Position numbers and translations under genes: made by a program | Assembly (NCBI RefSeq): GCF_000337375.1 | Contig: NZ_AOJG01000003.1 | Coordinates: 246-52,832, forward strand | Direction of reading: 5' to 3' | DNA from: Halorubrum lipolyticum DSM 21995 | Lineage (GTDB): Archaea > Halobacteriota > Halobacteria > Halobacteriales > Haloferacaceae | Length of the DNA stretch: 52,587 nucleotides | Shown: positions 1 to 52,587 of the stretch, piece by piece | Position numbering within the stretch: position 1 is the first letter of the stretch | How the letters are laid out: each line of letters begins with the position of its first letter | Notes under the pieces: generated by a model | What the model saw: only the letters and a program-made list of their open reading frames with translations | Databases searched by the model: none | What the model was told of the DNA's origin: nothing

Positions 1-72
1 GAAGTTAAGCCCACCAGCGTACCGGGAAGTACTGGAGTGAGCGATCCTCTGGGAACCGCGGTTCGCCGCCTG
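1..72 (+). rRNA. 5S ribosomal RNA, 3' part
   Basis: The first bases read as the middle and 3' arm of an archaeal 5S rRNA: the GAAGTTAAGCCCACCAGCG loop, the AGTACTGGAGTG arm and the GGGAACCGCGGTTCGCCGCC end, whose GCCGCCT would close helix I with the missing 5' end. The 5' portion lies outside the window. The exact 3' end is uncertain by a few bases. The window therefore starts at the end of an rRNA operon. No tRNA-Cys, often found after 5S in haloarchaea, is visible downstream. Confidence 0.93.
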
Positions 73-103
73 CCCATTCATCCGGGAGAGATCTCCCACC
101 ACC

Positions 104-135
104 AGCCCACGGACATCGCGTCCGTGGGCTGTTTT
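104..135 (+). terminator. Hairpin terminator after 5S rRNA
   Basis: A perfect 10-bp inverted repeat (AGCCCACGGA at 104-113 and TCCGTGGGCT at 121-130) with a 7-nt loop is followed directly by GTTTT. It lies about 30 nt after the 5S end and is the likely end or processing signal of the rRNA transcript. Confidence 0.7.
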
Positions 136-253
136 CATATGTAGCGAGCGGGAGCGCCAACCCGCACGTGCACCCGTTTCACTCGCTGAAATTCTCAATA
201 TTGAGTCGTATCCCCATAAGTTTATGCGCGTTGTGGATGAAGGGAACGTAACG

Positions 254-1126
254 ATGCCCGTTTCGACGCACTCCAGCCGCGAGGTCGCGGTGCGCGTGTC
301 TGATCGCGGACAGCCACCGGTCCGTGACGGTCCTGTGCCGGAACGGGTTATTTCGGTATTATTCGGAACGGGGATCGAGGAGTGGCGACGCGGATGGCGT
401 CGGACTGCTGGTACGTCACCGGATCGGGAGGCGATCATTTCTGCAAGCGATCGCACGCGTGGTGCCGCGACCACGACCCAAGTCGTGCCGGACCGGCAGC
501 TCGCGTATACCGTGCTCGGTGCGCCGATAGACATCGAGCAAATCCTCGATGCGGTTGCAGACCACCTCGGCGATGCTCGCGGGCTCGAACTCGCCGTGAT
601 TATCGACGATATCGAACCGTTGTTGGCCGAGCGGGGCCGAGACGTGGTGGTCGAGCTTGTCGAGGGGGTACGCGCTCAGCTCGATGGGTGTGCGGGTAGC
701 GTCGTGATCGGCTGCTCGTTCACGGAGCGGACGGCGCCGTCTGTCGCGTCGCTGTTCGATCCCGTCGACGATGTCGATCGGATCGATCACTCGGTCGCCG
801 CAGTCCTCGAGAGACTTCGACAAGATGACCCGACGACGTTCGGTTACGTTCGCCGTCACTGGGCGGATGCGCGGACCGGCATCGAGCGGTGCGAACGGAA
901 CTATCCGCAGGCGAAGCAGGTCCACGCGGCGCTTTCCGAGTCGGAGACGACGCCGCGGACGCTCGGGGCGGCGCTCTCGGGGCTGGTCACGCTCGGTGTC
1001 TTGGACACGTGGAGCGAGACGGTCGGCCCGACGCGGTACGATCTTACCGCGTACAGGCCGGGGCGTCTGTGGGCGGTCGGGGCGACGCTTACGCTCGGCG
1101 GGGACGACGGGGCGCTTGCCGACTGA
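254..1126 (+). CDS. Haloarchaeal protein of unknown function, DUF7504-like with C-terminal winged helix
   Basis: About 290 residues. The middle reads like a haloarchaeal RecA/KaiC-like remnant: a strand-helix pattern ending in LAVIIDDIEPLL, then VVIGCSFTE. The last 80 residues (KQVHAALSESETTPRTLGAALSGLVTLGVLDTW) look like a winged helix. I see no Walker A motif, so catalysis is doubtful. The start at 254 was preferred over the in-frame ATG at 224 because a TATA-like ATAAGTTTATG (216-226) overlaps the earlier codon and sits about 34 nt upstream of the later one. It is the first gene after the rRNA operon and stands alone. Family assignment rests on general resemblance to haloarchaeal regulators. 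Confidence 0.6.
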   Translation: MPVSTHSSREVAVRVSDRGQPPVRDGPVPERVISVLFGTGIEEWRRGWRRTAGTSPDREAIISASDRTRGAATTTQVVPDRQLAYTVLGAPIDIEQILDAVADHLGDARGLELAVIIDDIEPLLAERGRDVVVELVEGVRAQLDGCAGSVVIGCSFTERTAPSVASLFDPVDDVDRIDHSVAAVLERLRQDDPTTFGYVRRHWADARTGIERCERNYPQAKQVHAALSESETTPRTLGAALSGLVTLGVLDTWSETVGPTRYDLTAYRPGRLWAVGATLTLGGDDGALAD

Positions 1127-1165
1127 CGACGGGGCGCTTCCCGGCTGACCACGGTGTCGATCGCC

Positions 1166-1474
1166 TCACGGGTCGGTGCCCTCCTCGGTGTCTTCCCTAG
1201 TGGATTCGGGAGTTCCGAGATCGTACGAGACCACGGTGCCGTCGGTCTCGAGCGTGACCGTCCCGAGTGTCGCCGTCTCACCGGCTCGAAAGCTGTCAGC
1301 GACGGTCTCGAACACGGACTGCCGATCGAGTCGCTCCCAGACCGTCTCGGCGACGAGCGACTGGAACTCCTCCGGGTCGGTCCAGCCGGAGTCGACGTCG
1401 GACGGAACACCGACGACGAACTGAAACTCCTCCTCGGTGAGATGAATCCCGACCCCGAACGTGTCTGCACACAT
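1166..1474 (-). CDS. Small conserved haloarchaeal protein of unknown function
   Basis: A 102-residue acidic protein with alternating strand and helix segments (FGVGIHLTEEEFQFVVGV, then FQSLVAETVWERL, then a C-terminal strand TATLGTVTLETDGTVVSYDLG). There is no signal peptide or membrane segment and only one cysteine, so a small soluble cytoplasmic protein is likely. It is convergent with the upstream unknown gene (40 nt between stops) and divergent from the EamA transporter. I recognise no named domain. Its amino-acid composition and codon use are those of a real haloarchaeal gene. Confidence 0.65.
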   Translation of the reverse strand: MCADTFGVGIHLTEEEFQFVVGVPSDVDSGWTDPEEFQSLVAETVWERLDRQSVFETVADSFRAGETATLGTVTLETDGTVVSYDLGTPESTREDTEEGTDP

Positions 1475-1626
1475 GTGCCATCTTTCGGTCTCCGTTTCTA
1501 AAGGCCCGTCGGACGGGTCGATACGGACTCCCCGTCGGCTCTGTCGTGCGATCTAGTCGCTACGTTCCACGTCGGGGCGTCCCGAAACCGGTAACCCGGA
1601 GGGGTTGGAACCGACGAGTCGAACGG

Positions 1627-2514
1627 ATGTCGACGGATCCGCGTGTCTCGCTGACGGTCGGACTCGTGGTCGCGGTGACCGCCGTGAGCGGCGGGGCAAT
1701 TCTGGTCCGCCTCAGCGACGCCCCGAGCTCCGTCGCGGCGTTCTACCGAGTGCTGTTTACCACGCTGCCGCTTGCCCCGGTCGCGCTCTGGCGCTATCGA
1801 ACGCAGCTCGCTGGCATCACCCGCAGGGACCTCGGATTCGCGACGCTTTCGGGAATCGCACTCGCGTTGCATTTCGCGGCGTGGTTCGAGAGCCTCGCCT
1901 GGACGAGCGTCGCAGCGAGCGTCACGCTCGTCCAGGCGCAGCCGGTGTTTGTCGCGCTCGGAGCGTGGCTCCTGTTACGCGAGCGCGTGACGTTCCGAAT
2001 GAGCGTGGGTATTGCGGTCGCCATCGCCGGGATGGCGGCGATGTCGCTCGGCGACTTCCTCGGCGGCGTGCTGGTCGGACCGCGACCGTTGTACGGGAAC
2101 GGGTTGGCGCTTTTCGGTGCGGTGATGGCGGCCGGATACGTACTTGCCGGTCGGTCGATCCGCCAACGGGTCGCGTTGGTCCCCTACGTGGTGGTCGTAT
2201 ACGGGGCCTGTACGCTCTCGCTTCTCGTTATCGTCTCGGTGGAAGGCCACGCGTTGACGGGGTATCCGCCGAGCGAATGGGCGATCTTCGTCGGCCTCGC
2301 CGTTGGCCCGGGGCTGTTGGGTCACACCGTGCTCAACTGGGCGCTCGCACATCTCGAGTCGAGCGTCGTGTCCGTATCACTGCTCGGCGAGCCGGTCGGG
2401 GCGACGATTCTCGCGTTCGTGTTCCTCGCGGAGGCCCCGACGACGTTCACACTCGTCGGAGGCGCCGTCGTTCTCGCCGGAATCGTTCTTACTGCGACGG
2501 CCAGCCGGACGTGA
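1627..2514 (+). CDS. EamA/DMT-family membrane transporter
   Basis: 295 residues with about ten hydrophobic helices in two five-helix halves, the drug/metabolite transporter architecture. Typical family features are the N-terminal VSGGAILVRLSDAPSSVAAFYRVLFTTLPLAP segment, AAWFESLAWTSVAASVTLVQAQPVFVALGAWLLLRERV at the end of the first half, and LLGEPVGATILAFVFLAEAPT at the end of the second. Probable role is export of small metabolites or amino acids; the substrate cannot be read from sequence. The ATG at 1627 was chosen because the upstream extension to 1546 is arginine-rich and unlike the family. A second EamA protein lies at 35381 and is only distantly similar. Confidence 0.88.
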   Translation: MSTDPRVSLTVGLVVAVTAVSGGAILVRLSDAPSSVAAFYRVLFTTLPLAPVALWRYRTQLAGITRRDLGFATLSGIALALHFAAWFESLAWTSVAASVTLVQAQPVFVALGAWLLLRERVTFRMSVGIAVAIAGMAAMSLGDFLGGVLVGPRPLYGNGLALFGAVMAAGYVLAGRSIRQRVALVPYVVVVYGACTLSLLVIVSVEGHALTGYPPSEWAIFVGLAVGPGLLGHTVLNWALAHLESSVVSVSLLGEPVGATILAFVFLAEAPTTFTLVGGAVVLAGIVLTATASRT

Positions 2515-2595
2515 ATCCATCGAGGGGCGGCGAGACATTCTCGAAGCCGATATCTGCGGGTCAAACTTCAAATGCGGTTGGCGTCGTCTCGCTAT

Positions 2596-4191
2596 ATGCA
2601 CCGCCGTTCCGCCGTGACGTACGTCGGAGACGATCCGGAGATGCGGACGCGCGTGTCACGTGCGGTCGAGACCGCGTGGGGGGAGGAAGGAGCTCCGGAC
2701 TACCGAGCGACAGCTACGGACGCGCTGATTGAGGCGACAGACGACGTCGAACTGCAGCCGCTGGCTGATGCTTGCGGTATCGTCACGACCACCGGGGCCG
2801 CTGCGGAGGCGTCGGTCGCAGACCGGCTCGCCGCGACGCCGGAGAGCGTTCCCGTCATCGTCGCTCTCGACACGGTGACTACCGAGGCGTTCCGTACCGC
2901 GCTCCGGGCCGGCGCCGCCGATGTCGTTACCGGACCGCCGCCGGATGCTCCGATTTCGGGGTCCCAGGCCGATCCGCTCGTCGAGCGGCTGCTCGACGTA
3001 GTGGAACCGGAACGGGTTCGGTTCGGGTCGGACGACGCCGCCAGACTCCGTGAAGTCCTGTTGGACTCCGGATCGACGCTGATGAGCACGCGCTCCGATG
3101 AGGTCGACACGAAGATCGATTGGACCATAGAGAACGTCGGCGAGCACGCCGAACTCGACCGGATAGTCTGTTATCTCCGAGAAGAGGGCGGGGAGCTGTT
3201 CGACCCCGCGTACGCCTGGTGTCCCGGTGGGTGTGACACCGCGGTGCGCTCGTTTGACGAATTTCCCGGCTCCGAACGGCTTTCGACCTTCGAAAACGCG
3301 GTTCGGTCGGCGGCTCCGCCGCTGTCGGTCGAGGGCGCGGTAGCCGAAGGCGACGCGTCGAGAGCGGCGGAGGCCGAACCGCCGATGACCGTTCACGTTC
3401 CGCTCGTCGTCGACTGGGATCTGGTCGGCGTGTTGGCCTTCGAGGCCGACGCGCGCCGCGTGTGGACCGACGAGGAGGTCGACCTCTATCGAACGTTCGG
3501 CGACCTGATCGCATACACCATCGCGCGCAACGACCGTCGGCTCGAACTCCGCCGTCGAACAGAGCAACTCGAGCAGTTCAGCTCCGTCGTCTCACACGAC
3601 CTCAGGAACCCGCTCAACGTGCTTTCGGGGTACTTGGAACTGGTCGAGGGAACGGTCCCGGCGTCGACGTACGAACCGATGGATCGGGCGGTGACGCGGA
3701 TGGAAACGCTCATCGATAACTTACTCATGTTGGCGAGACGCGGGAACGCGATCGGGGAGATCGAGTTGACTTCGGTGGCCCGCGTCGCAGAGGGGGCCTG
3801 GGAGACAGTCCGCGCACCCGACGCGACGCTGACGGTCGCGGACGATCTCGGTCGGGTGTCAGCGGATCCGACCCGACTCCGGCAGGCCTTCGAGAACCTC
3901 TTCCGGAACGCCGTCGACCACGCTGGTCCGGGTGTCGCCATCGAGATCGGTTCTCGAACGGGCGAGACCGGTGACGGGGTGTACATCGCCGACGACGGGC
4001 CGGGCGTTCCGCCTGACGTACGCGACTCTCTTTTTGACGCCGGGTTCTCGACGGCCGGGAGCTCGGGTATCGGGCTCGCGATCGTCGACCGCATCGTCGA
4101 CGCCCACGGCTGGGAGGTGGACGTTCACAACGACGGCGGCGCCGTGTTCGAGGTCTCCTTCGGGACGGGAACGGCGACGAGACCCGTTTGA
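2596..4191 (+). CDS. Sensor histidine kinase: degenerate receiver, GAF, HisKA, HATPase
   Basis: 531 residues. Residues 1-120 resemble a receiver fold (AVTYVGDDPEMRTRV, VPVIVALD, FRTALRAGAADVV) but lack the usual phospho-acceptor context. Residues about 155-310 form a GAF-type sensor domain (STLMSTRSDEVDTKIDW, HVPLVVDWDLVGVLAFE). A HisKA domain follows with SHDLRNPL (His334), then an HATPase_c domain with N box FENLFRNAVDHA, G1 DDGPGVP and G2 GSSGIGLAIV. It is a cytoplasmic kinase without membrane helices, typical of haloarchaeal two-component systems. No partner response regulator is adjacent. An in-frame ATG at 2572 is possible; 2596 places the receiver's first strand near the N-terminus. 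Confidence 0.9.
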   Translation: MHRRSAVTYVGDDPEMRTRVSRAVETAWGEEGAPDYRATATDALIEATDDVELQPLADACGIVTTTGAAAEASVADRLAATPESVPVIVALDTVTTEAFRTALRAGAADVVTGPPPDAPISGSQADPLVERLLDVVEPERVRFGSDDAARLREVLLDSGSTLMSTRSDEVDTKIDWTIENVGEHAELDRIVCYLREEGGELFDPAYAWCPGGCDTAVRSFDEFPGSERLSTFENAVRSAAPPLSVEGAVAEGDASRAAEAEPPMTVHVPLVVDWDLVGVLAFEADARRVWTDEEVDLYRTFGDLIAYTIARNDRRLELRRRTEQLEQFSSVVSHDLRNPLNVLSGYLELVEGTVPASTYEPMDRAVTRMETLIDNLLMLARRGNAIGEIELTSVARVAEGAWETVRAPDATLTVADDLGRVSADPTRLRQAFENLFRNAVDHAGPGVAIEIGSRTGETGDGVYIADDGPGVPPDVRDSLFDAGFSTAGSSGIGLAIVDRIVDAHGWEVDVHNDGGAVFEVSFGTGTATRPV

Positions 4192-4389
4192 GTAGGGGAG
4201 TCGTTCATCGCCGTTCGATCGGTCGTGTCTCGGTTCTCGGCGGCGTGTCGACAGCACGCGCCACCGCCTCGTTCCATTATAAATGAAAGACGCCGTCGCT
4301 CACTCTCGCAATCGATCGCCGCGGTATCCGTCTCGACCAGACCCGGAAAAAACGCGTCACCGCCTCGAAGGCACCGACGAGACCCCCCG

Positions 4390-5058
4390 CTAGTCGTCGG
4401 CACCGGCGGCCCGCACTCCGTCGAACTCCGTCGGAGTCGCCTCCCGCGGGACCGGCTCGGCCGACCCCTCGCGGGCGAGCGGCGGCCAGCGGACCGCGGT
4501 CGCGATCGGATCGTCGAGGTCGAGCGTCATCCGGATGTCGCCCCTACGGTCGGCGAGCTCGAAGCCGACGGTCCGGTAGACGCTCCGCGCGACCCGGTTC
4601 CCGCTCTCGACGTGGAGTTCGAGCCCTTCGCGCCCTCCGGCGTCGGCGTCGGCGATGACGTGTCGGCAGAGTTCCGTCCCCACGCCGCGCCCCTGCATGG
4701 CGGGGTGGACGAAGACCGCGAGCTCGGGGCGGGCCGCGTCGGTCGGCGTGTACATGGCGTGACCGAACAGCTCGCCGTCGCGCTCGGCGACGACGTTGCT
4801 CCCCTCGTCCAGCATCGAGTCGAGCCAGTCGGCTCGACGGCTCCGGGCCACCGGCGGGAGGCCCTGCGCGCGGTCCGCCGTCCCGAAACACTCGTACATC
4901 TCCGCGAGGGCCGCGGCGTCCTCCCGGACCGCGGAGCGGATAGTCCACCGAGCCCCCTGTTTGTCCACGAAGCGCGGACAGCGCGGCGGACAGTGGACCG
5001 TTCCCTCGCACTCGCTGCCGTCCCAGCCGTCGCAGGCGGCGGTGGCGTCGTGGCTCAT
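4390..5058 (-). CDS. GNAT N-acetyltransferase with N-terminal cysteine cluster
   Basis: 222 residues. The N-terminus carries four cysteines in a short segment (C9, C17, C23, C27 in CDGWDGSECEGTVHCPPRC), possibly a metal-binding knuckle. A GNAT domain follows: WTIRSAVREDAAALAEMY as the first strand and helix, then VHPAMQGRGVGTELCRHVI as the acetyl-CoA pyrophosphate loop (Q/RxxGxG/A), then NRVARSVYRTVGFEL. The acceptor substrate is unknown. The ATG at 5058 was chosen because the upstream extension to 5130 has no family-like sequence. A run of six T on the coding strand (4349-4354) about 35 nt beyond the stop is a likely terminator. Confidence 0.85.
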   Translation of the reverse strand: MSHDATAACDGWDGSECEGTVHCPPRCPRFVDKQGARWTIRSAVREDAAALAEMYECFGTADRAQGLPPVARSRRADWLDSMLDEGSNVVAERDGELFGHAMYTPTDAARPELAVFVHPAMQGRGVGTELCRHVIADADAGGREGLELHVESGNRVARSVYRTVGFELADRRGDIRMTLDLDDPIATAVRWPPLAREGSAEPVPREATPTEFDGVRAAGADD

Positions 5059-5200
5059 AGGTGACCCTCGGTCGGCCACAGGGTTATATCGTGATAGGTG
5101 CTCCCACGGCGTGGGAACGGGTGGAGTCACAACTGCGGACGAGCGGTGGCGCGGCGAGAGGGCGCCGAGTACGACGGGTCGCGACCCCTCGAGACGGCGA

Positions 5201-6170
5201 CTACTCGTCGCCGGACGGCGGCTCGGTGGCCTTCGGAAGCGAGATGGAGACGACGTTTCCGCGCGGGGCGGTCTCCTCGAACGAGAGGACGCCGCCGAGG
5301 GATTCGACGCCCCACTGCATCACCCACAGTCCGACGCCGGTCCCGTGAAACGTGCTACTGGTTTCGACGTCTTCCTGGAGAACGTCGATCTCCGTCTCGG
5401 GAATCGGCGGGCCGTCGTCGGCGATGCGGACCGCCCCCTGAGCGTTCGCTTCCACGTCGACCACCGAGACGGTCACCGACGGAGACCCCCGGTCGTTGTG
5501 CTCGACCGGTTCCGGAGCGCGTGTTCGATGGCGTACCGGATCCCGCTGTCGGCGATGACCCACGCTTCTTCCGGCGCGTCGACCTCGATATCCGCCGCGG
5601 GATACTCGGCCCTCGCGTCCTCGACCAGCGCGCGAACGACCTGCCGGAGGTCGGTCGGCGAGCGCTGCGTCGCGGTCGGTTCGGCGATCTCTTCGATCTG
5701 TTTGACCGAATCGCTCAACCCCCCGACCTCGGTCGTGATGTTCAGGATCGTCTCGATCTCGCGTTCGAGCGTCTCGTCTTCGACGGCCTGCCTCACTCGG
5801 TCGGCGTACCCCATGAGCACGTTCGTCTTGTTTCGGAGGTTGTGTCGGATGACCCGGCTGAGCAGTCGCAACCGGCGCTCTCGCGCCCGAGACTCGGTGA
5901 CGTCTCGCACCTCGGAGATGACACACGACCGCCTCCCGATCGTGGTGGGACTGAGGTGGACACGGATCCAGCGCAGCTCGTCGTTCTCCCGCTGGATCTG
6001 CCAGTCGAACTCCTGTCGGTCGCCGTCCGTCGCGATCCGGATTCTGTGGGCCGCCTCCTCCTGAGAGAACCGGGTCGAGGGTGCGGTGTAGTCTCCGGGT
6101 CATGGAGGTTGATTCCCACCTGCAGATCGCTGAGGATCGGCGGGAGCCTGACCGATTCGGAGTCTCGCAT
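5201..6170 (-). pseudogene. Broken PAS-type sensor histidine kinase
   Basis: Three reading frames together spell one PAS-HisKA-HATPase kinase. Frame 1 starts at 6170 (RLPPILSDLQVGINLHDPE). Near 6092/6093 the text jumps to YTAPSTRFSQEEAAHRI in another frame, so roughly 30 codons of the PAS core are missing. Frame 2 carries the H box (LLSRVIRHNLRNKTNVLMGY) and ends near 5510. There one missing base, expected in AAC-GCG-GTC but read as AAC-CGGTC, shifts to frame 3, which holds VEHNDRGSPS, the G box IADDGPPIPE and GTGVGLWVMQWGVE to the stop at 5201. Two independent lesions make a sequencing error an unlikely full explanation. An intact TATA region remains upstream. Confidence 0.85.
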
Positions 6171-6175
6171 GAACA

Positions 6176-6215
6176 GTATTTTTTATAAATTAAATAGACT
6201 CGATCATTCATGAAT
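6176..6215 (-). promoter_or_regulatory. AT-rich promoter region of the kinase pseudogene
   Basis: This stretch is strongly AT-rich against a GC-rich background. It holds a TATA-like TTTATAAATTAAAT (6182-6195) upstream of the 6170 start codon, and a perfect 10-bp palindrome ATTCATGAAT (6206-6215) that could be an operator. The remaining bases to 6302 contain no gene. Confidence 0.4.
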
Positions 6216-6302
6216 CTGTTGGCTGTAGCAACAATGTGTGTATAATTAACGTGGCTAGTAGGCAATTTCAAATGACACGCCTTGCGAGTCGCGTCTCGCC
6301 GC

Positions 6303-7091
6303 TCACTCCCGGATCAGCACGATCCCGTCGCGGAACACCGAGTGGTTCGGTACCACGTGCTCTTCGCCGTCGGCCTCGATGCGGGTGACGAACAGGTCCA
6401 CCTCTTGGACGATCCCGCGCTCGCCGGCGACGCGCACCTCGTCGCCGATTCCGTACGGCTGCCGGAGCAAGAGGAAGACGCCGGCGGCCGCGGAGGCGAC
6501 GAGGTCCTTCGTCGCCAGCGCGGCGAACAGTACCACCGCGAGCGCGAACGCCCCCAACAACACGATCAGCGCGAGCGTCTGCACGCCGACCTGCCCGAGC
6601 GCGACGAGGGCGGCGACGTACACGACGCTGTACTTCACGAGCGGGGGCAACACGCCGAGTTCGGGCAGCTTGATCCCGCGGAGCCGCTCGGCGACGAGCA
6701 GCTCCGCCTTGTCGCCGACGACGACGCCGACGATCATGACGATGGCGGCGACGAACAGGCGCGGGAGGAAGGAGGCGACCGAGGACCAGAACCGGTCGAG
6801 GTAGTTGAGCTCGGCGACAGTGAGGGCGACGATGACCGCGACGGCGAGGATGAAGTAGCTGGACAGCTGCGCCAGGATCCGCACGGTCGACGTGTTGAAC
6901 TCCCGGACGGTGCGCTCGAAGGCGGTCCCCTCGATCGCCTCCGGCACGCCGGCCCGGGTCAGCAGCCGCCGATTTATCGCTCCAACGAGATACGCCGCGA
7001 TCAGGCCGAGGAGGAGCACGAACAGGGCGAGCCAGAACCGGTCGGGGACCGTGGCGACGAACTCGGAGAGGGATGTCGATACCGCGGACAT
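6303..7091 (-). CDS. MscS-family small-conductance mechanosensitive channel
   Basis: 262 residues with an N-terminal transmembrane helix (FWLALFVLLLGLIAAYLVGAI), several further hydrophobic helices and the MscS pore-lining segment LGAFALAVVLFAALATKDLVASAAAG. The beta domain follows (PYGIGDEVRVAGERGIVQEVDLFVTRI, then HVVPNHSVFRDG). The protein is short for the family and ends soon after the beta domain, so it lacks the usual large cytoplasmic vestibule. Its start is 5 nt after the dacZ stop, so the two are almost certainly one operon. This links cyclic di-AMP signalling to osmotic or turgor release, as c-di-AMP does in other prokaryotes. The channel role is well supported; direct control by c-di-AMP is inference. 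Confidence 0.9.
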   Translation of the reverse strand: MSAVSTSLSEFVATVPDRFWLALFVLLLGLIAAYLVGAINRRLLTRAGVPEAIEGTAFERTVREFNTSTVRILAQLSSYFILAVAVIVALTVAELNYLDRFWSSVASFLPRLFVAAIVMIVGVVVGDKAELLVAERLRGIKLPELGVLPPLVKYSVVYVAALVALGQVGVQTLALIVLLGAFALAVVLFAALATKDLVASAAAGVFLLLRQPYGIGDEVRVAGERGIVQEVDLFVTRIEADGEEHVVPNHSVFRDGIVLIRE

Positions 7092-7096
7092 GGAGA

Positions 7097-7906
7097 TCAG
7101 TACTCCTCCGGATCGATCTCCAAGACGAGTTCACCCGCCTTAAACGCCCGCACGAGCCCGTCCGACTCGGAGAGGACGATCGCGGTCGCGTTCGTGTCGC
7201 GGGTGATCGCCCCGCCCGCCATGTGGCGCGCGCCGAGCCCCTTCGGGATGTCGACGCCCTCCGCGCCGGGTTCGAGGTAGCGGTACGCGGAGACGATCTT
7301 CCCGGAGTCGGAGACGACGAAGGCGCCGTCGAGCCGCGAGAACTCCTTGAGCATGACGTTGACGATAGGGTCGCCGACGTGGACGTGCGACTTCTCGAAG
7401 GGGTTGTACGACAGCGGGCGGGACTTGTTCATCACCTTCCCCGCGTCGCCGACGACGAACAGCGCGCCCACCGGCTTCCCCTTCTGTCCCTTCTGCCCGA
7501 GCTCGATAGCGACCTCGAACACGTCGCGGATCACGCTCGGCTCGGCCCGGGAGTTGACGAACAGGCCGTAGATACCGGTGTGAACCGTCTCGTCGACGGT
7601 GACGCGGACCACGGCGTCCGACCCGCCGTCGAAGACGGACGCGATGCAGACGACCTCGTCGCCCTCGGTGACGAGGTCGGCGTCCATCGCCCCCTCGATC
7701 CCGAACCGGATCCGGTCTTTGACGTTGTCGAACGGGAGCGGGAGCTCGACGAACACCTCGGCGTCGACGTCGTTGTCTGGCGCGACGACGACGACCTCCG
7801 TGTCGCCGTCCTCGAACCGATCGTGGAACGAACTGGTCGGCGAGAACAGCAGCACCGCGTCCGCGTCCTCGACGAGATCGGACAGGTGGTCGGTGAGCGA
7901 GCCCAT
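7097..7906 (-). CDS. dacZ: Diadenylate cyclase DacZ
   Basis: 269 residues. The C-terminal half is a DisA_N (DAC) domain that makes c-di-AMP from two ATP: DGA motif at 193-195 in RLDGAFVVSDSGKIVSAYRYLEP and the second motif at 225-231, GARHMAG. The bacterial form is GTRHRAA, so the final Arg is replaced by Met. The N-terminal half has the DacZ-specific pyruvate-kinase-like fold (LVTEGDEVVCIASVFDGG). The length and order match archaeal DacZ. A TATA-like element (7929-7937) is centred 27 nt upstream of the ATG, which supports a leaderless start. It is followed 5 nt later by the MscS channel gene. In Haloferax c-di-AMP levels are critical for growth and osmotic balance. Confidence 0.93.
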   Translation of the reverse strand: MGSLTDHLSDLVEDADAVLLFSPTSSFHDRFEDGDTEVVVVAPDNDVDAEVFVELPLPFDNVKDRIRFGIEGAMDADLVTEGDEVVCIASVFDGGSDAVVRVTVDETVHTGIYGLFVNSRAEPSVIRDVFEVAIELGQKGQKGKPVGALFVVGDAGKVMNKSRPLSYNPFEKSHVHVGDPIVNVMLKEFSRLDGAFVVSDSGKIVSAYRYLEPGAEGVDIPKGLGARHMAGGAITRDTNATAIVLSESDGLVRAFKAGELVLEIDPEEY

Positions 7907-8029
7907 TAGTTCAGGGTCTCTCGGACGACGTATAGTCGTTGCGTCGGCGTCGTGCGTGCGTCTGACGCTCGGCGAAGACGGCCGCGGTCACCGACACTCG
8001 CGTCGAACGCGAGGCGAGGGGCTCGACCG

Positions 8030-9007
8030 TCACGGCGGGATAAACGGACCGACCGAGACGGTTTGCCGGGCGACTGTCGCCGCGCGAAGGATGTACGACA
8101 CGAAAAGCGTCAGCGGTGCGGTGACAATACCGATACCCAGAGTGACGACGACGGGAAGCGTTGAGGTGGGGATCATCACGGCATTTTCCCGATAGACGAG
8201 TGTCAGTACGATCGCCGTGACGAACGCGATCAGCCCGGTGTAGACGATCATCCGCGAGAGCTCCGCGAAGTCCTGTTGGAGGGCGATCGTCTTGTAGAAC
8301 TGCCGGACGACGGCGATCGATTCGAGCAGCGTCTCGATCGCCTGAAACTCCGCCTGAACGGCGTCCGGGAGGGACTCGACGTACCTGTTTTGTAGATGTT
8401 GGACCGCTCTGAGGTTCACGGCGTACTCAGTTCCCAAGAGGATGGTGAGGACGGCGTTGACCTGAATGTTGTTTTCGAGACACGAATCGATGTTTTCCCC
8501 GTACTTGCCGATGTCGCGAAGTGCGCTCGTCACCTGGCTCGGTGGGTCCCAATCGCCGGACTCGTTCATCTCACGGAGGGTTGAGACCCGGACGTGCAGC
8601 GTCTTGGCGATGAGTGAGAGAAACGCGGCCGGGTCGTTCGGACTCGACGGCCGCCCCGCGAGGGTCGCGACCTCCTCGTGGAGTTCACGCGCGGCGTCGA
8701 GGCGGTCTGTCAGCGATTCGACGGTCCCGAACACGCGGGAAATAACGAGTTGATTTATCGAAAGAGAGATCGTAATTAGCGTTATGACGCCGGCGGTGAG
8801 ACCGCTGGAAAAGAGCGAGTCGACGGCGCTGTCCGATCCCACAGCGAGTACGCCGCCCCAGAGTAGCGCGCCGACGATTCCGGTGATACCGACGGTGATA
8901 CCGCTCGCGACGAGGCGTCGATCGCCCTCGATGAGCACCCACGACGTCAGGCGTTCCCGAGCGGTTTTCTCGTATACGGAACTCTCAGTCCGAATTTCGG
9001 GATCCAT
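8030..9007 (-). CDS. Four-helix membrane protein, paralogue of the protein at 12579
   Basis: 325 residues. Two N-terminal transmembrane helices (VASGITVGITGIVGALLWGG; LTAGVITLITISLSINQLVI) are followed by a soluble, mostly helical central region of about 150 residues. Two C-terminal helices come next (MIVYTGLIAFVTAIVLTLVY; PVVVTLGIGIVTAPLTLFVSY), and the end is ILRAATVARQTVSVGPF. The protein at 12579 has the same layout and shares SxNxxVxS after helix 2, DPxxFLxLxAxxxH in the centre, FYKT/YFKT before helix 3 and the GPF end. The topology resembles DUF4239/bestrophin-like proteins, but I see no decisive motif. The ATG at 9007 was used rather than the TTG at 9016. The gene stands alone, 122 nt upstream of dacZ. 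Confidence 0.75.
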   Translation of the reverse strand: MDPEIRTESSVYEKTARERLTSWVLIEGDRRLVASGITVGITGIVGALLWGGVLAVGSDSAVDSLFSSGLTAGVITLITISLSINQLVISRVFGTVESLTDRLDAARELHEEVATLAGRPSSPNDPAAFLSLIAKTLHVRVSTLREMNESGDWDPPSQVTSALRDIGKYGENIDSCLENNIQVNAVLTILLGTEYAVNLRAVQHLQNRYVESLPDAVQAEFQAIETLLESIAVVRQFYKTIALQQDFAELSRMIVYTGLIAFVTAIVLTLVYRENAVMIPTSTLPVVVTLGIGIVTAPLTLFVSYILRAATVARQTVSVGPFIPP

Positions 9008-9092
9008 ACTAGGCAAGGCGTTGAATCAGTACCGCTCTCTCCGCTGTGGCGAGGGTGACCCGTTCCAGCCGGGATGGTACGACACCGGCCGC

Positions 9093-9413
9093 CTACGCCG
9101 ACTCGTCGTGGCCCGCCTCGGCGGCCGTGCTACCGCCGCGGTCCGAGTAGTTCTTCCGGCCGATCGCCTGGTCGCTGACCATCCCGATGATGCTCTGACG
9201 CACGTCGTCGGCCGACTCGTAGGTGGTTTCCCCCTGGGCCGCTAACACCGTCTGGAGCGTCGTCGTGTCGTCGCCTAGTCCCAGTTCGCGGTCCCCGTAG
9301 CGCTCCAGCAAGGATTCCTTGTCGATCGGGTACTCTTGGTCTTTCAGATCGTCCCCGAGGGGACCGAACTCCACGCCCTGTTCGCGTCCACCGTCGTCCT
9401 GATCGGTCGTCAT
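9093..9413 (-). CDS. DUF5789 family protein
   Basis: 106 residues, acidic and soluble. It has the recognisable haloarchaeal DUF5789 order: a GVEFGPLGDDLKDQEYPIDKESLLERYGDRELGL block with the YPIxKxxLLExYGD core, then TLQTVLAAQGETTYESADDVRQSIIGMVSDQAIGRKNYSDRGG. The family is widespread in haloarchaea and has no assigned biochemical function. The start at 9413 matches the family length; longer in-frame reading to 9578 is arginine-rich overlap with the next gene. It lies 62 nt downstream of the acetyltransferase and is probably co-transcribed with it. Confidence 0.85.
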   Translation of the reverse strand: MTTDQDDGGREQGVEFGPLGDDLKDQEYPIDKESLLERYGDRELGLGDDTTTLQTVLAAQGETTYESADDVRQSIIGMVSDQAIGRKNYSDRGGSTAAEAGHDESA

Positions 9414-9475
9414 TCCCGGAAAGCGGTGCCGGAGCCATTTACCCTCTGTGCCGGCGCTTGCCGGGTCGGGGGTGC

Positions 9476-10225
9476 TCAGAGATATGCGTCGTCCCACTCG
9501 TCGGCCAGGTGCGTGTTGCCGCAGTCGCCGCACTCGAGCCTGTCGAGGCCGTCGACGGAGACGTTCGTCCCGCCGCACTGCGAGCAGAAGTACCCGTACC
9601 TGTCCTCCTCGTCGTCCGCAGTGTACACGGTGAAGAACGGGGCCTCACTGCCGGGAACGCTCTCGTCGCGATCCACGGGTCGGTCCGCCTCGTCGACCGT
9701 GACGGACTCCGGGACTGCGACGGTCGGTTCGGTCGACGTCTCCGTCGATTGGCCCTCCGTGAACACGGTGACCGCGAACTCCTCGCCGCCGATCAGCAGC
9801 AGATCGTGTCCGCCCTGTTTGAGGCCGAACCCCTCGAGGAACTCGCCGCCCTCGACGGCCTCGTCGAGGATACACGCCGCGATCGGCTTGTCGGCGTACC
9901 GTTCGCGGACGCGCTCGAGCAGCGCCGTGGCGGCACCTCCGCCCCGTGCGGTCGGATCCACGTGGAGCCACCGGATCGTCGCCTCCGTGCCGGCTTCGAC
10001 GGTGACGAACCCGCGGACGGTCTCCGCACCGTCGACCGGCTCTTCGACGACGAGCACCGTCGTCTCCGCGTCGTCGAGCAAGCGAGCCAGCGACGCGTCG
10101 TCGAACTCCTCTCCGAGTATCGTCTCGATCTGGTCCGGACTGAGCGAGTACGACGATCGCAGCGAGTCGCGTGCAATCGATCGGATCTGTTCTCGGTCGG
10201 CCGACTCTGCGGGGCGAACGTTCAT
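9476..10225 (-). CDS. GNAT acetyltransferase fused to a C-terminal zinc ribbon
   Basis: 249 residues. The GNAT domain spans residues 1-145: MNVRPAESADREQIRSIARD, VRGFVTVEAGTEATIRWLHVDPTARGGGAATALLERV (the acyl-CoA loop is ARGGGAA) and GEFLEGFGLKQGGHDLLLI. An acidic, Thr/Val-rich linker (about 150-200) joins it to a zinc ribbon with four cysteines, C214, C217, C232 and C235 (CSQC, 14 residues, CGDC). The ribbon suggests recognition of a nucleic acid or protein partner. The target is unknown. A DUF5789 gene follows in the same direction. Confidence 0.85.
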   Translation of the reverse strand: MNVRPAESADREQIRSIARDSLRSSYSLSPDQIETILGEEFDDASLARLLDDAETTVLVVEEPVDGAETVRGFVTVEAGTEATIRWLHVDPTARGGGAATALLERVRERYADKPIAACILDEAVEGGEFLEGFGLKQGGHDLLLIGGEEFAVTVFTEGQSTETSTEPTVAVPESVTVDEADRPVDRDESVPGSEAPFFTVYTADDEEDRYGYFCSQCGGTNVSVDGLDRLECGDCGNTHLADEWDDAYL

Positions 10226-10339
10226 ACGATTGGATGTTTTTGAACCATCATTTATTCCGTGGTGTACGTCGACACATCGAAGTCTCGCACTGAAAGGGAA
10301 TTCAACTGAAGACGGGCCGGTGACGTTCGGTAGGCGAGG

Positions 10340-10582
10340 TCACCTATCCAGGTGAATCTCGTCGTCGGAGACGGACGCGATACTGGCGGAGTCGAGTTGG
10401 TAGTTGTTCTCGTCGGCCTCGCCCCACCCCAGTTTGGATCGGATCGTGTCCGTTAAGCTCGGATCGGGGTCGATGTGTGCCGTACCGTGTTCCACGCTGG
10501 TGACGCGACCGATCGAGTCGCCGTCGGCGTTCACCACGTCCTTGCCCTCGTCGTCCTCCGTCAGTGTGATCGCGTCGTTCAT
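10340..10582 (-). CDS. PRC-barrel-like small protein
   Basis: 80 residues. The N-terminal half reads as a PRC-barrel: LTEDDEGKDVVNADGDSIGRVTSVEHGTAHIDPDP, with the usual GKxVVxxDGxxIGxVxxVxxGxxxVxP pattern. The second half (DTIRSKLGWGEADENNYQLDSASIASVSDDEIHL) is typical of haloarchaeal stand-alone PRC proteins. These are thought to bind small ligands, RNA or partner proteins, but their role is unproven. The ATG at 10582 gives the family length; longer reading upstream is not family-like. It is monocistronic. Confidence 0.85.
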   Translation of the reverse strand: MNDAITLTEDDEGKDVVNADGDSIGRVTSVEHGTAHIDPDPSLTDTIRSKLGWGEADENNYQLDSASIASVSDDEIHLDR

Positions 10583-10727
10583 AGCGATCAGGCAAACGAC
10601 GCTCTCAAGACTAACCGTTCTGCTTGCGCCTGCTAGGCGTATATACGGACGTAGATGCCGAGGAACTCGACCGTCGATGTCGGTCTCGTTGTTACGCCAC
10701 GAAAGTATACCATAAGAGTCACTTCGT

Positions 10728-10747
10728 CGGCTTGCGAGAGCAAGCCG
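10728..10747. repeat. Short perfect inverted repeat
   Basis: CGGCTTGC (10728-10735) and GCAAGCCG (10740-10747) form a perfect 8-bp stem around a GAGA tetraloop. It lies in the 279-nt divergent gap between the PRC-barrel gene and the next rightward genes. GNRA-type loops are stable in RNA, so it may be transcribed, but no gene is evident here. Confidence 0.4.
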
Positions 10748-10861
10748 TTGATACGACGCCGCGATTCGGCCCGAGTAGCGGGTATCAGCTCCTCTCGCAC
10801 AAGGTTCAAGAACATCGGCGTTCAAATACTTAAGATGTTTGATGTGTCTCTGATCGGTGCG

Positions 10862-11059
10862 ATGGATCCGGACGACGACCGTCGCCGAGTGACTGTCCGG
10901 CTCGACAACCGGCACGGAATTGGACTGTGCCCGGCACCGGTGGCGGTCCGGTGTGGCGACGCGGAGCGGTCCCTCGCGTCGCCGCACGTCACCGGGACGG
11001 CGGTCGGACCGGAACCGCCGTCCGACTCGCCGGCGGGACGCCGGTCACAGGGGTGGTGA
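10862..11059 (+). CDS. Possible 65-residue leader ORF before the AI-2E-type transporter
   Basis: MDPDDDRRRVTVRLDNRHG starts a 65-residue reading frame that ends in TGA one base before the ATG of the transporter gene at 11061. A TATA-like TTCAAATACTTAAG (10821-10834) is centred about 33 nt upstream of this ATG and more than 200 nt upstream of the transporter, so the transcript should contain the ORF. The tight stop-start spacing suggests coupled translation. The sequence has no recognised domain and its arginine and proline content is not convincingly gene-like, so it may be an untranslated leader. Confidence 0.35.
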   Translation: MDPDDDRRRVTVRLDNRHGIGLCPAPVAVRCGDAERSLASPHVTGTAVGPEPPSDSPAGRRSQGW

Positions 11060-11060
11060 C

Positions 11061-12335
11061 ATGGACCAAGGTACGAGCGGGCTCGGAGACCGCCTACCGC
11101 CCCGCAGCCGCCTCGGCTGGTGGGTGTTCGTCCTCCTGCTCGGCGCGGCGGTCGCGTACGTCGTCGGCTCGTTCGTGGGGATCGTCGTCTTGGGGCTGTT
11201 CGGCTACTACGCCACCCGCCCGATCTGCGTCCGGCTCCGGTCGGTAACGGACTCGCGCCGGCTCGCGGCGACACTCACGGCGCTGTCCGTCTTGGTCCCG
11301 ATCCTGTTGCTGTTCGTCGCCGTCGGGCTCCGTCTGTTCCAGGCCGTCCAGCGCCAGTTCGAGGGCGGGGAGTACGTCGGGACGCTCATCGCCCGAATCA
11401 CCGGCGTCGATGCGCTCTCGGCGGAACAGCGCGAGCAGCTGGTGTCGCTGCTGTCGAACCCCTCGTCCATCCTCGACGCGGGCGGATCGGTCTGGTCCAA
11501 CGTGGGGAGCGCCCTGACCGCGCTCCAAGGGGTCGTGGGCGGGCTGTTCCTGCTCGGCCTCGCTACGACGCTGGCGTACTACCTGCTCGCCAACGACGCC
11601 GACGTCTCTGAGACCGTGACCGAGCTGATCGGGGGGCGAGACTCGACGGCGTACGCCTACGCGATCGCGGTCGACGCCGACCTGGAGTCGGTGTTCTTCG
11701 GTAATCTGCTGTTCGTCGTCGCCTCGGCGATCCTGGCGACCGCGACGTACGCGGCGACGAACCTCGTGGCGCCGCCCGGTCTCCAAGTGCCGATGGTGCT
11801 CGTGGCCGGATTCCTGACCGGGCTGGCGAGCCTGATCCCCGTCGTCGTCGGCAAAATCGTCTACATCCCCATCGTCGCGTCCCTCGGTTTCCAAGCCGTC
11901 AGCACGGACCAAGGCCAGGGGAGTCTCGTGTTCGTCGGGGTCGTGCTCGTGGCCTACGTGCTCCTCTTGGACGTCCTGCCGCAGTCGTTTCTGCAACCCT
12001 ACCTGTCGGGACGACGGATCGACCCGATCGCGCTGCTGTTCGCCTACCTGCTCGGACCGATCCTGTTCGGGTGGTACGGGTTCTTCCTCATGCCGATCCT
12101 GTTCGTCCTCGTCCTCGAGGCGGTCCGGATCGTTCTGCCGGAGCTGCTCAGCGGGGAGCCGCTCCGGCCCGAGGCGACCGTCGCGGAGCACATCGGGACG
12201 GACCCGGAGGAGGCGAGAGCCGAGCGAGACGAGTTCCAGGGCGACGAGTCCGAGCCCGATTCCGATCTCACGCCGGGGTCCGAGTCAGCTCCGGAGCCCG
12301 AATCCGACCGCGACCCGGACCCGAACGAGAGCTGA
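11061..12335 (+). CDS. AI-2E family (UPF0118) transporter
   Basis: 424 residues with about eight membrane helices. Family features are the N-terminal pair (LGWWVFVLLLGAAVAYVVGSFVGIVVLGLFGYYATRPI), a cytoplasmic helical segment, LLGLATTLAYYLLANDADV, then LIPVVVGKIVYIPIVASLG, LLLDVLPQSFLQPYLSGRRI and LLGPILFGWYGFFLMPILFV. LxPxxxGxxIDPIALLFAYLLG-like text near residue 315 is diagnostic. The last 50 residues are an acidic Ser/Pro/Glu/Asp tail, probably cytoplasmic and salt-adapted. Members move small molecules or ions; the name does not prove autoinducer transport. The ATG at 11061 is 1 nt after a possible leader ORF. Confidence 0.88.
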   Translation: MDQGTSGLGDRLPPRSRLGWWVFVLLLGAAVAYVVGSFVGIVVLGLFGYYATRPICVRLRSVTDSRRLAATLTALSVLVPILLLFVAVGLRLFQAVQRQFEGGEYVGTLIARITGVDALSAEQREQLVSLLSNPSSILDAGGSVWSNVGSALTALQGVVGGLFLLGLATTLAYYLLANDADVSETVTELIGGRDSTAYAYAIAVDADLESVFFGNLLFVVASAILATATYAATNLVAPPGLQVPMVLVAGFLTGLASLIPVVVGKIVYIPIVASLGFQAVSTDQGQGSLVFVGVVLVAYVLLLDVLPQSFLQPYLSGRRIDPIALLFAYLLGPILFGWYGFFLMPILFVLVLEAVRIVLPELLSGEPLRPEATVAEHIGTDPEEARAERDEFQGDESEPDSDLTPGSESAPEPESDRDPDPNES

Positions 12336-12417
12336 GACCGCAAGAGCGGACTGCATTTATAAATCGGTTTGCACCAGCAAGCCGCGGTCTTATGTCTTTC
12401 AGAGCCGCGTAGCCCCC

Positions 12418-12582
12418 ATGGCAGTCGTCGATGCGCCGAGCGCGTTCCTCGCGGGTCCGCTCGTCGGCGCGACAGGAATCCGCGTCGGGGCGCGCGCGAC
12501 GACGAACACGGACGGCTTTCGAGAGGCGGTGGTTACCGCTCTAGCGGGCGCGGTCGTCGGGTTCACCGCGAAGCGCTCATGA
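12418..12582 (+). CDS. Small hydrophobic protein overlapping the next gene
   Basis: 54 residues: MAVVDAPSAFLAGPLVGATG, an arginine-containing middle, then AVVTALAGAVVGFTAKRS. Two short hydrophobic stretches suggest a membrane-associated peptide. Its stop overlaps the next start as ATGA (12579-12582), a strong sign of coupled translation. A TATA-like ATTTATAAAT (12355-12364) lies about 58 nt upstream. I recognise no family; the sequence recalls the first helix pair of larger haloarchaeal membrane proteins, so it could be a truncated relative. Confidence 0.55.
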   Translation: MAVVDAPSAFLAGPLVGATGIRVGARATTNTDGFREAVVTALAGAVVGFTAKRS

Positions 12583-13592
12583 GCGTCGTCGACCGCTACT
12601 GGGGCCTCCGCGACTGGTTCCCGGTCCCGCGGAGAAACGGCCGGGTCCACGTGATCCGGTGGATCGTGCTGGAGGCCAACCGGCTCGCGGTCACCGGCGC
12701 GCTGCTGACGGTGATGTTCTCGGCGCTCATGCTCATCGGATGGGTCTGGCCCTTCGAGATGCAGCGGGTCCTCACGGAGACGCCCGCAGTCCAGACGATC
12801 CTGAGCTCGCTGTTGAGCGGTATCATCCTGCTTGTGTCGATCGTGGTCTCGATCAACTCGACCGTCCTCTCCCACGACATCACGTCTGTGGAGACGCAGG
12901 GAAATCGCATCCAGGGAGTGATGCAGTTCCGACAGGACATCGGCCGACTGACGGAGAGCGGCGAGAGCCCCACCGATCCGACCTCGTTCCTCAACCTCAT
13001 GGCGTCGGTCATTCACGACCGCGCGGTCGCCCTCGACGAGGTCGCCACGGGGAGCGACGAGGAGCTAACCGGGGACATCACGGAGTACGTCGACCAGGTC
13101 ATCGAAACGGTCGAACCGCTCGCTGACCACGTCGACAGCGCCTCTCGCACGGAGTTCGGTATCCTCTGGCTCGGGCTGGAGGCGGACTACGGGACGTTCA
13201 TGGACCGCTCACGGACGCTGCGGAGCTCCCACGGAAACGAACTGCCGGAGACGTTCGGCGAGCAGCTCGACGAGCTCGTCCAGGCGTTCCGACTGTTCGC
13301 GACCGGGAAGGAGTACTTCAAAACGCTCTACTACACCCGAGAGGTGTCCCAGCTGTCCCGGACGCTCCTCGTCGTCTCGCTGCCGTCGATCCTCGTCACC
13401 GCGTCGGCCATCCTCGCGATCAACGCGGAGCTCCTGCCCAACGCGTGGGTGTTCGGTCTCCCACCGCTGATGAGTTTCGTCGCCACCGTCTTCACGGTCG
13501 CGCTGGCCCCCTTCCTCGTGTTGACCGCGTACATGCTCCGGCTCACGACGGTCGCCCAACGGACCGCCGGAGCGGGGCCGTTCTCTCTGTGA
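12579..13592 (+). CDS. Four-helix membrane protein, paralogue of the protein at 8030
   Basis: 337 residues. Helices 1-2 are ANRLAVTGALLTVMFSALML and ILSSLLSGIILLVSIVVSIN; a central domain of about 170 residues includes TDPTSFLNLMASVIHDRAVALDEV and KEYFKTLYYTREVSQLSRTL; helices 3-4 are LVVSLPSILVTASAILAI and PLMSFVATVFTVALAPFLVL. The end, YMLRLTTVAQRTAGAGPF, matches YILRAATVARQTVSVGPF of the 8030 protein. The soluble central region between two helix pairs suggests an oligomeric channel or sensor. The start overlaps the stop of the 54-residue gene, so the two form an operon. The ATG was chosen over longer in-frame reading, which overlaps that small gene. Confidence 0.78.
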   Translation: MSVVDRYWGLRDWFPVPRRNGRVHVIRWIVLEANRLAVTGALLTVMFSALMLIGWVWPFEMQRVLTETPAVQTILSSLLSGIILLVSIVVSINSTVLSHDITSVETQGNRIQGVMQFRQDIGRLTESGESPTDPTSFLNLMASVIHDRAVALDEVATGSDEELTGDITEYVDQVIETVEPLADHVDSASRTEFGILWLGLEADYGTFMDRSRTLRSSHGNELPETFGEQLDELVQAFRLFATGKEYFKTLYYTREVSQLSRTLLVVSLPSILVTASAILAINAELLPNAWVFGLPPLMSFVATVFTVALAPFLVLTAYMLRLTTVAQRTAGAGPFSL

Positions 13593-13657
13593 CGGTGCGG
13601 GCCGCGACCGGCGTTGCCGAGACCGGCGCTGTTGAACCTCCTCTCGTTGCCGTGTCA

Positions 13658-13700
13658 CCCGCGATCGCTCAGTACAGACACAGTGACGATCGATCGCGGG
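13658..13700. terminator. Inverted repeat after the four-helix protein, possible terminator
   Basis: CCCGCGATCG (13658-13667) and CGATCGCGGG (13691-13700) form a perfect 10-bp stem with a 23-nt loop, 66 nt after the stop at 13592. There is no T-run, so termination is uncertain and an operator is possible. The rest of the 245-nt gap holds only the TATA element for the next gene (GATATTTAAATAAC, about 13732-13745). Confidence 0.4.
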
Positions 13701-13837
13701 AGTGGATGGTGTAGACCGGTGATGACAATTCGATATTTAAATAACCGTGAGCGACGCGTCCACGGGGACGGCGCCCCCGGTCGCTCCCCGCACACGCAGG
13801 CAGCGGCGTTATCCGACTAAGAGTAGCACACTCAACG

Positions 13838-14434
13838 GTGAGTATCGTTGTCGCGGTCGAGACGTCGACGGGGGTAGCTATCGCCGGCGACACCCGGATC
13901 GTCGACGGCGAGGCGGTGTCGTCGCATCAGTTCCGACGCGTGTTCGATCTCGGGGGCGTCGGGGTCGGCGTGGGCGGGGAGTCGGGAGCGGTCCAGCAGT
14001 TCAGACAGCGGTTCGAGACCGCGCTTCGAGAGCGCGGGCCGGAGCGAGACGATTCCCTCGACGTCGACGCCGCGGCTCGTCTCGCGGCCCGAGTGACGCG
14101 GAGGGCGGGCGTCGACGCCGTCGTCGCCGCGCGCGCTGACGGCGGGGCCGCGGGGCTCCGGCACGTCGCCGCCGACGGTCGCGTGCTCGACAGCGACGAG
14201 GTCGCCCTCGGTACCGGGAGCCGGATCGTCCTCGGACTGCCGGAGGCGCTCGCCCCGGAGGCGTCCACCCCGGGGGAGGCGACGGACGACCCCGCCGCGG
14301 TAGCGCGGAACGCGCTGGAGACGGCGATAGAACGGGACGTCGACACCGGTGGCGAGCTCGATGTCTGGTCCCTCGGCAGCGCCGACCGGACCGAGCGGGG
14401 CGTGCGCCGCTTCGAGTCGGAGGCGAAACCGTGA
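13838..14434 (+). CDS. Proteasome-fold (Ntn-hydrolase-like) protein without Thr1
   Basis: 198 residues. The order matches a 20S proteasome beta subunit: IVVAVETSTGVAIAGDTRIV (first strands with the GDTR Asp), SSHQFRRVFDLGGVGVGVGGESGAVQQF (second strand pair and helix H1), VDAVVAARADGGAAGLRHV, then GTGSRIVLGLPEAL and ELDVWSLGSADR. Active beta subunits begin at a processed threonine and have a lysine just before the (L/V/I)F of strand 2. Here the chain starts Met-Ser and that position is Arg. There is no propeptide. It is likely a non-proteolytic or serine-based homologue. The GTG start lies about 100 nt after a good TATA box. The next gene encodes a membrane protein. Confidence 0.75.
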   Translation: MSIVVAVETSTGVAIAGDTRIVDGEAVSSHQFRRVFDLGGVGVGVGGESGAVQQFRQRFETALRERGPERDDSLDVDAAARLAARVTRRAGVDAVVAARADGGAAGLRHVAADGRVLDSDEVALGTGSRIVLGLPEALAPEASTPGEATDDPAAVARNALETAIERDVDTGGELDVWSLGSADRTERGVRRFESEAKP

Positions 14435-14543
14435 CGGACAGCCGTTCCGCGAGCCGGATCGGTGTCGCTCCGGACCCCCTCGACGGCCCGTCCGCGCCGC
14501 GCTCCGAACGACGCGGGTCGACCGCCCCGGAGACATCGATCGT

Positions 14544-15083
14544 ATGGTAGACGTGACCGGCCACCTGGGGATGGCGCTGCTCTGGCTCGCGCCGGCGTGG
14601 TTCCTCCTCGACTCTCGGAGAACGGCTGTGACGTTCCTCGTCGCGGCCGTTCCCTTCGGGATGTTGCCCGACGTCGACCTCGTCCTCGAAGGGGTGTTCC
14701 CGACGATCAAACACCACGGGGTGTTTCACACGATACTCGCGGTGACGCTCTTCGCCGCGATTCTCGGCCCCGTCGTCGGGAAACTCGTCGAGGCGGTCGT
14801 CGGCGACACGGACTGGCTCTCCCCGGAGGCGGCGGCCCGAAGCGTCCGGTTCGGCTTCCTGGCGGTCTGGATCCCCGGACTCGCCCACGTCTTCGCGGAC
14901 ATGCTCTCGGCGCCGGACATCGCCGACTCCATCGAACCGCTCTGGCCGCTCTACCACGGGTCCATCGGCGTCGACCTCGTCTGGTACAACAACCCGGTCG
15001 TCAACTGGGGACTTCTCGCCGCCGGCGTCCTCGTCAACGTCGTGCTGTACGCGTACGTCGGCGGTCGGTCCCCGTCGGAGTGA
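14544..15083 (+). CDS. YdjM-like membrane-bound metal-dependent hydrolase
   Basis: 179 residues, with helices LGMALLWLAPAWFLL, AVTFLVAAVPFGMLP, GVFHTILAVTLFAAIL, FGFLAVWIPGLAHVFA and a C-terminal helix. Acidic and histidine motifs of PF04307 (DUF457/YdjM) are present: LPDVDLVL near residue 38, KHHGVFHT near 53 and HVFADML near 117. They would bind a metal at the membrane face. The physiological substrate is unknown; Bacillus and E. coli relatives are stress or SOS linked. The ATG at 14544 was chosen because upstream reading is arginine-rich overlap with the proteasome-like gene. A second, shorter member lies at 40782. Confidence 0.82.
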   Translation: MVDVTGHLGMALLWLAPAWFLLDSRRTAVTFLVAAVPFGMLPDVDLVLEGVFPTIKHHGVFHTILAVTLFAAILGPVVGKLVEAVVGDTDWLSPEAAARSVRFGFLAVWIPGLAHVFADMLSAPDIADSIEPLWPLYHGSIGVDLVWYNNPVVNWGLLAAGVLVNVVLYAYVGGRSPSE

Positions 15084-15212
15084 GTGGCCCGACGACGCGC
15101 CGCCCGGGGGGCCGCGCCCGGTCCAAATCGGCCTGCTCACGGGGTGCGTCCGCGCCAAAGCACTTGCGAGTGCAGGCCCGCCGCTATTGTACGTCGACTC
15201 GGTACCTACAGT

Positions 15213-15413
15213 GTGATACGATCGATACTCGGCAAACGAACGCTACAGAGACTGGGAATCGCATCGACCCTGCTCGACGCCGCTGCGGCGTTCGCCCGCC
15301 GGGACGTCCGGATGGGGGTCCTCTTGCTCGGCGCGGCCGTCGCGTCGATATGGGTGCCGGGACTGGGCGTGGTCGCCTCCGTCCTCGGCCGACTCTACCG
15401 GAGGCTGCGATGA
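15213..15413 (+). CDS. Small haloarchaeal membrane protein
   Basis: 66 residues starting with GTG: a basic amphipathic N-terminus (IRSILGKRTLQRLG), then LLDAAAAFARRDVRMGVLLLGAAVASIWVPGLGVVASVLGRLYRRLR. One clear membrane helix is flanked by arginines. Haloarchaea carry many such short unassigned proteins. It is followed 31 nt later by the rubredoxin-like gene in the same direction, so the two may be co-transcribed. No function can be assigned. Confidence 0.6.
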   Translation: MIRSILGKRTLQRLGIASTLLDAAAAFARRDVRMGVLLLGAAVASIWVPGLGVVASVLGRLYRRLR

Positions 15414-15444
15414 GGTCGGCGTCCGGTCCGCGGAGGTGCCGAGC

Positions 15445-15759
15445 ATGAGCGAGGGAACGCGGTCGGACCCGGGCGGCGAGGCCGTCGCCCCCGGCGAGAC
15501 GGTGTACGGCGAGGACGGGCGGGTGCTCGGACGGGTCAGCGGGTACACCGCCGACGGGTTCGAGGTCGCGACCGGAGAGAGCGGGTCGACCGGCGGGGAC
15601 CACGCGGAGACCATTCCGGGACAGGAGTTCGGTGAGGGGTACCTCATGTGGCGGTGCGGAGAGTGCGGCGAGATGGGCGACCTCGAGGGCGGGATGCCGG
15701 ACCGGTGTCCGTCGTGCGGCGCGCCCGAGGAAGCGATCGCCGCTATCGAAGAGGACTGA
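15445..15759 (+). CDS. Rubredoxin-like zinc-ribbon protein (DUF7130-like)
   Basis: 104 residues. Residues 14-62 form a small beta-rich PRC-like region (GETVYGEDGRVLGRVSGYTADGFEV). Residues 68-95 hold a rubredoxin-like knuckle pair, C71/C74 and C88/C91 (WRCGECGEMGDLEGGMPDRCPSCGAP). The four cysteines can bind Fe or Zn; the short loop between them is that of rubredoxin-type domains in haloarchaea. Electron transfer or protein interaction is possible. The ATG at 15445 is preferred to a GTG at 15436. Confidence 0.82.
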   Translation: MSEGTRSDPGGEAVAPGETVYGEDGRVLGRVSGYTADGFEVATGESGSTGGDHAETIPGQEFGEGYLMWRCGECGEMGDLEGGMPDRCPSCGAPEEAIAAIEED

Positions 15760-15826
15760 CGGGGGGACGACGCGCTCGGCGACGGGAGTACGACACGGTC
15801 GCTGACGGGATCGCGAGCGGACCGTG

Positions 15827-15864
15827 CCACGCCGCGATCGGACTGACCCACGCCGCGATCGGAC
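15827..15864. repeat. Two copies of a 17-nt direct repeat
   Basis: CCACGCCGCGATCGGAC occurs at 15827-15843 and again at 15848-15864, spaced by 21 nt (two helical turns). It lies in the 275-nt gap between the rubredoxin-like gene and the HTH regulator. The two-turn spacing would suit a protein dimer binding on one face of DNA. No gene is evident in the gap. Confidence 0.45.
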
Positions 15865-15998
15865 CGCGGCGTCGCCCCGTGCGACGAATCCCGAGGAATC
15901 ACGGAACCCGCGGGGACGGTCTCCGAGACGACTCCCCGGTTCTCGTACTGGTCAGATTAGTACACGGATAACGTGATTTAATTGTGAACTATACTCTT

Positions 15999-16009
15999 AT
16001 TTTAATATG
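15999..16009 (+). promoter_or_regulatory. TATA box of the HTH-10 regulator
   Basis: TATTTTAATAT, centred 31 nt upstream of the ATG at 16035 within an AT-rich stretch (15961-16010), fits a haloarchaeal promoter with a leaderless or nearly leaderless transcript. Confidence 0.6.
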
Positions 16010-16034
16010 TGGGTCAGGGAAGTGAGCGACCGTC

Positions 16035-16703
16035 ATGGTCACGTTACTGTCAGCCGCTCTGCCCCACGAAAAGTTCGTTCTCTCTGAGACGCTGTCGTCG
16101 GTTCCGAAGGCGAGCTTCGAGGTCGAGGGGGTGGTCGAGACGTGCGAGACCAGCGTGATGCCCCTTATCTGGGCGAGCGCGGCCGATCACGACTACCTCG
16201 ATACGGTCCTCGCGGCCGATCCCACGACGGAGGAGGTCGAGTTGCTCTCCGAGCACGCCGATCGGCGGTTGTATCGGATGAAGTGGATCAACAACGTCCA
16301 GGGCCTGCTCGAGACGCTCGTGACGAATCAGGCGACGATCCTGACGGCGACGACGAGCGACGGGCGCTGGATCGTTCGTCTCATGTTCCCGACTCACGAC
16401 GGCGTGAGGGAAACGATGGCCCACTGTACGGAGCACGACATCGATCTGGAGATGCTCGCGATCCGCGAGATGAGCGGCCAACCGGCGGGCCGCTACGGAC
16501 TCACCGACGCGCAGTTCGAGGCGCTGACGGCCGCCTGGAAGCAGGGGTTCTACGCGGTCCCGCGGGGGGTCGAGCTCGTCGACGTCGCCGCGGACCTGGG
16601 GATCTCCCATCAGGCGCTCTCCGAGCGGTTGCGACGCGGTATCGACGCCCTCATTCGGGACACGTTGATGATCGACGATCAACCGGCCGACGTCGTCAGG
16701 TGA
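16035..16703 (+). CDS. Bat-like HTH-10 transcriptional regulator
   Basis: 222 residues. The C-terminal 70 residues are an HTH_10 domain of the bacterio-opsin activator type: YGLTDAQFEALTAAWKQGFY, then ELVDVAADLGISHQALSERLRRGIDALIRDTL with the helix-turn-helix. The N-terminal 150 residues match the haloarchaeal domain usually found before this HTH (FEVEGVVETCETSVMPLIWASAA, VEELLSEHADRRLYRMKW, GRWIVRLMFPTHDGVRETMAHCTEHDIDLEM), which probably senses a ligand or redox state. No opsin gene is nearby, so its regulon is unknown. The aldo/keto reductase starts about 100 nt downstream but has its own promoter. Confidence 0.9.
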   Translation: MVTLLSAALPHEKFVLSETLSSVPKASFEVEGVVETCETSVMPLIWASAADHDYLDTVLAADPTTEEVELLSEHADRRLYRMKWINNVQGLLETLVTNQATILTATTSDGRWIVRLMFPTHDGVRETMAHCTEHDIDLEMLAIREMSGQPAGRYGLTDAQFEALTAAWKQGFYAVPRGVELVDVAADLGISHQALSERLRRGIDALIRDTLMIDDQPADVVR

Positions 16704-16725
16704 CACCGCGAGGAACGTCGGTGCC

Positions 16726-16809
16726 CGCGGGCCGACCTCCCGCGCGACTGTTATCCGCGGGCCGACCTCCCGCGCGACTTTTACCCGCGAGCCGACTACC
16801 GGTGCGCAT
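16726..16809 (+). repeat. Three tandem 30-nt repeats forming the promoter of the aldo/keto reductase
   Basis: Units begin CCGCGGGCCGACCTCCCGCG at 16726 and 16756; a third, diverged unit starts CCGCGAGCCGACTACCGGTG at 16786. Units 1 and 2 are 27/30 identical. Each of the first two ends in a weak TATA-like stretch (GTTAT, TTTTAC). The one at 16780-16785 is centred 27 nt before the ATG at 16810, the right place for a leaderless promoter, so the array duplicates the promoter element. Confidence 0.7.
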
Positions 16810-17928
16810 ATGGCGACCCGCGAGGCCCTCTGGGGCTACCGCGACGAGTTCGGCGACGCCTTCGGGCGCACCTACTTCCGGCGGTTCGGGCCGGGAGTGG
16901 CCTCCAGCGTCGGGATCGGAACCTACCTCGGCGAGCCCACCGCCGCCGTCGACGACGCCTCCCGCGAGGCGATCGCCCTCGCGCTCCGTTCCGGCGTGAA
17001 CCACGTCGACACCGCCGTCAACTACCGGTGCGGGCGCGCCGAGCGCGTCGTCGGCGAGGCGCTCCGGGACTCCCCGATCGACCGCGACGCGGTCGTGGTG
17101 GCGACGAAGGGCGGCTTCCTCCCGTTCGACGGCGAGCGTCCCGAGGACCCCGCCGCGTTCGTCCGCGAGCGCTTCGTCGAGCCGGGGATCGTCGCGCCCG
17201 ACGACCTCGCGGGCGGGGCCCACGCGATCGCCCCGGACTACCTGGCGTGGTCGCTCGACACCTCGCTCGACCGGCTCGGGCTCGACGCGGTCGACTGCTA
17301 CTACGTCCACAACCCCGAGACGCAGCTGGCGACGCGCTCCCGCGAGGCGGTGTACGACCGGCTGGAGGCCGCCTTCGAGCTCCTGGAGCGCCGGCGCGCC
17401 GCGGGCGACCTCGGAGCGTACGGCGTCGCGACGTGGGACGCGTTCCGCGTCGCCGAGGGCGACGAGCGATACCTCTCGCTCGCGGAGGTGCTCTCGCGGG
17501 CCGAGGCCGCGGGCGAGGCGGTCGGCCCCGACGACGACCACGGGTTCGAGGCGGTCCAGCTCCCCTTCAACGTCGCGATGGCGGACGCCTTCACGCGGCG
17601 GAACCAGCGGCCTCCCGGCGGCGACCCCGCCGGCGACGCGGAGCCGGTCTCCGCGCTGGAGCTCGCCCACGAGGCCGGGCTCTCCGTGGTGACGAGCGCG
17701 AGCATCGGGCAGGGCGACCTCGCCGTCGAGGGCGCGATCCCGGCCGAGGTCGACGCGACGCTCGCGGGCGAGACGCCGGCCCAGCGCGCGCTCAACTTCG
17801 CGCGGAGCGCGCCGGGCGTCACGGCCTCGCTCGTCGGCACGAGCGACCTCGATCACCTCCGCGAGAACGTCGCCGCCGGAACCTTTGACCCCCTCGGCGC
17901 GTCCGCGTTCGACGCGGTATTCGAGTGA
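16810..17928 (+). CDS. Aldo/keto reductase
   Basis: 372 residues, an NAD(P)H-dependent (beta/alpha)8 barrel oxidoreductase. The catalytic tetrad is visible: D67 and Y72 in NHVDTAVNYRCGRAE, K100 in VVVATKGG, H167 in VDCYYVHNPE. GAYGVATWDAF marks the sixth strand, and SLVGTSDLDHLRENV near the C-terminus is the cofactor-binding helix region. The substrate is unknown; length is slightly above the family average because of inserts around 120 and 225. The ATG coincides with the expected transcription start of the repeat promoter. The following genes are lipoproteins with no evident link. Confidence 0.92.
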   Translation: MATREALWGYRDEFGDAFGRTYFRRFGPGVASSVGIGTYLGEPTAAVDDASREAIALALRSGVNHVDTAVNYRCGRAERVVGEALRDSPIDRDAVVVATKGGFLPFDGERPEDPAAFVRERFVEPGIVAPDDLAGGAHAIAPDYLAWSLDTSLDRLGLDAVDCYYVHNPETQLATRSREAVYDRLEAAFELLERRRAAGDLGAYGVATWDAFRVAEGDERYLSLAEVLSRAEAAGEAVGPDDDHGFEAVQLPFNVAMADAFTRRNQRPPGGDPAGDAEPVSALELAHEAGLSVVTSASIGQGDLAVEGAIPAEVDATLAGETPAQRALNFARSAPGVTASLVGTSDLDHLRENVAAGTFDPLGASAFDAVFE

Positions 17929-17988
17929 GTACCGGCCGGCGGCGACACCGGCAAAAGACGTTTGTCGGGACCGCCCGAAGCCGGACGC

Positions 17989-18780
17989 ATGTCCCCCACG
18001 CGGCGGGCCCTCCTTCGGAGCGCGTCGCTCGGTGCGCTCGCGCTCGGCGGCTGTCTCGGCACCGAGACGCGCGGCGACGGCGACTCGAGTCCGGCGGCCG
18101 AATCGACGGACGGATCGACCACGGGTACAGACGACGACCCGACCGTGCTGAAGGTGCGAAACCCCGGCGGCGAGGCGGCCGTCGTCGACCGCGCCGTCGA
18201 GGCCGGCGCCGTCGAGGCCGGCGGCGGCGACGGGAGCGCCGGTGGCGACGGGAGCGACGGCGGTGACGGGAGCGACGCGAGTGGGGGCGACGCCGATCCC
18301 GCTCCGATCGGGCGCGAACTCGTGACGACGGCCGACCGGGCGGCCGAACTGACGGTCGCTTCGGGCGTCGCCGAGGAGGACCGCTCTCGGGTCCGGTCGT
18401 TCCTCGACGACACCGACTACGAGGCGGAGACGGTGTTCGTCGCCCGCGCCGGCGTCGAGTCGTGTTACCGGTTCCGGATCCGGTCGGTCTCGTGGCGGCC
18501 GGGCGACGTCGAGTACGAGTACTGCCGCGAGCTCCGGCCGCCCGACGCGGCCTGCGAGGCTGACGCGCGCGACGCGGTCGGGCTCCTCTTCCGACTTCCC
18601 GCCGCGCTCGACTCGCGGCTCACCCGATCGGGGTCGAGCGGGCGCTCCCCCTGCCGCGCCGTCGAGACGCGGTACGACCGGATCGACGCGAACGCGACCG
18701 TGTCCGGCAACGACACGGCGCTCGGCGAGAGCGGAGGCGGCGGAGAGGCGGCCGACGGGGCCGGAGGTGACGGCTCGTGA
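17989..18780 (+). CDS. Tat-exported lipoprotein, unknown function
   Basis: 263 residues. The N-terminus is MSPTRRALLRSASLGALALG followed by GC: twin arginines at 5-6 and a lipobox cysteine at C22, so the protein is exported folded and lipid-anchored outside. Gly/Asp/Ser-rich low-complexity segments flank a core domain (TVLKVRNPGGEAAVVDRAV; VRSFLDDTDYEAETVFVARAGVESCYRFRIRSVSW; VEYEYCRELRPPD) with several cysteines that could form disulfides. Its stop overlaps the next start (GTGA), so the two lipoproteins are translationally coupled. The start at 17989 puts RR near the N-terminus. Function unknown. Confidence 0.8.
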   Translation: MSPTRRALLRSASLGALALGGCLGTETRGDGDSSPAAESTDGSTTGTDDDPTVLKVRNPGGEAAVVDRAVEAGAVEAGGGDGSAGGDGSDGGDGSDASGGDADPAPIGRELVTTADRAAELTVASGVAEEDRSRVRSFLDDTDYEAETVFVARAGVESCYRFRIRSVSWRPGDVEYEYCRELRPPDAACEADARDAVGLLFRLPAALDSRLTRSGSSGRSPCRAVETRYDRIDANATVSGNDTALGESGGGGEAADGAGGDGS

Positions 18781-20132
18781 CGCGCCGGCTCACCCGCCGC
18801 GGCGCGCTGGCGGCCGCCGGCGCGCTCGCGCTCGGCGGCTGTCTCGACGGCGGACGCGACCGGGGGTTCTGGGACGACCCGCCGTCGCTCGACACGGCCG
18901 GGATGTCGCGGGCGACCGAAGCGCCCGTCCCCGACCGCCCGCGGCTCGTCCCCGTGTCGATCGGGAGCGGGGTCTCGGCGGCCTTCGCCGACCGAGTCGA
19001 CCGGCTGCTCGACCCGATTCCCGAGCCGCTGACGGCGGAGACGCTCCCGAACGGGGCGCTCCGCGAGCAGATCGCGGAGGGACGCGCCGCCGCTCGCGAC
19101 GCGCTCCCGGCGCCCGAGGAGTCGCTCCCGCCGCTCCGGCGGGCGGAGCGCTTCGCGACCGCGCGGGGCCACGCCGCGACCGCAGTCGGCACGTGGGCCG
19201 GCGTGACGGCCGAGGGCGACCCGCGAGGGGTGACCGACGGCGTGGGGGCCGTCCGGAACCGGGCCGCCGAGACGCTGGAGACTCTCCCCGGAGGCGCGTC
19301 GGACCCTCTCGTCGGAGCGGCCGTGTACGGCCCGATCGAGCGCTGGCTCGACGTTGCGCTGCGCCGCGACCTCGTCGGCGGGCCAGCGGGCGTCGCCGAG
19401 AGCGCGGACCCCCTCCGAGCCGGAGAGACCGTCGGCGATGTCGAGCGAGTGCAGTCGCGCGTCGAGGTCGGCCGGCACCTCCGCGACCGGTATCGGGCGT
19501 CGCTCGCCGCTCCGCGGACGGTCGACGGGCCGCTCCGCGAGGCGGCCGAGCGGGTCGGGAGCGAGGTCGGCGACCGGCTCCGGGAGCTTCACGGGAGCGA
19601 CGGCGACCGACTCAGGGGAAGTCCCGGGACGGACGCGTTCCTCGATAGCCGGCCGGTCGCGCGCGACGCCCCCAGCGTCTCGCTCCTCTCGCGCGCGAAC
19701 TACCGGACCTTCGAGGACCTCCGGTTCGATCCCGTTCCGATCGACGACTGGATCCCGGACCACCCGGCGACGGCGCTCACCCGAACGGCGCTCGCTCGGG
19801 TCCGACTGCGCGCGCTCGCCGCGCTCGCCGCGCGGATCGAGGACGGAGAGACGCTGTTCCCGGCGGACGCCGCCGCGGTCGAGGCGGAACGCGACGCCGC
19901 GATCCGGTCGGTGGCGGGACTCGTCACGAGCGCCAATCCGCTGGCGCGCTGGCTCGGGGGGCGGTTCCGACCCCTGTTCGCGGAGCGCGACGCCGCGCTC
20001 GCGGAGAGCGATCCCGACGCGCGAACGGTCGCCGGGGCCTTCGCCGCGTACCGGTGGATCGGACTGGTCGCCCGCGAGACGGACCCGGTGCTCGCGTCGG
20101 TGGGCGAGGCGTTCGAGTCGCCGGACGCGTAG
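18777..20132 (+). CDS. Tat-exported lipoprotein, large, unknown function
   Basis: 451 residues, GTG start overlapping the previous stop. MTRRLTRRGALAAAGALALG then GC gives a Tat motif (RR at 3-4 and 7-8) and a lipobox cysteine, again at C22. The rest is helix-rich, acidic and alanine/arginine-rich with no cysteines after C22. Recognisable landmarks are SRANYRTFEDLRFDPVPIDDW and the repeated RWLGGRFRPLFAERDAALAE. I know no named domain. Both proteins of the pair probably act together on the outer face of the membrane. No transporter is adjacent, so a solute-binding role is unlikely. Confidence 0.75.
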   Translation: MTRRLTRRGALAAAGALALGGCLDGGRDRGFWDDPPSLDTAGMSRATEAPVPDRPRLVPVSIGSGVSAAFADRVDRLLDPIPEPLTAETLPNGALREQIAEGRAAARDALPAPEESLPPLRRAERFATARGHAATAVGTWAGVTAEGDPRGVTDGVGAVRNRAAETLETLPGGASDPLVGAAVYGPIERWLDVALRRDLVGGPAGVAESADPLRAGETVGDVERVQSRVEVGRHLRDRYRASLAAPRTVDGPLREAAERVGSEVGDRLRELHGSDGDRLRGSPGTDAFLDSRPVARDAPSVSLLSRANYRTFEDLRFDPVPIDDWIPDHPATALTRTALARVRLRALAALAARIEDGETLFPADAAAVEAERDAAIRSVAGLVTSANPLARWLGGRFRPLFAERDAALAESDPDARTVAGAFAAYRWIGLVARETDPVLASVGEAFESPDA

Positions 20133-20135
20133 CTG

Positions 20136-20220
20136 GAACGCGCGGGAAGCGGACAACGAGCGCGCGCGAAGCGGAACAGCGAGCACGCAACGAACGCGCG
20201 GGAAGCGAGCAACGAGCGGC
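20136..20220. repeat. Imperfect tandem repeats after the lipoprotein operon
   Basis: GAACGCGCGGGAAGCG occurs exactly at 20136 and 20192, and a diverged unit (GCGCGCGAAGCGGAACAGCGAG) lies between them, giving three units of about 27-28 nt. The stretch 20133-20306 contains no convincing gene. On the minus strand it is downstream of the zinc-finger gene. Confidence 0.45.
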
Positions 20221-20306
20221 GGGCGGACGATTAAAAGAGAGGGCTGAGAGGCGGGGACGCGGTGGCGTTCGGTCTCGACGACGGTGCGACGGGAGACGGG
20301 GAGCCG

Positions 20307-20477
20307 TCAGCGAAGCTCCTTGAACGTGGCCTCGCACTCGGGGCAGACGCGGACGGAGAACACCTCGTCCGGGTCGTTCTTCTTCTTCAGGACCTTCTCG
20401 CAGTCGGCGCAGTTCAGCCGCTCGTACGTGTCCTTGAACAGGTCGCCGTCGCGAAGCCCCTTCCGCGTCGATTTCAT
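20307..20477 (-). CDS. HVO_0758-type zinc-finger microprotein
   Basis: 56 residues. Two CxxC knuckles (C23/C26 in NCADCEK and C45/C48 in VCPECEA) are separated by 18 residues, around a basic KKKNDPDEVFSVR stretch. The N-terminus MKSTRKGLRDGDLFKDTYER is almost diagnostic of the family described in Haloferax. Such microproteins bind zinc and are probably regulators or RNA/DNA-binding adaptors. The start codon is fixed by family length and by the TATA element at 20501-20509. Confidence 0.9.
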   Translation of the reverse strand: MKSTRKGLRDGDLFKDTYERLNCADCEKVLKKKNDPDEVFSVRVCPECEATFKELR

Positions 20478-20500
20478 GACTCGAGGTTGATCGCGTGACG

Positions 20501-20509
20501 GTATAAAAA
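20501..20509 (-). promoter_or_regulatory. TATA box of the zinc-finger microprotein gene
   Basis: GTATAAAAA (TTTTTATAC on the coding strand) is centred 28 nt upstream of the ATG at 20477, the spacing of a leaderless haloarchaeal transcript. The divergent MFS gene at 20578 has no equally clear element. Confidence 0.65.
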
Positions 20510-20577
20510 CCCCGTACGACGCCGGTCGGACGCGTCGCTTTCGCAACCCTTGTCTCCCGCCGTCGAGTACGTCGCCC

Positions 20578-21762
20578 GTGTCACGGAGTCGGCTGTTCGG
20601 ATCGCTGTGTGCGATCGTCTTCCTCGTCAACTTCGCGCGGGTCGTGTTCGCACCCCTCGTGGGGGAGTTCATCGCCGAGTTCGCGATCGGCGAGGGGACG
20701 GCGGGGCTCATCGTCACGCTCGCGTGGCTCGGCTCGGCGGCCCCGCGCCTCCCGGCCGGCTGGGCGCTGACGCGCTTCTCACGCCAGTTCGTGGTCCTCG
20801 TCTCCGGGGCGATGCTGACGCTCGGTGCGCTCGGGGTCGCGCTGGCACCGGGCGTCTCGACGCTGATGACGGCCGCGTTCGCGATCGGCTTGGCCTCCGG
20901 CGTCTACTTCGTCGCCGCCAACCCGCTCATCTCGGAGCTGTTCCCCACCCGCGTCGGACGCGTGGTGGGGGTCCACGGGATGGCGAGCCAGCTCGCCGCC
21001 GTCGCCGCCGCGCCGGTCGTCACGGTCGCGCTCTGGTACGACTGGCGGCTCGCCTTCTACGGGCTCGCGCTCACCGCCGCCGCCTCCACCGCCGTCTTCG
21101 TCGCCTTCGCTCGCCGGACGGACCTCCCGGACGCCGGCGCGAGCGACACCGACTTCGTCGCGGGCGCGCTCTCGGAGTGGAAGCTGATCGTCGCCGGCGT
21201 CGTGCTCATGGGGCTCACGAGCTTCGTCTGGCAGGGGCTGTTCAACTTCTACGAGCTGTACATGATCGACAAGGGGCTCCCGCCCGCGACGGCGCGGAAC
21301 CTGTTGACGGTGATCTTCGCCGCGGGCGTCCCCGCCTTCGTGATCTCCGGCGACCTCGCCGACCGGCTCCCGCACGTCCCGTACCTGCTCGGGATCGTCA
21401 CGACGTTCCTCGTCGGCGTCGTTTTCGTGGTCGTCTCCTCCGGACTGGCCGCGGTCGTCGCCGCCAGCGTCGTCGTCGGCTTCGCCATCCACATGCTGTT
21501 CCCCGCCGGCGACACCTACCTGCTCGCGTCGCTGCCGGACGGGTCCCGGGCGTCGGCGTACGCCGTCTTCTCGGCCGGGATGATGACGACGCAGGCGGCC
21601 GGCTCGTGGGTCGTCGGCGAGGCGATCGAGGCCGGCGCCGGCTACGACGCGGTGTTCCTCTCGCTCGCCGGCGGGCTCGCGCTCGTCGTCGTCGCCTACG
21701 CGGTGCTGGAGCGGCTCGGTCGGATCCCCGGCGGCGCCGCGGGCGCGGAGCGCGCGGCCTGA
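20578..21762 (+). CDS. MFS transporter
   Basis: 394 residues starting with GTG, about twelve membrane helices. Family signs are LAWLGSAAPRLPAGWALTRFSRQFVVLVSGAML (helix 2-3 loop, the A-like motif region), ELFPTRVGRVVGVHGMASQLAA in helix 4-5, the central charged loop (RRTDLPDAGASDTDFV) between halves, and GDLADRLPHVPYLLG after helix 8. Acts as a secondary transporter or antiporter in the cytoplasmic membrane; substrate not predictable. It is divergent from the zinc-finger gene and 105 nt before the glycosyltransferase, which has its own TATA box. Confidence 0.9.
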   Translation: MSRSRLFGSLCAIVFLVNFARVVFAPLVGEFIAEFAIGEGTAGLIVTLAWLGSAAPRLPAGWALTRFSRQFVVLVSGAMLTLGALGVALAPGVSTLMTAAFAIGLASGVYFVAANPLISELFPTRVGRVVGVHGMASQLAAVAAAPVVTVALWYDWRLAFYGLALTAAASTAVFVAFARRTDLPDAGASDTDFVAGALSEWKLIVAGVVLMGLTSFVWQGLFNFYELYMIDKGLPPATARNLLTVIFAAGVPAFVISGDLADRLPHVPYLLGIVTTFLVGVVFVVVSSGLAAVVAASVVVGFAIHMLFPAGDTYLLASLPDGSRASAYAVFSAGMMTTQAAGSWVVGEAIEAGAGYDAVFLSLAGGLALVVVAYAVLERLGRIPGGAAGAERAA

Positions 21763-21867
21763 CCGGGCGCTTCCCGCGGGTCGTTCGGCGGCCCCCCGTC
21801 GACCCGGACCGGCACGGGAGCACGGGTATCGCACCTATTTAGGGGCTTGCGCCCGTGTAACTGATAG

Positions 21868-23061
21868 ATGGAGTACGTCCAAGAGCGCGTGACCACGCTG
21901 CACGCGTTGACCGACCACCGGCCGGACGCTCCGACCGGCCGGGCGGCGGTCGTCGTGCCGATGACGGAGCGCGAGTACGGGACGCTCGCGGCCGACCGAG
22001 TCCTGACGGCGCTGGAGGCGGTCGACCCCGCCCGCGTCGTCGTGCCCCTCCGCGCCTCCGCCGAGCGCGTCGGCCCGTTCGCCGACTGGCTCGACGGGTT
22101 CGACGTGGAGGTGGAGACCCTGTGGTGCGGCGGGCCGCGGCTCACGGAGCTGCTCGCCGACCGCGGGCTCGACGGGAGCCGCGGGAAGGGCCGAGACGTG
22201 TGGCTCGGGCTCGGCCGCGCCTTGGGAGAGGAGTTCGTCGTCGTCCACGACGCCGACACGAAGACGTACTCGCCCGCCTTCGTCAGTCGGCTGCTGTTCC
22301 CGCTCGCGCGCGGCCACGAGTTCTCGAAGGGGTACTACGCCCGCGTCGAGGACGGCTCGCTGTACGGGCGGCTGTTCCGGCTGTTCTTCCGGCCGTTAGT
22401 CCGCGCGCTCGTCGACGCGACCGAGCGCCGCGAGCCCGGCGTCCTGGAGTACCTCGACGCGTTCCGCTACGCGCTCGCCGGGGAGTTCGCGGCGACGACC
22501 GACCTCGTCTCCAGACTCCGCGTCCAGCGCGGCTGGGGGCTGGAGGTCGGGACGCTCGGCGAGGCGTTCGCGCACGCCGGCTTCGCGGGGAGCGCCCAGG
22601 TCGATCTGGGACGGTACGAACACGACCACCGCTCCGTCGACGGTCCGACCGGGCTCGCCGACATGAGCCAGGCGGTCGGCGAGGCGACCCTCCGCGCGGT
22701 CGAGGGTGCCGGCGTCGAGGTCCGGTACGACGCGCTCGCCGATCGCTACCGGGAGGCGGCCGACGGGCTGGTCCGGGGCTACGAGACCGACGCCGCGTTC
22801 AACGGCCTCGACTACGACCGCGCGGCCGAGCGCGAGCAGGTCGCGACGTACGCCGACGCCCTCGGCGAGCCGGGTCCGGACACCCGCCTGCCGGCGTGGC
22901 GCGACGCGCCGGTCACGCCCGCGGAGGTCGCCGACGCGGCGCGGGCGGACCTCGCGGCGGCGCGTGACACGGGATCGAGGGGAACGGACCGGGAGGTACG
23001 GACGGCCGACCGCCCGCGGCCAGCGGACCCGAGCGCCGACGCCGCGCCGGGGGAGGACTGA
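21868..23061 (+). CDS. GT81-type glycosyltransferase (glucosyl-3-phosphoglycerate synthase-like)
   Basis: 397 residues, a GT-A fold inverting or retaining sugar transferase. Family motifs: GKGRDVWLGLGRALG (106-120), the metal-binding DxD as HDADTKTY (D128, D130), EFSKGYYARV and RRGWGLEVGTL-like text (RVQRGWGLEVGTLGEAF) near 225. GpgS enzymes make glucosyl-3-phosphoglycerate, a precursor of glucosylglycerate compatible solutes; mannosyl variants exist, so donor and acceptor are not certain. A Pro/Arg-rich tail of about 50 residues is extra. A TATA box TATTTAGG (21836-21843) is centred 28 nt upstream of the ATG. It is followed 3 nt later by a DUF7109-like gene. Confidence 0.85.
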   Translation: MEYVQERVTTLHALTDHRPDAPTGRAAVVVPMTEREYGTLAADRVLTALEAVDPARVVVPLRASAERVGPFADWLDGFDVEVETLWCGGPRLTELLADRGLDGSRGKGRDVWLGLGRALGEEFVVVHDADTKTYSPAFVSRLLFPLARGHEFSKGYYARVEDGSLYGRLFRLFFRPLVRALVDATERREPGVLEYLDAFRYALAGEFAATTDLVSRLRVQRGWGLEVGTLGEAFAHAGFAGSAQVDLGRYEHDHRSVDGPTGLADMSQAVGEATLRAVEGAGVEVRYDALADRYREAADGLVRGYETDAAFNGLDYDRAAEREQVATYADALGEPGPDTRLPAWRDAPVTPAEVADAARADLAAARDTGSRGTDREVRTADRPRPADPSADAAPGED

Positions 23062-23064
23062 TCG

Positions 23065-23664
23065 ATGGGAGACGGACCTAGCGGACCCGAGGGCGGTGCC
23101 CCCAGCGTCGCCGCCCGCGACGACCTCGCCGGCGTCGTCGACCTGTTCGAGTGGCTCACCCGCGAGGAGCTGTCGCGGGCGCTCTCGGAGCTCGCTTATA
23201 AACAGCGCGCCGAGGTCGACGACGAGGCCATCGCCGCCGCCATCGACGTCGCGGTCGCGGAGTACGCGCTCGTCCCCGCGCCGCCCGCGGCGCTCTCGGA
23301 GGCGGGAGCGGGGAGCGCGTCGGACGCGGTGGCGGGGAGCGCGCCGGACGTGGTGGCGGACCCCGCGGACGGAGCCGACGCCGACGCGGTCGCGCTCGCG
23401 GTCGGCCCCGCCGCCTTCCCCTCGCTGCCGGCGGACGCCGAGGACCTCCCGCACATCCTCGACGTGCCCGACCGCGGCGTGGACCGGGAGACGCTCTCCG
23501 AGGCGGTGTTGGAGCGTTTGTCGGAAGACGCGGTGGCCGCGATCGGGGCGGGCGACGCGGACCGGCTGGAGGTCCTCGCCGACGTGACCTACGACATCGA
23601 GGCGTGGGCGCCCGTCGACGCCGGGGCGATACGCGAGCGGATCGTGGACGAGCTTGACGGCTGA
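23065..23664 (+). CDS. DUF7109-like haloarchaeal protein
   Basis: 199 residues, soluble and acidic. An N-terminal helical region (LAGVVDLFEWLTREELSRALSELAYKQRAEVDDEAIAAAIDVAVAEYALV) is followed by an Ala/Gly/Asp-rich linker and a C-terminal region PAAFPSLPADAEDLPHILDVPDRGVDRETLSEAVLERL. No catalytic motif is visible. It starts 3 nt after the glycosyltransferase stop, so the two are co-transcribed. Family name recalled from haloarchaeal genomes; function unknown. Confidence 0.75.
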   Translation: MGDGPSGPEGGAPSVAARDDLAGVVDLFEWLTREELSRALSELAYKQRAEVDDEAIAAAIDVAVAEYALVPAPPAALSEAGAGSASDAVAGSAPDVVADPADGADADAVALAVGPAAFPSLPADAEDLPHILDVPDRGVDRETLSEAVLERLSEDAVAAIGAGDADRLEVLADVTYDIEAWAPVDAGAIRERIVDELDG

Positions 23665-23766
23665 CCCTCAGCGCCAGATCGGACCGAATCCGACCCACGC
23701 CGCCGGCGACCGCCGGACCCTCGGGGCATATCTTTAATGGCGCAGCGAGTGTCTGTGACGGTGATT

Positions 23767-24765
23767 ATGAAGAAGCTGATCAACGACCCGGACGACGTCG
23801 TCGACGAGATGCTGGACGGGATGACCGCGGCGTATCCGGACCGGCTCCGACGGCTCCCGGACACGCAGGTGGTCGTGCGCGACGACGCGCCGGTCGAGGG
23901 GAAGGTCGCGCTCGTGACGGGCGGCGGGAGCGGTCACGAGCCGACCCACGCGGGCTACGTCGGCGACGGAATGCTCGACGGGGCGGCCGCCGGCGACGTG
24001 TTCTCCTCGCCGACCGCCGACGAGTTCGAGGCGCTCATCGACGCCTGCGACGCGGGCGACGGCGTGCTCGCGATCATCAAGAACTACGAGGGCGACGTGA
24101 TGAACTTCGAGACCGCCATCGAGCTCGCCGAGATGGAGGGCGTCGAGGTCGAGAGCGTCGTGGTCAACGACGACGTGGCCGTCGAGGACTCGCTGTACAC
24201 GTCCGGGCGACGAGGCGTCTGCGGGACGATCCTCGTCCACAAGGCCGCCGGCGCGAAGGCCGCGCAGGGAGCCGACCTCTCGGAGGTCACGCGCGTCGCC
24301 GAGAAGGTGATCGACAACGTGGGGACGATGGGCACCGCGCTCACCTCCTGTGTCACCCCCGAGAAAGGCGAGCCCACCTTCGACCTGGGCGACGACGAGA
24401 TCGAACTCGGGATCGGGATCCACGGCGAGCCCGGCACCGAGCGCACGGAGATGATGAGCGCCGACGAGATCACCGACGCGCTGACCGAGGCGGTCCTCGA
24501 CGACCTCGATCTGGATCCCGGACAGGAGGTGCTCACGGTCGTCAACGGGATGGGCGGGACCCCGCAGATGGAGCTGTTCGTCGTCAACCGCCGGCTCCAG
24601 GAGCTGCTCGGGGAACACGACCTCGAGACGTGGGACGCGTGGGTCGGCGACTACATGACCTCGCTCGACATGATGGGCGCGTCTATCACCGTCTGCGCCG
24701 TCGACGACGAGCTGAAGGAGCTGCTCGGCGCGCCGGCCGACACCCCGGCGCTGACGACGAAATGA
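23767..24765 (+). CDS. dhaK: Dihydroxyacetone kinase, subunit DhaK
   Basis: 332 residues. DhaK binds dihydroxyacetone covalently through a histidine as a hemiaminal: here H219 in GIGIHGEPGTER. The substrate-binding glycine-rich region is TGGGSGHEPTHAGYVGDGML (51-70) with AAAGDVFSSPT. It forms the sugar-binding subunit of the PEP-dependent DHA kinase with DhaL and DhaM downstream, converting dihydroxyacetone to DHAP for glycerol and DHA catabolism. A TATA-like ATCTTTAATG precedes it. The ATG at 23767 gives the family N-terminus MKKLINDPDDVVDEML. Its stop overlaps the dhaL start. Confidence 0.95.
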   Translation: MKKLINDPDDVVDEMLDGMTAAYPDRLRRLPDTQVVVRDDAPVEGKVALVTGGGSGHEPTHAGYVGDGMLDGAAAGDVFSSPTADEFEALIDACDAGDGVLAIIKNYEGDVMNFETAIELAEMEGVEVESVVVNDDVAVEDSLYTSGRRGVCGTILVHKAAGAKAAQGADLSEVTRVAEKVIDNVGTMGTALTSCVTPEKGEPTFDLGDDEIELGIGIHGEPGTERTEMMSADEITDALTEAVLDDLDLDPGQEVLTVVNGMGGTPQMELFVVNRRLQELLGEHDLETWDAWVGDYMTSLDMMGASITVCAVDDELKELLGAPADTPALTTK

Positions 24766-25484
24766 CGGGCGACGGCGCCGCCGTCGTCGACGCCGTCGAG
24801 GCGGTCGCGGAGCGCATCGAGGACGAGCGCGCGCACCTCACCGAGCTCGACTCCGCCATCGGCGACGCGGACCACGGCGGCAACATGGCCCGCGGCTGGG
24901 CCGCCGCCGCCGAGGCCGCCCGCGACCTCGACGACCCCGACCCCCAGACCGTCTGCAAGACGGTCGGGAAGACGCTCATGGCCGAGGTCGGCGGGGCCTC
25001 CGGTCCGCTGTTCGGCGGCTCGCTCGTGTTCGCGAGCGCCGAGCTCGACGACGGGATCGACGCCGAGAGCGCGGTCGCGTTCGCCGAGACCTACTTAGAG
25101 AAGGTCGAGGACCGCGGCGACGCCCGGGTGGGCGACCAGACGGTGGTCGACGCGCTCACCCCGGCGGTCCACACGTTCAAGAAGTCGGTCGAGACGGACG
25201 AGCTCCCGCCGCTCGAGGCGCTGGCGAAGGCGGTCGACGCGGCCGAGCGCGGCGTCGCGTTCACCGTCCCGATCCGGGCGAAAAAGGGCCGCGCCTCCTA
25301 CCTCGGCTGGCGGTCCGTCGGCCATCAGGACCCCGGCGCGACGAGCGCGCTGTACATCCTCGAGGAGCTGCTCGCGGTCGCCGCCGACGCCCTCGACGCG
25401 GAGATTCCCGACGTCGACGCGACCTCGCCGACGATCCCGGACGAGGCGGCCGAGGACGACAGCGCGGCGGCGGAGGACGACTGA
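24762..25484 (+). CDS. dhaL: Dihydroxyacetone kinase, ADP-binding subunit DhaL
   Basis: 240 residues, a helical-barrel protein that holds ADP/ATP tightly. The Mg-binding aspartates lie in ELDSAIGDADHGGNMARG (D30, D35, D37). TVGKTLMAEVGGASGPLFGG and DPGATSALYILEELL are further family blocks; a short acidic tail follows. In the PTS-coupled system DhaM rephosphorylates the bound ADP instead of releasing it. Start overlaps dhaK as AATGA; stop overlaps the dhaM start as TGATG, so the three genes form one translationally coupled operon. Confidence 0.95.
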   Translation: MTGDGAAVVDAVEAVAERIEDERAHLTELDSAIGDADHGGNMARGWAAAAEAARDLDDPDPQTVCKTVGKTLMAEVGGASGPLFGGSLVFASAELDDGIDAESAVAFAETYLEKVEDRGDARVGDQTVVDALTPAVHTFKKSVETDELPPLEALAKAVDAAERGVAFTVPIRAKKGRASYLGWRSVGHQDPGATSALYILEELLAVAADALDAEIPDVDATSPTIPDEAAEDDSAAAEDD

Positions 25485-25864
25485 TGGTCGGCCTCGCCGT
25501 CGTCTCCCACAGCGAGCGGGCCGCCGAGGGGATCGTCGAGGTCGCCGCCGAGATGGCCGGCGACACCCGCATCGAGCCCGTCGGCGGCGACGGACAGGGG
25601 GGGATCGGTACCGTCCCGGACGCCATCGGCGACGCCATCGACGCCGCGGACGACGGCGAGGGCGTCGTCGTCCTCGTCGACCTCGGCAGCGCGGTGATGA
25701 ACGCCGACGTGGCGGTCGAGCTGAGCGACGCGGAGGCAGTCATCGCGGACGCGCCCGTGCTGGAGGGCGCGGTCAACGCGGCCGTCGCCGCCACCGACCC
25801 GTCCGCCACGCTGGACTCGGTCCGCGAGCAGGCGGAGGCGGCGCGCGGGATGGAGAAGCTGTAG
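25484..25864 (+). CDS. dhaM: PTS-dependent dihydroxyacetone kinase phosphoryl donor DhaM
   Basis: 126 residues, a single EIIA-mannose-like domain. The phosphorylated histidine is H9 in MVGLAVVSHSERAAEG; GIGTVPDAIGDAI and VVVLVDLGSAVMNADVAVEL complete the fold. Unlike E. coli DhaM it has no fused HPr or EI domains, so it must receive phosphate from separate proteins. HPr and EI are encoded just downstream on the opposite strand. The stop lies 12 nt from the convergent ptsI stop. Confidence 0.95.
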   Translation: MVGLAVVSHSERAAEGIVEVAAEMAGDTRIEPVGGDGQGGIGTVPDAIGDAIDAADDGEGVVVLVDLGSAVMNADVAVELSDAEAVIADAPVLEGAVNAAVAATDPSATLDSVREQAEAARGMEKL

Positions 25865-25876
25865 AGCGTCGGAACG

Positions 25877-27604
25877 CTACCCGTCGAGCAGCTCCCGCAC
25901 CTCGGCGCGCGTCTCGCACGCGAGCGCCCGCTCGGCGAGGTCGCGCGCGTCCGCCGAGTCGACCTCCCGGACCCGCTCTTTCACCGCCGGGACGGTCACC
26001 GCGCTCATGCTGAGCTCGTCGAGCCCGAGCCCGACGAGCAGCTCCGTGAACGCCGGGTCGCCGGCCATCTCGCCGCACATCCCGACCCACGCGTCGGTCT
26101 CCTCTGCGGCCGACGCCGTGCGGTCGATCGCGCGTAACACCGCCGGGTGGAGCGGGTCGTGGTACGCGGCGACGCCGTCGTTCTCGCGGTCGGCCGCCAT
26201 CACGTACTGGGCGAGGTCGTTCGTCCCGATACTCAGGAAGTCGAGCCGGTCTGCGAGCCGGTCCGCGAGGAAGACCGCGGCCGGCGTCTCGACCATCGCG
26301 CCCAGTTCCGGGACCGCGTGGTCGACGCCCTCCGCGTCGAGGTCGGCGGCGACCGACTCGACCGCCGAGACCGCGGCCTCGACCTCCTCGATCTGCGAGA
26401 CGAGCGGGAACATCACCGCGAGCCCCTCGCCGTCCGCGTCGTCAGCGTCGTCTGCGCCGTCCGCGTCGCCATCGCTCGCGGCCGCGCGCAGCAGCGCCCG
26501 CAGTTGCGTCTCGAACAGGTCGCAGTGCTCGTCGAGCGAGAGCCGGATCCCCCGTCGGCCGAGAAACGGGTTCGCCTCGTCCGGCAGGTCGAGGTACGGC
26601 ACCCGCTTGTCGCCCCCCACGTCGAGCGTCCTGACGACGACCCGGTCGTCCGGGAACGCCGCCAGCGCGGCCGTCACGGCCTCGTACTGCTCGTCCTCGC
26701 TCGGCGGCGCCTCGCGGTCGAGGAAGAGGAACTCCGTCCGGAACAGCCCGATCCCGTCGGCGCCGCGCTCGGACGCGGGGCCGAGCTCCGCCTCGCTCCC
26801 GACGTTCGCGGCCACTTCGACCGGCCGGCCGTCGGCGGTCGAGACGCGCTCGGTGACCGCCGACGTCGCCTCGCCCTCGGCCGCCGCGCGCGTCTCCGCG
26901 TCGGGGTCGGCGACCACCCGCCCGCCCTCGCCGTCGACGAGGAGTTCGGTCCCGTCCTCGATGTCGCGAAGCGACTCCCCGACCCCGACGACCGCCGGGA
27001 TCGACAGCGACCGCGCGATGATCGCCGCGTGCGCGGTCCGGCCGCCGGCGACGGTGGCGATCCCGGCGACCGCGTCCGGGTCCAGCTCCGCGGTGTCGCT
27101 CGGGGTGAGCCGCTCGGCCAGCAGCACGGTGCCGTCCGGGAGATCCCTCACGTCGACGAGCGAATCGACGTCGAGGAGGACGCGGAGCAGCCGGTCCCGC
27201 ACGTCGCGCAGGTCGTCCGCGCGCTCGGCCATGGGACCGTCGAGCGCCTCGAACTGATCGATCGCGGCCGCGAACCGGTCGCGCACGGCGTGTTCGGCCG
27301 GCGTCCCGTCCTCGACGGCCGCCTCGATGTCGCCGACGAGCTCCGGGTCGTCGAGGAACTGCTCGTGGGCCTCGAACACCGCCGCCTCCTCCTCGCCGAC
27401 GCGCTCGGCCGCCCGGTCGCGGGCGTCCCGGATCGCCTCGCGGGCCGCGTCGCGGGCGTCAGCGAACCGCGCCAGCTCGGCGTCGGGGTCGACGGCGGAC
27501 GGGTCGGGTCGCTCGGGGAGCGTCAGGCCGGCTTCGGGGCGGTACCAGCGCGCCGTCCCGACGCCCGACAGCGGCGTGCTTCCGACGCCGGTGAGCGTCT
27601 TCAC
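25877..27604 (-). CDS. ptsI: Phosphoenolpyruvate-protein phosphotransferase (PTS enzyme I)
   Basis: 575 residues, about the bacterial length. The active histidine is H192 in VAGGRTAHAAIIARSLSIPAVVG; the PEP-binding barrel includes GADGIGLFRTEFLFLDRE, RTLDVGGDKRVPYL and FLSIGTNDLAQYVMAADREN; the catalytic cysteine is in WVGMCGEMAGDP. Transfers phosphate from PEP to HPr. It overlaps ptsH by 4 nt (ATGA at 27601-27604). With HPr and dhaKLM convergent next to it, its main client here is probably DhaM; no sugar-specific EII genes are in the window. A low-complexity ADDADDADG insert near residue 380 is typical haloarchaeal variation. Confidence 0.95.
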   Translation of the reverse strand: MKTLTGVGSTPLSGVGTARWYRPEAGLTLPERPDPSAVDPDAELARFADARDAAREAIRDARDRAAERVGEEEAAVFEAHEQFLDDPELVGDIEAAVEDGTPAEHAVRDRFAAAIDQFEALDGPMAERADDLRDVRDRLLRVLLDVDSLVDVRDLPDGTVLLAERLTPSDTAELDPDAVAGIATVAGGRTAHAAIIARSLSIPAVVGVGESLRDIEDGTELLVDGEGGRVVADPDAETRAAAEGEATSAVTERVSTADGRPVEVAANVGSEAELGPASERGADGIGLFRTEFLFLDREAPPSEDEQYEAVTAALAAFPDDRVVVRTLDVGGDKRVPYLDLPDEANPFLGRRGIRLSLDEHCDLFETQLRALLRAAASDGDADGADDADDADGEGLAVMFPLVSQIEEVEAAVSAVESVAADLDAEGVDHAVPELGAMVETPAAVFLADRLADRLDFLSIGTNDLAQYVMAADRENDGVAAYHDPLHPAVLRAIDRTASAAEETDAWVGMCGEMAGDPAFTELLVGLGLDELSMSAVTVPAVKERVREVDSADARDLAERALACETRAEVRELLDG

Positions 27605-27897
27605 GGCGGAGCCTCACCGTCGCCGTCCTCTTCGACCGCGCTCGTCAGGAGGTCGCAGACCGCGTCGAGCGCGTCGGCCGCCTCCGCGCCCTCGGCAACG
27701 ATCCGGACCGACTCGCCGTGGGCGACGTTCAGTCCGCTCACCGAAAGCATGCTGTCGGCGCGGACGAGCCCGTCGTCACCGTCGTCCGCGCGACCGATCG
27801 ACACGTCGGCGTCGAACCGGTTCGCCGTCTGCACCAGCTTCGAGGCCGGCCGCGCGTGCAGGCCCGCCTCCGGCACCACCGTCACGGTACGTTCCAT
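27601..27897 (-). CDS. ptsH: Phosphocarrier protein HPr
   Basis: 98 residues. The phosphorylated histidine is H14 in VVPEAGLHARPASKLVQTA; the second helix region ADSMLSVSGLNVAHGESV follows, corresponding to the serine-46 region of bacterial HPr but without evidence for HPr kinase here. An acidic tail (VEEDGDGEAPP) is added. It carries phosphate from enzyme I to DhaM. A strong TATA box CCTTATAAGT (27921-27930) is centred 29 nt upstream of the ATG, so ptsH-ptsI is a two-gene operon with its own promoter. Confidence 0.94.
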   Translation of the reverse strand: MERTVTVVPEAGLHARPASKLVQTANRFDADVSIGRADDGDDGLVRADSMLSVSGLNVAHGESVRIVAEGAEAADALDAVCDLLTSAVEEDGDGEAPP

Positions 27898-27952
27898 GGA
27901 TCCGGATAGGCGCGGCGTGGCCTTATAAGTAGGTTCGGTGAGGCGGCCGGGC

Positions 27953-28696
27953 TCACTCGACGACGGCGACGACCTCTCCCTCGATCATCCGCGCGAGGAC
28001 GACCCGCGGCACGTCCGCGCGCTCGCGGACGACTCGCGCGATCTCCCGCCCGACCCCCTCGTCGTCGGCGTCGTCGACGGCATTTATAAGCGGGATCGCG
28101 GTCGCGTCCGGCGGAACGTCTTTTAAACCGCCCCGCTCGTGCGCGAGCACGCGACCGACCAGTTCGGGGGTGATCTCGTCGCCGAGTTCGGCGTCGGTGA
28201 TCGCGGTCACACGCTCGGGACGGTGAACCGTCTCGCCGGTCAGCGGCTCGCCGACTGCGCCGACGCTCGCCACCGGAACCACGCGGTCCGCGCTCGCCGG
28301 GAGCTGCGGCTCGCGCTCGTTCGGGGCCTTAAAAAGGCGCGTCCGCGCCCCGTCGGCCTTCACGAGGACCGGCCCGCCGTGGGCGGCGCCGATCTCGTCG
28401 ACGACGGCCGGGTCGTACCCGCGGTACCGGTCGTCGCGCTCGCGCTCCGGGACCAGGCCGAGCGGGAAGGCGTCCTCGGCCGCCGCGTTCGCCGGCTCCG
28501 CGAGGGCGGCGACCGGGTCCTCGGTCACGCGGACGTCCGCGACCTCCCGGTCGAAGATCGGGATCCGGACCGTCGCGGTGAGGACCGCCCGCTCGAGCCG
28601 GTCGGCGAGCGCGTAGAGGGTGGTCTTCTTCCCGCCGGCGCCGACGAGACAGGTCGTTCCCGCGGCCGCGTCGAGGGCGTCGACCACGTCGTCCAT
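27953..28696 (-). CDS. yqeC: Selenium cofactor biosynthesis YqeC-like protein
   Basis: 247 residues. The N-terminus has the P-loop-like TCLVGAGGKKTTLYALADRL near residues 15-34; then LTATVRIPIF, LVKADGARTRLFKAPNEREP (a motif of YqeC/PF19842) and RVTAITDAELGDEITPELVGRVL. In bacteria YqeC is linked to selenium-dependent molybdenum hydroxylases. Here it is divergent from an aldehyde:ferredoxin oxidoreductase homologue (114 nt apart), which supports a link to Mo/W cofactor chemistry rather than necessarily selenium. No other cofactor genes are in view. Confidence 0.85.
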   Translation of the reverse strand: MDDVVDALDAAAGTTCLVGAGGKKTTLYALADRLERAVLTATVRIPIFDREVADVRVTEDPVAALAEPANAAAEDAFPLGLVPERERDDRYRGYDPAVVDEIGAAHGGPVLVKADGARTRLFKAPNEREPQLPASADRVVPVASVGAVGEPLTGETVHRPERVTAITDAELGDEITPELVGRVLAHERGGLKDVPPDATAIPLINAVDDADDEGVGREIARVVRERADVPRVVLARMIEGEVVAVVE

Positions 28697-28810
28697 GTCC
28701 GGAGTCGTGGTCCCCCGGGGGCGAAAAGCCGTCGGTCGGGGGTGTGGTTCGACCGAGGGTGATTACCCCGGCGTGTGGTTTAATCCCGTTCGCCCGCGAG
28801 GTGGCTCACG

Positions 28811-30706
28811 ATGACCGTTCCCGACCGGATGCTCCGTGTCGACCTCTCGGCGGAGCGCGTGCGCAGCGAGCCGGTCCCCGCGGAGTGGCTCGCGCGCTAC
28901 GTCGGCGGGAAGGGGCTCGGCGCGCGGTACCTCTACGAGATGGAGCCGGGCGTCGACCCGGCGTCGCCGGCGAACCGGCTCGCGTTCCTCGTCGGTCCCC
29001 TGACCGGCTACCTCCCCGGCGAGCCGCGCTACGCGGCGGTGACGAAGTCCCCGCTCACCGGCGCGTTCCTCGACTCCTACGGGGGCGGGTCGTTCGCGGC
29101 CCGGCTCGCCGGCTCGCTCGGCGACCACCTCGGGCTCGTGATCGAGGGCGCGGCCGACGACCCCGTCGCCCTCTCGCTCGCCGGCGGCGAGGCGACGATC
29201 GAACCCGCGGGAGACCTTCGAGGGCTCGACGCGGCCGAGACCGACGCCAGGTTCCCGGACGCCGCCGTCGCCTGCGTCGGCCCGGCGGGCGAGTCGGGAG
29301 TCCGGTACGCGACGATCGCCTCCGACGGCGGCGACCACCACGCCGGGCGGGGCGGCGCGGGCGCCGTGATGGGCGCGAAGGGGCTCAAGGCGGTCGTCGC
29401 CCGCGACCCGGCGCCGGAGGTCCCCGACGCGCTCCGGGCGCTCCGCGAGCGCGCCGAGGCGGCGTTCGCCGACAGCGACGCCGGGCGCTGGCTCGCCGCG
29501 GGCGACACCCTAGAGACCGTCGCGTTCGGCGACGAGACGGGCGTGCTCCCGACCCGGGGCTGGCAGGCCCGCCGCTTCGACGGCGCCGACGCCCTGGGGG
29601 TCGACTCCGCGAGCGAGCGCGCGACCGGTCGCGAGCGCCCTGACGACTCGGTTCCGGGCGGGTTTCGGGTGCCGACGGGCGAGGGGGAGCGCTCGGACGG
29701 CGACGCTGACGCCGACGACTCCCCGGACGCCCCCGACGCGACCGTCCCCCGCGGCGGCACCCCGATCGCGCTCGGCGCGGGGCTCGGTATCGACGACTTC
29801 GACGCGGTCGCGGCTCTCGGCGGCGTCTGCGACCGCCTCGGGATCGACGTGATCTCCGCCGGCAACGCGGTCGCGTGGGCGGTCCGCGCGAGCGACGCGG
29901 GGCTGATCGACCCCGCCGATCACGGCGTCGACCGCGGGCTCGCCTTCGGCGACGAGGCCGCCGCGCGGGCACTCATCGAGGAGATCGCGGCCCGGTCGAC
30001 CCCCCTCGCCGACGCGCTCGCGGACGGCGTGGCGGCCGCCGCCGAGCGGTTCGGCGGGGCCGACCTCGTGCCGACCGTGAAGGGGATGGAGCTCGCCTCC
30101 TACGACCCGCGCGGCGCGGCGACGATGGCGCTGGCGTTCGCGACCGGCGACCGCGGCGGCTGCCACCGGCGCGCGCGACCGGTCGAGACCGAGGCGGTGA
30201 CCGACCCGGGGTGGGGCCCCGCCGAGCGCGCTGCCGTCGTCGCCGACGAGCAGGACCGGCGGGCCGCGCTGTGGTGTCTCGTCGGCGACGACTTCCTCGC
30301 CGAGAGCTTCGGGCCGGCGGCGGCCGCCGAGTGGCTCGCCGCGCTCGGCGACGAGCGCGACCCGGACGACCTCCGGCTCCTCGGCGAGCGGGTGTGGACG
30401 CTCACGCGCCTGTTCAACCTCCGAGAGGGGTTCGACCGCGGCGACGACGGGCTCCCGGACGCGCTGACGCGCGGGACCGACGGGGCGGGAGAAACGGATG
30501 ACGCGCCCGACGACGGCCTCGACCCCCGCGCCTTCGAGGACCTCCTCGACCGGTACTACGCGCACCGCGGCTGGGACCGCGAGGGGCGACCCGCGACCGC
30601 CCTGCTCGACCGGCTCGGGCTCGCGGACCTCCCCGACGCGGCGACGCCGGTCGGGTCGGCGGAAACGGTGCCGGACTTCGGCGCCGCTGACGGCGGCGGC
30701 GACTGA
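28811..30706 (+). CDS. Aldehyde:ferredoxin oxidoreductase homologue lacking three cluster cysteines
   Basis: 631 residues. The N-terminal domain carries the AOR pattern (MLRVDLSAERVRSEPVP, YVGGKGLGARYLY, RYAAVTKSPLTGAFLDSYGGGSFA, GRGGAGAVMGAKGLKAVVAR). Domains 2 and 3 have GLGIDDFDAVAALGGVCDRLGIDVISAGNAVAWA and ATGDRGGCHRRARP, which bind the tungstopterin. AOR ligates [4Fe-4S] by CxxCxxxC plus a later Cys. Only four cysteines exist here (155, 340, 451, 489), and the stretch where CxxCxxxC belongs (about 266-312) is an acidic Ser/Asp-rich linker. C489 may match the fourth ligand. So it may not hold a normal cluster. A TATA box (GGTTTAAT, 28777-28784) precedes it. Confidence 0.88.
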   Translation: MTVPDRMLRVDLSAERVRSEPVPAEWLARYVGGKGLGARYLYEMEPGVDPASPANRLAFLVGPLTGYLPGEPRYAAVTKSPLTGAFLDSYGGGSFAARLAGSLGDHLGLVIEGAADDPVALSLAGGEATIEPAGDLRGLDAAETDARFPDAAVACVGPAGESGVRYATIASDGGDHHAGRGGAGAVMGAKGLKAVVARDPAPEVPDALRALRERAEAAFADSDAGRWLAAGDTLETVAFGDETGVLPTRGWQARRFDGADALGVDSASERATGRERPDDSVPGGFRVPTGEGERSDGDADADDSPDAPDATVPRGGTPIALGAGLGIDDFDAVAALGGVCDRLGIDVISAGNAVAWAVRASDAGLIDPADHGVDRGLAFGDEAAARALIEEIAARSTPLADALADGVAAAAERFGGADLVPTVKGMELASYDPRGAATMALAFATGDRGGCHRRARPVETEAVTDPGWGPAERAAVVADEQDRRAALWCLVGDDFLAESFGPAAAAEWLAALGDERDPDDLRLLGERVWTLTRLFNLREGFDRGDDGLPDALTRGTDGAGETDDAPDDGLDPRAFEDLLDRYYAHRGWDREGRPATALLDRLGLADLPDAATPVGSAETVPDFGAADGGGD

Positions 30707-30725
30707 ACGACGAAAAGCGGACGGC

Positions 30726-30755
30726 GGCTGACCATTAAAAAAAAAACGGTCGCCG
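30726..30755. terminator. Bidirectional poly-A/T terminator between AOR homologue and ychF
   Basis: Ten A residues (30737-30746) are flanked by imperfect inverted arms (CGGCTGACC at 30726 and GGTCGCCG at 30748). On the minus strand this is a run of ten T directly after ychF, a typical archaeal terminator. The AOR-homologue stop (30706) lies 20 nt upstream on the other strand. Confidence 0.65.
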
Positions 30756-30757
30756 AC

Positions 30758-31960
30758 CTACGGCGCCGCCTGCTTCGTCGAGATCAGCTCGATCACGTCG
30801 CGGTGGTCGAGCTCGTGGTCGGTCCCCACCTGTCGCCCGCTCCGGCAGTCGGTGCCGTGGAGGAGCCCCTCGCCGATGTCCGAGTGGATGTGGAACGCGA
30901 AGTCCTCAGTCGTCGACCCCTCGGGGAGGATGAAGCAGTCGCGGAAGACGCCCTTCTCGTCTTTGCTCCCGTTGGCGGAGCCGGGGAAGACGGCGATACA
31001 GCCGAGCACGTCGAAGACGGCCTCCTCGAGCGCGCCCTGTACGCCGGTGCCGTCGTACTCGGCGACGAACTCGCCGATCTGCGCTAAGCCCGCCTCCTGC
31101 TCGCCGGAGACGTCGCCGACGATTTCGAAATCGCACTCGCCCGGCGTGTAGTCGACGACGCCGGCCTCGTTCGCGTTTTTAAGCGCTTTTTCGGCGTGGG
31201 CGCTCGCGGGGACGAAAGAGAGGTGGTCGTAGTCGGGGTCGGCGGTGATCTCCTCCCAGTTCGCCTGCGCCTCGGGGGTGTCCATCTTGTTGGCGGCGAC
31301 GACCATCGGCTTCGTGCGCTTGCGGATCTCCCGGGCGAGCTCGGTTCTGTCCGTCTCGTCCCACGTCTCGGGGTCGAGTTCGAGCCCCTCGGCGAGGATC
31401 ACCCGCTTCATCCGGTCCTTGTCGATGCCGAACGCGGACATCTGGTCGGCGAGCTCCGCCTCGATGGCGGCGTCGGCGCCGTGATAGCGCGTCTCGAACT
31501 TCTCGAGGCCCTTCTCCAACACGTCGAGGTACCACGCGTCGAGCTCCTCCTCTAGGAAGTCGATGTCCTCGCGGGGGTCGTGGCCCTCGGTCGTCTCGCC
31601 CTCGATGTCGGTCTTGCCGGAGAAGTCGACGACGTGGATCAACACGTCGGTCTCGTTGAGGTCGGTGAGGAACTGGTTCCCGAGGCCGCGTCCCTCGTGG
31701 GCGCCGGGGACGAGGCCGGCGACGTCGACGAGTTTGACGGGAACGAAGCGGGTGCCCTCGCGGCAGACGCCGACGCTCGGCGTGCAGGTCTCGTCGAACT
31801 CGGGGGCGGCGCAGTCGACGCGGACGTACGCCTCGCCGACGGTCGGGTCGATCGTGGTGAACGGGTACGCGCCCTCGGGCACGTCGTTCATGGTCGCGGC
31901 GTTGAAAAACGTCGACTTCCCCACGGAGGGCTTGCCGACGAGGCCGATCCGGTAACTCAT
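30758..31960 (-). CDS. ychF: YchF/Ola1-type GTPase-superfamily ATPase
   Basis: 400 residues. G1 is GLVGKPSVGKSTFFNAAT near residue 6; switch region YPFTTIDPTVGEAYVR; G3 LVDVAGLVPGAHEGRGLG; the G4 motif is NKMD (VAANKMDTPEAQ); a coiled-coil insert and a C-terminal TGS-like domain (DCFILPEGSTTEDFAFHIHSDIGEGLLHGTDC) follow. The archaeal form binds nucleotide and ribosome-associated factors in translation and stress response. The ATG at 31960 puts MSYRIGLVGKP at the N-terminus; a TATA element (31984-31990) is centred 27 nt upstream. The gene stands alone. Confidence 0.93.
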   Translation of the reverse strand: MSYRIGLVGKPSVGKSTFFNAATMNDVPEGAYPFTTIDPTVGEAYVRVDCAAPEFDETCTPSVGVCREGTRFVPVKLVDVAGLVPGAHEGRGLGNQFLTDLNETDVLIHVVDFSGKTDIEGETTEGHDPREDIDFLEEELDAWYLDVLEKGLEKFETRYHGADAAIEAELADQMSAFGIDKDRMKRVILAEGLELDPETWDETDRTELAREIRKRTKPMVVAANKMDTPEAQANWEEITADPDYDHLSFVPASAHAEKALKNANEAGVVDYTPGECDFEIVGDVSGEQEAGLAQIGEFVAEYDGTGVQGALEEAVFDVLGCIAVFPGSANGSKDEKGVFRDCFILPEGSTTEDFAFHIHSDIGEGLLHGTDCRSGRQVGTDHELDHRDVIELISTKQAAP

Positions 31961-32060
31961 TACCACCAGTGCGCGATCCACGGTAAAAAGCGATGCGAGA
32001 CGCGCCGTGGCGTGCGTACGGGTGACGCGGGGGCCGACGCGGCCCGCGACCGGACCCGAG

Positions 32061-32318
32061 TCAGGCGTCGCCGTCGGACTGCCCCGGCTCCCCGAGCGCC
32101 TCGATCGGGAGCACGTTCTGAAGCGCGGCGAAGGCGTCCTCGGGGCTCTCGAACCGCTTCTGGTCGATGTCGGCGACGAGGTCGCCGAGGTCGGCGTCGC
32201 CGTCGGCGAACAGCACGGTCGTGCCGGCGCAGGACTCGACGAGGTCCTCGCGGGCGGCCGGGTAGGAGTGGCCGCGGAACTCGTCTTCGACGCGCGAAAG
32301 GTGAACTTCGGATGTCAT
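32061..32318 (-). CDS. DUF5789-like small protein
   Basis: 85 residues, acidic: VHLSRVEDEFRGHSYPAAREDLVESCAGTTVLFADGDADLGDLV, then FESPEDAFAALQNVLPIEALGEPGQSDGD. The YPAxREDLVE start and FESPEDAFAAL helix resemble the DUF2795/DUF5789 group, of which the 9093 protein is a more typical member. No catalytic residues. A TATA element (CTTAAACG, 32342-32349) is centred 27 nt upstream of the ATG. Function unknown. It is divergent from the UspA gene. Confidence 0.75.
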   Translation of the reverse strand: MTSEVHLSRVEDEFRGHSYPAAREDLVESCAGTTVLFADGDADLGDLVADIDQKRFESPEDAFAALQNVLPIEALGEPGQSDGDA

Positions 32319-32444
32319 GAGTGTGTATCGGCGCGAAGGGGCTTAAACGCGCGCTTCGTCGAGGTTTCGCGTCCGCCGTCCGCCGAGAACCGGCAAAACG
32401 CGCAAAGAGTTATGTGCCGGCGGGGGCGTGTTGCATGTGAACGT

Positions 32445-33005
32445 ATGACTCTATACGATCGGATCCTCGTCCCGACCGACGGCTCCGCCGAGGGGAGGCG
32501 GGCGGTCGCGCACGCCCTCGACCTCGCCTCGGTCCACGGCGCTGCGGTCCACGGGCTGTACGTGGTCGACACGGCGAGCTACGCGGGGATGCCGATGGAG
32601 AGCTCGTGGGACGGGGTCGGCGACCTCCTGCGAGAGGACGCGAAGAAGGCGGCCGAGGAGGTCGAGTCCCTCGCGGCCGCCACCGACCTCGACGTCGAGA
32701 CCGCGGTCGCGGAGGGCTCGCCGAGCAAGGAGATCATCCGGTACGCCGAGGGCAACGGCTGCGACCTGATCGTGATGGGCACGCACGGCCGCGGCGGGAT
32801 CGACCGCCTCCTCCTCGGGAGCGTCGCCGAGAAGGTGGTCCGCGGGTCGAGCGTCCCCGTGCTGACGGTGCGGCTGGACGGCGAGATACCGGAGGGAACG
32901 CCCGACGGGAGCTCGGTCGAGAGTGAGAGTCCGGTCGAAAGCGACTCGCCGGCCGAAAGCGACTCGCCGGCTGACGGAGACCCGGAAGCGACCGGACGGA
33001 GCTAG
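32445..33005 (+). CDS. Universal stress protein UspA
   Basis: 186 residues. A single Usp domain: YDRILVPTDGSAEGRRAVAHALDLA at the N-terminus, ASVHGAAVHGLYVVD, and the ATP-binding GxxGx9G(S/T) motif in MGTHGRGGIDRLLLGSVAEKVVRGSSVPVLTVR near residues 108-140. A C-terminal acidic tail repeats ESDSP-like pentads (SVESESPVESDSPAESDSPAD) and is probably disordered. Acts in the cytoplasm under stress or energy limitation; partner unknown. A TATA-like AGTTATGT (32408-32415) precedes it. Confidence 0.92.
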   Translation: MTLYDRILVPTDGSAEGRRAVAHALDLASVHGAAVHGLYVVDTASYAGMPMESSWDGVGDLLREDAKKAAEEVESLAAATDLDVETAVAEGSPSKEIIRYAEGNGCDLIVMGTHGRGGIDRLLLGSVAEKVVRGSSVPVLTVRLDGEIPEGTPDGSSVESESPVESDSPAESDSPADGDPEATGRS

Positions 33006-33054
33006 TCGGGAGCCGTCGGTTTCGCGGTCCCCTGCGGTCCGATCCGCACGCCGA

Positions 33055-34050
33055 TCAGCCGTCGGCGTCGCGCAGGTGCTCGCAGTCGCCGGCGTGGACC
33101 CGTCTGACTCCTTCGTCCGTCTCGATCACGAGCGCGCCCGGCGGCTCCACGTCGACCGCGGTGCCCGTCACCGGGCCGTTCGGGGTGTCGACGCGAACCC
33201 GACGGCCGAGGGTGCTCGCGCGCTCGCGCCACGCCGGCAGGATCCGGTCCATCCGGTCGGCGGTCCCCGCCAGCGCCGCGAAGCGCTCGATGAGGGTCGC
33301 TGCGAACCGACGCCTGTCGACGGGCTCGCCGAGCTCCTCGCACAGGGAGGTCGCGCCCGCCGGGAGCGCCTCGGCGTCGACGTTGGCGTTGACGCCGATC
33401 CCCGGGACGATCCACGAGATCCGGTCGGCCTCGCCCTCCATCTCCGTGAGGATCCCCGCGACCTTGCGGCCGCCGCGACCGCCCGGGTCGGCGTCGCCGT
33501 CGCCCTCGCCGTCGTCTCCGCTCTCCGACTCCCCCACGAGCACGTCGTTCGGCCACTTGATGTGGGCGTCGACGCCCGCCTCTCGACAGGCGTCGGCCGT
33601 CGCGACCGCGGCGGCGAGGGTGAAGAGCGGGGCGCGGGCCGGCGGCGCGTCGGGCCGGACCGCGAGCGAGAGCCAGACGCCGCCGCTCGGCGCGACCCAC
33701 TCGCGGTCGAGTCGCCCCCGGCTGCCCGTCTGCTCGTCGGCGACGACCGCGACGCCGTCGGCCCCGTCGCTCGCCAGTTCGCGGGCCCGCTCGTTCGTCG
33801 ACGCGATCCGGTCGTGGTACTCGACCGCGTAGGGCGCGTCGAGCCCGAACTCGATCCCGGCCGCGCAGTAGGCGGGATCGGCGGGGGCGACGTACCCCTC
33901 CGAGGTCGACTCGACGGCGAACCCCTCCTCGCGGAGCGACTCGACCGCCTTCCAGACCGCCGCCCGCGACACGCCGAGGTCGTCGGCGAGCGCGGGACCG
34001 GAGACGGGACCGTCGCCGAGGGCGTCGAGCAGCGCGCGACGCGTGTCCAT
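33055..34050 (-). CDS. birA: Biotin protein ligase with N-terminal HTH (BirA)
   Basis: 331 residues. Residues 1-60 form a winged helix (LLDALGDGPVSGPALADDLGVSRAAVWKAVESLREEGFAVES). The ligase core follows: DRIASTNERARELA, ADEQTGSRGRLDREWVAPSGGVWLSLAV (the RGR biotinyl-AMP motif), HIKWPNDVLVG, GRKVAGILTEMEGEADRISWIVPGIGVNAN and a C-terminal SH3-like domain. It biotinylates acyl-CoA carboxylases and may repress transcription. An acidic insert (ESGDDGEGDGDADPGGRGG) separates two core strands. The ATG at 34050 was chosen over one upstream because the HTH starts there. Confidence 0.93.
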   Translation of the reverse strand: MDTRRALLDALGDGPVSGPALADDLGVSRAAVWKAVESLREEGFAVESTSEGYVAPADPAYCAAGIEFGLDAPYAVEYHDRIASTNERARELASDGADGVAVVADEQTGSRGRLDREWVAPSGGVWLSLAVRPDAPPARAPLFTLAAAVATADACREAGVDAHIKWPNDVLVGESESGDDGEGDGDADPGGRGGRKVAGILTEMEGEADRISWIVPGIGVNANVDAEALPAGATSLCEELGEPVDRRRFAATLIERFAALAGTADRMDRILPAWRERASTLGRRVRVDTPNGPVTGTAVDVEPPGALVIETDEGVRRVHAGDCEHLRDADG

Positions 34051-34090
34051 GTCGACGGGGTCGGCGCGAGCGTGCAAAGCCGTTCCGGGT

Positions 34091-34186
34091 CCCGGTTCCC
34101 GCCCGACTCGGAGCCCCGGTTCCCGCCCGACTCGGAGCCCCGGTTCCCGCCCGACTCCGGACCCCGGCTCTCGCCCGACCGGTCGG
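34091..34186. repeat. Four tandem 24-nt repeats
   Basis: Unit CCCGGTTCCCGCCCGACTCG plus GAGC begins at 34091 and 34115 (identical), 34139 (a few changes) and 34163 (diverged). It fills the gap between divergent birA (start 34050) and the ferredoxin gene (start 34230). The 24-nt period preserves frame, so a + strand reading gives repeated PGSRPTRS, but no start or family supports coding. Confidence 0.75.
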
Positions 34187-34229
34187 ACCGAGCACAGGCC
34201 TATCCGTGTGGAGCGCGAATTCCGGCCGA

Positions 34230-34580
34230 ATGACCGGTTCCGGCCCCGAAACCGTTCCCCTGACCGTCCTCGACGGCGACGACCGGACCGAGCTCGCCGT
34301 CGAACCCGGACGGAACCTGCGCCGGGCCCTCCTGGAGGCGGGGCTGTCGCCGTACGCCGCCGCGACGCGCCGGCTCAACTGCGGCGGTCGGGGGCTCTGT
34401 GCCACCTGCGGCGTCCGGATCCGCGAGGGACCCGCGCCCGAGCACTGGCACGACCGACTGGCGGACCGGTTCGGCTACCCGCGCCTCTCCTGTCAGGTGA
34501 CCGTCGACGGTCCGATGACCGTCGAGCTGGTCGACAAGCTGGTGTGGGGCTCGCGGGCGCGACCCGAGAGCGAGGAGTGA
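34230..34580 (+). CDS. [2Fe-2S] ferredoxin-like protein
   Basis: 116 residues with the plant-type cluster pattern C51, C57, C60 and C88 (NCGGRGLCATCGVRIREG, then RLSCQVTVDGPMTV), spacing C-x5-C-x2-C-x27-C. RNLRRALLEAGLSPY is the helix before the cluster. Likely a one-electron carrier or an electron-transfer domain protein in the cytoplasm; the partner is unknown, and the AOR homologue in this window is a possible but distant client. The ATG at 34230 was chosen over a GTG at 34206. Confidence 0.85.
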   Translation: MTGSGPETVPLTVLDGDDRTELAVEPGRNLRRALLEAGLSPYAAATRRLNCGGRGLCATCGVRIREGPAPEHWHDRLADRFGYPRLSCQVTVDGPMTVELVDKLVWGSRARPESEE

Positions 34581-34767
34581 GCGCGCCTCCGGCTCGGCGG
34601 TCGGAGCCGTCCGGATCCGGACCGGAGACACCGGGTTTCCGGTGAAACGGCGAGCGTTACCGAGTCGCACGCTGTCGGCGGCGGACTCGACGAGGGGGAA
34701 GGAAACGCAGAGAGGTCCGAGACGGTCTCGCCACAAGACACAAGACCTCACGGGCGAATTCTCGGGT

Positions 34768-35331
34768 ATGCAACCCTCCAAGGAGCGTGAGGCGTCCGAC
34801 GGCGACCCGATGGACGACCTCGACGACCTCCTCGACGACGACCTCGCGGGCGGCGAGGGGGAGCCCGACGCCGAGACGGGCGGCGCCGCGACCCCCGAAC
34901 CGAGCGCGGGGAGTTCCCGGGCCGGGGAGGCCGGCAGAATCGGCGTCTCCGGCCGGTGGTTCTCGGCGAAGGCCTTCGCGCTCGCGCTCGTCACGGTCGC
35001 CGTCGGGGTGTTCGTCGGCGGTCTGATCCCGCTCATCGGCGGAACGATCGGGACGGCGGGCGGCGTGTTCCTCGCCGCGTTCCTGCTCGGCCTCGTCGTC
35101 TCGACTCGTCGGTACGTCGAGACGGGGATCGCCGGGGCCGCGGCGGGCGCGACGAGCGCGGTGACGAGCGTCCTCGGCGTCGGCTTCCTCCCGATCGGGA
35201 TCGACTACCTCTCGCAGTGGGGGCTGCCGCTCGTCGCGGTCGGCGGCGGCGCGGGGCTCGCGTTAGCGCTGCTCGGTCACTACTTCGGACGGGACCTCCG
35301 GGCGGGGCTGACCGAGGACATCGGCGGGTAA
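34768..35331 (+). CDS. Haloarchaeal membrane protein, unknown function
   Basis: 187 residues. An acidic N-terminal 65 residues (DPMDDLDDLLDDDLAGGEGEPDAETGG) is followed by hydrophobic helices: AFALALVTVAVGVFVGGLIPLIGG, GTAGGVFLAAFLLGLVVS, IAGAAAGATSAVTSVLGVGFLPI and WGLPLVAVGGGAGLALALLGHYFGRDL. Glycine-zipper spacing in the helices suggests tight packing; the layout recalls DUF456-like small integral proteins, but I am not sure of the family. The ATG at 34768 follows a region without a TATA-like element near -27. It is convergent with the EamA gene, 49 nt between stops. Confidence 0.7.
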   Translation: MQPSKEREASDGDPMDDLDDLLDDDLAGGEGEPDAETGGAATPEPSAGSSRAGEAGRIGVSGRWFSAKAFALALVTVAVGVFVGGLIPLIGGTIGTAGGVFLAAFLLGLVVSTRRYVETGIAGAAAGATSAVTSVLGVGFLPIGIDYLSQWGLPLVAVGGGAGLALALLGHYFGRDLRAGLTEDIGG

Positions 35332-35358
35332 GGCGAAGCAGGCGAAGCAGGCGAAGCA
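35332..35358. repeat. Three tandem 9-nt repeats after the membrane protein
   Basis: GGCGAAGCA is repeated exactly at 35332, 35341 and 35350, starting on the base after the TAA stop of the previous gene, and then fades to GGCGGAACG. It is a short slippage-type microsatellite in the convergent gap. Confidence 0.8.
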
Positions 35359-35380
35359 GGCGGAACGAAACGGTCGGTGG

Positions 35381-36322
35381 TCAGCGCGTCCGCAGCACGT
35401 CTTCGACGCCGACGTAGGCGGCGATCTCGTGGCGTTCGAGCACGAGGAAGCCGGCGAGGATCGCGACGAAGCCGAGGAGCGCCTCCGCCTCGATCAGGCT
35501 GCCGAGCAGGACCCAGCTCCCGACCGCGGCGACGACCGGTTCCGCGTAGCCGACGAGGTGGAGCTGCGTCGGTCCGACCTCGTCGAGCAGCGCGAAGTAG
35601 ATCAGGAACGCGACGACCCCCGACAGCAGCGTGAGGTACGAGAGCGACGCGATCGAGGTGGCGTTCCAGACGATCGCCGCGGGCGACTCGCCGAGCAGGG
35701 CGGCCCCGACGAACAGCATCCCGGCGCCGGAGACCATCGCCCACCCCTGCAGCGCGGCGATCGGGAGGTCGGTGCGGAGCGGGCGGAGCAGGACGGCACC
35801 CAGCGAGAAGGCGACCGCGCCGGCGAACGCGAGCGCGACGCCGAGGAGCGCGGAGCTGCCGAGCCCCGCCTCCATCGGGTCGGCGATCACGATCACGCCG
35901 AGGATCCCGAGCGCGAACCCGCCGATCTCGTAGGGGCCGAGCCGCTCGTTCGGGAGGAGCAGCGCCGCGAGCGTGGCCGTCAACACCGGGGAGAGGCTCA
36001 CGATCACCGCGGCGACCGCCCCGGTGATGTGGATCTCGGCGACGTACAGCAGCCCGTGGTACGCCGCGATCACGAAGGCGCCGGCGACGGCGACGCCGAG
36101 CCACTCGTCGCGACCGCGGGGGACCGCTCTCCCGGCCGCGACCACGGCGAAGGCCAACACGACCGCGCCGGCGACGGCGTAGCGCACGCCGGCGAACAGG
36201 AGCGGCGGGAAGTAGTGCAGCCCGGCCTCGATGGCGACGAAGGAGGTGCCCCACAGCGTCGCGAGGAGGACGAACGCGGCGACGATCGATTCGGGAGTGG
36301 AAATGAGGTTCCGCAGATTCAT
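35381..36322 (-). CDS. EamA/DMT-family transporter
   Basis: 313 residues, ten helices in two halves. LATLWGTSFVAIEAGLHYFPPLLFAGVRYAVAGAVVL is the first pair with the typical WGxxFVAI motif; HGLLYVAEIHITGAVAAVIVSLSPVLTATLAALLLPNERL ends the first half and LHLVGYAEPVVAAVGSWVLLGSLIEAEALLG the second. Likely an exporter of amino acids or other metabolites. It is transcribed divergently from the Lrp-type regulator at 36505 (182 nt apart), a layout common for an exporter controlled by its neighbour. That link is inference. Confidence 0.9.
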   Translation of the reverse strand: MNLRNLISTPESIVAAFVLLATLWGTSFVAIEAGLHYFPPLLFAGVRYAVAGAVVLAFAVVAAGRAVPRGRDEWLGVAVAGAFVIAAYHGLLYVAEIHITGAVAAVIVSLSPVLTATLAALLLPNERLGPYEIGGFALGILGVIVIADPMEAGLGSSALLGVALAFAGAVAFSLGAVLLRPLRTDLPIAALQGWAMVSGAGMLFVGAALLGESPAAIVWNATSIASLSYLTLLSGVVAFLIYFALLDEVGPTQLHLVGYAEPVVAAVGSWVLLGSLIEAEALLGFVAILAGFLVLERHEIAAYVGVEDVLRTR

Positions 36323-36390
36323 TGGCTATCTGTTCGAAATTGACTGAGATAGTTAAACTATTCTCTCGGATCGGCCGATATCTGGAATGA

Positions 36391-36494
36391 ACAATCACGC
36401 ATACGAATATGATCCGATTTCGTCTCGAAAGGAGCGCCAATGTTGTACTTGACTTCAACTATATCGGTCGTAATATATAACAGACAATCACGCA
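36391..36494. promoter_or_regulatory. Divergent promoter region with an 11-bp direct repeat
   Basis: ACAATCACGCA occurs at 36391-36401 and at 36484-36494, 93 nt apart, inside the AT-rich gap between the EamA transporter and the Lrp-type regulator. The second copy lies between a TATA-like TAATATATAAC (36471-36481) and the start codon at 36505. A GGGAGGT (36498-36504) abuts the ATG, too close for a normal ribosome-binding site. The paired site may be the operator. Confidence 0.45.
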
Positions 36495-36504
36495 AACGGG
36501 AGGT

Positions 36505-36987
36505 ATGGACGAGCGCGACGTGCGGCTGTTGAAGGCGATCTCGGACCTCGGCACCGGGAGTCCCGAGCGGCTCCACGAGGAGACCAACATTCCGGTGTCG
36601 ACGATCCACTACCGGCTGAACAACCTCCGGGAGGACGGCGTGATCGAGAACGACCTGTACGACCTCGACCACGAGGCGCTCGGGCTCGGCGTCACCGTCA
36701 TCGTCGAGGTGCTCGCGGACTACGAGGGGCCCTACGAGGAGTTCGCGGACGCGCTGCTCGCGGTCGAGGGCGTGACGGAGGCGTTCTTCACGATGGGCGA
36801 GACCGACTTCGTCGTTCTCGCGCGGCTCTCGTCGTCGGACACGGTCGAGCGCCTCATCAGCGACTTCGAGGCGATCCCGCAGGTCGAGCGCACGAACTCG
36901 ACGTTCACGATCGCCACCCTCCGAGACGAGCCGCGCGCGCCGGCGACGTACGACCTCGACACGCTGATCGAGGAGCTGACGGACTGA
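36505..36987 (+). CDS. Lrp/AsnC-family transcriptional regulator
   Basis: 160 residues. An N-terminal winged HTH (MDERDVRLLKAISDLGTGSP, then RLHEETNIPVSTIHYRLNNLREDGVIEN) is followed by the RAM/AsnC ligand-binding domain (GLGVTVIVEVLADYEGPYEEFADALLAVEGVTEAFFTMGETDFVVLARLSSSDTVERLI). Such proteins sense amino acids and form octamers or dimers. It is divergent from an EamA transporter, which it probably controls. It has no sign of truncation; the start is the first codon of the HTH. Confidence 0.93.
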   Translation: MDERDVRLLKAISDLGTGSPERLHEETNIPVSTIHYRLNNLREDGVIENDLYDLDHEALGLGVTVIVEVLADYEGPYEEFADALLAVEGVTEAFFTMGETDFVVLARLSSSDTVERLISDFEAIPQVERTNSTFTIATLRDEPRAPATYDLDTLIEELTD

Positions 36988-37052
36988 GGAACAGCGGTCT
37001 CGCCGGGGTAACGGCGGCATTTTTAAGCAGAAATGGAGTTGCGACGATCACT

Positions 37053-37330
37053 AATAAACAAATGTGCGGTGCGGTGGCGCGTGCCACCGAGCGCCCGAAG
37101 GGCGCGAGGTGCACGCGCGAGGGACGCCGCGAACGCCCGGAGGGCGTGAGCGGCGAGGCTGGGGAGGCGTGAGGTGCGGTGCTGTGCGGTCGCGGGGGTG
37201 GGGCTCAAAGGGGCAGCCGTGAGGACGAAGCACGACGACGCAAGCACTGGAAGGAACGAACGAAGTGAGCGACTGAAGCGCACAGCGAGTCGCGCGAGTC
37301 CTCACGGCTGGGGCTTTGGAGATGTTCACC
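37053..37330 (+). ncRNA. Structured repeat element, copy 1 (candidate non-coding RNA)
   Basis: TATA-like AATAAACA (37053-37060) precedes a helix GCGCGTGC/GCACGCGC (37077-37084 with 37111-37118) that encloses hairpin GCGCCC/GGGCGC (37091-37105). A second hairpin (CGCCGC 37125-37130 with GCGGCG 37150-37155, inner ACGCCC/GGGCGT) contains opposed GA dinucleotides. An invariant 30-nt block lies at 37155-37184 and a nearly invariant 48-nt block at 37242-37289. An outer stem pairs CAGCCGTGAGGA (37214-37225) with TCCTCACGGCTG (37299-37310). The tail is GGGGCTTTGGAGATGTTCACC. Copies 2 and 3 keep the pairing with different bases. No CDS fits. It occupies most of the 503-nt gap before gatE. Confidence 0.6.
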
Positions 37331-37401
37331 GCTAGAGCGCTGTCAGGTACTTATGAGCGAACGGCTGGAGACTGAGAACGATTCACCACGACTCCAGCAG
37401 C

Positions 37402-37472
37402 GATCGCTTATAAACAAACCACAGAAACGCGCAATACGTCCGACCCAACCTCAGCAATCACTTATAAACAAC
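37402..37472 (+). repeat. Isolated promoter-like heads of the structured repeat
   Basis: GATCGCTTATAAACAAA (37402-37418) and AATCACTTATAAACAAC (37456-37472) resemble GATCACTAATAAACAAA just before copy 1 (37046-37062). Here no repeat body follows. They lie between copy 1 and the end of gatE. They could be leftover promoters from lost copies or, on the minus strand, T-rich stop signals for gatE. Confidence 0.5.
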
Positions 37473-37490
37473 CCCATCACACCGCAACGT

Positions 37491-39374
37491 CTACGACCGC
37501 TTGCCGATCTCCTCGCGGAGCACGTCGGAGACGACCTCGCCGTCGGCCTTCCCGCGGAGCGCGCCCATCGCCTCGCCCATCAGCCCGGAGAACGCGCCCA
37601 TCCCCTCGGCCTCGATCTGGTCTGCGTTGCGCTCGACGACTTCGACCACCGCCTCCCGGACCTCCTCTTCGCTCACGCCCGACAGCCCGGCCTCCTCGAC
37701 GGCCTCGGCCGCCGACAGCTCGGGACGCTCGGCGAGCGTCGTCAGCACCTCCGGAACGCCCTCCTTCGCGAGGTCGCCGTCCTCGACGAGGTCGAAGAGC
37801 GCGAGGAAGTGGTCGTCGGTGAGATTCCCGACGGGCGCCCCCTCCCGGCGGATCTCCGTCGTCGTCGACTCCAGCGTCGACGCGGCGAAGGTCGGGTCGA
37901 CGCCGCGGTCGACCGCGGTCTCGAACAGGGGGAACCGCTGGCCGAACGCGACCTGCTCGGCGAGGCCGGCGTCGAGCCCGAACTGCTCGGTGTACCGCTC
38001 GGCCTTCTCGTCGAGGAGCTCCGGCCGCTCCACGTCGGAGGGGTCGGGCTCGACCGGCGGCACGTCCGTCTCGGGGTACATCCGCGCGGCGCCCGGCAGG
38101 GGTCGGAGGTAGCGCGTCGTCCCGTCGTCGTTCGCGCCGCGGGTCTCCTCGGGGACGCCCTCGATGGCCGTCTCCGCGCGCTCGGCGGCCGCCTCGATCG
38201 CGAGGTCCGCCGTCTCGGGGTCGGCGGCGACGATGGCGACCGCGTCCCCCTCGCCCGCGCCGACCGCGTCGCGGAGGGCGTCGACCTCCTCGTCCGTGAC
38301 ACCGTAGGCCGGGAGCTCGTCGGTGTGGAAGATGCCGCCCGCGCCGTGGCGCTTCGCGTGGTCCGAGAGCTCGGTGCCGAGCCGGCGGTCCGGCTGGATC
38401 TCGCGCCCGACGAGGCCGTCGAAGCCGAAGAGGGGGACCGCGGTGACCTTCCCGCCCGCGTCGAGCGCGCCGCGGATGACCCCCGACTCGGTGTCGGCGA
38501 AGGTGTCGGTCACGTCCGAGACGTCGCCCACCCTCGCGTCGCGCTCGCGGAGCTCCTCGCGGACGTCGAGCAGCTCGGCCTGCCGGCCGACCTCGCCGCG
38601 GACGATGTCCTCGATCCCCTGGAGGTCCTGCACGCCCTTCACCTCGACGCGGGCGCCGTCGGCGATGGAGACGTTCACGTCCTGTCGGATCGTCCCGAGC
38701 CCGCGCTTGACCGCGCCGGTCGAGCGGAGCAGCATCCCGATGCGCGCGGCGGCCTCGCGGGCGCCCTCGGGGCTCCGGATGTCCGGGCCCGTCCCGATCT
38801 CGACGAGGGGGACGCCGAGCCGGTCGAGCGAGTAGACGACGCCGTCGTCGGTCTCCTCGACGCGCTTGGCCGACTCCTCTTCGAGCATGAGGTCCGCGAC
38901 CGACACCGTCCCCTCGCTCGTCTCGATCTCGCCCGCCTGGCCGAGCAGGATCGAGCGCTGGAACCCGGAGGTGTTCGAGCCGTCGATGACGAGTTTGCGC
39001 ATGACGTGGGCCTGGTCGACGACCGAGATGTCGAGCAGGTCGGCGATCTGCAGGGCCACGGCGAGCGCCTCGTCGTCGACGCGGCGGGGCGGCTCGTCGT
39101 CCTCCTCGACGAGGCAGGTGGTGTCGTACGCGAGGTAGGTGAACTCGCGGTCGACGCGGCTCTCCTCCACGGCGGCGTCGTCGAGTTCGCCGAGTTCGCT
39201 CTTCGTCGGGTGGAGCCGGCGGGCGATCGACCGCTCGGACTCCTCGGGGTCGCGTTCGACGGTCGGGGAGTCGCAGAACAGCTTCGTCGCCGTGTCGAGC
39301 TGCTGGTGGATCTCCAGCCCGGCGACGAGCCCCAGCTCCTCGTAGTCATACTCGGGGGTCGCGTCCGTACTCAT
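37491..39374 (-). CDS. gatE: Glu-tRNA(Gln) amidotransferase subunit GatE
   Basis: 627 residues, the archaeal form. Amidates misacylated Glu-tRNA(Gln) with ammonia from the GatD partner (not in this window). Domains: GatB-like kinase fold with ELGLVAGLEIHQQLDTATKLFC at the N-terminus, RKLVIDGSNTSGFQRSILLGQ, DRLGVPLVEIGTGPDIRSPEGA and TIRQDVNVSI; a GAD insert domain (around 270-400: PLFGFDGLVGREI, AKRHGAGGIFHTDELPAYGV); and a C-terminal helical tail (GMGAFSGLMGEAMGALRGKADGEVVSDVL), the YqeY-like tRNA-binding part. A TATA element (ACTAAAAG) is centred 29 nt upstream of the ATG. It sits between two structured repeat copies on the opposite strand. Confidence 0.96.
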   Translation of the reverse strand: MSTDATPEYDYEELGLVAGLEIHQQLDTATKLFCDSPTVERDPEESERSIARRLHPTKSELGELDDAAVEESRVDREFTYLAYDTTCLVEEDDEPPRRVDDEALAVALQIADLLDISVVDQAHVMRKLVIDGSNTSGFQRSILLGQAGEIETSEGTVSVADLMLEEESAKRVEETDDGVVYSLDRLGVPLVEIGTGPDIRSPEGAREAAARIGMLLRSTGAVKRGLGTIRQDVNVSIADGARVEVKGVQDLQGIEDIVRGEVGRQAELLDVREELRERDARVGDVSDVTDTFADTESGVIRGALDAGGKVTAVPLFGFDGLVGREIQPDRRLGTELSDHAKRHGAGGIFHTDELPAYGVTDEEVDALRDAVGAGEGDAVAIVAADPETADLAIEAAAERAETAIEGVPEETRGANDDGTTRYLRPLPGAARMYPETDVPPVEPDPSDVERPELLDEKAERYTEQFGLDAGLAEQVAFGQRFPLFETAVDRGVDPTFAASTLESTTTEIRREGAPVGNLTDDHFLALFDLVEDGDLAKEGVPEVLTTLAERPELSAAEAVEEAGLSGVSEEEVREAVVEVVERNADQIEAEGMGAFSGLMGEAMGALRGKADGEVVSDVLREEIGKRS

Positions 39375-39451
39375 TACGCCTCACTTCGACGGCGCGCGAC
39401 TAAAAGGGTGGCAGTTCGCGCGAGCGATGCGGAACTGGAACCGGCGACGTG

Positions 39452-39733
39452 GGTTATAAAGTACAGCTGCGGTGGCGCGCGCCTCCGAGCGGTCGCTGGA
39501 AGCGACCGCGAGGAGCGCGTGCGAGGGAGTCGGTCGCCCTCCGCTTCGCTCCGGGCGACCGACGAGGCTGGGGAGGCGTGAGGTGCGGTGCTGCGCGGGG
39601 TGGGACTCAAAGGGGCAGTCGCGAGGGCAGCGCAGGCGACGTAAGCACTGGAAGGAGCGAACGAAGTGAGCGACTGAAGCGCGCAGCGAGCGTGCGCTGC
39701 CCTCGCGACTGAGGCTTTGGAGGTGGCCTCCAC
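39452..39733 (+). ncRNA. Structured repeat element, copy 2 (candidate non-coding RNA)
   Basis: TATA-like TTATAAA (39454-39460) is followed by the first helix GCGCGCGC/GCGCGTGC (39475-39482 with 39515-39522, one G-U) around hairpin GCGGTCGCT/AGCGACCGC (39489-39509). The second hairpin is GTCGGTCGCCC/GGGCGACCGAC (39529-39563). The 30-nt block identical to copy 1 is at 39564-39593. A perfect 19-bp stem pairs 39616-39634 with 39693-39711, where copy 1 has a different 12-bp stem. The 48-nt loop block at 39643-39690 differs from copy 1 at two positions. The tail CTGAGGCTTTGGAGGT ends in a small hairpin (GGTGG/CCACC). Same orientation as copy 1. Confidence 0.6.
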
Positions 39734-39741
39734 CGATCCGT

Positions 39742-39790
39742 GATCACCGATTTATAAACGAGCAGCTGAGGCTTTGGAGGTGTTCACGAC
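39742..39790 (+). repeat. Duplicated tail and head of the structured repeat
   Basis: The 16-nt tail CTGAGGCTTTGGAGGT occurs at 39709-39724 and again at 39766-39781, here followed by GTTCACGACC as in copy 1's GTTCACC. Between them is a promoter-like GATCACCGATTTATAAACG (39742-39760), like the heads near copy 1. This looks like recombination or loss of the body of another copy. The remainder up to the tRNA (39791-39902) contains no gene. Confidence 0.5.
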
Positions 39791-39902
39791 CACAGCGTTC
39801 CGATCGTAGTCATCACTCAGCGCGTAGCGTTCGAAAGGAATTATGCGTGGGTGCTGTCGTAGAGACAACACCGTGCATCGTGGCGGGTGTGCCGCCGAGC
39901 GA

Positions 39903-39987
39903 TGCGTGGGACCGGATTTGAACCGGCGGACCTCTACAGGACAGCGCCCTCAACGCTGCGCCGTTGGCCTGGCTTGGCTACCCACGC
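39903..39987 (-). tRNA. tRNA-Leu (anticodon GAG)
   Basis: On the minus strand the 85-nt sequence starts GCGTGGG, pairs with CCCACGC and ends in discriminator A. It has the D arm TAGCCAAGCCAGGCCAACGGC, an anticodon stem CAGCG/CGCTG with loop TTGAGGG (anticodon GAG at loop positions 34-36), a long variable arm (TGTCCTGTAGAGGTCCGC) as in class II tRNA-Leu, and TTCAAATCC in the T loop. No CCA is encoded and no intron is present. It reads CUC/CUU leucine codons. A TATA-like TTTTAATTGGG (minus strand, near 40024-40034) precedes it. Confidence 0.96.
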
Positions 39988-40160
39988 TCGCGGTGTTCTG
40001 TCGCGTCTCCACGTACCCTTCCCCCAATTAAAAGCCCTTCCATTCGGCGGGACCGTGTCGGAGAGTGGCACCGATCGAGGGGACGCACGCGACGAACGAC
40101 CGCCGAAACCGCCCCGCCGAAACCGGCACGCGTTTGGGAGTGGCGCCCGTCCGATCGCCC

Positions 40161-40721
40161 ATGTCCGAGTGGGCCCGCGAGAACGTCCCGTTGCTGACCG
40201 CTCTCCTGTCCGTCACCGCGCTCGCGCTCGTCTTCGGCGCCGTCGGCGGCGCGATCCCGGGCGGCGTGCTCCCGCGCGCGAGCGACGCGGTCCTCGCCGC
40301 GCTCCCGCACCTCAACGCCGCGATCTCAGCGACCGCGATCGTCACCATCCTCCTGGGGTGGCGGGCGATCTCACGGGGGAACGTCGGCCGTCACAAGGCG
40401 CTCATGCTCACGTCGTTCGGGCTGTTCACCGCGTTCCTCGTCAGCTACCTCTACCGCCTGATCCTCGTCGGGACCGTCGAGTTTCCCGGCCCGGAAGCCG
40501 TCTACAGCTACGTCTACCTCCCGTTCCTCGCGGTCCACATCCTGCTCGCGATCGCGTGTATCCCCTTCGTCTTCTACGCGCTGCTGCTCGCCGCCACCCG
40601 CCCGTACGAGGAGCTGTACCACACGCGTCACGCGCAGGTCGGCTTCGTCGCCGCGGTGCTCTGGCTGATCTCGTTCACGATGGGGATCGGCGTCTACCTC
40701 ATGCTGTACCACGCGTTCTGA
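40161..40721 (+). CDS. DUF420 membrane protein (cytochrome-oxidase-assembly related)
   Basis: 186 residues with five membrane helices. Histidines sit at helix ends in the DUF420/CtaM pattern: ALPHLNAAISATAIVTILLGWRAISRGNVGRHKALMLTSFGLFTAFLVSYLYRLI, YLPFLAVHILLAIACIPFVFYALL and RHAQVGFVAAVLWLISFTMGIGVYLML. Relatives assist maturation of haem-copper oxidases. No oxidase subunits are nearby in the window, but a halocyanin lies 600 nt downstream on the other strand, so a role in respiration is plausible. The ATG at 40161 gives the family length. Confidence 0.88.
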   Translation: MSEWARENVPLLTALLSVTALALVFGAVGGAIPGGVLPRASDAVLAALPHLNAAISATAIVTILLGWRAISRGNVGRHKALMLTSFGLFTAFLVSYLYRLILVGTVEFPGPEAVYSYVYLPFLAVHILLAIACIPFVFYALLLAATRPYEELYHTRHAQVGFVAAVLWLISFTMGIGVYLMLYHAF

Positions 40722-40781
40722 GGCGACCGCCCTCGAGTCGAGCGACGAACGTTGAAGCCGCCGCCGACCGTACGAACCGGC

Positions 40782-41324
40782 GTGCTGTTCCCGACCCACC
40801 TCCTCGTCGCCGTCGGAGTGGGCCGGCTGGCGGGCCACCAGCGGGTCCGGCGACGCCTCCCAAGCACCCCGACGCTCTCGGCGTGGTGGCTGGTCGTCGG
40901 GGCCGCGCTCCCGGACGTCGTCGACAAGCCGCTCGGCACGCTCGGCGTCGTCGACACCTACCACTCGGTCGGCCACTCCCTGCTGCTCGTTCCCCTCGCA
41001 GTCGCCCTCGCCGTGCGGTACCGACGCGGACTCGCGGTCACGGTCGGCTGGGGGTCACACCTCGCGCTCGACGCGTTCCACGTCGTCGCGAACGGGCGAG
41101 CGAGCGACGCGCTGTTCCTCGCTTGGCCGGCCCTCACGCGGTCCGACCCGCTCGCGATTCCGCCGGGCGAGTTTGCACGGTTCTACGCCGGAAGCCCGTC
41201 GTTCTACGTCGAACTGGGGCTGTGGCTGGCGGCCGTCGTCGTCGTGTTGCGGTCGCAGTCCGCCGCCGATCGAAGAGACGGTAAAAAAGGCGGTCGAAGA
41301 GACGGTCGAGAAGGCGATCGGTGA
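40782..41324 (+). CDS. YdjM-like membrane-bound metal-dependent hydrolase, shorter paralogue
   Basis: 180 residues from GTG (an earlier TTG at 40752 is possible). The N-terminal motif is MLFPTHLLVAVGVGRLAG; metal motifs are GAALPDVVDKPLG, DTYHSVGHSLLLVP and WGSHLALDAFH, as in the 14544 protein. Four to five helices; a basic tail (KKGGRRDGREGDR) follows. The gene overlaps nothing and ends 15 nt from the convergent halocyanin stop. The start is uncertain because no ATG precedes the family motif. Confidence 0.78.
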   Translation: MLFPTHLLVAVGVGRLAGHQRVRRRLPSTPTLSAWWLVVGAALPDVVDKPLGTLGVVDTYHSVGHSLLLVPLAVALAVRYRRGLAVTVGWGSHLALDAFHVVANGRASDALFLAWPALTRSDPLAIPPGEFARFYAGSPSFYVELGLWLAAVVVVLRSQSAADRRDGKKGGRRDGREGDR

Positions 41325-41339
41325 CCTCCGACGCCTCCG

Positions 41340-42026
41340 CTACTCCTCGCTCGCCATCTTGTGGGCCGCGTAGAACAGCGGCACCAGTAGCGCCCCGGCG
41401 AAGCCGAGCGCGAGCGCGAGCGCCCCGATGTCGTCGGCGGAGAGGTCGGGGGCCCCGGACCCGCCGTCGGACGCGTTCCCGTCGTCGGTGGTGTTCCCCC
41501 CGTCGGTCTCGTTGCCGCTTCCGCCGTCGTCCCCGTCCCCGCCGGGCGTCACGAGGTCGTCGTCGACCGACCCGACCGCGACCGCGCCCTTCATCCCGAC
41601 GGTCTCGTGGGGTTCACAGGCGTAATTGAACGTGTCGCCGTCGGACGCGTCGTCGAAGGTGTACTCGAAGGTGGCCCCCTCCTCGCTGACCGCGTCCCCG
41701 CTGTCGAACGTCTCGTCCTCGGCGACGACGTTGTGGCCGCCTCCCTCGCCGGTCCACTCCCAGACGACCGTCGTCCCGGAGTCGATCAGGATCGCCGCCG
41801 GCCCGAACTTGAGGCCGTCGACCGCGCCGACCTCGACCGTGACTTCGTCCTGCCCGGTGTAGTCGTGAGTGCCGTCGTAGTTGTCGACGTCGTCCAGCCA
41901 GCCGTCGTACTGGGCCGCTGCCCCGCCGGAGCCGGCTGCGAGGCCGGTTGCGGCGGCGGCGCCCGCTGCGCCGACCCTGAACAGTCCGCGGCGACTCATC
42001 GTCGTCTCGTCGGCGTCGGATGTCAT
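41340..42026 (-). CDS. Membrane-anchored halocyanin (blue copper protein)
   Basis: 228 residues. A Tat signal (SRRGLFRVGAAGAAAATGLAAGSGGAAA) leads a cupredoxin domain: copper ligands His in GGGHNVVAEDE, then Cys, His and Met in YACEPHETVGMKG. Other strands include VEVGAVDGLKFGPAAILIDSGTTVVWEW. A Gly/Asn/Asp/Thr-rich linker and a C-terminal membrane helix (IGALALALGFAGALLVPLFYAAHK) anchor it outside the cell. It carries electrons in the respiratory chain, probably between a quinol-oxidising complex and a terminal oxidase. The ATG at 42026 is preferred because a TATA box is centred exactly 27 nt upstream. Confidence 0.93.
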   Translation of the reverse strand: MTSDADETTMSRRGLFRVGAAGAAAATGLAAGSGGAAAQYDGWLDDVDNYDGTHDYTGQDEVTVEVGAVDGLKFGPAAILIDSGTTVVWEWTGEGGGHNVVAEDETFDSGDAVSEEGATFEYTFDDASDGDTFNYACEPHETVGMKGAVAVGSVDDDLVTPGGDGDDGGSGNETDGGNTTDDGNASDGGSGAPDLSADDIGALALALGFAGALLVPLFYAAHKMASEE

Positions 42027-42049
42027 ACCCCTATCTCCTGCGGTGCGCG

Positions 42050-42056
42050 TATTTAA
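42050..42056 (-). promoter_or_regulatory. TATA box of the halocyanin gene
   Basis: TATTTAA (TTAAATA on the coding strand) is centred 27 nt before the ATG at 42026. This decides the start in favour of 42026 over the internal ATG at 41999. Confidence 0.65.
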
Positions 42057-42137
42057 GGTCCCGATACGCGACGCCGCGGAACGGGCGCGCCGCGTGCGCC
42101 GAGCCGAGAGCGGTGCCGAGAGTCGGCCGTCGACCGT

Positions 42138-43637
42138 TCAGTCGTCCGCCGGAGCCGCGTCGGGTGCGGCCCCCTCGACGTCGCGGTCCGTCTCCTCGCC
42201 GTCCACGTCGAACGGGTACTTCCCGGTGACACATCCCAGACAGAGGTCGGCGCGGCTCTCGGAGAGCGCGTCGGCGACGGCGTCGATCGAGAGGTACGAC
42301 AGCGAGTCGGCGCCGACCTCCGCTCGGATCTCCTCCGTCGAGGCGTCGGCGGCGATCAGCTCGTCCCGCGTCGCCATGTCGATCCCGAAGTAGCAGGGCG
42401 CGACGATGGCCGGCGCGCCGATCCGCAGGTGGACCTCCTCGGCGCCCGCCTCGCGGACGAGCTCGACGAGCTGAGTCGAGGTGGTCCCCCGGACGATGGA
42501 GTCGTCGATGATGGTGACCGATTTGCCCTCGACGGTCGATCGGATCGGGTTGAGCTTCAGCCGGACCGCGCGCTCCCGCTCGTCCTGCGTCGGCATGATG
42601 AACGTCCGACCGACGTAGCGGTTCTTCATCAGCCCCTCGGCGAACTCGATGCCGGCGTCGCCCTCCGGACGGGGCTCCCCCTCCGCGGTCGTCTCGCCGG
42701 CCGCGTCTGCGTAGCCCGAGGCGAACGCTCGGCCTGAGTCCGGAACGGGCATCACCACGTCCGACTCGACGCCGGACTCCTCCCAGAGCTTCCCGCCGAG
42801 CTTGCGCCGCACCTCGTACACGAGGTTCTCGTCGATCACGGAGTCGGGGCGGGCGAAGTAGACGTGTTCGAAGAAGCAGTGGGCTGTCGACTCGCGCTCG
42901 ACGAGCTGATACGTGTCGTAGCCGGTCCCGTCGGGGTCCAAGACGACCAGTTCGCCGGGTCGCACGTCGCGGATCAGCTCCCCGTCCAGGGTGTCGATCG
43001 CGGCCGACTCGCTGGCGAGCACGTAGCCGCCGTCGATCTTCCCGAGACAGAGCGGGCGGTTCCCGAGGGGGTCGCGCACGCCGAGGACCGTGTCGTCGTG
43101 GGCGATCGCCAGCGAGTAGGAGCCGTGGATGCGGTTCATCGTGTGTTTGACGGCGCGCACGAGGTCCTCCTCGAGGAGGTTGCGCGCGAGGTCGTGGGCG
43201 ATCACCTCGGTGTCGCCGTCGGAGGTGAACGCGTGGCCCGCCGCCGCGAGCTCCTCGCGCACCTCGTCGGCGTTCACGAGGTTCCCGTTGTGCGAGAGCC
43301 CGAGCGACCCGGACTTGAACGAGACCGAGAACGGCTGTGCGCAGCTCTTGTCGAGGCTGCCGGCGGTCGGGTACCGGACGTGCCCGATGCCGGTGCCGCC
43401 CGACAGCGACGCCAGATCGTCCTCCTCGAACGCGTCGCCGACGAGTCCGCGCTCGACGTGGCTGTGCTGTTGGAACCCGTCGTGCGTGACGATCCCGGCG
43501 GACTCCTGTCCCCGGTGTTGGAGCGCGTAGAGCGCGTAGTACAGCGGGCGCGCGGCCTCGCGGTCAGCGAGCGAGACGCCGACGACGCCGCACTTCTCTC
43601 GCGGCTCGTCGACGGTGTTGTCCCCACCGGCTTGCAT
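42138..43637 (-). CDS. purF: Amidophosphoribosyltransferase PurF
   Basis: 499 residues. First committed step of purine synthesis: PRPP plus glutamine gives phosphoribosylamine. The Ntn glutaminase nucleophile is C16 in REKCGVVGVSLADRE, exposed after removal of a 15-residue propeptide (MQAGGDNTVDEPREK). PRPP-binding text is SVTIIDDSIVRGTTSTQLVELV. Four [4Fe-4S] cluster cysteines of the Bacillus type are present: HCFFEH, APCYFG and CLGC. It is divergent from the next rightward-facing region. A TATA element (GATAAAAA, 43662-43669) is centred 29 nt upstream; a GTG at 43643 is an alternative start. Confidence 0.96.
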   Translation of the reverse strand: MQAGGDNTVDEPREKCGVVGVSLADREAARPLYYALYALQHRGQESAGIVTHDGFQQHSHVERGLVGDAFEEDDLASLSGGTGIGHVRYPTAGSLDKSCAQPFSVSFKSGSLGLSHNGNLVNADEVREELAAAGHAFTSDGDTEVIAHDLARNLLEEDLVRAVKHTMNRIHGSYSLAIAHDDTVLGVRDPLGNRPLCLGKIDGGYVLASESAAIDTLDGELIRDVRPGELVVLDPDGTGYDTYQLVERESTAHCFFEHVYFARPDSVIDENLVYEVRRKLGGKLWEESGVESDVVMPVPDSGRAFASGYADAAGETTAEGEPRPEGDAGIEFAEGLMKNRYVGRTFIMPTQDERERAVRLKLNPIRSTVEGKSVTIIDDSIVRGTTSTQLVELVREAGAEEVHLRIGAPAIVAPCYFGIDMATRDELIAADASTEEIRAEVGADSLSYLSIDAVADALSESRADLCLGCVTGKYPFDVDGEETDRDVEGAAPDAAPADD

Positions 43638-43786
43638 ATACACGTCGGTGGGGCGTGAGTCGATAAAAACCCTCGTGTTCGTGGCACAATGGCCCGTTTA
43701 AACCCCAGAAGTATGCACACCTGTGGATCGGGGGCGGGCGATTCCCCCGACTCGACGGCGACCTCAGCTCTCCCGTGGCGACTCTC

Positions 43787-44170
43787 TCAGTCTCCGCCGA
43801 CGAACTCGTCCAACCGCTCGAAGTACGCCTCTCGCGGCACCTGATAGGCGCCCCGGTAGTCCACGTCGCCGGCGGCGAACCGCTCCGCGACGTCGACGGC
43901 GGCGGCCGCGCCCGCCTCGCGGCTCTCGCGCGTCTCCGACACCGCCTCGATCTCGGGCTCTAAGAAGAGGACGACGTGCCACTCGTCGGTCGCGTACTGG
44001 CCCGCCCCGGGGCGGGCGTTACGCGCGCCGTTCGTCAGGTAGATCGTCGGGAGACACGCGGCGGGGAGGTCGTCGCCGCCGAAGACGTCCGGGCGGTAGA
44101 CGAGGATCGCGCGGCCGCTCGGCTCCTCGTTCCACACCCGCCACCCGTCCGGCAGCGCCTCGAAGCTCAT
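43787..44170 (-). CDS. DUF5820-like haloarchaeal protein
   Basis: 127 residues, soluble, with the typical text ALPDGWRVWNEEPSGRAILVYRPDVFGGDDLPAACLPTIYLTNGARNARPGAGQYATDEWHVVLFLEPEIEA, then a helical C-terminal half (AVDVAERFAAGDVDYRGAYQVPREAYFERLDEFV). A small beta-rich fold is likely. No catalytic motif is evident. It ends 149 nt from purF and begins 79 nt after rqcH, in the same direction, so it may share the rqcH transcript. Function unknown. Confidence 0.85.
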   Translation of the reverse strand: MSFEALPDGWRVWNEEPSGRAILVYRPDVFGGDDLPAACLPTIYLTNGARNARPGAGQYATDEWHVVLFLEPEIEAVSETRESREAGAAAAVDVAERFAAGDVDYRGAYQVPREAYFERLDEFVGGD

Positions 44171-44249
44171 GGGCGCAATCGGGGGCGGAGGCTTGAAAGG
44201 ATCGCGCTCCGGGCGAAGGAGGGAGAGCTTCGCGGCTCCGCGGCCTCCC

Positions 44250-46460
44250 TCACCCGACGATGTCGGAGCCGCCCGCCGGAATGAACTCCTGCAGCTGGTC
44301 GGCGCTCGCCACCTTCCGAACGAACGTCTGGTCGGCGAAGCGCCCCTTCAGTTCGCGGTACACCATCATCGCGGCGTCGTTTTGCGCGTACATTCCCGGC
44401 TCCAGCGTGACGCTCGTCGCCGCGCGGTCGACGACCGCCGAGGGCGGCCCGCCGATGGCCTGCGTGACGGGCTCGCACTGGACGCCGACGGCGATCCGAC
44501 AGGGAACGTCCTCGAAGTAGGTGCGGTCGCCCCGGATCACGAAGCTCCCCTTCTCGATGTACTCGCCGCTCTCGGGCGTCTTCGACACCTGATCGGGTTC
44601 GACCATGTACGCGTCGCCCGCGCCGCGCCCGTCCTTCCAGTCCGACGAGTAGGAGACGGCGAACTGCGCGGCCTCCCGCAGCGTCTCCTCGGAGAAGTCG
44701 ACCGGATCGGCCGACTCCGAGGGACCCGCGGCCTTCAACAGGGTCACCGGCCCCCCGTGCGCCTGCGTGTGGAAGAACCGGTCGTGTTTGCCCATGTACT
44801 TTTTCACCAGCTCCTCGTTCTGGTCGGCGTTGCGCCCGCCGATGACGAGGTAGCCCGTCGAGGTGTGGAACCACCGGAAGCGGTCGTACCAGTCGTCCGG
44901 GCTCCGGATCGGGATCGACGAGCGCGAGAGCCAGTCGGTCTCGTACTCCTCTTCGTCGTCTTCGTCCTCGCTGTCGCCGCCGTCTCCGTCGCCGTCGTCG
45001 GCCGCCTCCATCGCCTCCCACTCGGCTTTCCGCTCCTCGACCGCCTCGAGCTCTCGCCGAGTCGACTCGATCGCCTCCATCGCGCCCTCCTTTTTCCCCT
45101 CGATGCGCTTCGCCTCCTGATACAGCCGGTCGGCGTTGACCTCGACGCCGGTACTCGCGTCGAGCTCGACGCGGACCGAGTCGCCGCTCTCGCCGTCCTC
45201 GCCGCCCTCGCGATCGAGTTCGACCGTCACGGTCCCCTCGCCGCCGTCGACGTCGGCGACGGCCTCCGCGGCCGGGATCCCGCGCTCGGCGCCCGCCTCG
45301 AGGGTCTCCGCGATCTCGTCCCACGGCACTTCGTTCTCGCGGGCCTCGCGCACCGTCGAGAGCACCTCGTCGACGAGGTCGTACCGGGCGTACAGCAGCT
45401 CCGCGCGCTCGCGCTCCGCCTCGGCCTGCTCCTCGAACCCCTCGATCGCCCCCCGCTGTTGTTCGATGATCCGCTCCTGTTTGGCGATCTCCTCCTCGAA
45501 CTCCGGCCGGGACGGGCTGGCGTCGGCGGGGGCCTCGCCCGCGTCGCCGTCCTCGCGTTCGAGCCGGTAGAAGTACTCGTCGACGGCGGCGTTAAACGAG
45601 TCGAAGCCGACGCTCGGGAGCCCCTCGTGCTCCGAGAGCGGGAAGGGCGTCACGTCGACGACGCGGGGGTCGCCGTCTCCGTCGGCGTCCTCGCTCCCGG
45701 CGCCGTCGAGGTCCTCCTCGTAGACGCGCGGGTCGATGTCGCCCGAGCGGAGCCGCTCGCCGATCCGAGAGAGCGCCTCGTGGAGCGCGCGGAGCTGGTC
45801 GTCGGTGGCCTCGTCGACGGGGAGCGTCTTCTCGACGCCCGCGCGGGTGCACACCTCCTCGGCGTAGAGCCCGCCGAGGTTGAGCTGCGTGGCGAGGGTC
45901 CGCACCACGTCGCTGTCGGACTCGCGCATGTGTCGTTTGAATCCGCCGAGGCTCACGTCGAGGGGGTTGAGCCGCGAGGCGGGGTACTCGTACTGCGCGC
46001 CGGGCGCGACCGTCCGGGACTTGAGCCGGACCGTCTGGAGCGCCCCCACGACCTCGCCGGTCTCGTCCAGCGCGGCGACGTTCCCCTGCCCGAACAGCTC
46101 GGCGACGAGCGTCGTGTTCTCGTCCTCGCGCTCGAACTCGAAGGTGAGGATCCGGTCGAACTCGTACTGCTCGACGCCCGCGAAGTCGGCGCCCGACATC
46201 CGATTGCGGAGCATCTTCGCGAAGTTCGGCGGCCGGCCGGGCGCGTCCGCGACGTGTTCGGCGTCCGCGACGTGGGCGCGCTTGATATCGCCCACCTCGA
46301 TCATGAGCTCGACGCGGCCGCGGTCGAAGTCGCGGAGCTTCAGCCGGAGCAGGTCGTCGTCGTAGAGGTACGCCTTGTCGACCTTCGCGCCCTCGTACCG
46401 ATTGAGCTCGGTGACGAGCGCGCCGAGGTCGATGCTCGACAGCTCCCGCTTCTGGTCCAT
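44250..46460 (-). CDS. rqcH: Ribosome quality control protein RqcH/NEMF
   Basis: 736 residues, the full NFACT layout. NFACT-N: MDQKRELSSIDLGALVTELN with AYLYDDDLLRLKLRD and PNFAKMLRNRMSGA. A helix-hairpin-helix region and a coiled coil (EIAKQERIIEQQRGAIEGFEEQAEAERERAELL and IEGKKEGAMEAIESTRRELEAVEERKAEWEAME) follow, then an acidic DGDGGDSEDEDDEEE insert. NFACT-R: FRWFHTSTGYLVIGGRNADQNEELVKKYM, HTQAHGGPVTLLKA and AVSYSSDWKDG. It rescues stalled large ribosomal subunits and can drive alanine tailing with tRNA. A TATA-like element is centred 27 nt upstream of the ATG. Confidence 0.94.
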   Translation of the reverse strand: MDQKRELSSIDLGALVTELNRYEGAKVDKAYLYDDDLLRLKLRDFDRGRVELMIEVGDIKRAHVADAEHVADAPGRPPNFAKMLRNRMSGADFAGVEQYEFDRILTFEFEREDENTTLVAELFGQGNVAALDETGEVVGALQTVRLKSRTVAPGAQYEYPASRLNPLDVSLGGFKRHMRESDSDVVRTLATQLNLGGLYAEEVCTRAGVEKTLPVDEATDDQLRALHEALSRIGERLRSGDIDPRVYEEDLDGAGSEDADGDGDPRVVDVTPFPLSEHEGLPSVGFDSFNAAVDEYFYRLEREDGDAGEAPADASPSRPEFEEEIAKQERIIEQQRGAIEGFEEQAEAERERAELLYARYDLVDEVLSTVREARENEVPWDEIAETLEAGAERGIPAAEAVADVDGGEGTVTVELDREGGEDGESGDSVRVELDASTGVEVNADRLYQEAKRIEGKKEGAMEAIESTRRELEAVEERKAEWEAMEAADDGDGDGGDSEDEDDEEEYETDWLSRSSIPIRSPDDWYDRFRWFHTSTGYLVIGGRNADQNEELVKKYMGKHDRFFHTQAHGGPVTLLKAAGPSESADPVDFSEETLREAAQFAVSYSSDWKDGRGAGDAYMVEPDQVSKTPESGEYIEKGSFVIRGDRTYFEDVPCRIAVGVQCEPVTQAIGGPPSAVVDRAATSVTLEPGMYAQNDAAMMVYRELKGRFADQTFVRKVASADQLQEFIPAGGSDIVG

Positions 46461-46523
46461 ACTCCACGGAGACGACCGGCCCGGAAAAAGGCGTGTCGTT
46501 CGCCCGTTGCTGCGAGACCGATC

Positions 46524-46925
46524 TCAGCTCCAGACAGTCTCATAACCGGCGTCAGCAATGACGCCGTCACTCGTGATGATCGCGTCGGTCTCCCGCACCC
46601 GATGACTGGCGACGATCAGAGCGTCGTGAATACTCAATTCGTCGACTATCTGAGCGTACTCTGCCAGTTCGGCGTCGTCCACCGATGCGACCGTGATCGG
46701 TCCGTTACCGACCAGCGCCTGGCGAGCGTCGTCCGGCGTCCCTGTGAGGGTGACGCCTCGAACGTCCTTGTCGCGAGAGACCGCGTACAACACCTCCGCG
46801 ATCGCCGTACTCGGAGCCTGAACGATCGTTTCCCCGGCCTCCGCTTCAGCGAAGATCCGGTCTGCCGCTCGTGGGAGCGCGTCGACGAGGTAGGAGAGAA
46901 GCGATACCGCGTCGGCGGTGTACAT
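46524..46925 (-). CDS. PIN-domain toxin (VapC-like)
   Basis: 133 residues. PIN nuclease acidic residues are visible: D5 in MYTADAVSLLSYLVD, E in PSTAIAEVLYAV, D in LSIHDALIVASH and D in DAIITSDGVIADAG. The enzyme would cut a specific RNA, probably a tRNA, when free of its antitoxin. The ATG at 46925 lies 7 nt after the antitoxin stop, the normal toxin-antitoxin spacing. Longer reading upstream overlaps the antitoxin gene. Confidence 0.9.
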   Translation of the reverse strand: MYTADAVSLLSYLVDALPRAADRIFAEAEAGETIVQAPSTAIAEVLYAVSRDKDVRGVTLTGTPDDARQALVGNGPITVASVDDAELAEYAQIVDELSIHDALIVASHRVRETDAIITSDGVIADAGYETVWS

Positions 46926-46932
46926 CGGCACG

Positions 46933-47193
46933 TCACGCCTCCTCGTAGTTGCGGTCGCGACGATCGCGGACGCGCTGCGCCAGCTCCTCGGCGACCGCTT
47001 CCCGCTCCTCTCGGGACGCGTCGTCGGGAACGAGCATCCCCCGCCCACCGGTACGCGTGCGCTTTTTGACGACGATTCCCTCGTCAGTGTCCATCCAGAT
47101 CACCTCGTCGCCGGGCGCTAAGTCGTACTTCTCTCGGAGAGATTTCGGGATCGTCGCCTGTCCCTTCTCCGTGATCCGTGTTGACTCGCTCAT
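46933..47193 (-). CDS. AbrB/MazE/SpoVT-type antitoxin
   Basis: 86 residues. The swapped-hairpin DNA-binding domain is clear: STRITEKGQATIPKSLREKYDLAPGDEVIWMDTDEGIVVKKR. The acidic and arginine-rich helical tail (REEREAVAEELAQRVRDRRDRNYEEA) should bind and neutralise the PIN toxin encoded next. As in most such pairs it probably represses its own promoter; two GTAATAC sites lie between the likely TATA and the start codon. Confidence 0.93.
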   Translation of the reverse strand: MSESTRITEKGQATIPKSLREKYDLAPGDEVIWMDTDEGIVVKKRTRTGGRGMLVPDDASREEREAVAEELAQRVRDRRDRNYEEA

Positions 47194-47198
47194 ACGCG

Positions 47199-47217
47199 GT
47201 AATACCTCTCGTAATAC
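47199..47217. promoter_or_regulatory. Candidate operator of the toxin-antitoxin operon
   Basis: GTAATAC occurs at 47199-47205 and 47211-47217, 12 nt apart, right upstream of the antitoxin ATG (47193) and overlapping the likely TATA region (TAATACGTTAG). Binding of the AbrB-type antitoxin here would block transcription. Confidence 0.4.
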
Positions 47218-47320
47218 GTTAGTGTTGTGGGGGAAGAGACAGTCGCCCCGGAAAAAGCCGTGTCGCTGTGGGAACGGACCGCGGCGCGGGCCTCGCGAAC
47301 GCGGCCGAAACTGTTTGGTC

Positions 47321-48751
47321 CTACCGCGCCGCCTTCACCAGTCGACGCAGATCGAGGTGGCCGGCACCGTGGTACGCCTCGCCGCCGGGTTCGTCCTCGG
47401 ACGCGGTCTCTCGGATCAGCGACTCGACTTCCGCGACGCTCGTGTCGGGCTGCAGCGACCGAATCAGCGCGACGGCGCCTGACACCTGCGGCGCCGCCAT
47501 CGAGGTGCCGGCCTTCCACCCGTACCCCGGCTCGACACCGCCGTCGCCGTCCGGGGTTACGATCGTGGAGAGCACGAGGTCGTAGAACCACTCGGCTTCT
47601 CCGTCTATCGCTTCGGGGTCATAGTCTCCGCCTGCTGCGCTGACATCGACCGCGCTCCCGTAGTTCGTGTAATTAGCGGGCGAAGAGGTCGGATCCGTGA
47701 GCCGTTTCAGCGCGAGGTCCTCGCGTTGCTTCCGGTCGTCCCAAAGGAAGCCGATGGGGCCGGTCGCGGAGACGCCGAAGACGCCTTCCGCCTCCGTCGG
47801 GAGGCTCAGAGTACCCTCTGCGTCCATGTCGAGACCGTCGTTGCCCGCGGAGTTGACCACGAGCATGTCCTGATCCCGGGCGTACGCGGCAGCGCGTTCG
47901 TAGGCCTCCTTGAGATCCAACAGGAACGGGTACTCCTCGGGATCGACGAAGGGGACCGGGTAGCCCAGACTCAGGTTCGCAGCGTCACAGCCCTTGTTTG
48001 CGGCCGCGACGACTGCCGCGATGACGTCGCCGCTCGCGCCCTCTACGCCGGAGAAGACCCGGAGGGACACGACTTCCGCGTCCGGCGCGGTGCCGAGCAC
48101 GCCGTCGCCGTTCGCGTTCGTCCCGGCGACGGTCCCAGCGACGTGCGTGCCGTGGTCGCCCGCCCCGTTCGGGCGGAAGTCGTACTCGTCGGTCGTGAAG
48201 TTCTCGGAGAGGTCCTCGTTCACCGCGTCCGCGAGATCGGGGTGGGCGTCCGACACGCCGCTGTCGATCACGGCGACGCGAGCGCCCTCACCCGTGGTCG
48301 TGTCGTGGACCGTTTTCCGGTTACCCGGTCGATCGGAGAGGTCGCCCACCCGCTGGGCGCGCTTGTCCCACTGGAGTTCGTTGTTGGACAGCCCGTCGTC
48401 CCACGCGGGACTGCCACTGCCGTCGGACTCCTTATCGACCTCCGCCGCCGGGCCCGCGTTCTCCGGGACGGAGCCCGCGTTATCTTGATAGACTGTGACA
48501 TCCGGGGTCGTCGAGTCGACGCCCGGTACCACCTCGGGATCACCCCGTGCCGCCAACAGGTCGATCTCGGAGACGTCGTGGACGATTTCCACCTCGTCCG
48601 GCACGTCGCTCCGGTCGACCGCTCGTAAGTCGATGAGGAACCGATCCGCTGCGGGGGTCTCGCCGCCGTCGGCGGATGCCACCCCCGGGAACGTCGTAAC
48701 TACGCCTGCCGCACCGATGCCCTTTAGGAGGGATCGTCTGTCGAAGTTCAT
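47321..48751 (-). CDS. Tat-exported subtilisin-like serine protease (halolysin type)
   Basis: 476 residues from ATG 48751. Tat signal MNFDRRSLLKGIGAAGVVTT; propeptide to about residue 150; catalytic triad D163 (VAVIDSGVSD), H200 (GDHGTHVAGT) and S417 (KAGTSMAAPQVSG), with oxyanion N304 in VNSAGNDG. C255 is the only cysteine in the catalytic domain. It lacks the C-terminal extension seen in larger halolysins and stops soon after the triad serine region (HLDLRRLVKAAR). An upstream ATG at 48758-48760 is an alternative start. The enzyme acts outside the cell and probably digests proteins. Confidence 0.94.
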   Translation of the reverse strand: MNFDRRSLLKGIGAAGVVTTFPGVASADGGETPAADRFLIDLRAVDRSDVPDEVEIVHDVSEIDLLAARGDPEVVPGVDSTTPDVTVYQDNAGSVPENAGPAAEVDKESDGSGSPAWDDGLSNNELQWDKRAQRVGDLSDRPGNRKTVHDTTTGEGARVAVIDSGVSDAHPDLADAVNEDLSENFTTDEYDFRPNGAGDHGTHVAGTVAGTNANGDGVLGTAPDAEVVSLRVFSGVEGASGDVIAAVVAAANKGCDAANLSLGYPVPFVDPEEYPFLLDLKEAYERAAAYARDQDMLVVNSAGNDGLDMDAEGTLSLPTEAEGVFGVSATGPIGFLWDDRKQREDLALKRLTDPTSSPANYTNYGSAVDVSAAGGDYDPEAIDGEAEWFYDLVLSTIVTPDGDGGVEPGYGWKAGTSMAAPQVSGAVALIRSLQPDTSVAEVESLIRETASEDEPGGEAYHGAGHLDLRRLVKAAR

Positions 48752-48945
48752 GGTCGCCATCTACGATGTGAGATGGTGTCAATAGACATGGATAATCAAT
48801 TGAAAAGTCTTACTGAAATTCAATAGAACTACCATTATGTTTACAGCCGCAACGCGATTCCGGCTCCCGATCAACGACAGTGCCAGTCGAGATCGGGGTG
48901 ACCGGTCGACCCGATCACGACAGTCAGAAAACCGGTCGCGGCGGG

Positions 48946-48987
48946 GCGTTCGTGACGGGGTGTTCGTGACGGAGTGTTCGTGACCGT
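48946..48987. repeat. Three tandem 14-nt repeats after elp3
   Basis: GCGTTCGTGACGGG (48946), GTGTTCGTGACGGA (48960) and GTGTTCGTGACCGT (48974) repeat in tandem, downstream of the elp3 stop at 49005 on the minus strand. The rest of 48761-49004 is AT-rich near the protease promoter and otherwise empty. Confidence 0.6.
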
Positions 48988-49004
48988 CGTCCGAGCGCTC
49001 CCGC

Positions 49005-50768
49005 TCAGATCCGCTTCGACACGTACGGCCCGTCCTGGTGGTACCCGAGCTTGTTCCGGTAGTACTCGCGGGCGCCGATGCCGGAGATGATCGCCAGCTT
49101 GCGGTAGCCGGCGTCGCGGGCCATCTCCTCCGCGCGTTCGAGGAGCTTCGTCCCGTACCCCTGATGCTGCCAGTCGCCGTCGCCGCCGATGGCGACCTCG
49201 CTGCCGTACACGTGGAGTTCGCGGACCAGCGCGGCGTCCTCGAGCTCGCGGCGGATCGCGTCGTTCTCGGTACCGGGCGCGCCGGGCTGATCGGGCGCGA
49301 ACGAGGGGAACCGCAGACGGCAGAAGCCGACGAGCAGGTCTCTGACGGGGTCTTCGAAGGAGATGAAGTGCTCCGTCCCGCCGCCGGCCTCGTAGGTGGT
49401 CACGTCGAGTTCGACGTCGTCCGGGTCCGGGTCGGCGTCGTTGTGGCCCACCTCGCGCGCGCGGATGTCGCGCTGGACGATCCCCTTCTCCTCGGCTCGC
49501 TGATCGGCGAGCTGCCGGAGGTTCGACTTCCAGACGCCGCCTTCGATGAAGTCGGCAGGGATGTCGCGCTGGACGCGCTGAAGCCGCGTGTACTTCGGGA
49601 TCTGATCCATCGCCTCGGCGACCACGTCGGCCGCCTCCTCGTTCGAGAGCGGCTCGAAGGAGTCCTGGCGCCATCGGTCGTACACCCGGGTCCCCTCGAC
49701 GACGAGCGTCGGATATATCTTCAGGTAGTCCGGCCGCCAGTCGGGGTTCTCGAACAGCTGGCGGAAGTCCTCGACGCACATCTCCCGCGTCATCCCCGGC
49801 TGGCCCGGCATCATGTGGAAGCCGACCTTGAACGCGGCGTCGCGGAGCCGGCGGTTGGCGTTTCGGCTCGCCTCGTTGCCGTGCCCGCGGTGCATCTCGC
49901 GGTTGATCCGCTCGTAGGTGGTCTGGACGCCGACCTCGACTTTGGTGCCGCCCAGATCGAGCATGCGGTCGATCTGCTCGGGGTCGCACCAGTCGGGCTT
50001 CGTCTCGAAGGTCGTCCCGATGTTGCGGATCTCGTTGGTCTCGTTCTCGGCGATCACGTCCTCGAGGTACTCGAACTCGGTCGCCTCGGGGTCGGGCGCG
50101 AACGACTCGCCCTCGGCGGGCTCGGGCTCTTTGTCGAGGTCGTAGTCGTTCATCGCCTGCAGCGCGCGCTTCACGAACCACTCCTGGTAGTCGTGCGAGC
50201 GCGCGGTCATCGTGCCTCCCATCAGGATGAGCTCGGCCTTGTCGACCGGGTGGCCGATCTTCCGGAGCTGTTCGAGCCGGAGGGTGACCTGTCCGTACGG
50301 GTCGTAGTCGTTCTGCTCGCCCCGGGCCGCGGCGGGCTCGTGGCCCGTGTACGACTGCGCCGAGGAGAACTCCGAGGCCGGCCCGCCGGGACAGTAGAGG
50401 CACTTGCCGTGCGGGCAGAGCTTCGGCGAGGTCATGATCGCGACCGGGGAGACGCCGGAGGCGGTCCGGACCGGCTTCCGCTGGACCACCTCGATCACGT
50501 CGTCGCGGGCCTCCGAGGGCGCGTGATCGAGTATCTCGGTGTTCTTTGGCACCTTCGGCGAGCCGAACTCCGAGCAGGCGTCGAGCTTGGCGGACTCTAA
50601 GTCGTCGCGGTCGATCTCGCCCGCGAGGATCCGGTCGACGAGGTGTTCGCAGGTGCGGACGAACGCCTCGGACTCGGCGTCGGAGCCGGTCGCCTCACCG
50701 CCGGACTCCCCCCCGGAATCGCCGCCCTCGCTTCCGGCGTCCGCGTCACTCGCCGCGTCGGTACTCAT
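49005..50768 (-). CDS. elp3: Elp3, tRNA uridine-34 modification radical SAM/GNAT enzyme
   Basis: 587 residues. A Gly/Ser/Asp-rich N-terminal tail precedes the radical SAM domain with the cluster motif C118-x4-C123-x2-C126 (LCPHGKCLYCPGG). KVEVGVQTTYERINREMHRGH and FHMMPGQPGMTREMCVEDF are family text. The C-terminal acetyltransferase domain has ELHVYGSEVAIGGDGDWQHQGYGTKLLERAEEMARDAGYRKLAIISGIGAREYY with the QHQGYG acetyl-CoA loop. It makes carboxymethyl-type uridine-34 in tRNAs. Archaea have Elp3 without the other Elongator subunits. A TATA element (GAGTTAAG, 50793-50800) is centred 28 nt upstream of the ATG. Confidence 0.96.
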   Translation of the reverse strand: MSTDAASDADAGSEGGDSGGESGGEATGSDAESEAFVRTCEHLVDRILAGEIDRDDLESAKLDACSEFGSPKVPKNTEILDHAPSEARDDVIEVVQRKPVRTASGVSPVAIMTSPKLCPHGKCLYCPGGPASEFSSAQSYTGHEPAAARGEQNDYDPYGQVTLRLEQLRKIGHPVDKAELILMGGTMTARSHDYQEWFVKRALQAMNDYDLDKEPEPAEGESFAPDPEATEFEYLEDVIAENETNEIRNIGTTFETKPDWCDPEQIDRMLDLGGTKVEVGVQTTYERINREMHRGHGNEASRNANRRLRDAAFKVGFHMMPGQPGMTREMCVEDFRQLFENPDWRPDYLKIYPTLVVEGTRVYDRWRQDSFEPLSNEEAADVVAEAMDQIPKYTRLQRVQRDIPADFIEGGVWKSNLRQLADQRAEEKGIVQRDIRAREVGHNDADPDPDDVELDVTTYEAGGGTEHFISFEDPVRDLLVGFCRLRFPSFAPDQPGAPGTENDAIRRELEDAALVRELHVYGSEVAIGGDGDWQHQGYGTKLLERAEEMARDAGYRKLAIISGIGAREYYRNKLGYHQDGPYVSKRI

Positions 50769-50855
50769 TACCTTCCGATCGACGGGTTTCGGAGTTAAGC
50801 GTGTCGCACCGGGAGAACCGGCCGGTTTTAGGTCGGCGCTCGCGTAGCCGTCGCC

Positions 50856-52373
50856 GTGTTACGCAAGGACCTCCTGCGCGTCTCGCGGGCCGGCGGCGGC
50901 TACCGCCCCCGCTTCGCGACACGCGAACACCGCCCGCTCGCGGCGCGGGTACTCGGGACGTTCGAGTCCCACGTCGGGGAGCGGCGCGGCGACCTCGACG
51001 ACGCGCTGGCGGCGCTGGAGGCCGACGCCGCCGACTCCGGCGGCGACTTCAAGCTCGTCCGCGGGCTCGCCGCGCTCGTCGAACGCGAGTGCGAGTTCGA
51101 GACGCGCGCGCCGGTCCCGCCGCGTCGCGTCCGGCGGGCCGCGTTCGAGGCCGCGGAGGCGGTGGGCGTCGCGAGCGAGACCGAGCGCGAGGCCGCGATC
51201 GACCGCGCCGCCGACGCGCTCGGGATCGACCCCGGTGACGTGGAGTCGTCGCTGTACGCCGACCGCGACGTCAACGAGGTCCTCGTCGACGCCGACGTGC
51301 GGTGGGACCCCGACTCGCTCCTCGAACAGTACGACCTCTCCCTGGCCCAGACGGCCCTCTTCGACGCCACCGAGGTCAGGGTGCGATCGAACGACCCGAA
51401 GCGGCTCGTCTCGGCGGTCAAGCGGCTGCGGCTGATGTACGAGCTGGAGAAGACCCCCGAGGGTCGCGAGCTGGTGGTCACCGGTCCCGACAGCTTATTC
51501 TCTCGCACCCGGCGCTACGGGACCGCCTTCGCCAGACTGCTCCGGACCGTCGCGGAGTCCGCGGAGTGGGAGCTGTCGGCGACGATCGACGACCGCGGCC
51601 GCGAGCGCACAATGCGCCTCTCCGACGGCGACGTGGCGGTCCCGGGCGTCGAGCCGGTCGCGGAGCCCGACTTCGACAGCGGCGTCGAGGCCGACTTCGC
51701 CGGGCGCTTCCGCGGGCTCGACCTCGACTGGACCCTCGTCCGCGAGCCGGAACCGCTCGAAACCGGCAACCGGGTGATGATCCCCGACTTCGCGTTCGAC
51801 TACGACCACGCCGACTTCCGCCTCTTTTTCGAGGTGATGGGATTCTGGACCCCCGAGTACGTCGCGAAGAAGCTCTCCCAGCTCGCGGACGTGGAGGACG
51901 TGGACCTGTTGGTCGCCGTCGACGAGAGCCTCGGCGTGGGCGAGGAGATCGCCGCGCGCGACCACCGCGTGGTGAGCTACTCGGGGACCGTCCGGGTGAA
52001 GGAGATCGTCGACGTGCTCCGCGAGTACGAGGCCGAGTTCGTCGCCGACGCGGCCGCCGACCTCCCCGAGTCGCTGTCGCCCGACGCCGACGCGATCGGG
52101 CTCGACGACCTCGCCGACGCGCACGGCGTGAGCGTCGAGGCGATCGAGGACAAGTCGTTCCCGGAGCACGAACTGATGGGGCGGACGCTCGTGCGGCCCG
52201 CGGTACTGGAGGCGGCGGGCGAGGAACTGGAAGCCGGGATGTCGCTCTCGGCGGCCGAGGAGGTCCTCGACGAGCGCGGGATCGACGACGCGAGCGCCGC
52301 GCTCTCGCGGCTCGGGTTCCGGGTCGCGTGGGAGGGGCTCGGCGGCGGGACGCTGCGGGAGAAGGGAGAGTAG
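50856..52373 (+). CDS. DUF790 (Bax1-like) nuclease-family protein
   Basis: 505 residues starting with GTG, 28 nt after the centre of TTTTAGG (a TATA-like element). The signature block is RVMIPDFAFDYDHADFRLFFEVMGFWTPEYVAKKLSQLADV, which matches the PDF...E-GFWT core of Bax1/DUF790. Earlier regions include FDATEVRVRSNDPKRLVSAVKRLRLMYELEKTPEGRELVVTGPDSLF. Bax1 is the nuclease partner of XPB helicase in archaeal repair. A helicase gene usually lies next to it, but none is visible in this window, which ends 214 nt later. Confidence 0.88.
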   Translation: MLRKDLLRVSRAGGGYRPRFATREHRPLAARVLGTFESHVGERRGDLDDALAALEADAADSGGDFKLVRGLAALVERECEFETRAPVPPRRVRRAAFEAAEAVGVASETEREAAIDRAADALGIDPGDVESSLYADRDVNEVLVDADVRWDPDSLLEQYDLSLAQTALFDATEVRVRSNDPKRLVSAVKRLRLMYELEKTPEGRELVVTGPDSLFSRTRRYGTAFARLLRTVAESAEWELSATIDDRGRERTMRLSDGDVAVPGVEPVAEPDFDSGVEADFAGRFRGLDLDWTLVREPEPLETGNRVMIPDFAFDYDHADFRLFFEVMGFWTPEYVAKKLSQLADVEDVDLLVAVDESLGVGEEIAARDHRVVSYSGTVRVKEIVDVLREYEAEFVADAAADLPESLSPDADAIGLDDLADAHGVSVEAIEDKSFPEHELMGRTLVRPAVLEAAGEELEAGMSLSAAEEVLDERGIDDASAALSRLGFRVAWEGLGGGTLREKGE

Positions 52374-52424
52374 GCGCAAGAGGCGCGAGGGACTGGTAGC
52401 GCGGACCGCCGGTAGCGACGTGAC

Positions 52425-52587
52425 ATTTAAACTCGAACGAGGCTGTGGCGCGTGCCGATGAGCGCCCGCAGGGCGCGAGTCGCACGCGCGAGGGAGGAGC
52501 GAGCAGAGAGGGACCTCCGGTCCCTCATGCAGCCGGCGCGCAGCGCCGGCGACGAAGCGAGCGACGAGGCTGGGGAGGCGTGAGGCT
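52425..52587 (+). ncRNA. Structured repeat element, copy 3, cut by the window end
   Basis: TATA-like TTTAAA (52426-52431) precedes the first helix GCGCGTGC/GCACGCGC (52448-52455 with 52482-52489) and hairpin GCGCCC/GGGCGC (52462-52476). The 7/6-nt joining strands keep pairing: GAT faces GTC here, ACC/GGT in copy 1 and TCC/GGA in copy 2. A different second stem region with hairpins GAGGGACC/GGTCCCTC and GCCGGCGC/GCGCCGGC follows. The first 20 nt of the invariant block start at 52566. The 3' half lies outside. Confidence 0.55.

Follow-up and report, generated by a model that had tools for sequence, protein, structure and literature searches.

The window analysed here, a 52,587-nt stretch of the Halorubrum lipolyticum DSM 21995 genome (contig NZ_AOJG01000003.1), carries on either side of a gatE gene two hairpins that share a fold and differ in the sequence of their stems, raising the question of what kind of element they belong to and what the fold is for. 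The original prediction described a paired outer stem in each copy around a nearly invariant loop, and interpreted this combination as a binding site for protein or RNA. The pairing was confirmed in both copies: in copy 2, CAGTCGCGAGGGCAGCGCA (39616-39634) is perfectly complementary to TGCGCTGCCCTCGCGACTG (39693-39711) over 19 bp, and in copy 1, CAGCCGTGAGGA (37214-37225) pairs with TCCTCACGGCTG (37299-37310) over 12 bp. Both stems extend outward over a 3x3 GGG/RGG internal loop into a CAAAG/CTTTG helix, and the 266-nt folds beat all 200 dinucleotide shuffles (z -5.1 and z -4.4). The near-invariance of the loop holds between these two copies, in which a 54-nt loop block is 94% identical; across the family, however, the loop varies and is sometimes flipped (inverted in 10 of 188 copies).

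Each hairpin turned out to be the 3' domain, H3, of a modular intergenic Halorubrum element of ~270 nt. Comparison of copies gave the following parts: the head GCGGTGGCGCG, hairpins H1 and H2, the core GACGAGGCTGGGGAGGCGTGAGG, H3, and one to three tail units ~57 nt apart, most of them with TTTATAA (Table 1). A TTATAAA motif is found 12-17 nt ahead of the head in about 60 of 159 heads. Some copies are devoid of H3, others contain additional hairpin modules, and internal deletions also occur. A further core is present in the genome 89 bp beyond copy 3.

Table 1. Coordinates of the element copies found in the window, their parts and the flanking genes.
Feature	Position	Strand	Remarks
Copy 2, whole element	~39469..39728	+	Head, H1, H2, core, H3 and first tail unit; bounds set against copies from 34 further Halorubrum genomes
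TTATAAA motif	39454..39460	+	15 nt before copy-2 head
Hairpin H1, copy 2	39476..39522	+	Helix, tandem GA/GA, variable inner stem
Hairpin H2, copy 2	39529..39563	+	GTCGGTCGCCC..GGGCGACCGAC
Core, copy 2	39561..39583	+	Conserved 23 nt, GACGAGGCTGGGGAGGCGTGAGG
Hairpin H3, copy 2	39608..39719	+	CAAAG/CTTTG, GGG/AGG 3x3 loop, 19-bp stem, structured loop
H3 part originally noted, copy 2	39616-39711	+	
H3 loop block, copy 2	39643..39690	+	Helices closing on GAGCGA-AC-GAA-GT-GAGCGA
Tail, copy 2	39709..39785	+	Two GCTTTGGAGGTG units at 57-nt spacing; TTTATAA (39751-39757) lies between them
Copy 1, whole element	~37071..37327	+	
Core, copy 1	37152..37174	+	1 mismatch
Hairpin H3, copy 1	37206..37318	+	
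Copy 3, head to core	52442..52587	+	Core 52563-52585; cut by window end
gatE	37491-39374	minus	Flanking gene; named by reading of sequence
tRNA-Leu	39903-39987	minus	Flanking gene; adjoins copy 2

Several irregular copies were observed. At the copy-1 site (locus L184) and at loci L183 and L201, the copies contain inserted runs of perfect palindromes of 19-23 nt, which have triloops and stems of unrelated sequence and give the impression that hairpins are arising anew. Locus L191 has four 35-nt copies of the H2 3' arm plus core in tandem where the contig ends, which may reflect local amplification or an artefact of assembly. Tail units spaced otherwise than by 57 nt are usually 48, 51, 54, 63, 66 or 69 nt apart, nearly always a multiple of 3; despite this spacing, coding tail repeats were rejected, as the window's own units contain in-frame stops.

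The original prediction also held that bases differing between the copies change on both arms, and that copies broken on one arm only would speak against the fold. Across 57 aligned H3 sequences from Halorubrum and other genera, folded with RNAalifold, the structure comprises 26 pairs, 20 of which display compensatory double changes; double-change cells number 306 versus 106 in shuffles, which bears out the first statement, and breakage of one arm alone was not seen. Standard pairs fill 96.7% of the pair cells (75.4% in shuffles), and pairing falls to 43% or less when the partners are slid, a control that is partly favoured, as this alignment also yielded the structure; the margin over the shuffles is still very large. 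Furthermore, purine mismatch motifs are kept (GGG/GGG, tandem GA and GNA triloops), the motifs of the H3 loop survive across genera, and noncanonical motifs of H3 change in step, GACG with GCGAG and GCAG with GCAAG. The outer 4 bp of H1 covary as well (CTCC/GGAG, CTGC/GCAG, CGAC/GTCG, CGAT/ATCG and CGGT/ACCG), all 103 copies that were parsed keep the 5' GA of its tandem GA/GA, and its loops are mostly triloops (61 of 81). The H2 stem, in 136 copies, displays 994 Watson-Crick pairs, 13 G.T and 9 A.C. The helices of the element are thus maintained by compensatory change.

Imperfect pairs indicate which strand folds, as a G.T mismatch in the plus strand is an A.C mismatch in the minus strand. Pooled over the element, 96 G.T and 34 A.C were counted (H1 27:6, H2 13:9, H3 56:19; p 5e-8), and leaving out position 2 of H3, whose 3' arm is similar there to a tail unit, gave 73:32 (p 8e-5); both p-values are optimistic, since the copies are related. 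This excess of G.T suggests that the plus strand is the one that folds, whether as RNA or as single-stranded DNA (ssDNA).

The core occurs 106 times in the H. lipolyticum genome (up to 3 mismatches) and 11 to 157 times in each of 34 other Halorubrum genomes (up to 2 mismatches), while the reversed control had 0 matches in both searches. The element, which is restricted to this genus, is present in about 100 copies per Halorubrum genome, mostly intergenic and with a preference for convergent gene ends. With gaps typed by our own gene caller at 114 loci, 42 of 139 convergent, 46 of 376 tandem and 11 of 133 divergent gaps hold an element (convergent versus divergent, p 6e-6); since presence of a copy was the basis on which loci were selected, only the comparison between gap types is meaningful. 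Among 100 chromosomal copies, only 29 have an opposite-strand gene on their 5' side, and the one complete chromosome listed (G026) displays no replichore-scale strand pattern of copies.

The position of a copy can be stable while its stems are not. In the gap between gatE and tRNA-Leu, the full element with its core is found in 25 of 30 Halorubrum species, always in plus orientation, and one further species has a reduced form only (L210). H3 identity is 0.685 between orthologues at this site, 0.712 between random paralogues of the H. lipolyticum genome, and 0.69 between these paralogues and the gatE-site copies of other species; gatE itself is mostly 90-94% identical among the species compared. 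Orthologous H3 hairpins are therefore no more alike than paralogous ones, indicating that stems or modules are replaced wholesale, probably by recombination between copies, although repeated reinsertion at one site could also give this pattern. The copy-1 site is occupied in only a subset of relatives; when the site was checked in the relatives for an empty form, none was found, and a different sequence was there. In most relatives lacking copy 1, the gap orthologous to window positions 36988-37490, which separates gatE from the regulator gene upstream, holds another conserved stretch of ~600 nt that is probably coding. TTTATAA flanks many copies on both sides, but it also occurs inside the tail units.

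H3 by itself is distributed more widely. Its covariance model matches 223 of 292 haloarchaeal genomes, in 60 of 77 genera, with up to 12 candidates scored per genome and a rough calibration of the model; when 30 low-hit genomes were rescored with 121 candidates, most contained exactly one H3. A single-copy H3 matches 145 plasmid records, and the full chromosomal form has weak matches to four plasmids only and no phage match. The annotation of 27 plasmid copies was read from PLSDB gene tables, which are not complete. About 20 of these copies are located upstream of an RPA/SSB-like gene, at a distance of some 300-600 nt from its start; such genes are annotated as DNA-binding protein, replication factor A or OB-fold protein, or as a hypothetical protein that matches these in size and location. 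Of the other copies, 3 adjoin a TFB gene and the rest adjoin other genes or none. Ten of the plasmid DNA-binding proteins align with a mean column identity of 69%, and an RPA/SSB OB domain was detected in the four proteins scanned (E 1e-14 to 1e-17), in matches that fall short of the full-length cutoffs. Thus, in most haloarchaeal genera H3 alone is a low-copy feature, notably on plasmids beside an RPA/SSB-like gene. Where H3 and such a gene adjoin, the gene points away from the hairpin and has as its template the strand that folds.

The stretch between H3 and the gene on the plasmids is a conserved structured region that ends in H3 (z -5.8). The region, of about 550 nt (L395:5562-6130 and relatives), is about 88% identical over 33 plasmid loci from different genera and lies upstream of an RPA/SSB-like or a TFB gene. 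It was matched in 292 of 391 haloarchaeal genomes by a DNA search, in which weaker matches may cover short pieces only. Where one plasmid has separated copies, these agree in strand in 11 of 15 cases, against an expectation of 4.9 (p 6e-4); this shared orientation may stem from duplication. The conserved region contains 16 G.T and 14 A.C mismatches, too little variation to tell the folding strand.

We compared both forms with known families. For the element or the plasmid structured region, no Rfam 15 family reaches its curated score, the best match by E-value being isrG with 14.2 bits against a cutoff of 100, and a known RNA family was therefore rejected; an origin in phages or other viruses was likewise rejected, as no phage record matches the element. 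A description of the repeat or of the plasmid region was not found in the open-access literature, and an account in a subscription journal is possible. By these searches, the folded repeat family is one previously unlisted in Rfam or in the literature retrieved.

The explanation we favour, with a confidence just short of even, is that the hairpin is a plasmid element that folds as a single strand, a derived mosaic of which was dispersed through Halorubrum chromosomes. While plasmid DNA is single-stranded, during transfer, establishment or replication, H3 would fold and be recognised by a protein, and it would act in cis on the neighbouring ssDNA-binding-protein gene. The chromosomal copies of Halorubrum would be kept alike by recombination between copies, and would be maintained because a protein that spreads or binds them depends on the fold for recognition. 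For these copies a mosaic repeat, derived and dispersed, with BIME/BOX-like behaviour is favoured because they do not show the promoter geometry of an opposite-strand gene located 5'; the lack of this plasmid geometry also counts against the explanation as a whole, as does a plasmid region too conserved to tell its folding strand. Further points against it are that neither a transposase nor a target duplication nor an empty site came to light, and that duplication may account for the shared orientation of plasmid copies. A bolder version, suggested by analogy and in our opinion rather doubtful, is that conjugative or mobile plasmids of haloarchaea carry a class-wide, strand-polar ssDNA folding control region of ~550 nt that would drive or prime early synthesis of a plasmid RPA/SSB protein and TFB in a new host, as the archaeal counterpart of the bacterial leading-region ssDNA promoter, and that Halorubrum amplified its hairpin into about 100 chromosomal mosaic elements.

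A serious rival, which we nonetheless hold to be unlikely, is a multicopy structured noncoding RNA transcribed from the TTATAAA in front, with a loop that binds a protein. The plus-strand excess of G.T, the U.G found in 21 of 57 cells of H3 pair 44-103, the noncanonical motifs that change in step and the spacing of TTATAAA from the heads are all consistent with it; against it, half of the heads lack TTATAAA, and with TTATAAA as the TATA box the transcript would begin some 26 nt after it, within the first helix; moreover, the copies prefer gene 3' ends, and no Rfam family matches. The original interpretation of a conserved loop on a variable stem as a binding site thus divides in two: a constrained fold is strongly supported, while a simple RNA with a binding loop is disfavoured, since the loop can be inverted, stems are swapped between species, and plasmids carry this hairpin in low copy beside an ssDNA-binding-protein gene.

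The dispersal of about 100 intergenic copies may instead reflect a selfish, MITE- or REP-like repeat moved as a hairpin by a transposase encoded elsewhere, the fold being kept because the transposase must recognise it. Sites that differ between species, such as that of copy 1, agree with this proposal, as do the internal deletions, inserted modules and extra perfect palindromes and the near absence of the full form from plasmids and phages. Nevertheless, positions can be stable genus-wide, as at gatE, and the copies inspected revealed neither paired terminal inverted repeats nor a target duplication nor a linked transposase; we consider this proposal improbable. Chromosomal, intergenic copies enriched in convergent gaps would also suit a DNA element that organises the chromosome or acts at gene ends, the kind of role put forward for BIME/REP gyrase sites or terminators. 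This is the least probable of the explanations: the one complete chromosome displays no replichore-scale strand pattern, the copies have no U-tract, and such a role needs no conservation of tail and loop.

An element with neither a curated RNA family nor a retrieved paper is thus present, as a hairpin, in most of the sampled haloarchaeal genera. Plasmid transfer and establishment in haloarchaea are poorly understood, and a structured region ahead of an ssDNA-binding-protein gene offers an experimental handle, the position of the hairpin on plasmids making a role in transfer or replication testable. Furthermore, the Halorubrum copies constitute an unusual case in which a fold is conserved while its sequence is swapped wholesale among about 100 loci.

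Among known systems, BIME/REP in enterobacteria and BOX in pneumococcus consist of tens to hundreds of intergenic modular palindromes at gene 3' ends, with shuffled modules. The Halorubrum element shares this multiplicity, modularity and position; however, its fold is larger and more elaborate (about 270 nt, three hairpins and conserved purine loops), and its homologous hairpin is a low-copy plasmid feature. BIME/REP repeats are further marked by a REP consensus and by dependence on a RAYT (Y1) transposase; no linked transposase was noticed for the Halorubrum element. The recurrent G-quadruplex repeats of Methanomicrobiaceae are also interspersed, intergenic and G-rich, with hairpin potential (PMC8044849), but they are a short G4 and C-tract motif of methanogens, unrelated in sequence. 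Halovirus HF2, a virus of Halorubrum, has intergenic repeats of about 58 bp with TATA boxes (PMC8707807), which recall the 57-bp tail units with TTTATAA; these are viral promoters of different sequence, and were rejected for that reason. On conjugative plasmids, Frpo/ssi ssDNA promoters occupy the transferred strand ahead of ssb genes (PMC11541004). The plasmid-type H3 likewise precedes an RPA/SSB-like gene in 20 of 27 copies (a TFB gene adjoins 3 more) and folds on the template strand, and its several copies on one plasmid, mostly on one strand, may be a further likeness or a product of duplication, whereas the chromosomal copies mostly lack an opposite-strand gene start just 5' (29 of 100), gatE being one that happens to fit. 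The plasmid-type H3 differs in being archaeal, in its much larger structured region and in having no bacterial -35/-10; by analogy, then, the plasmid arrangement resembles Frpo/ssi, a resemblance and not a membership.
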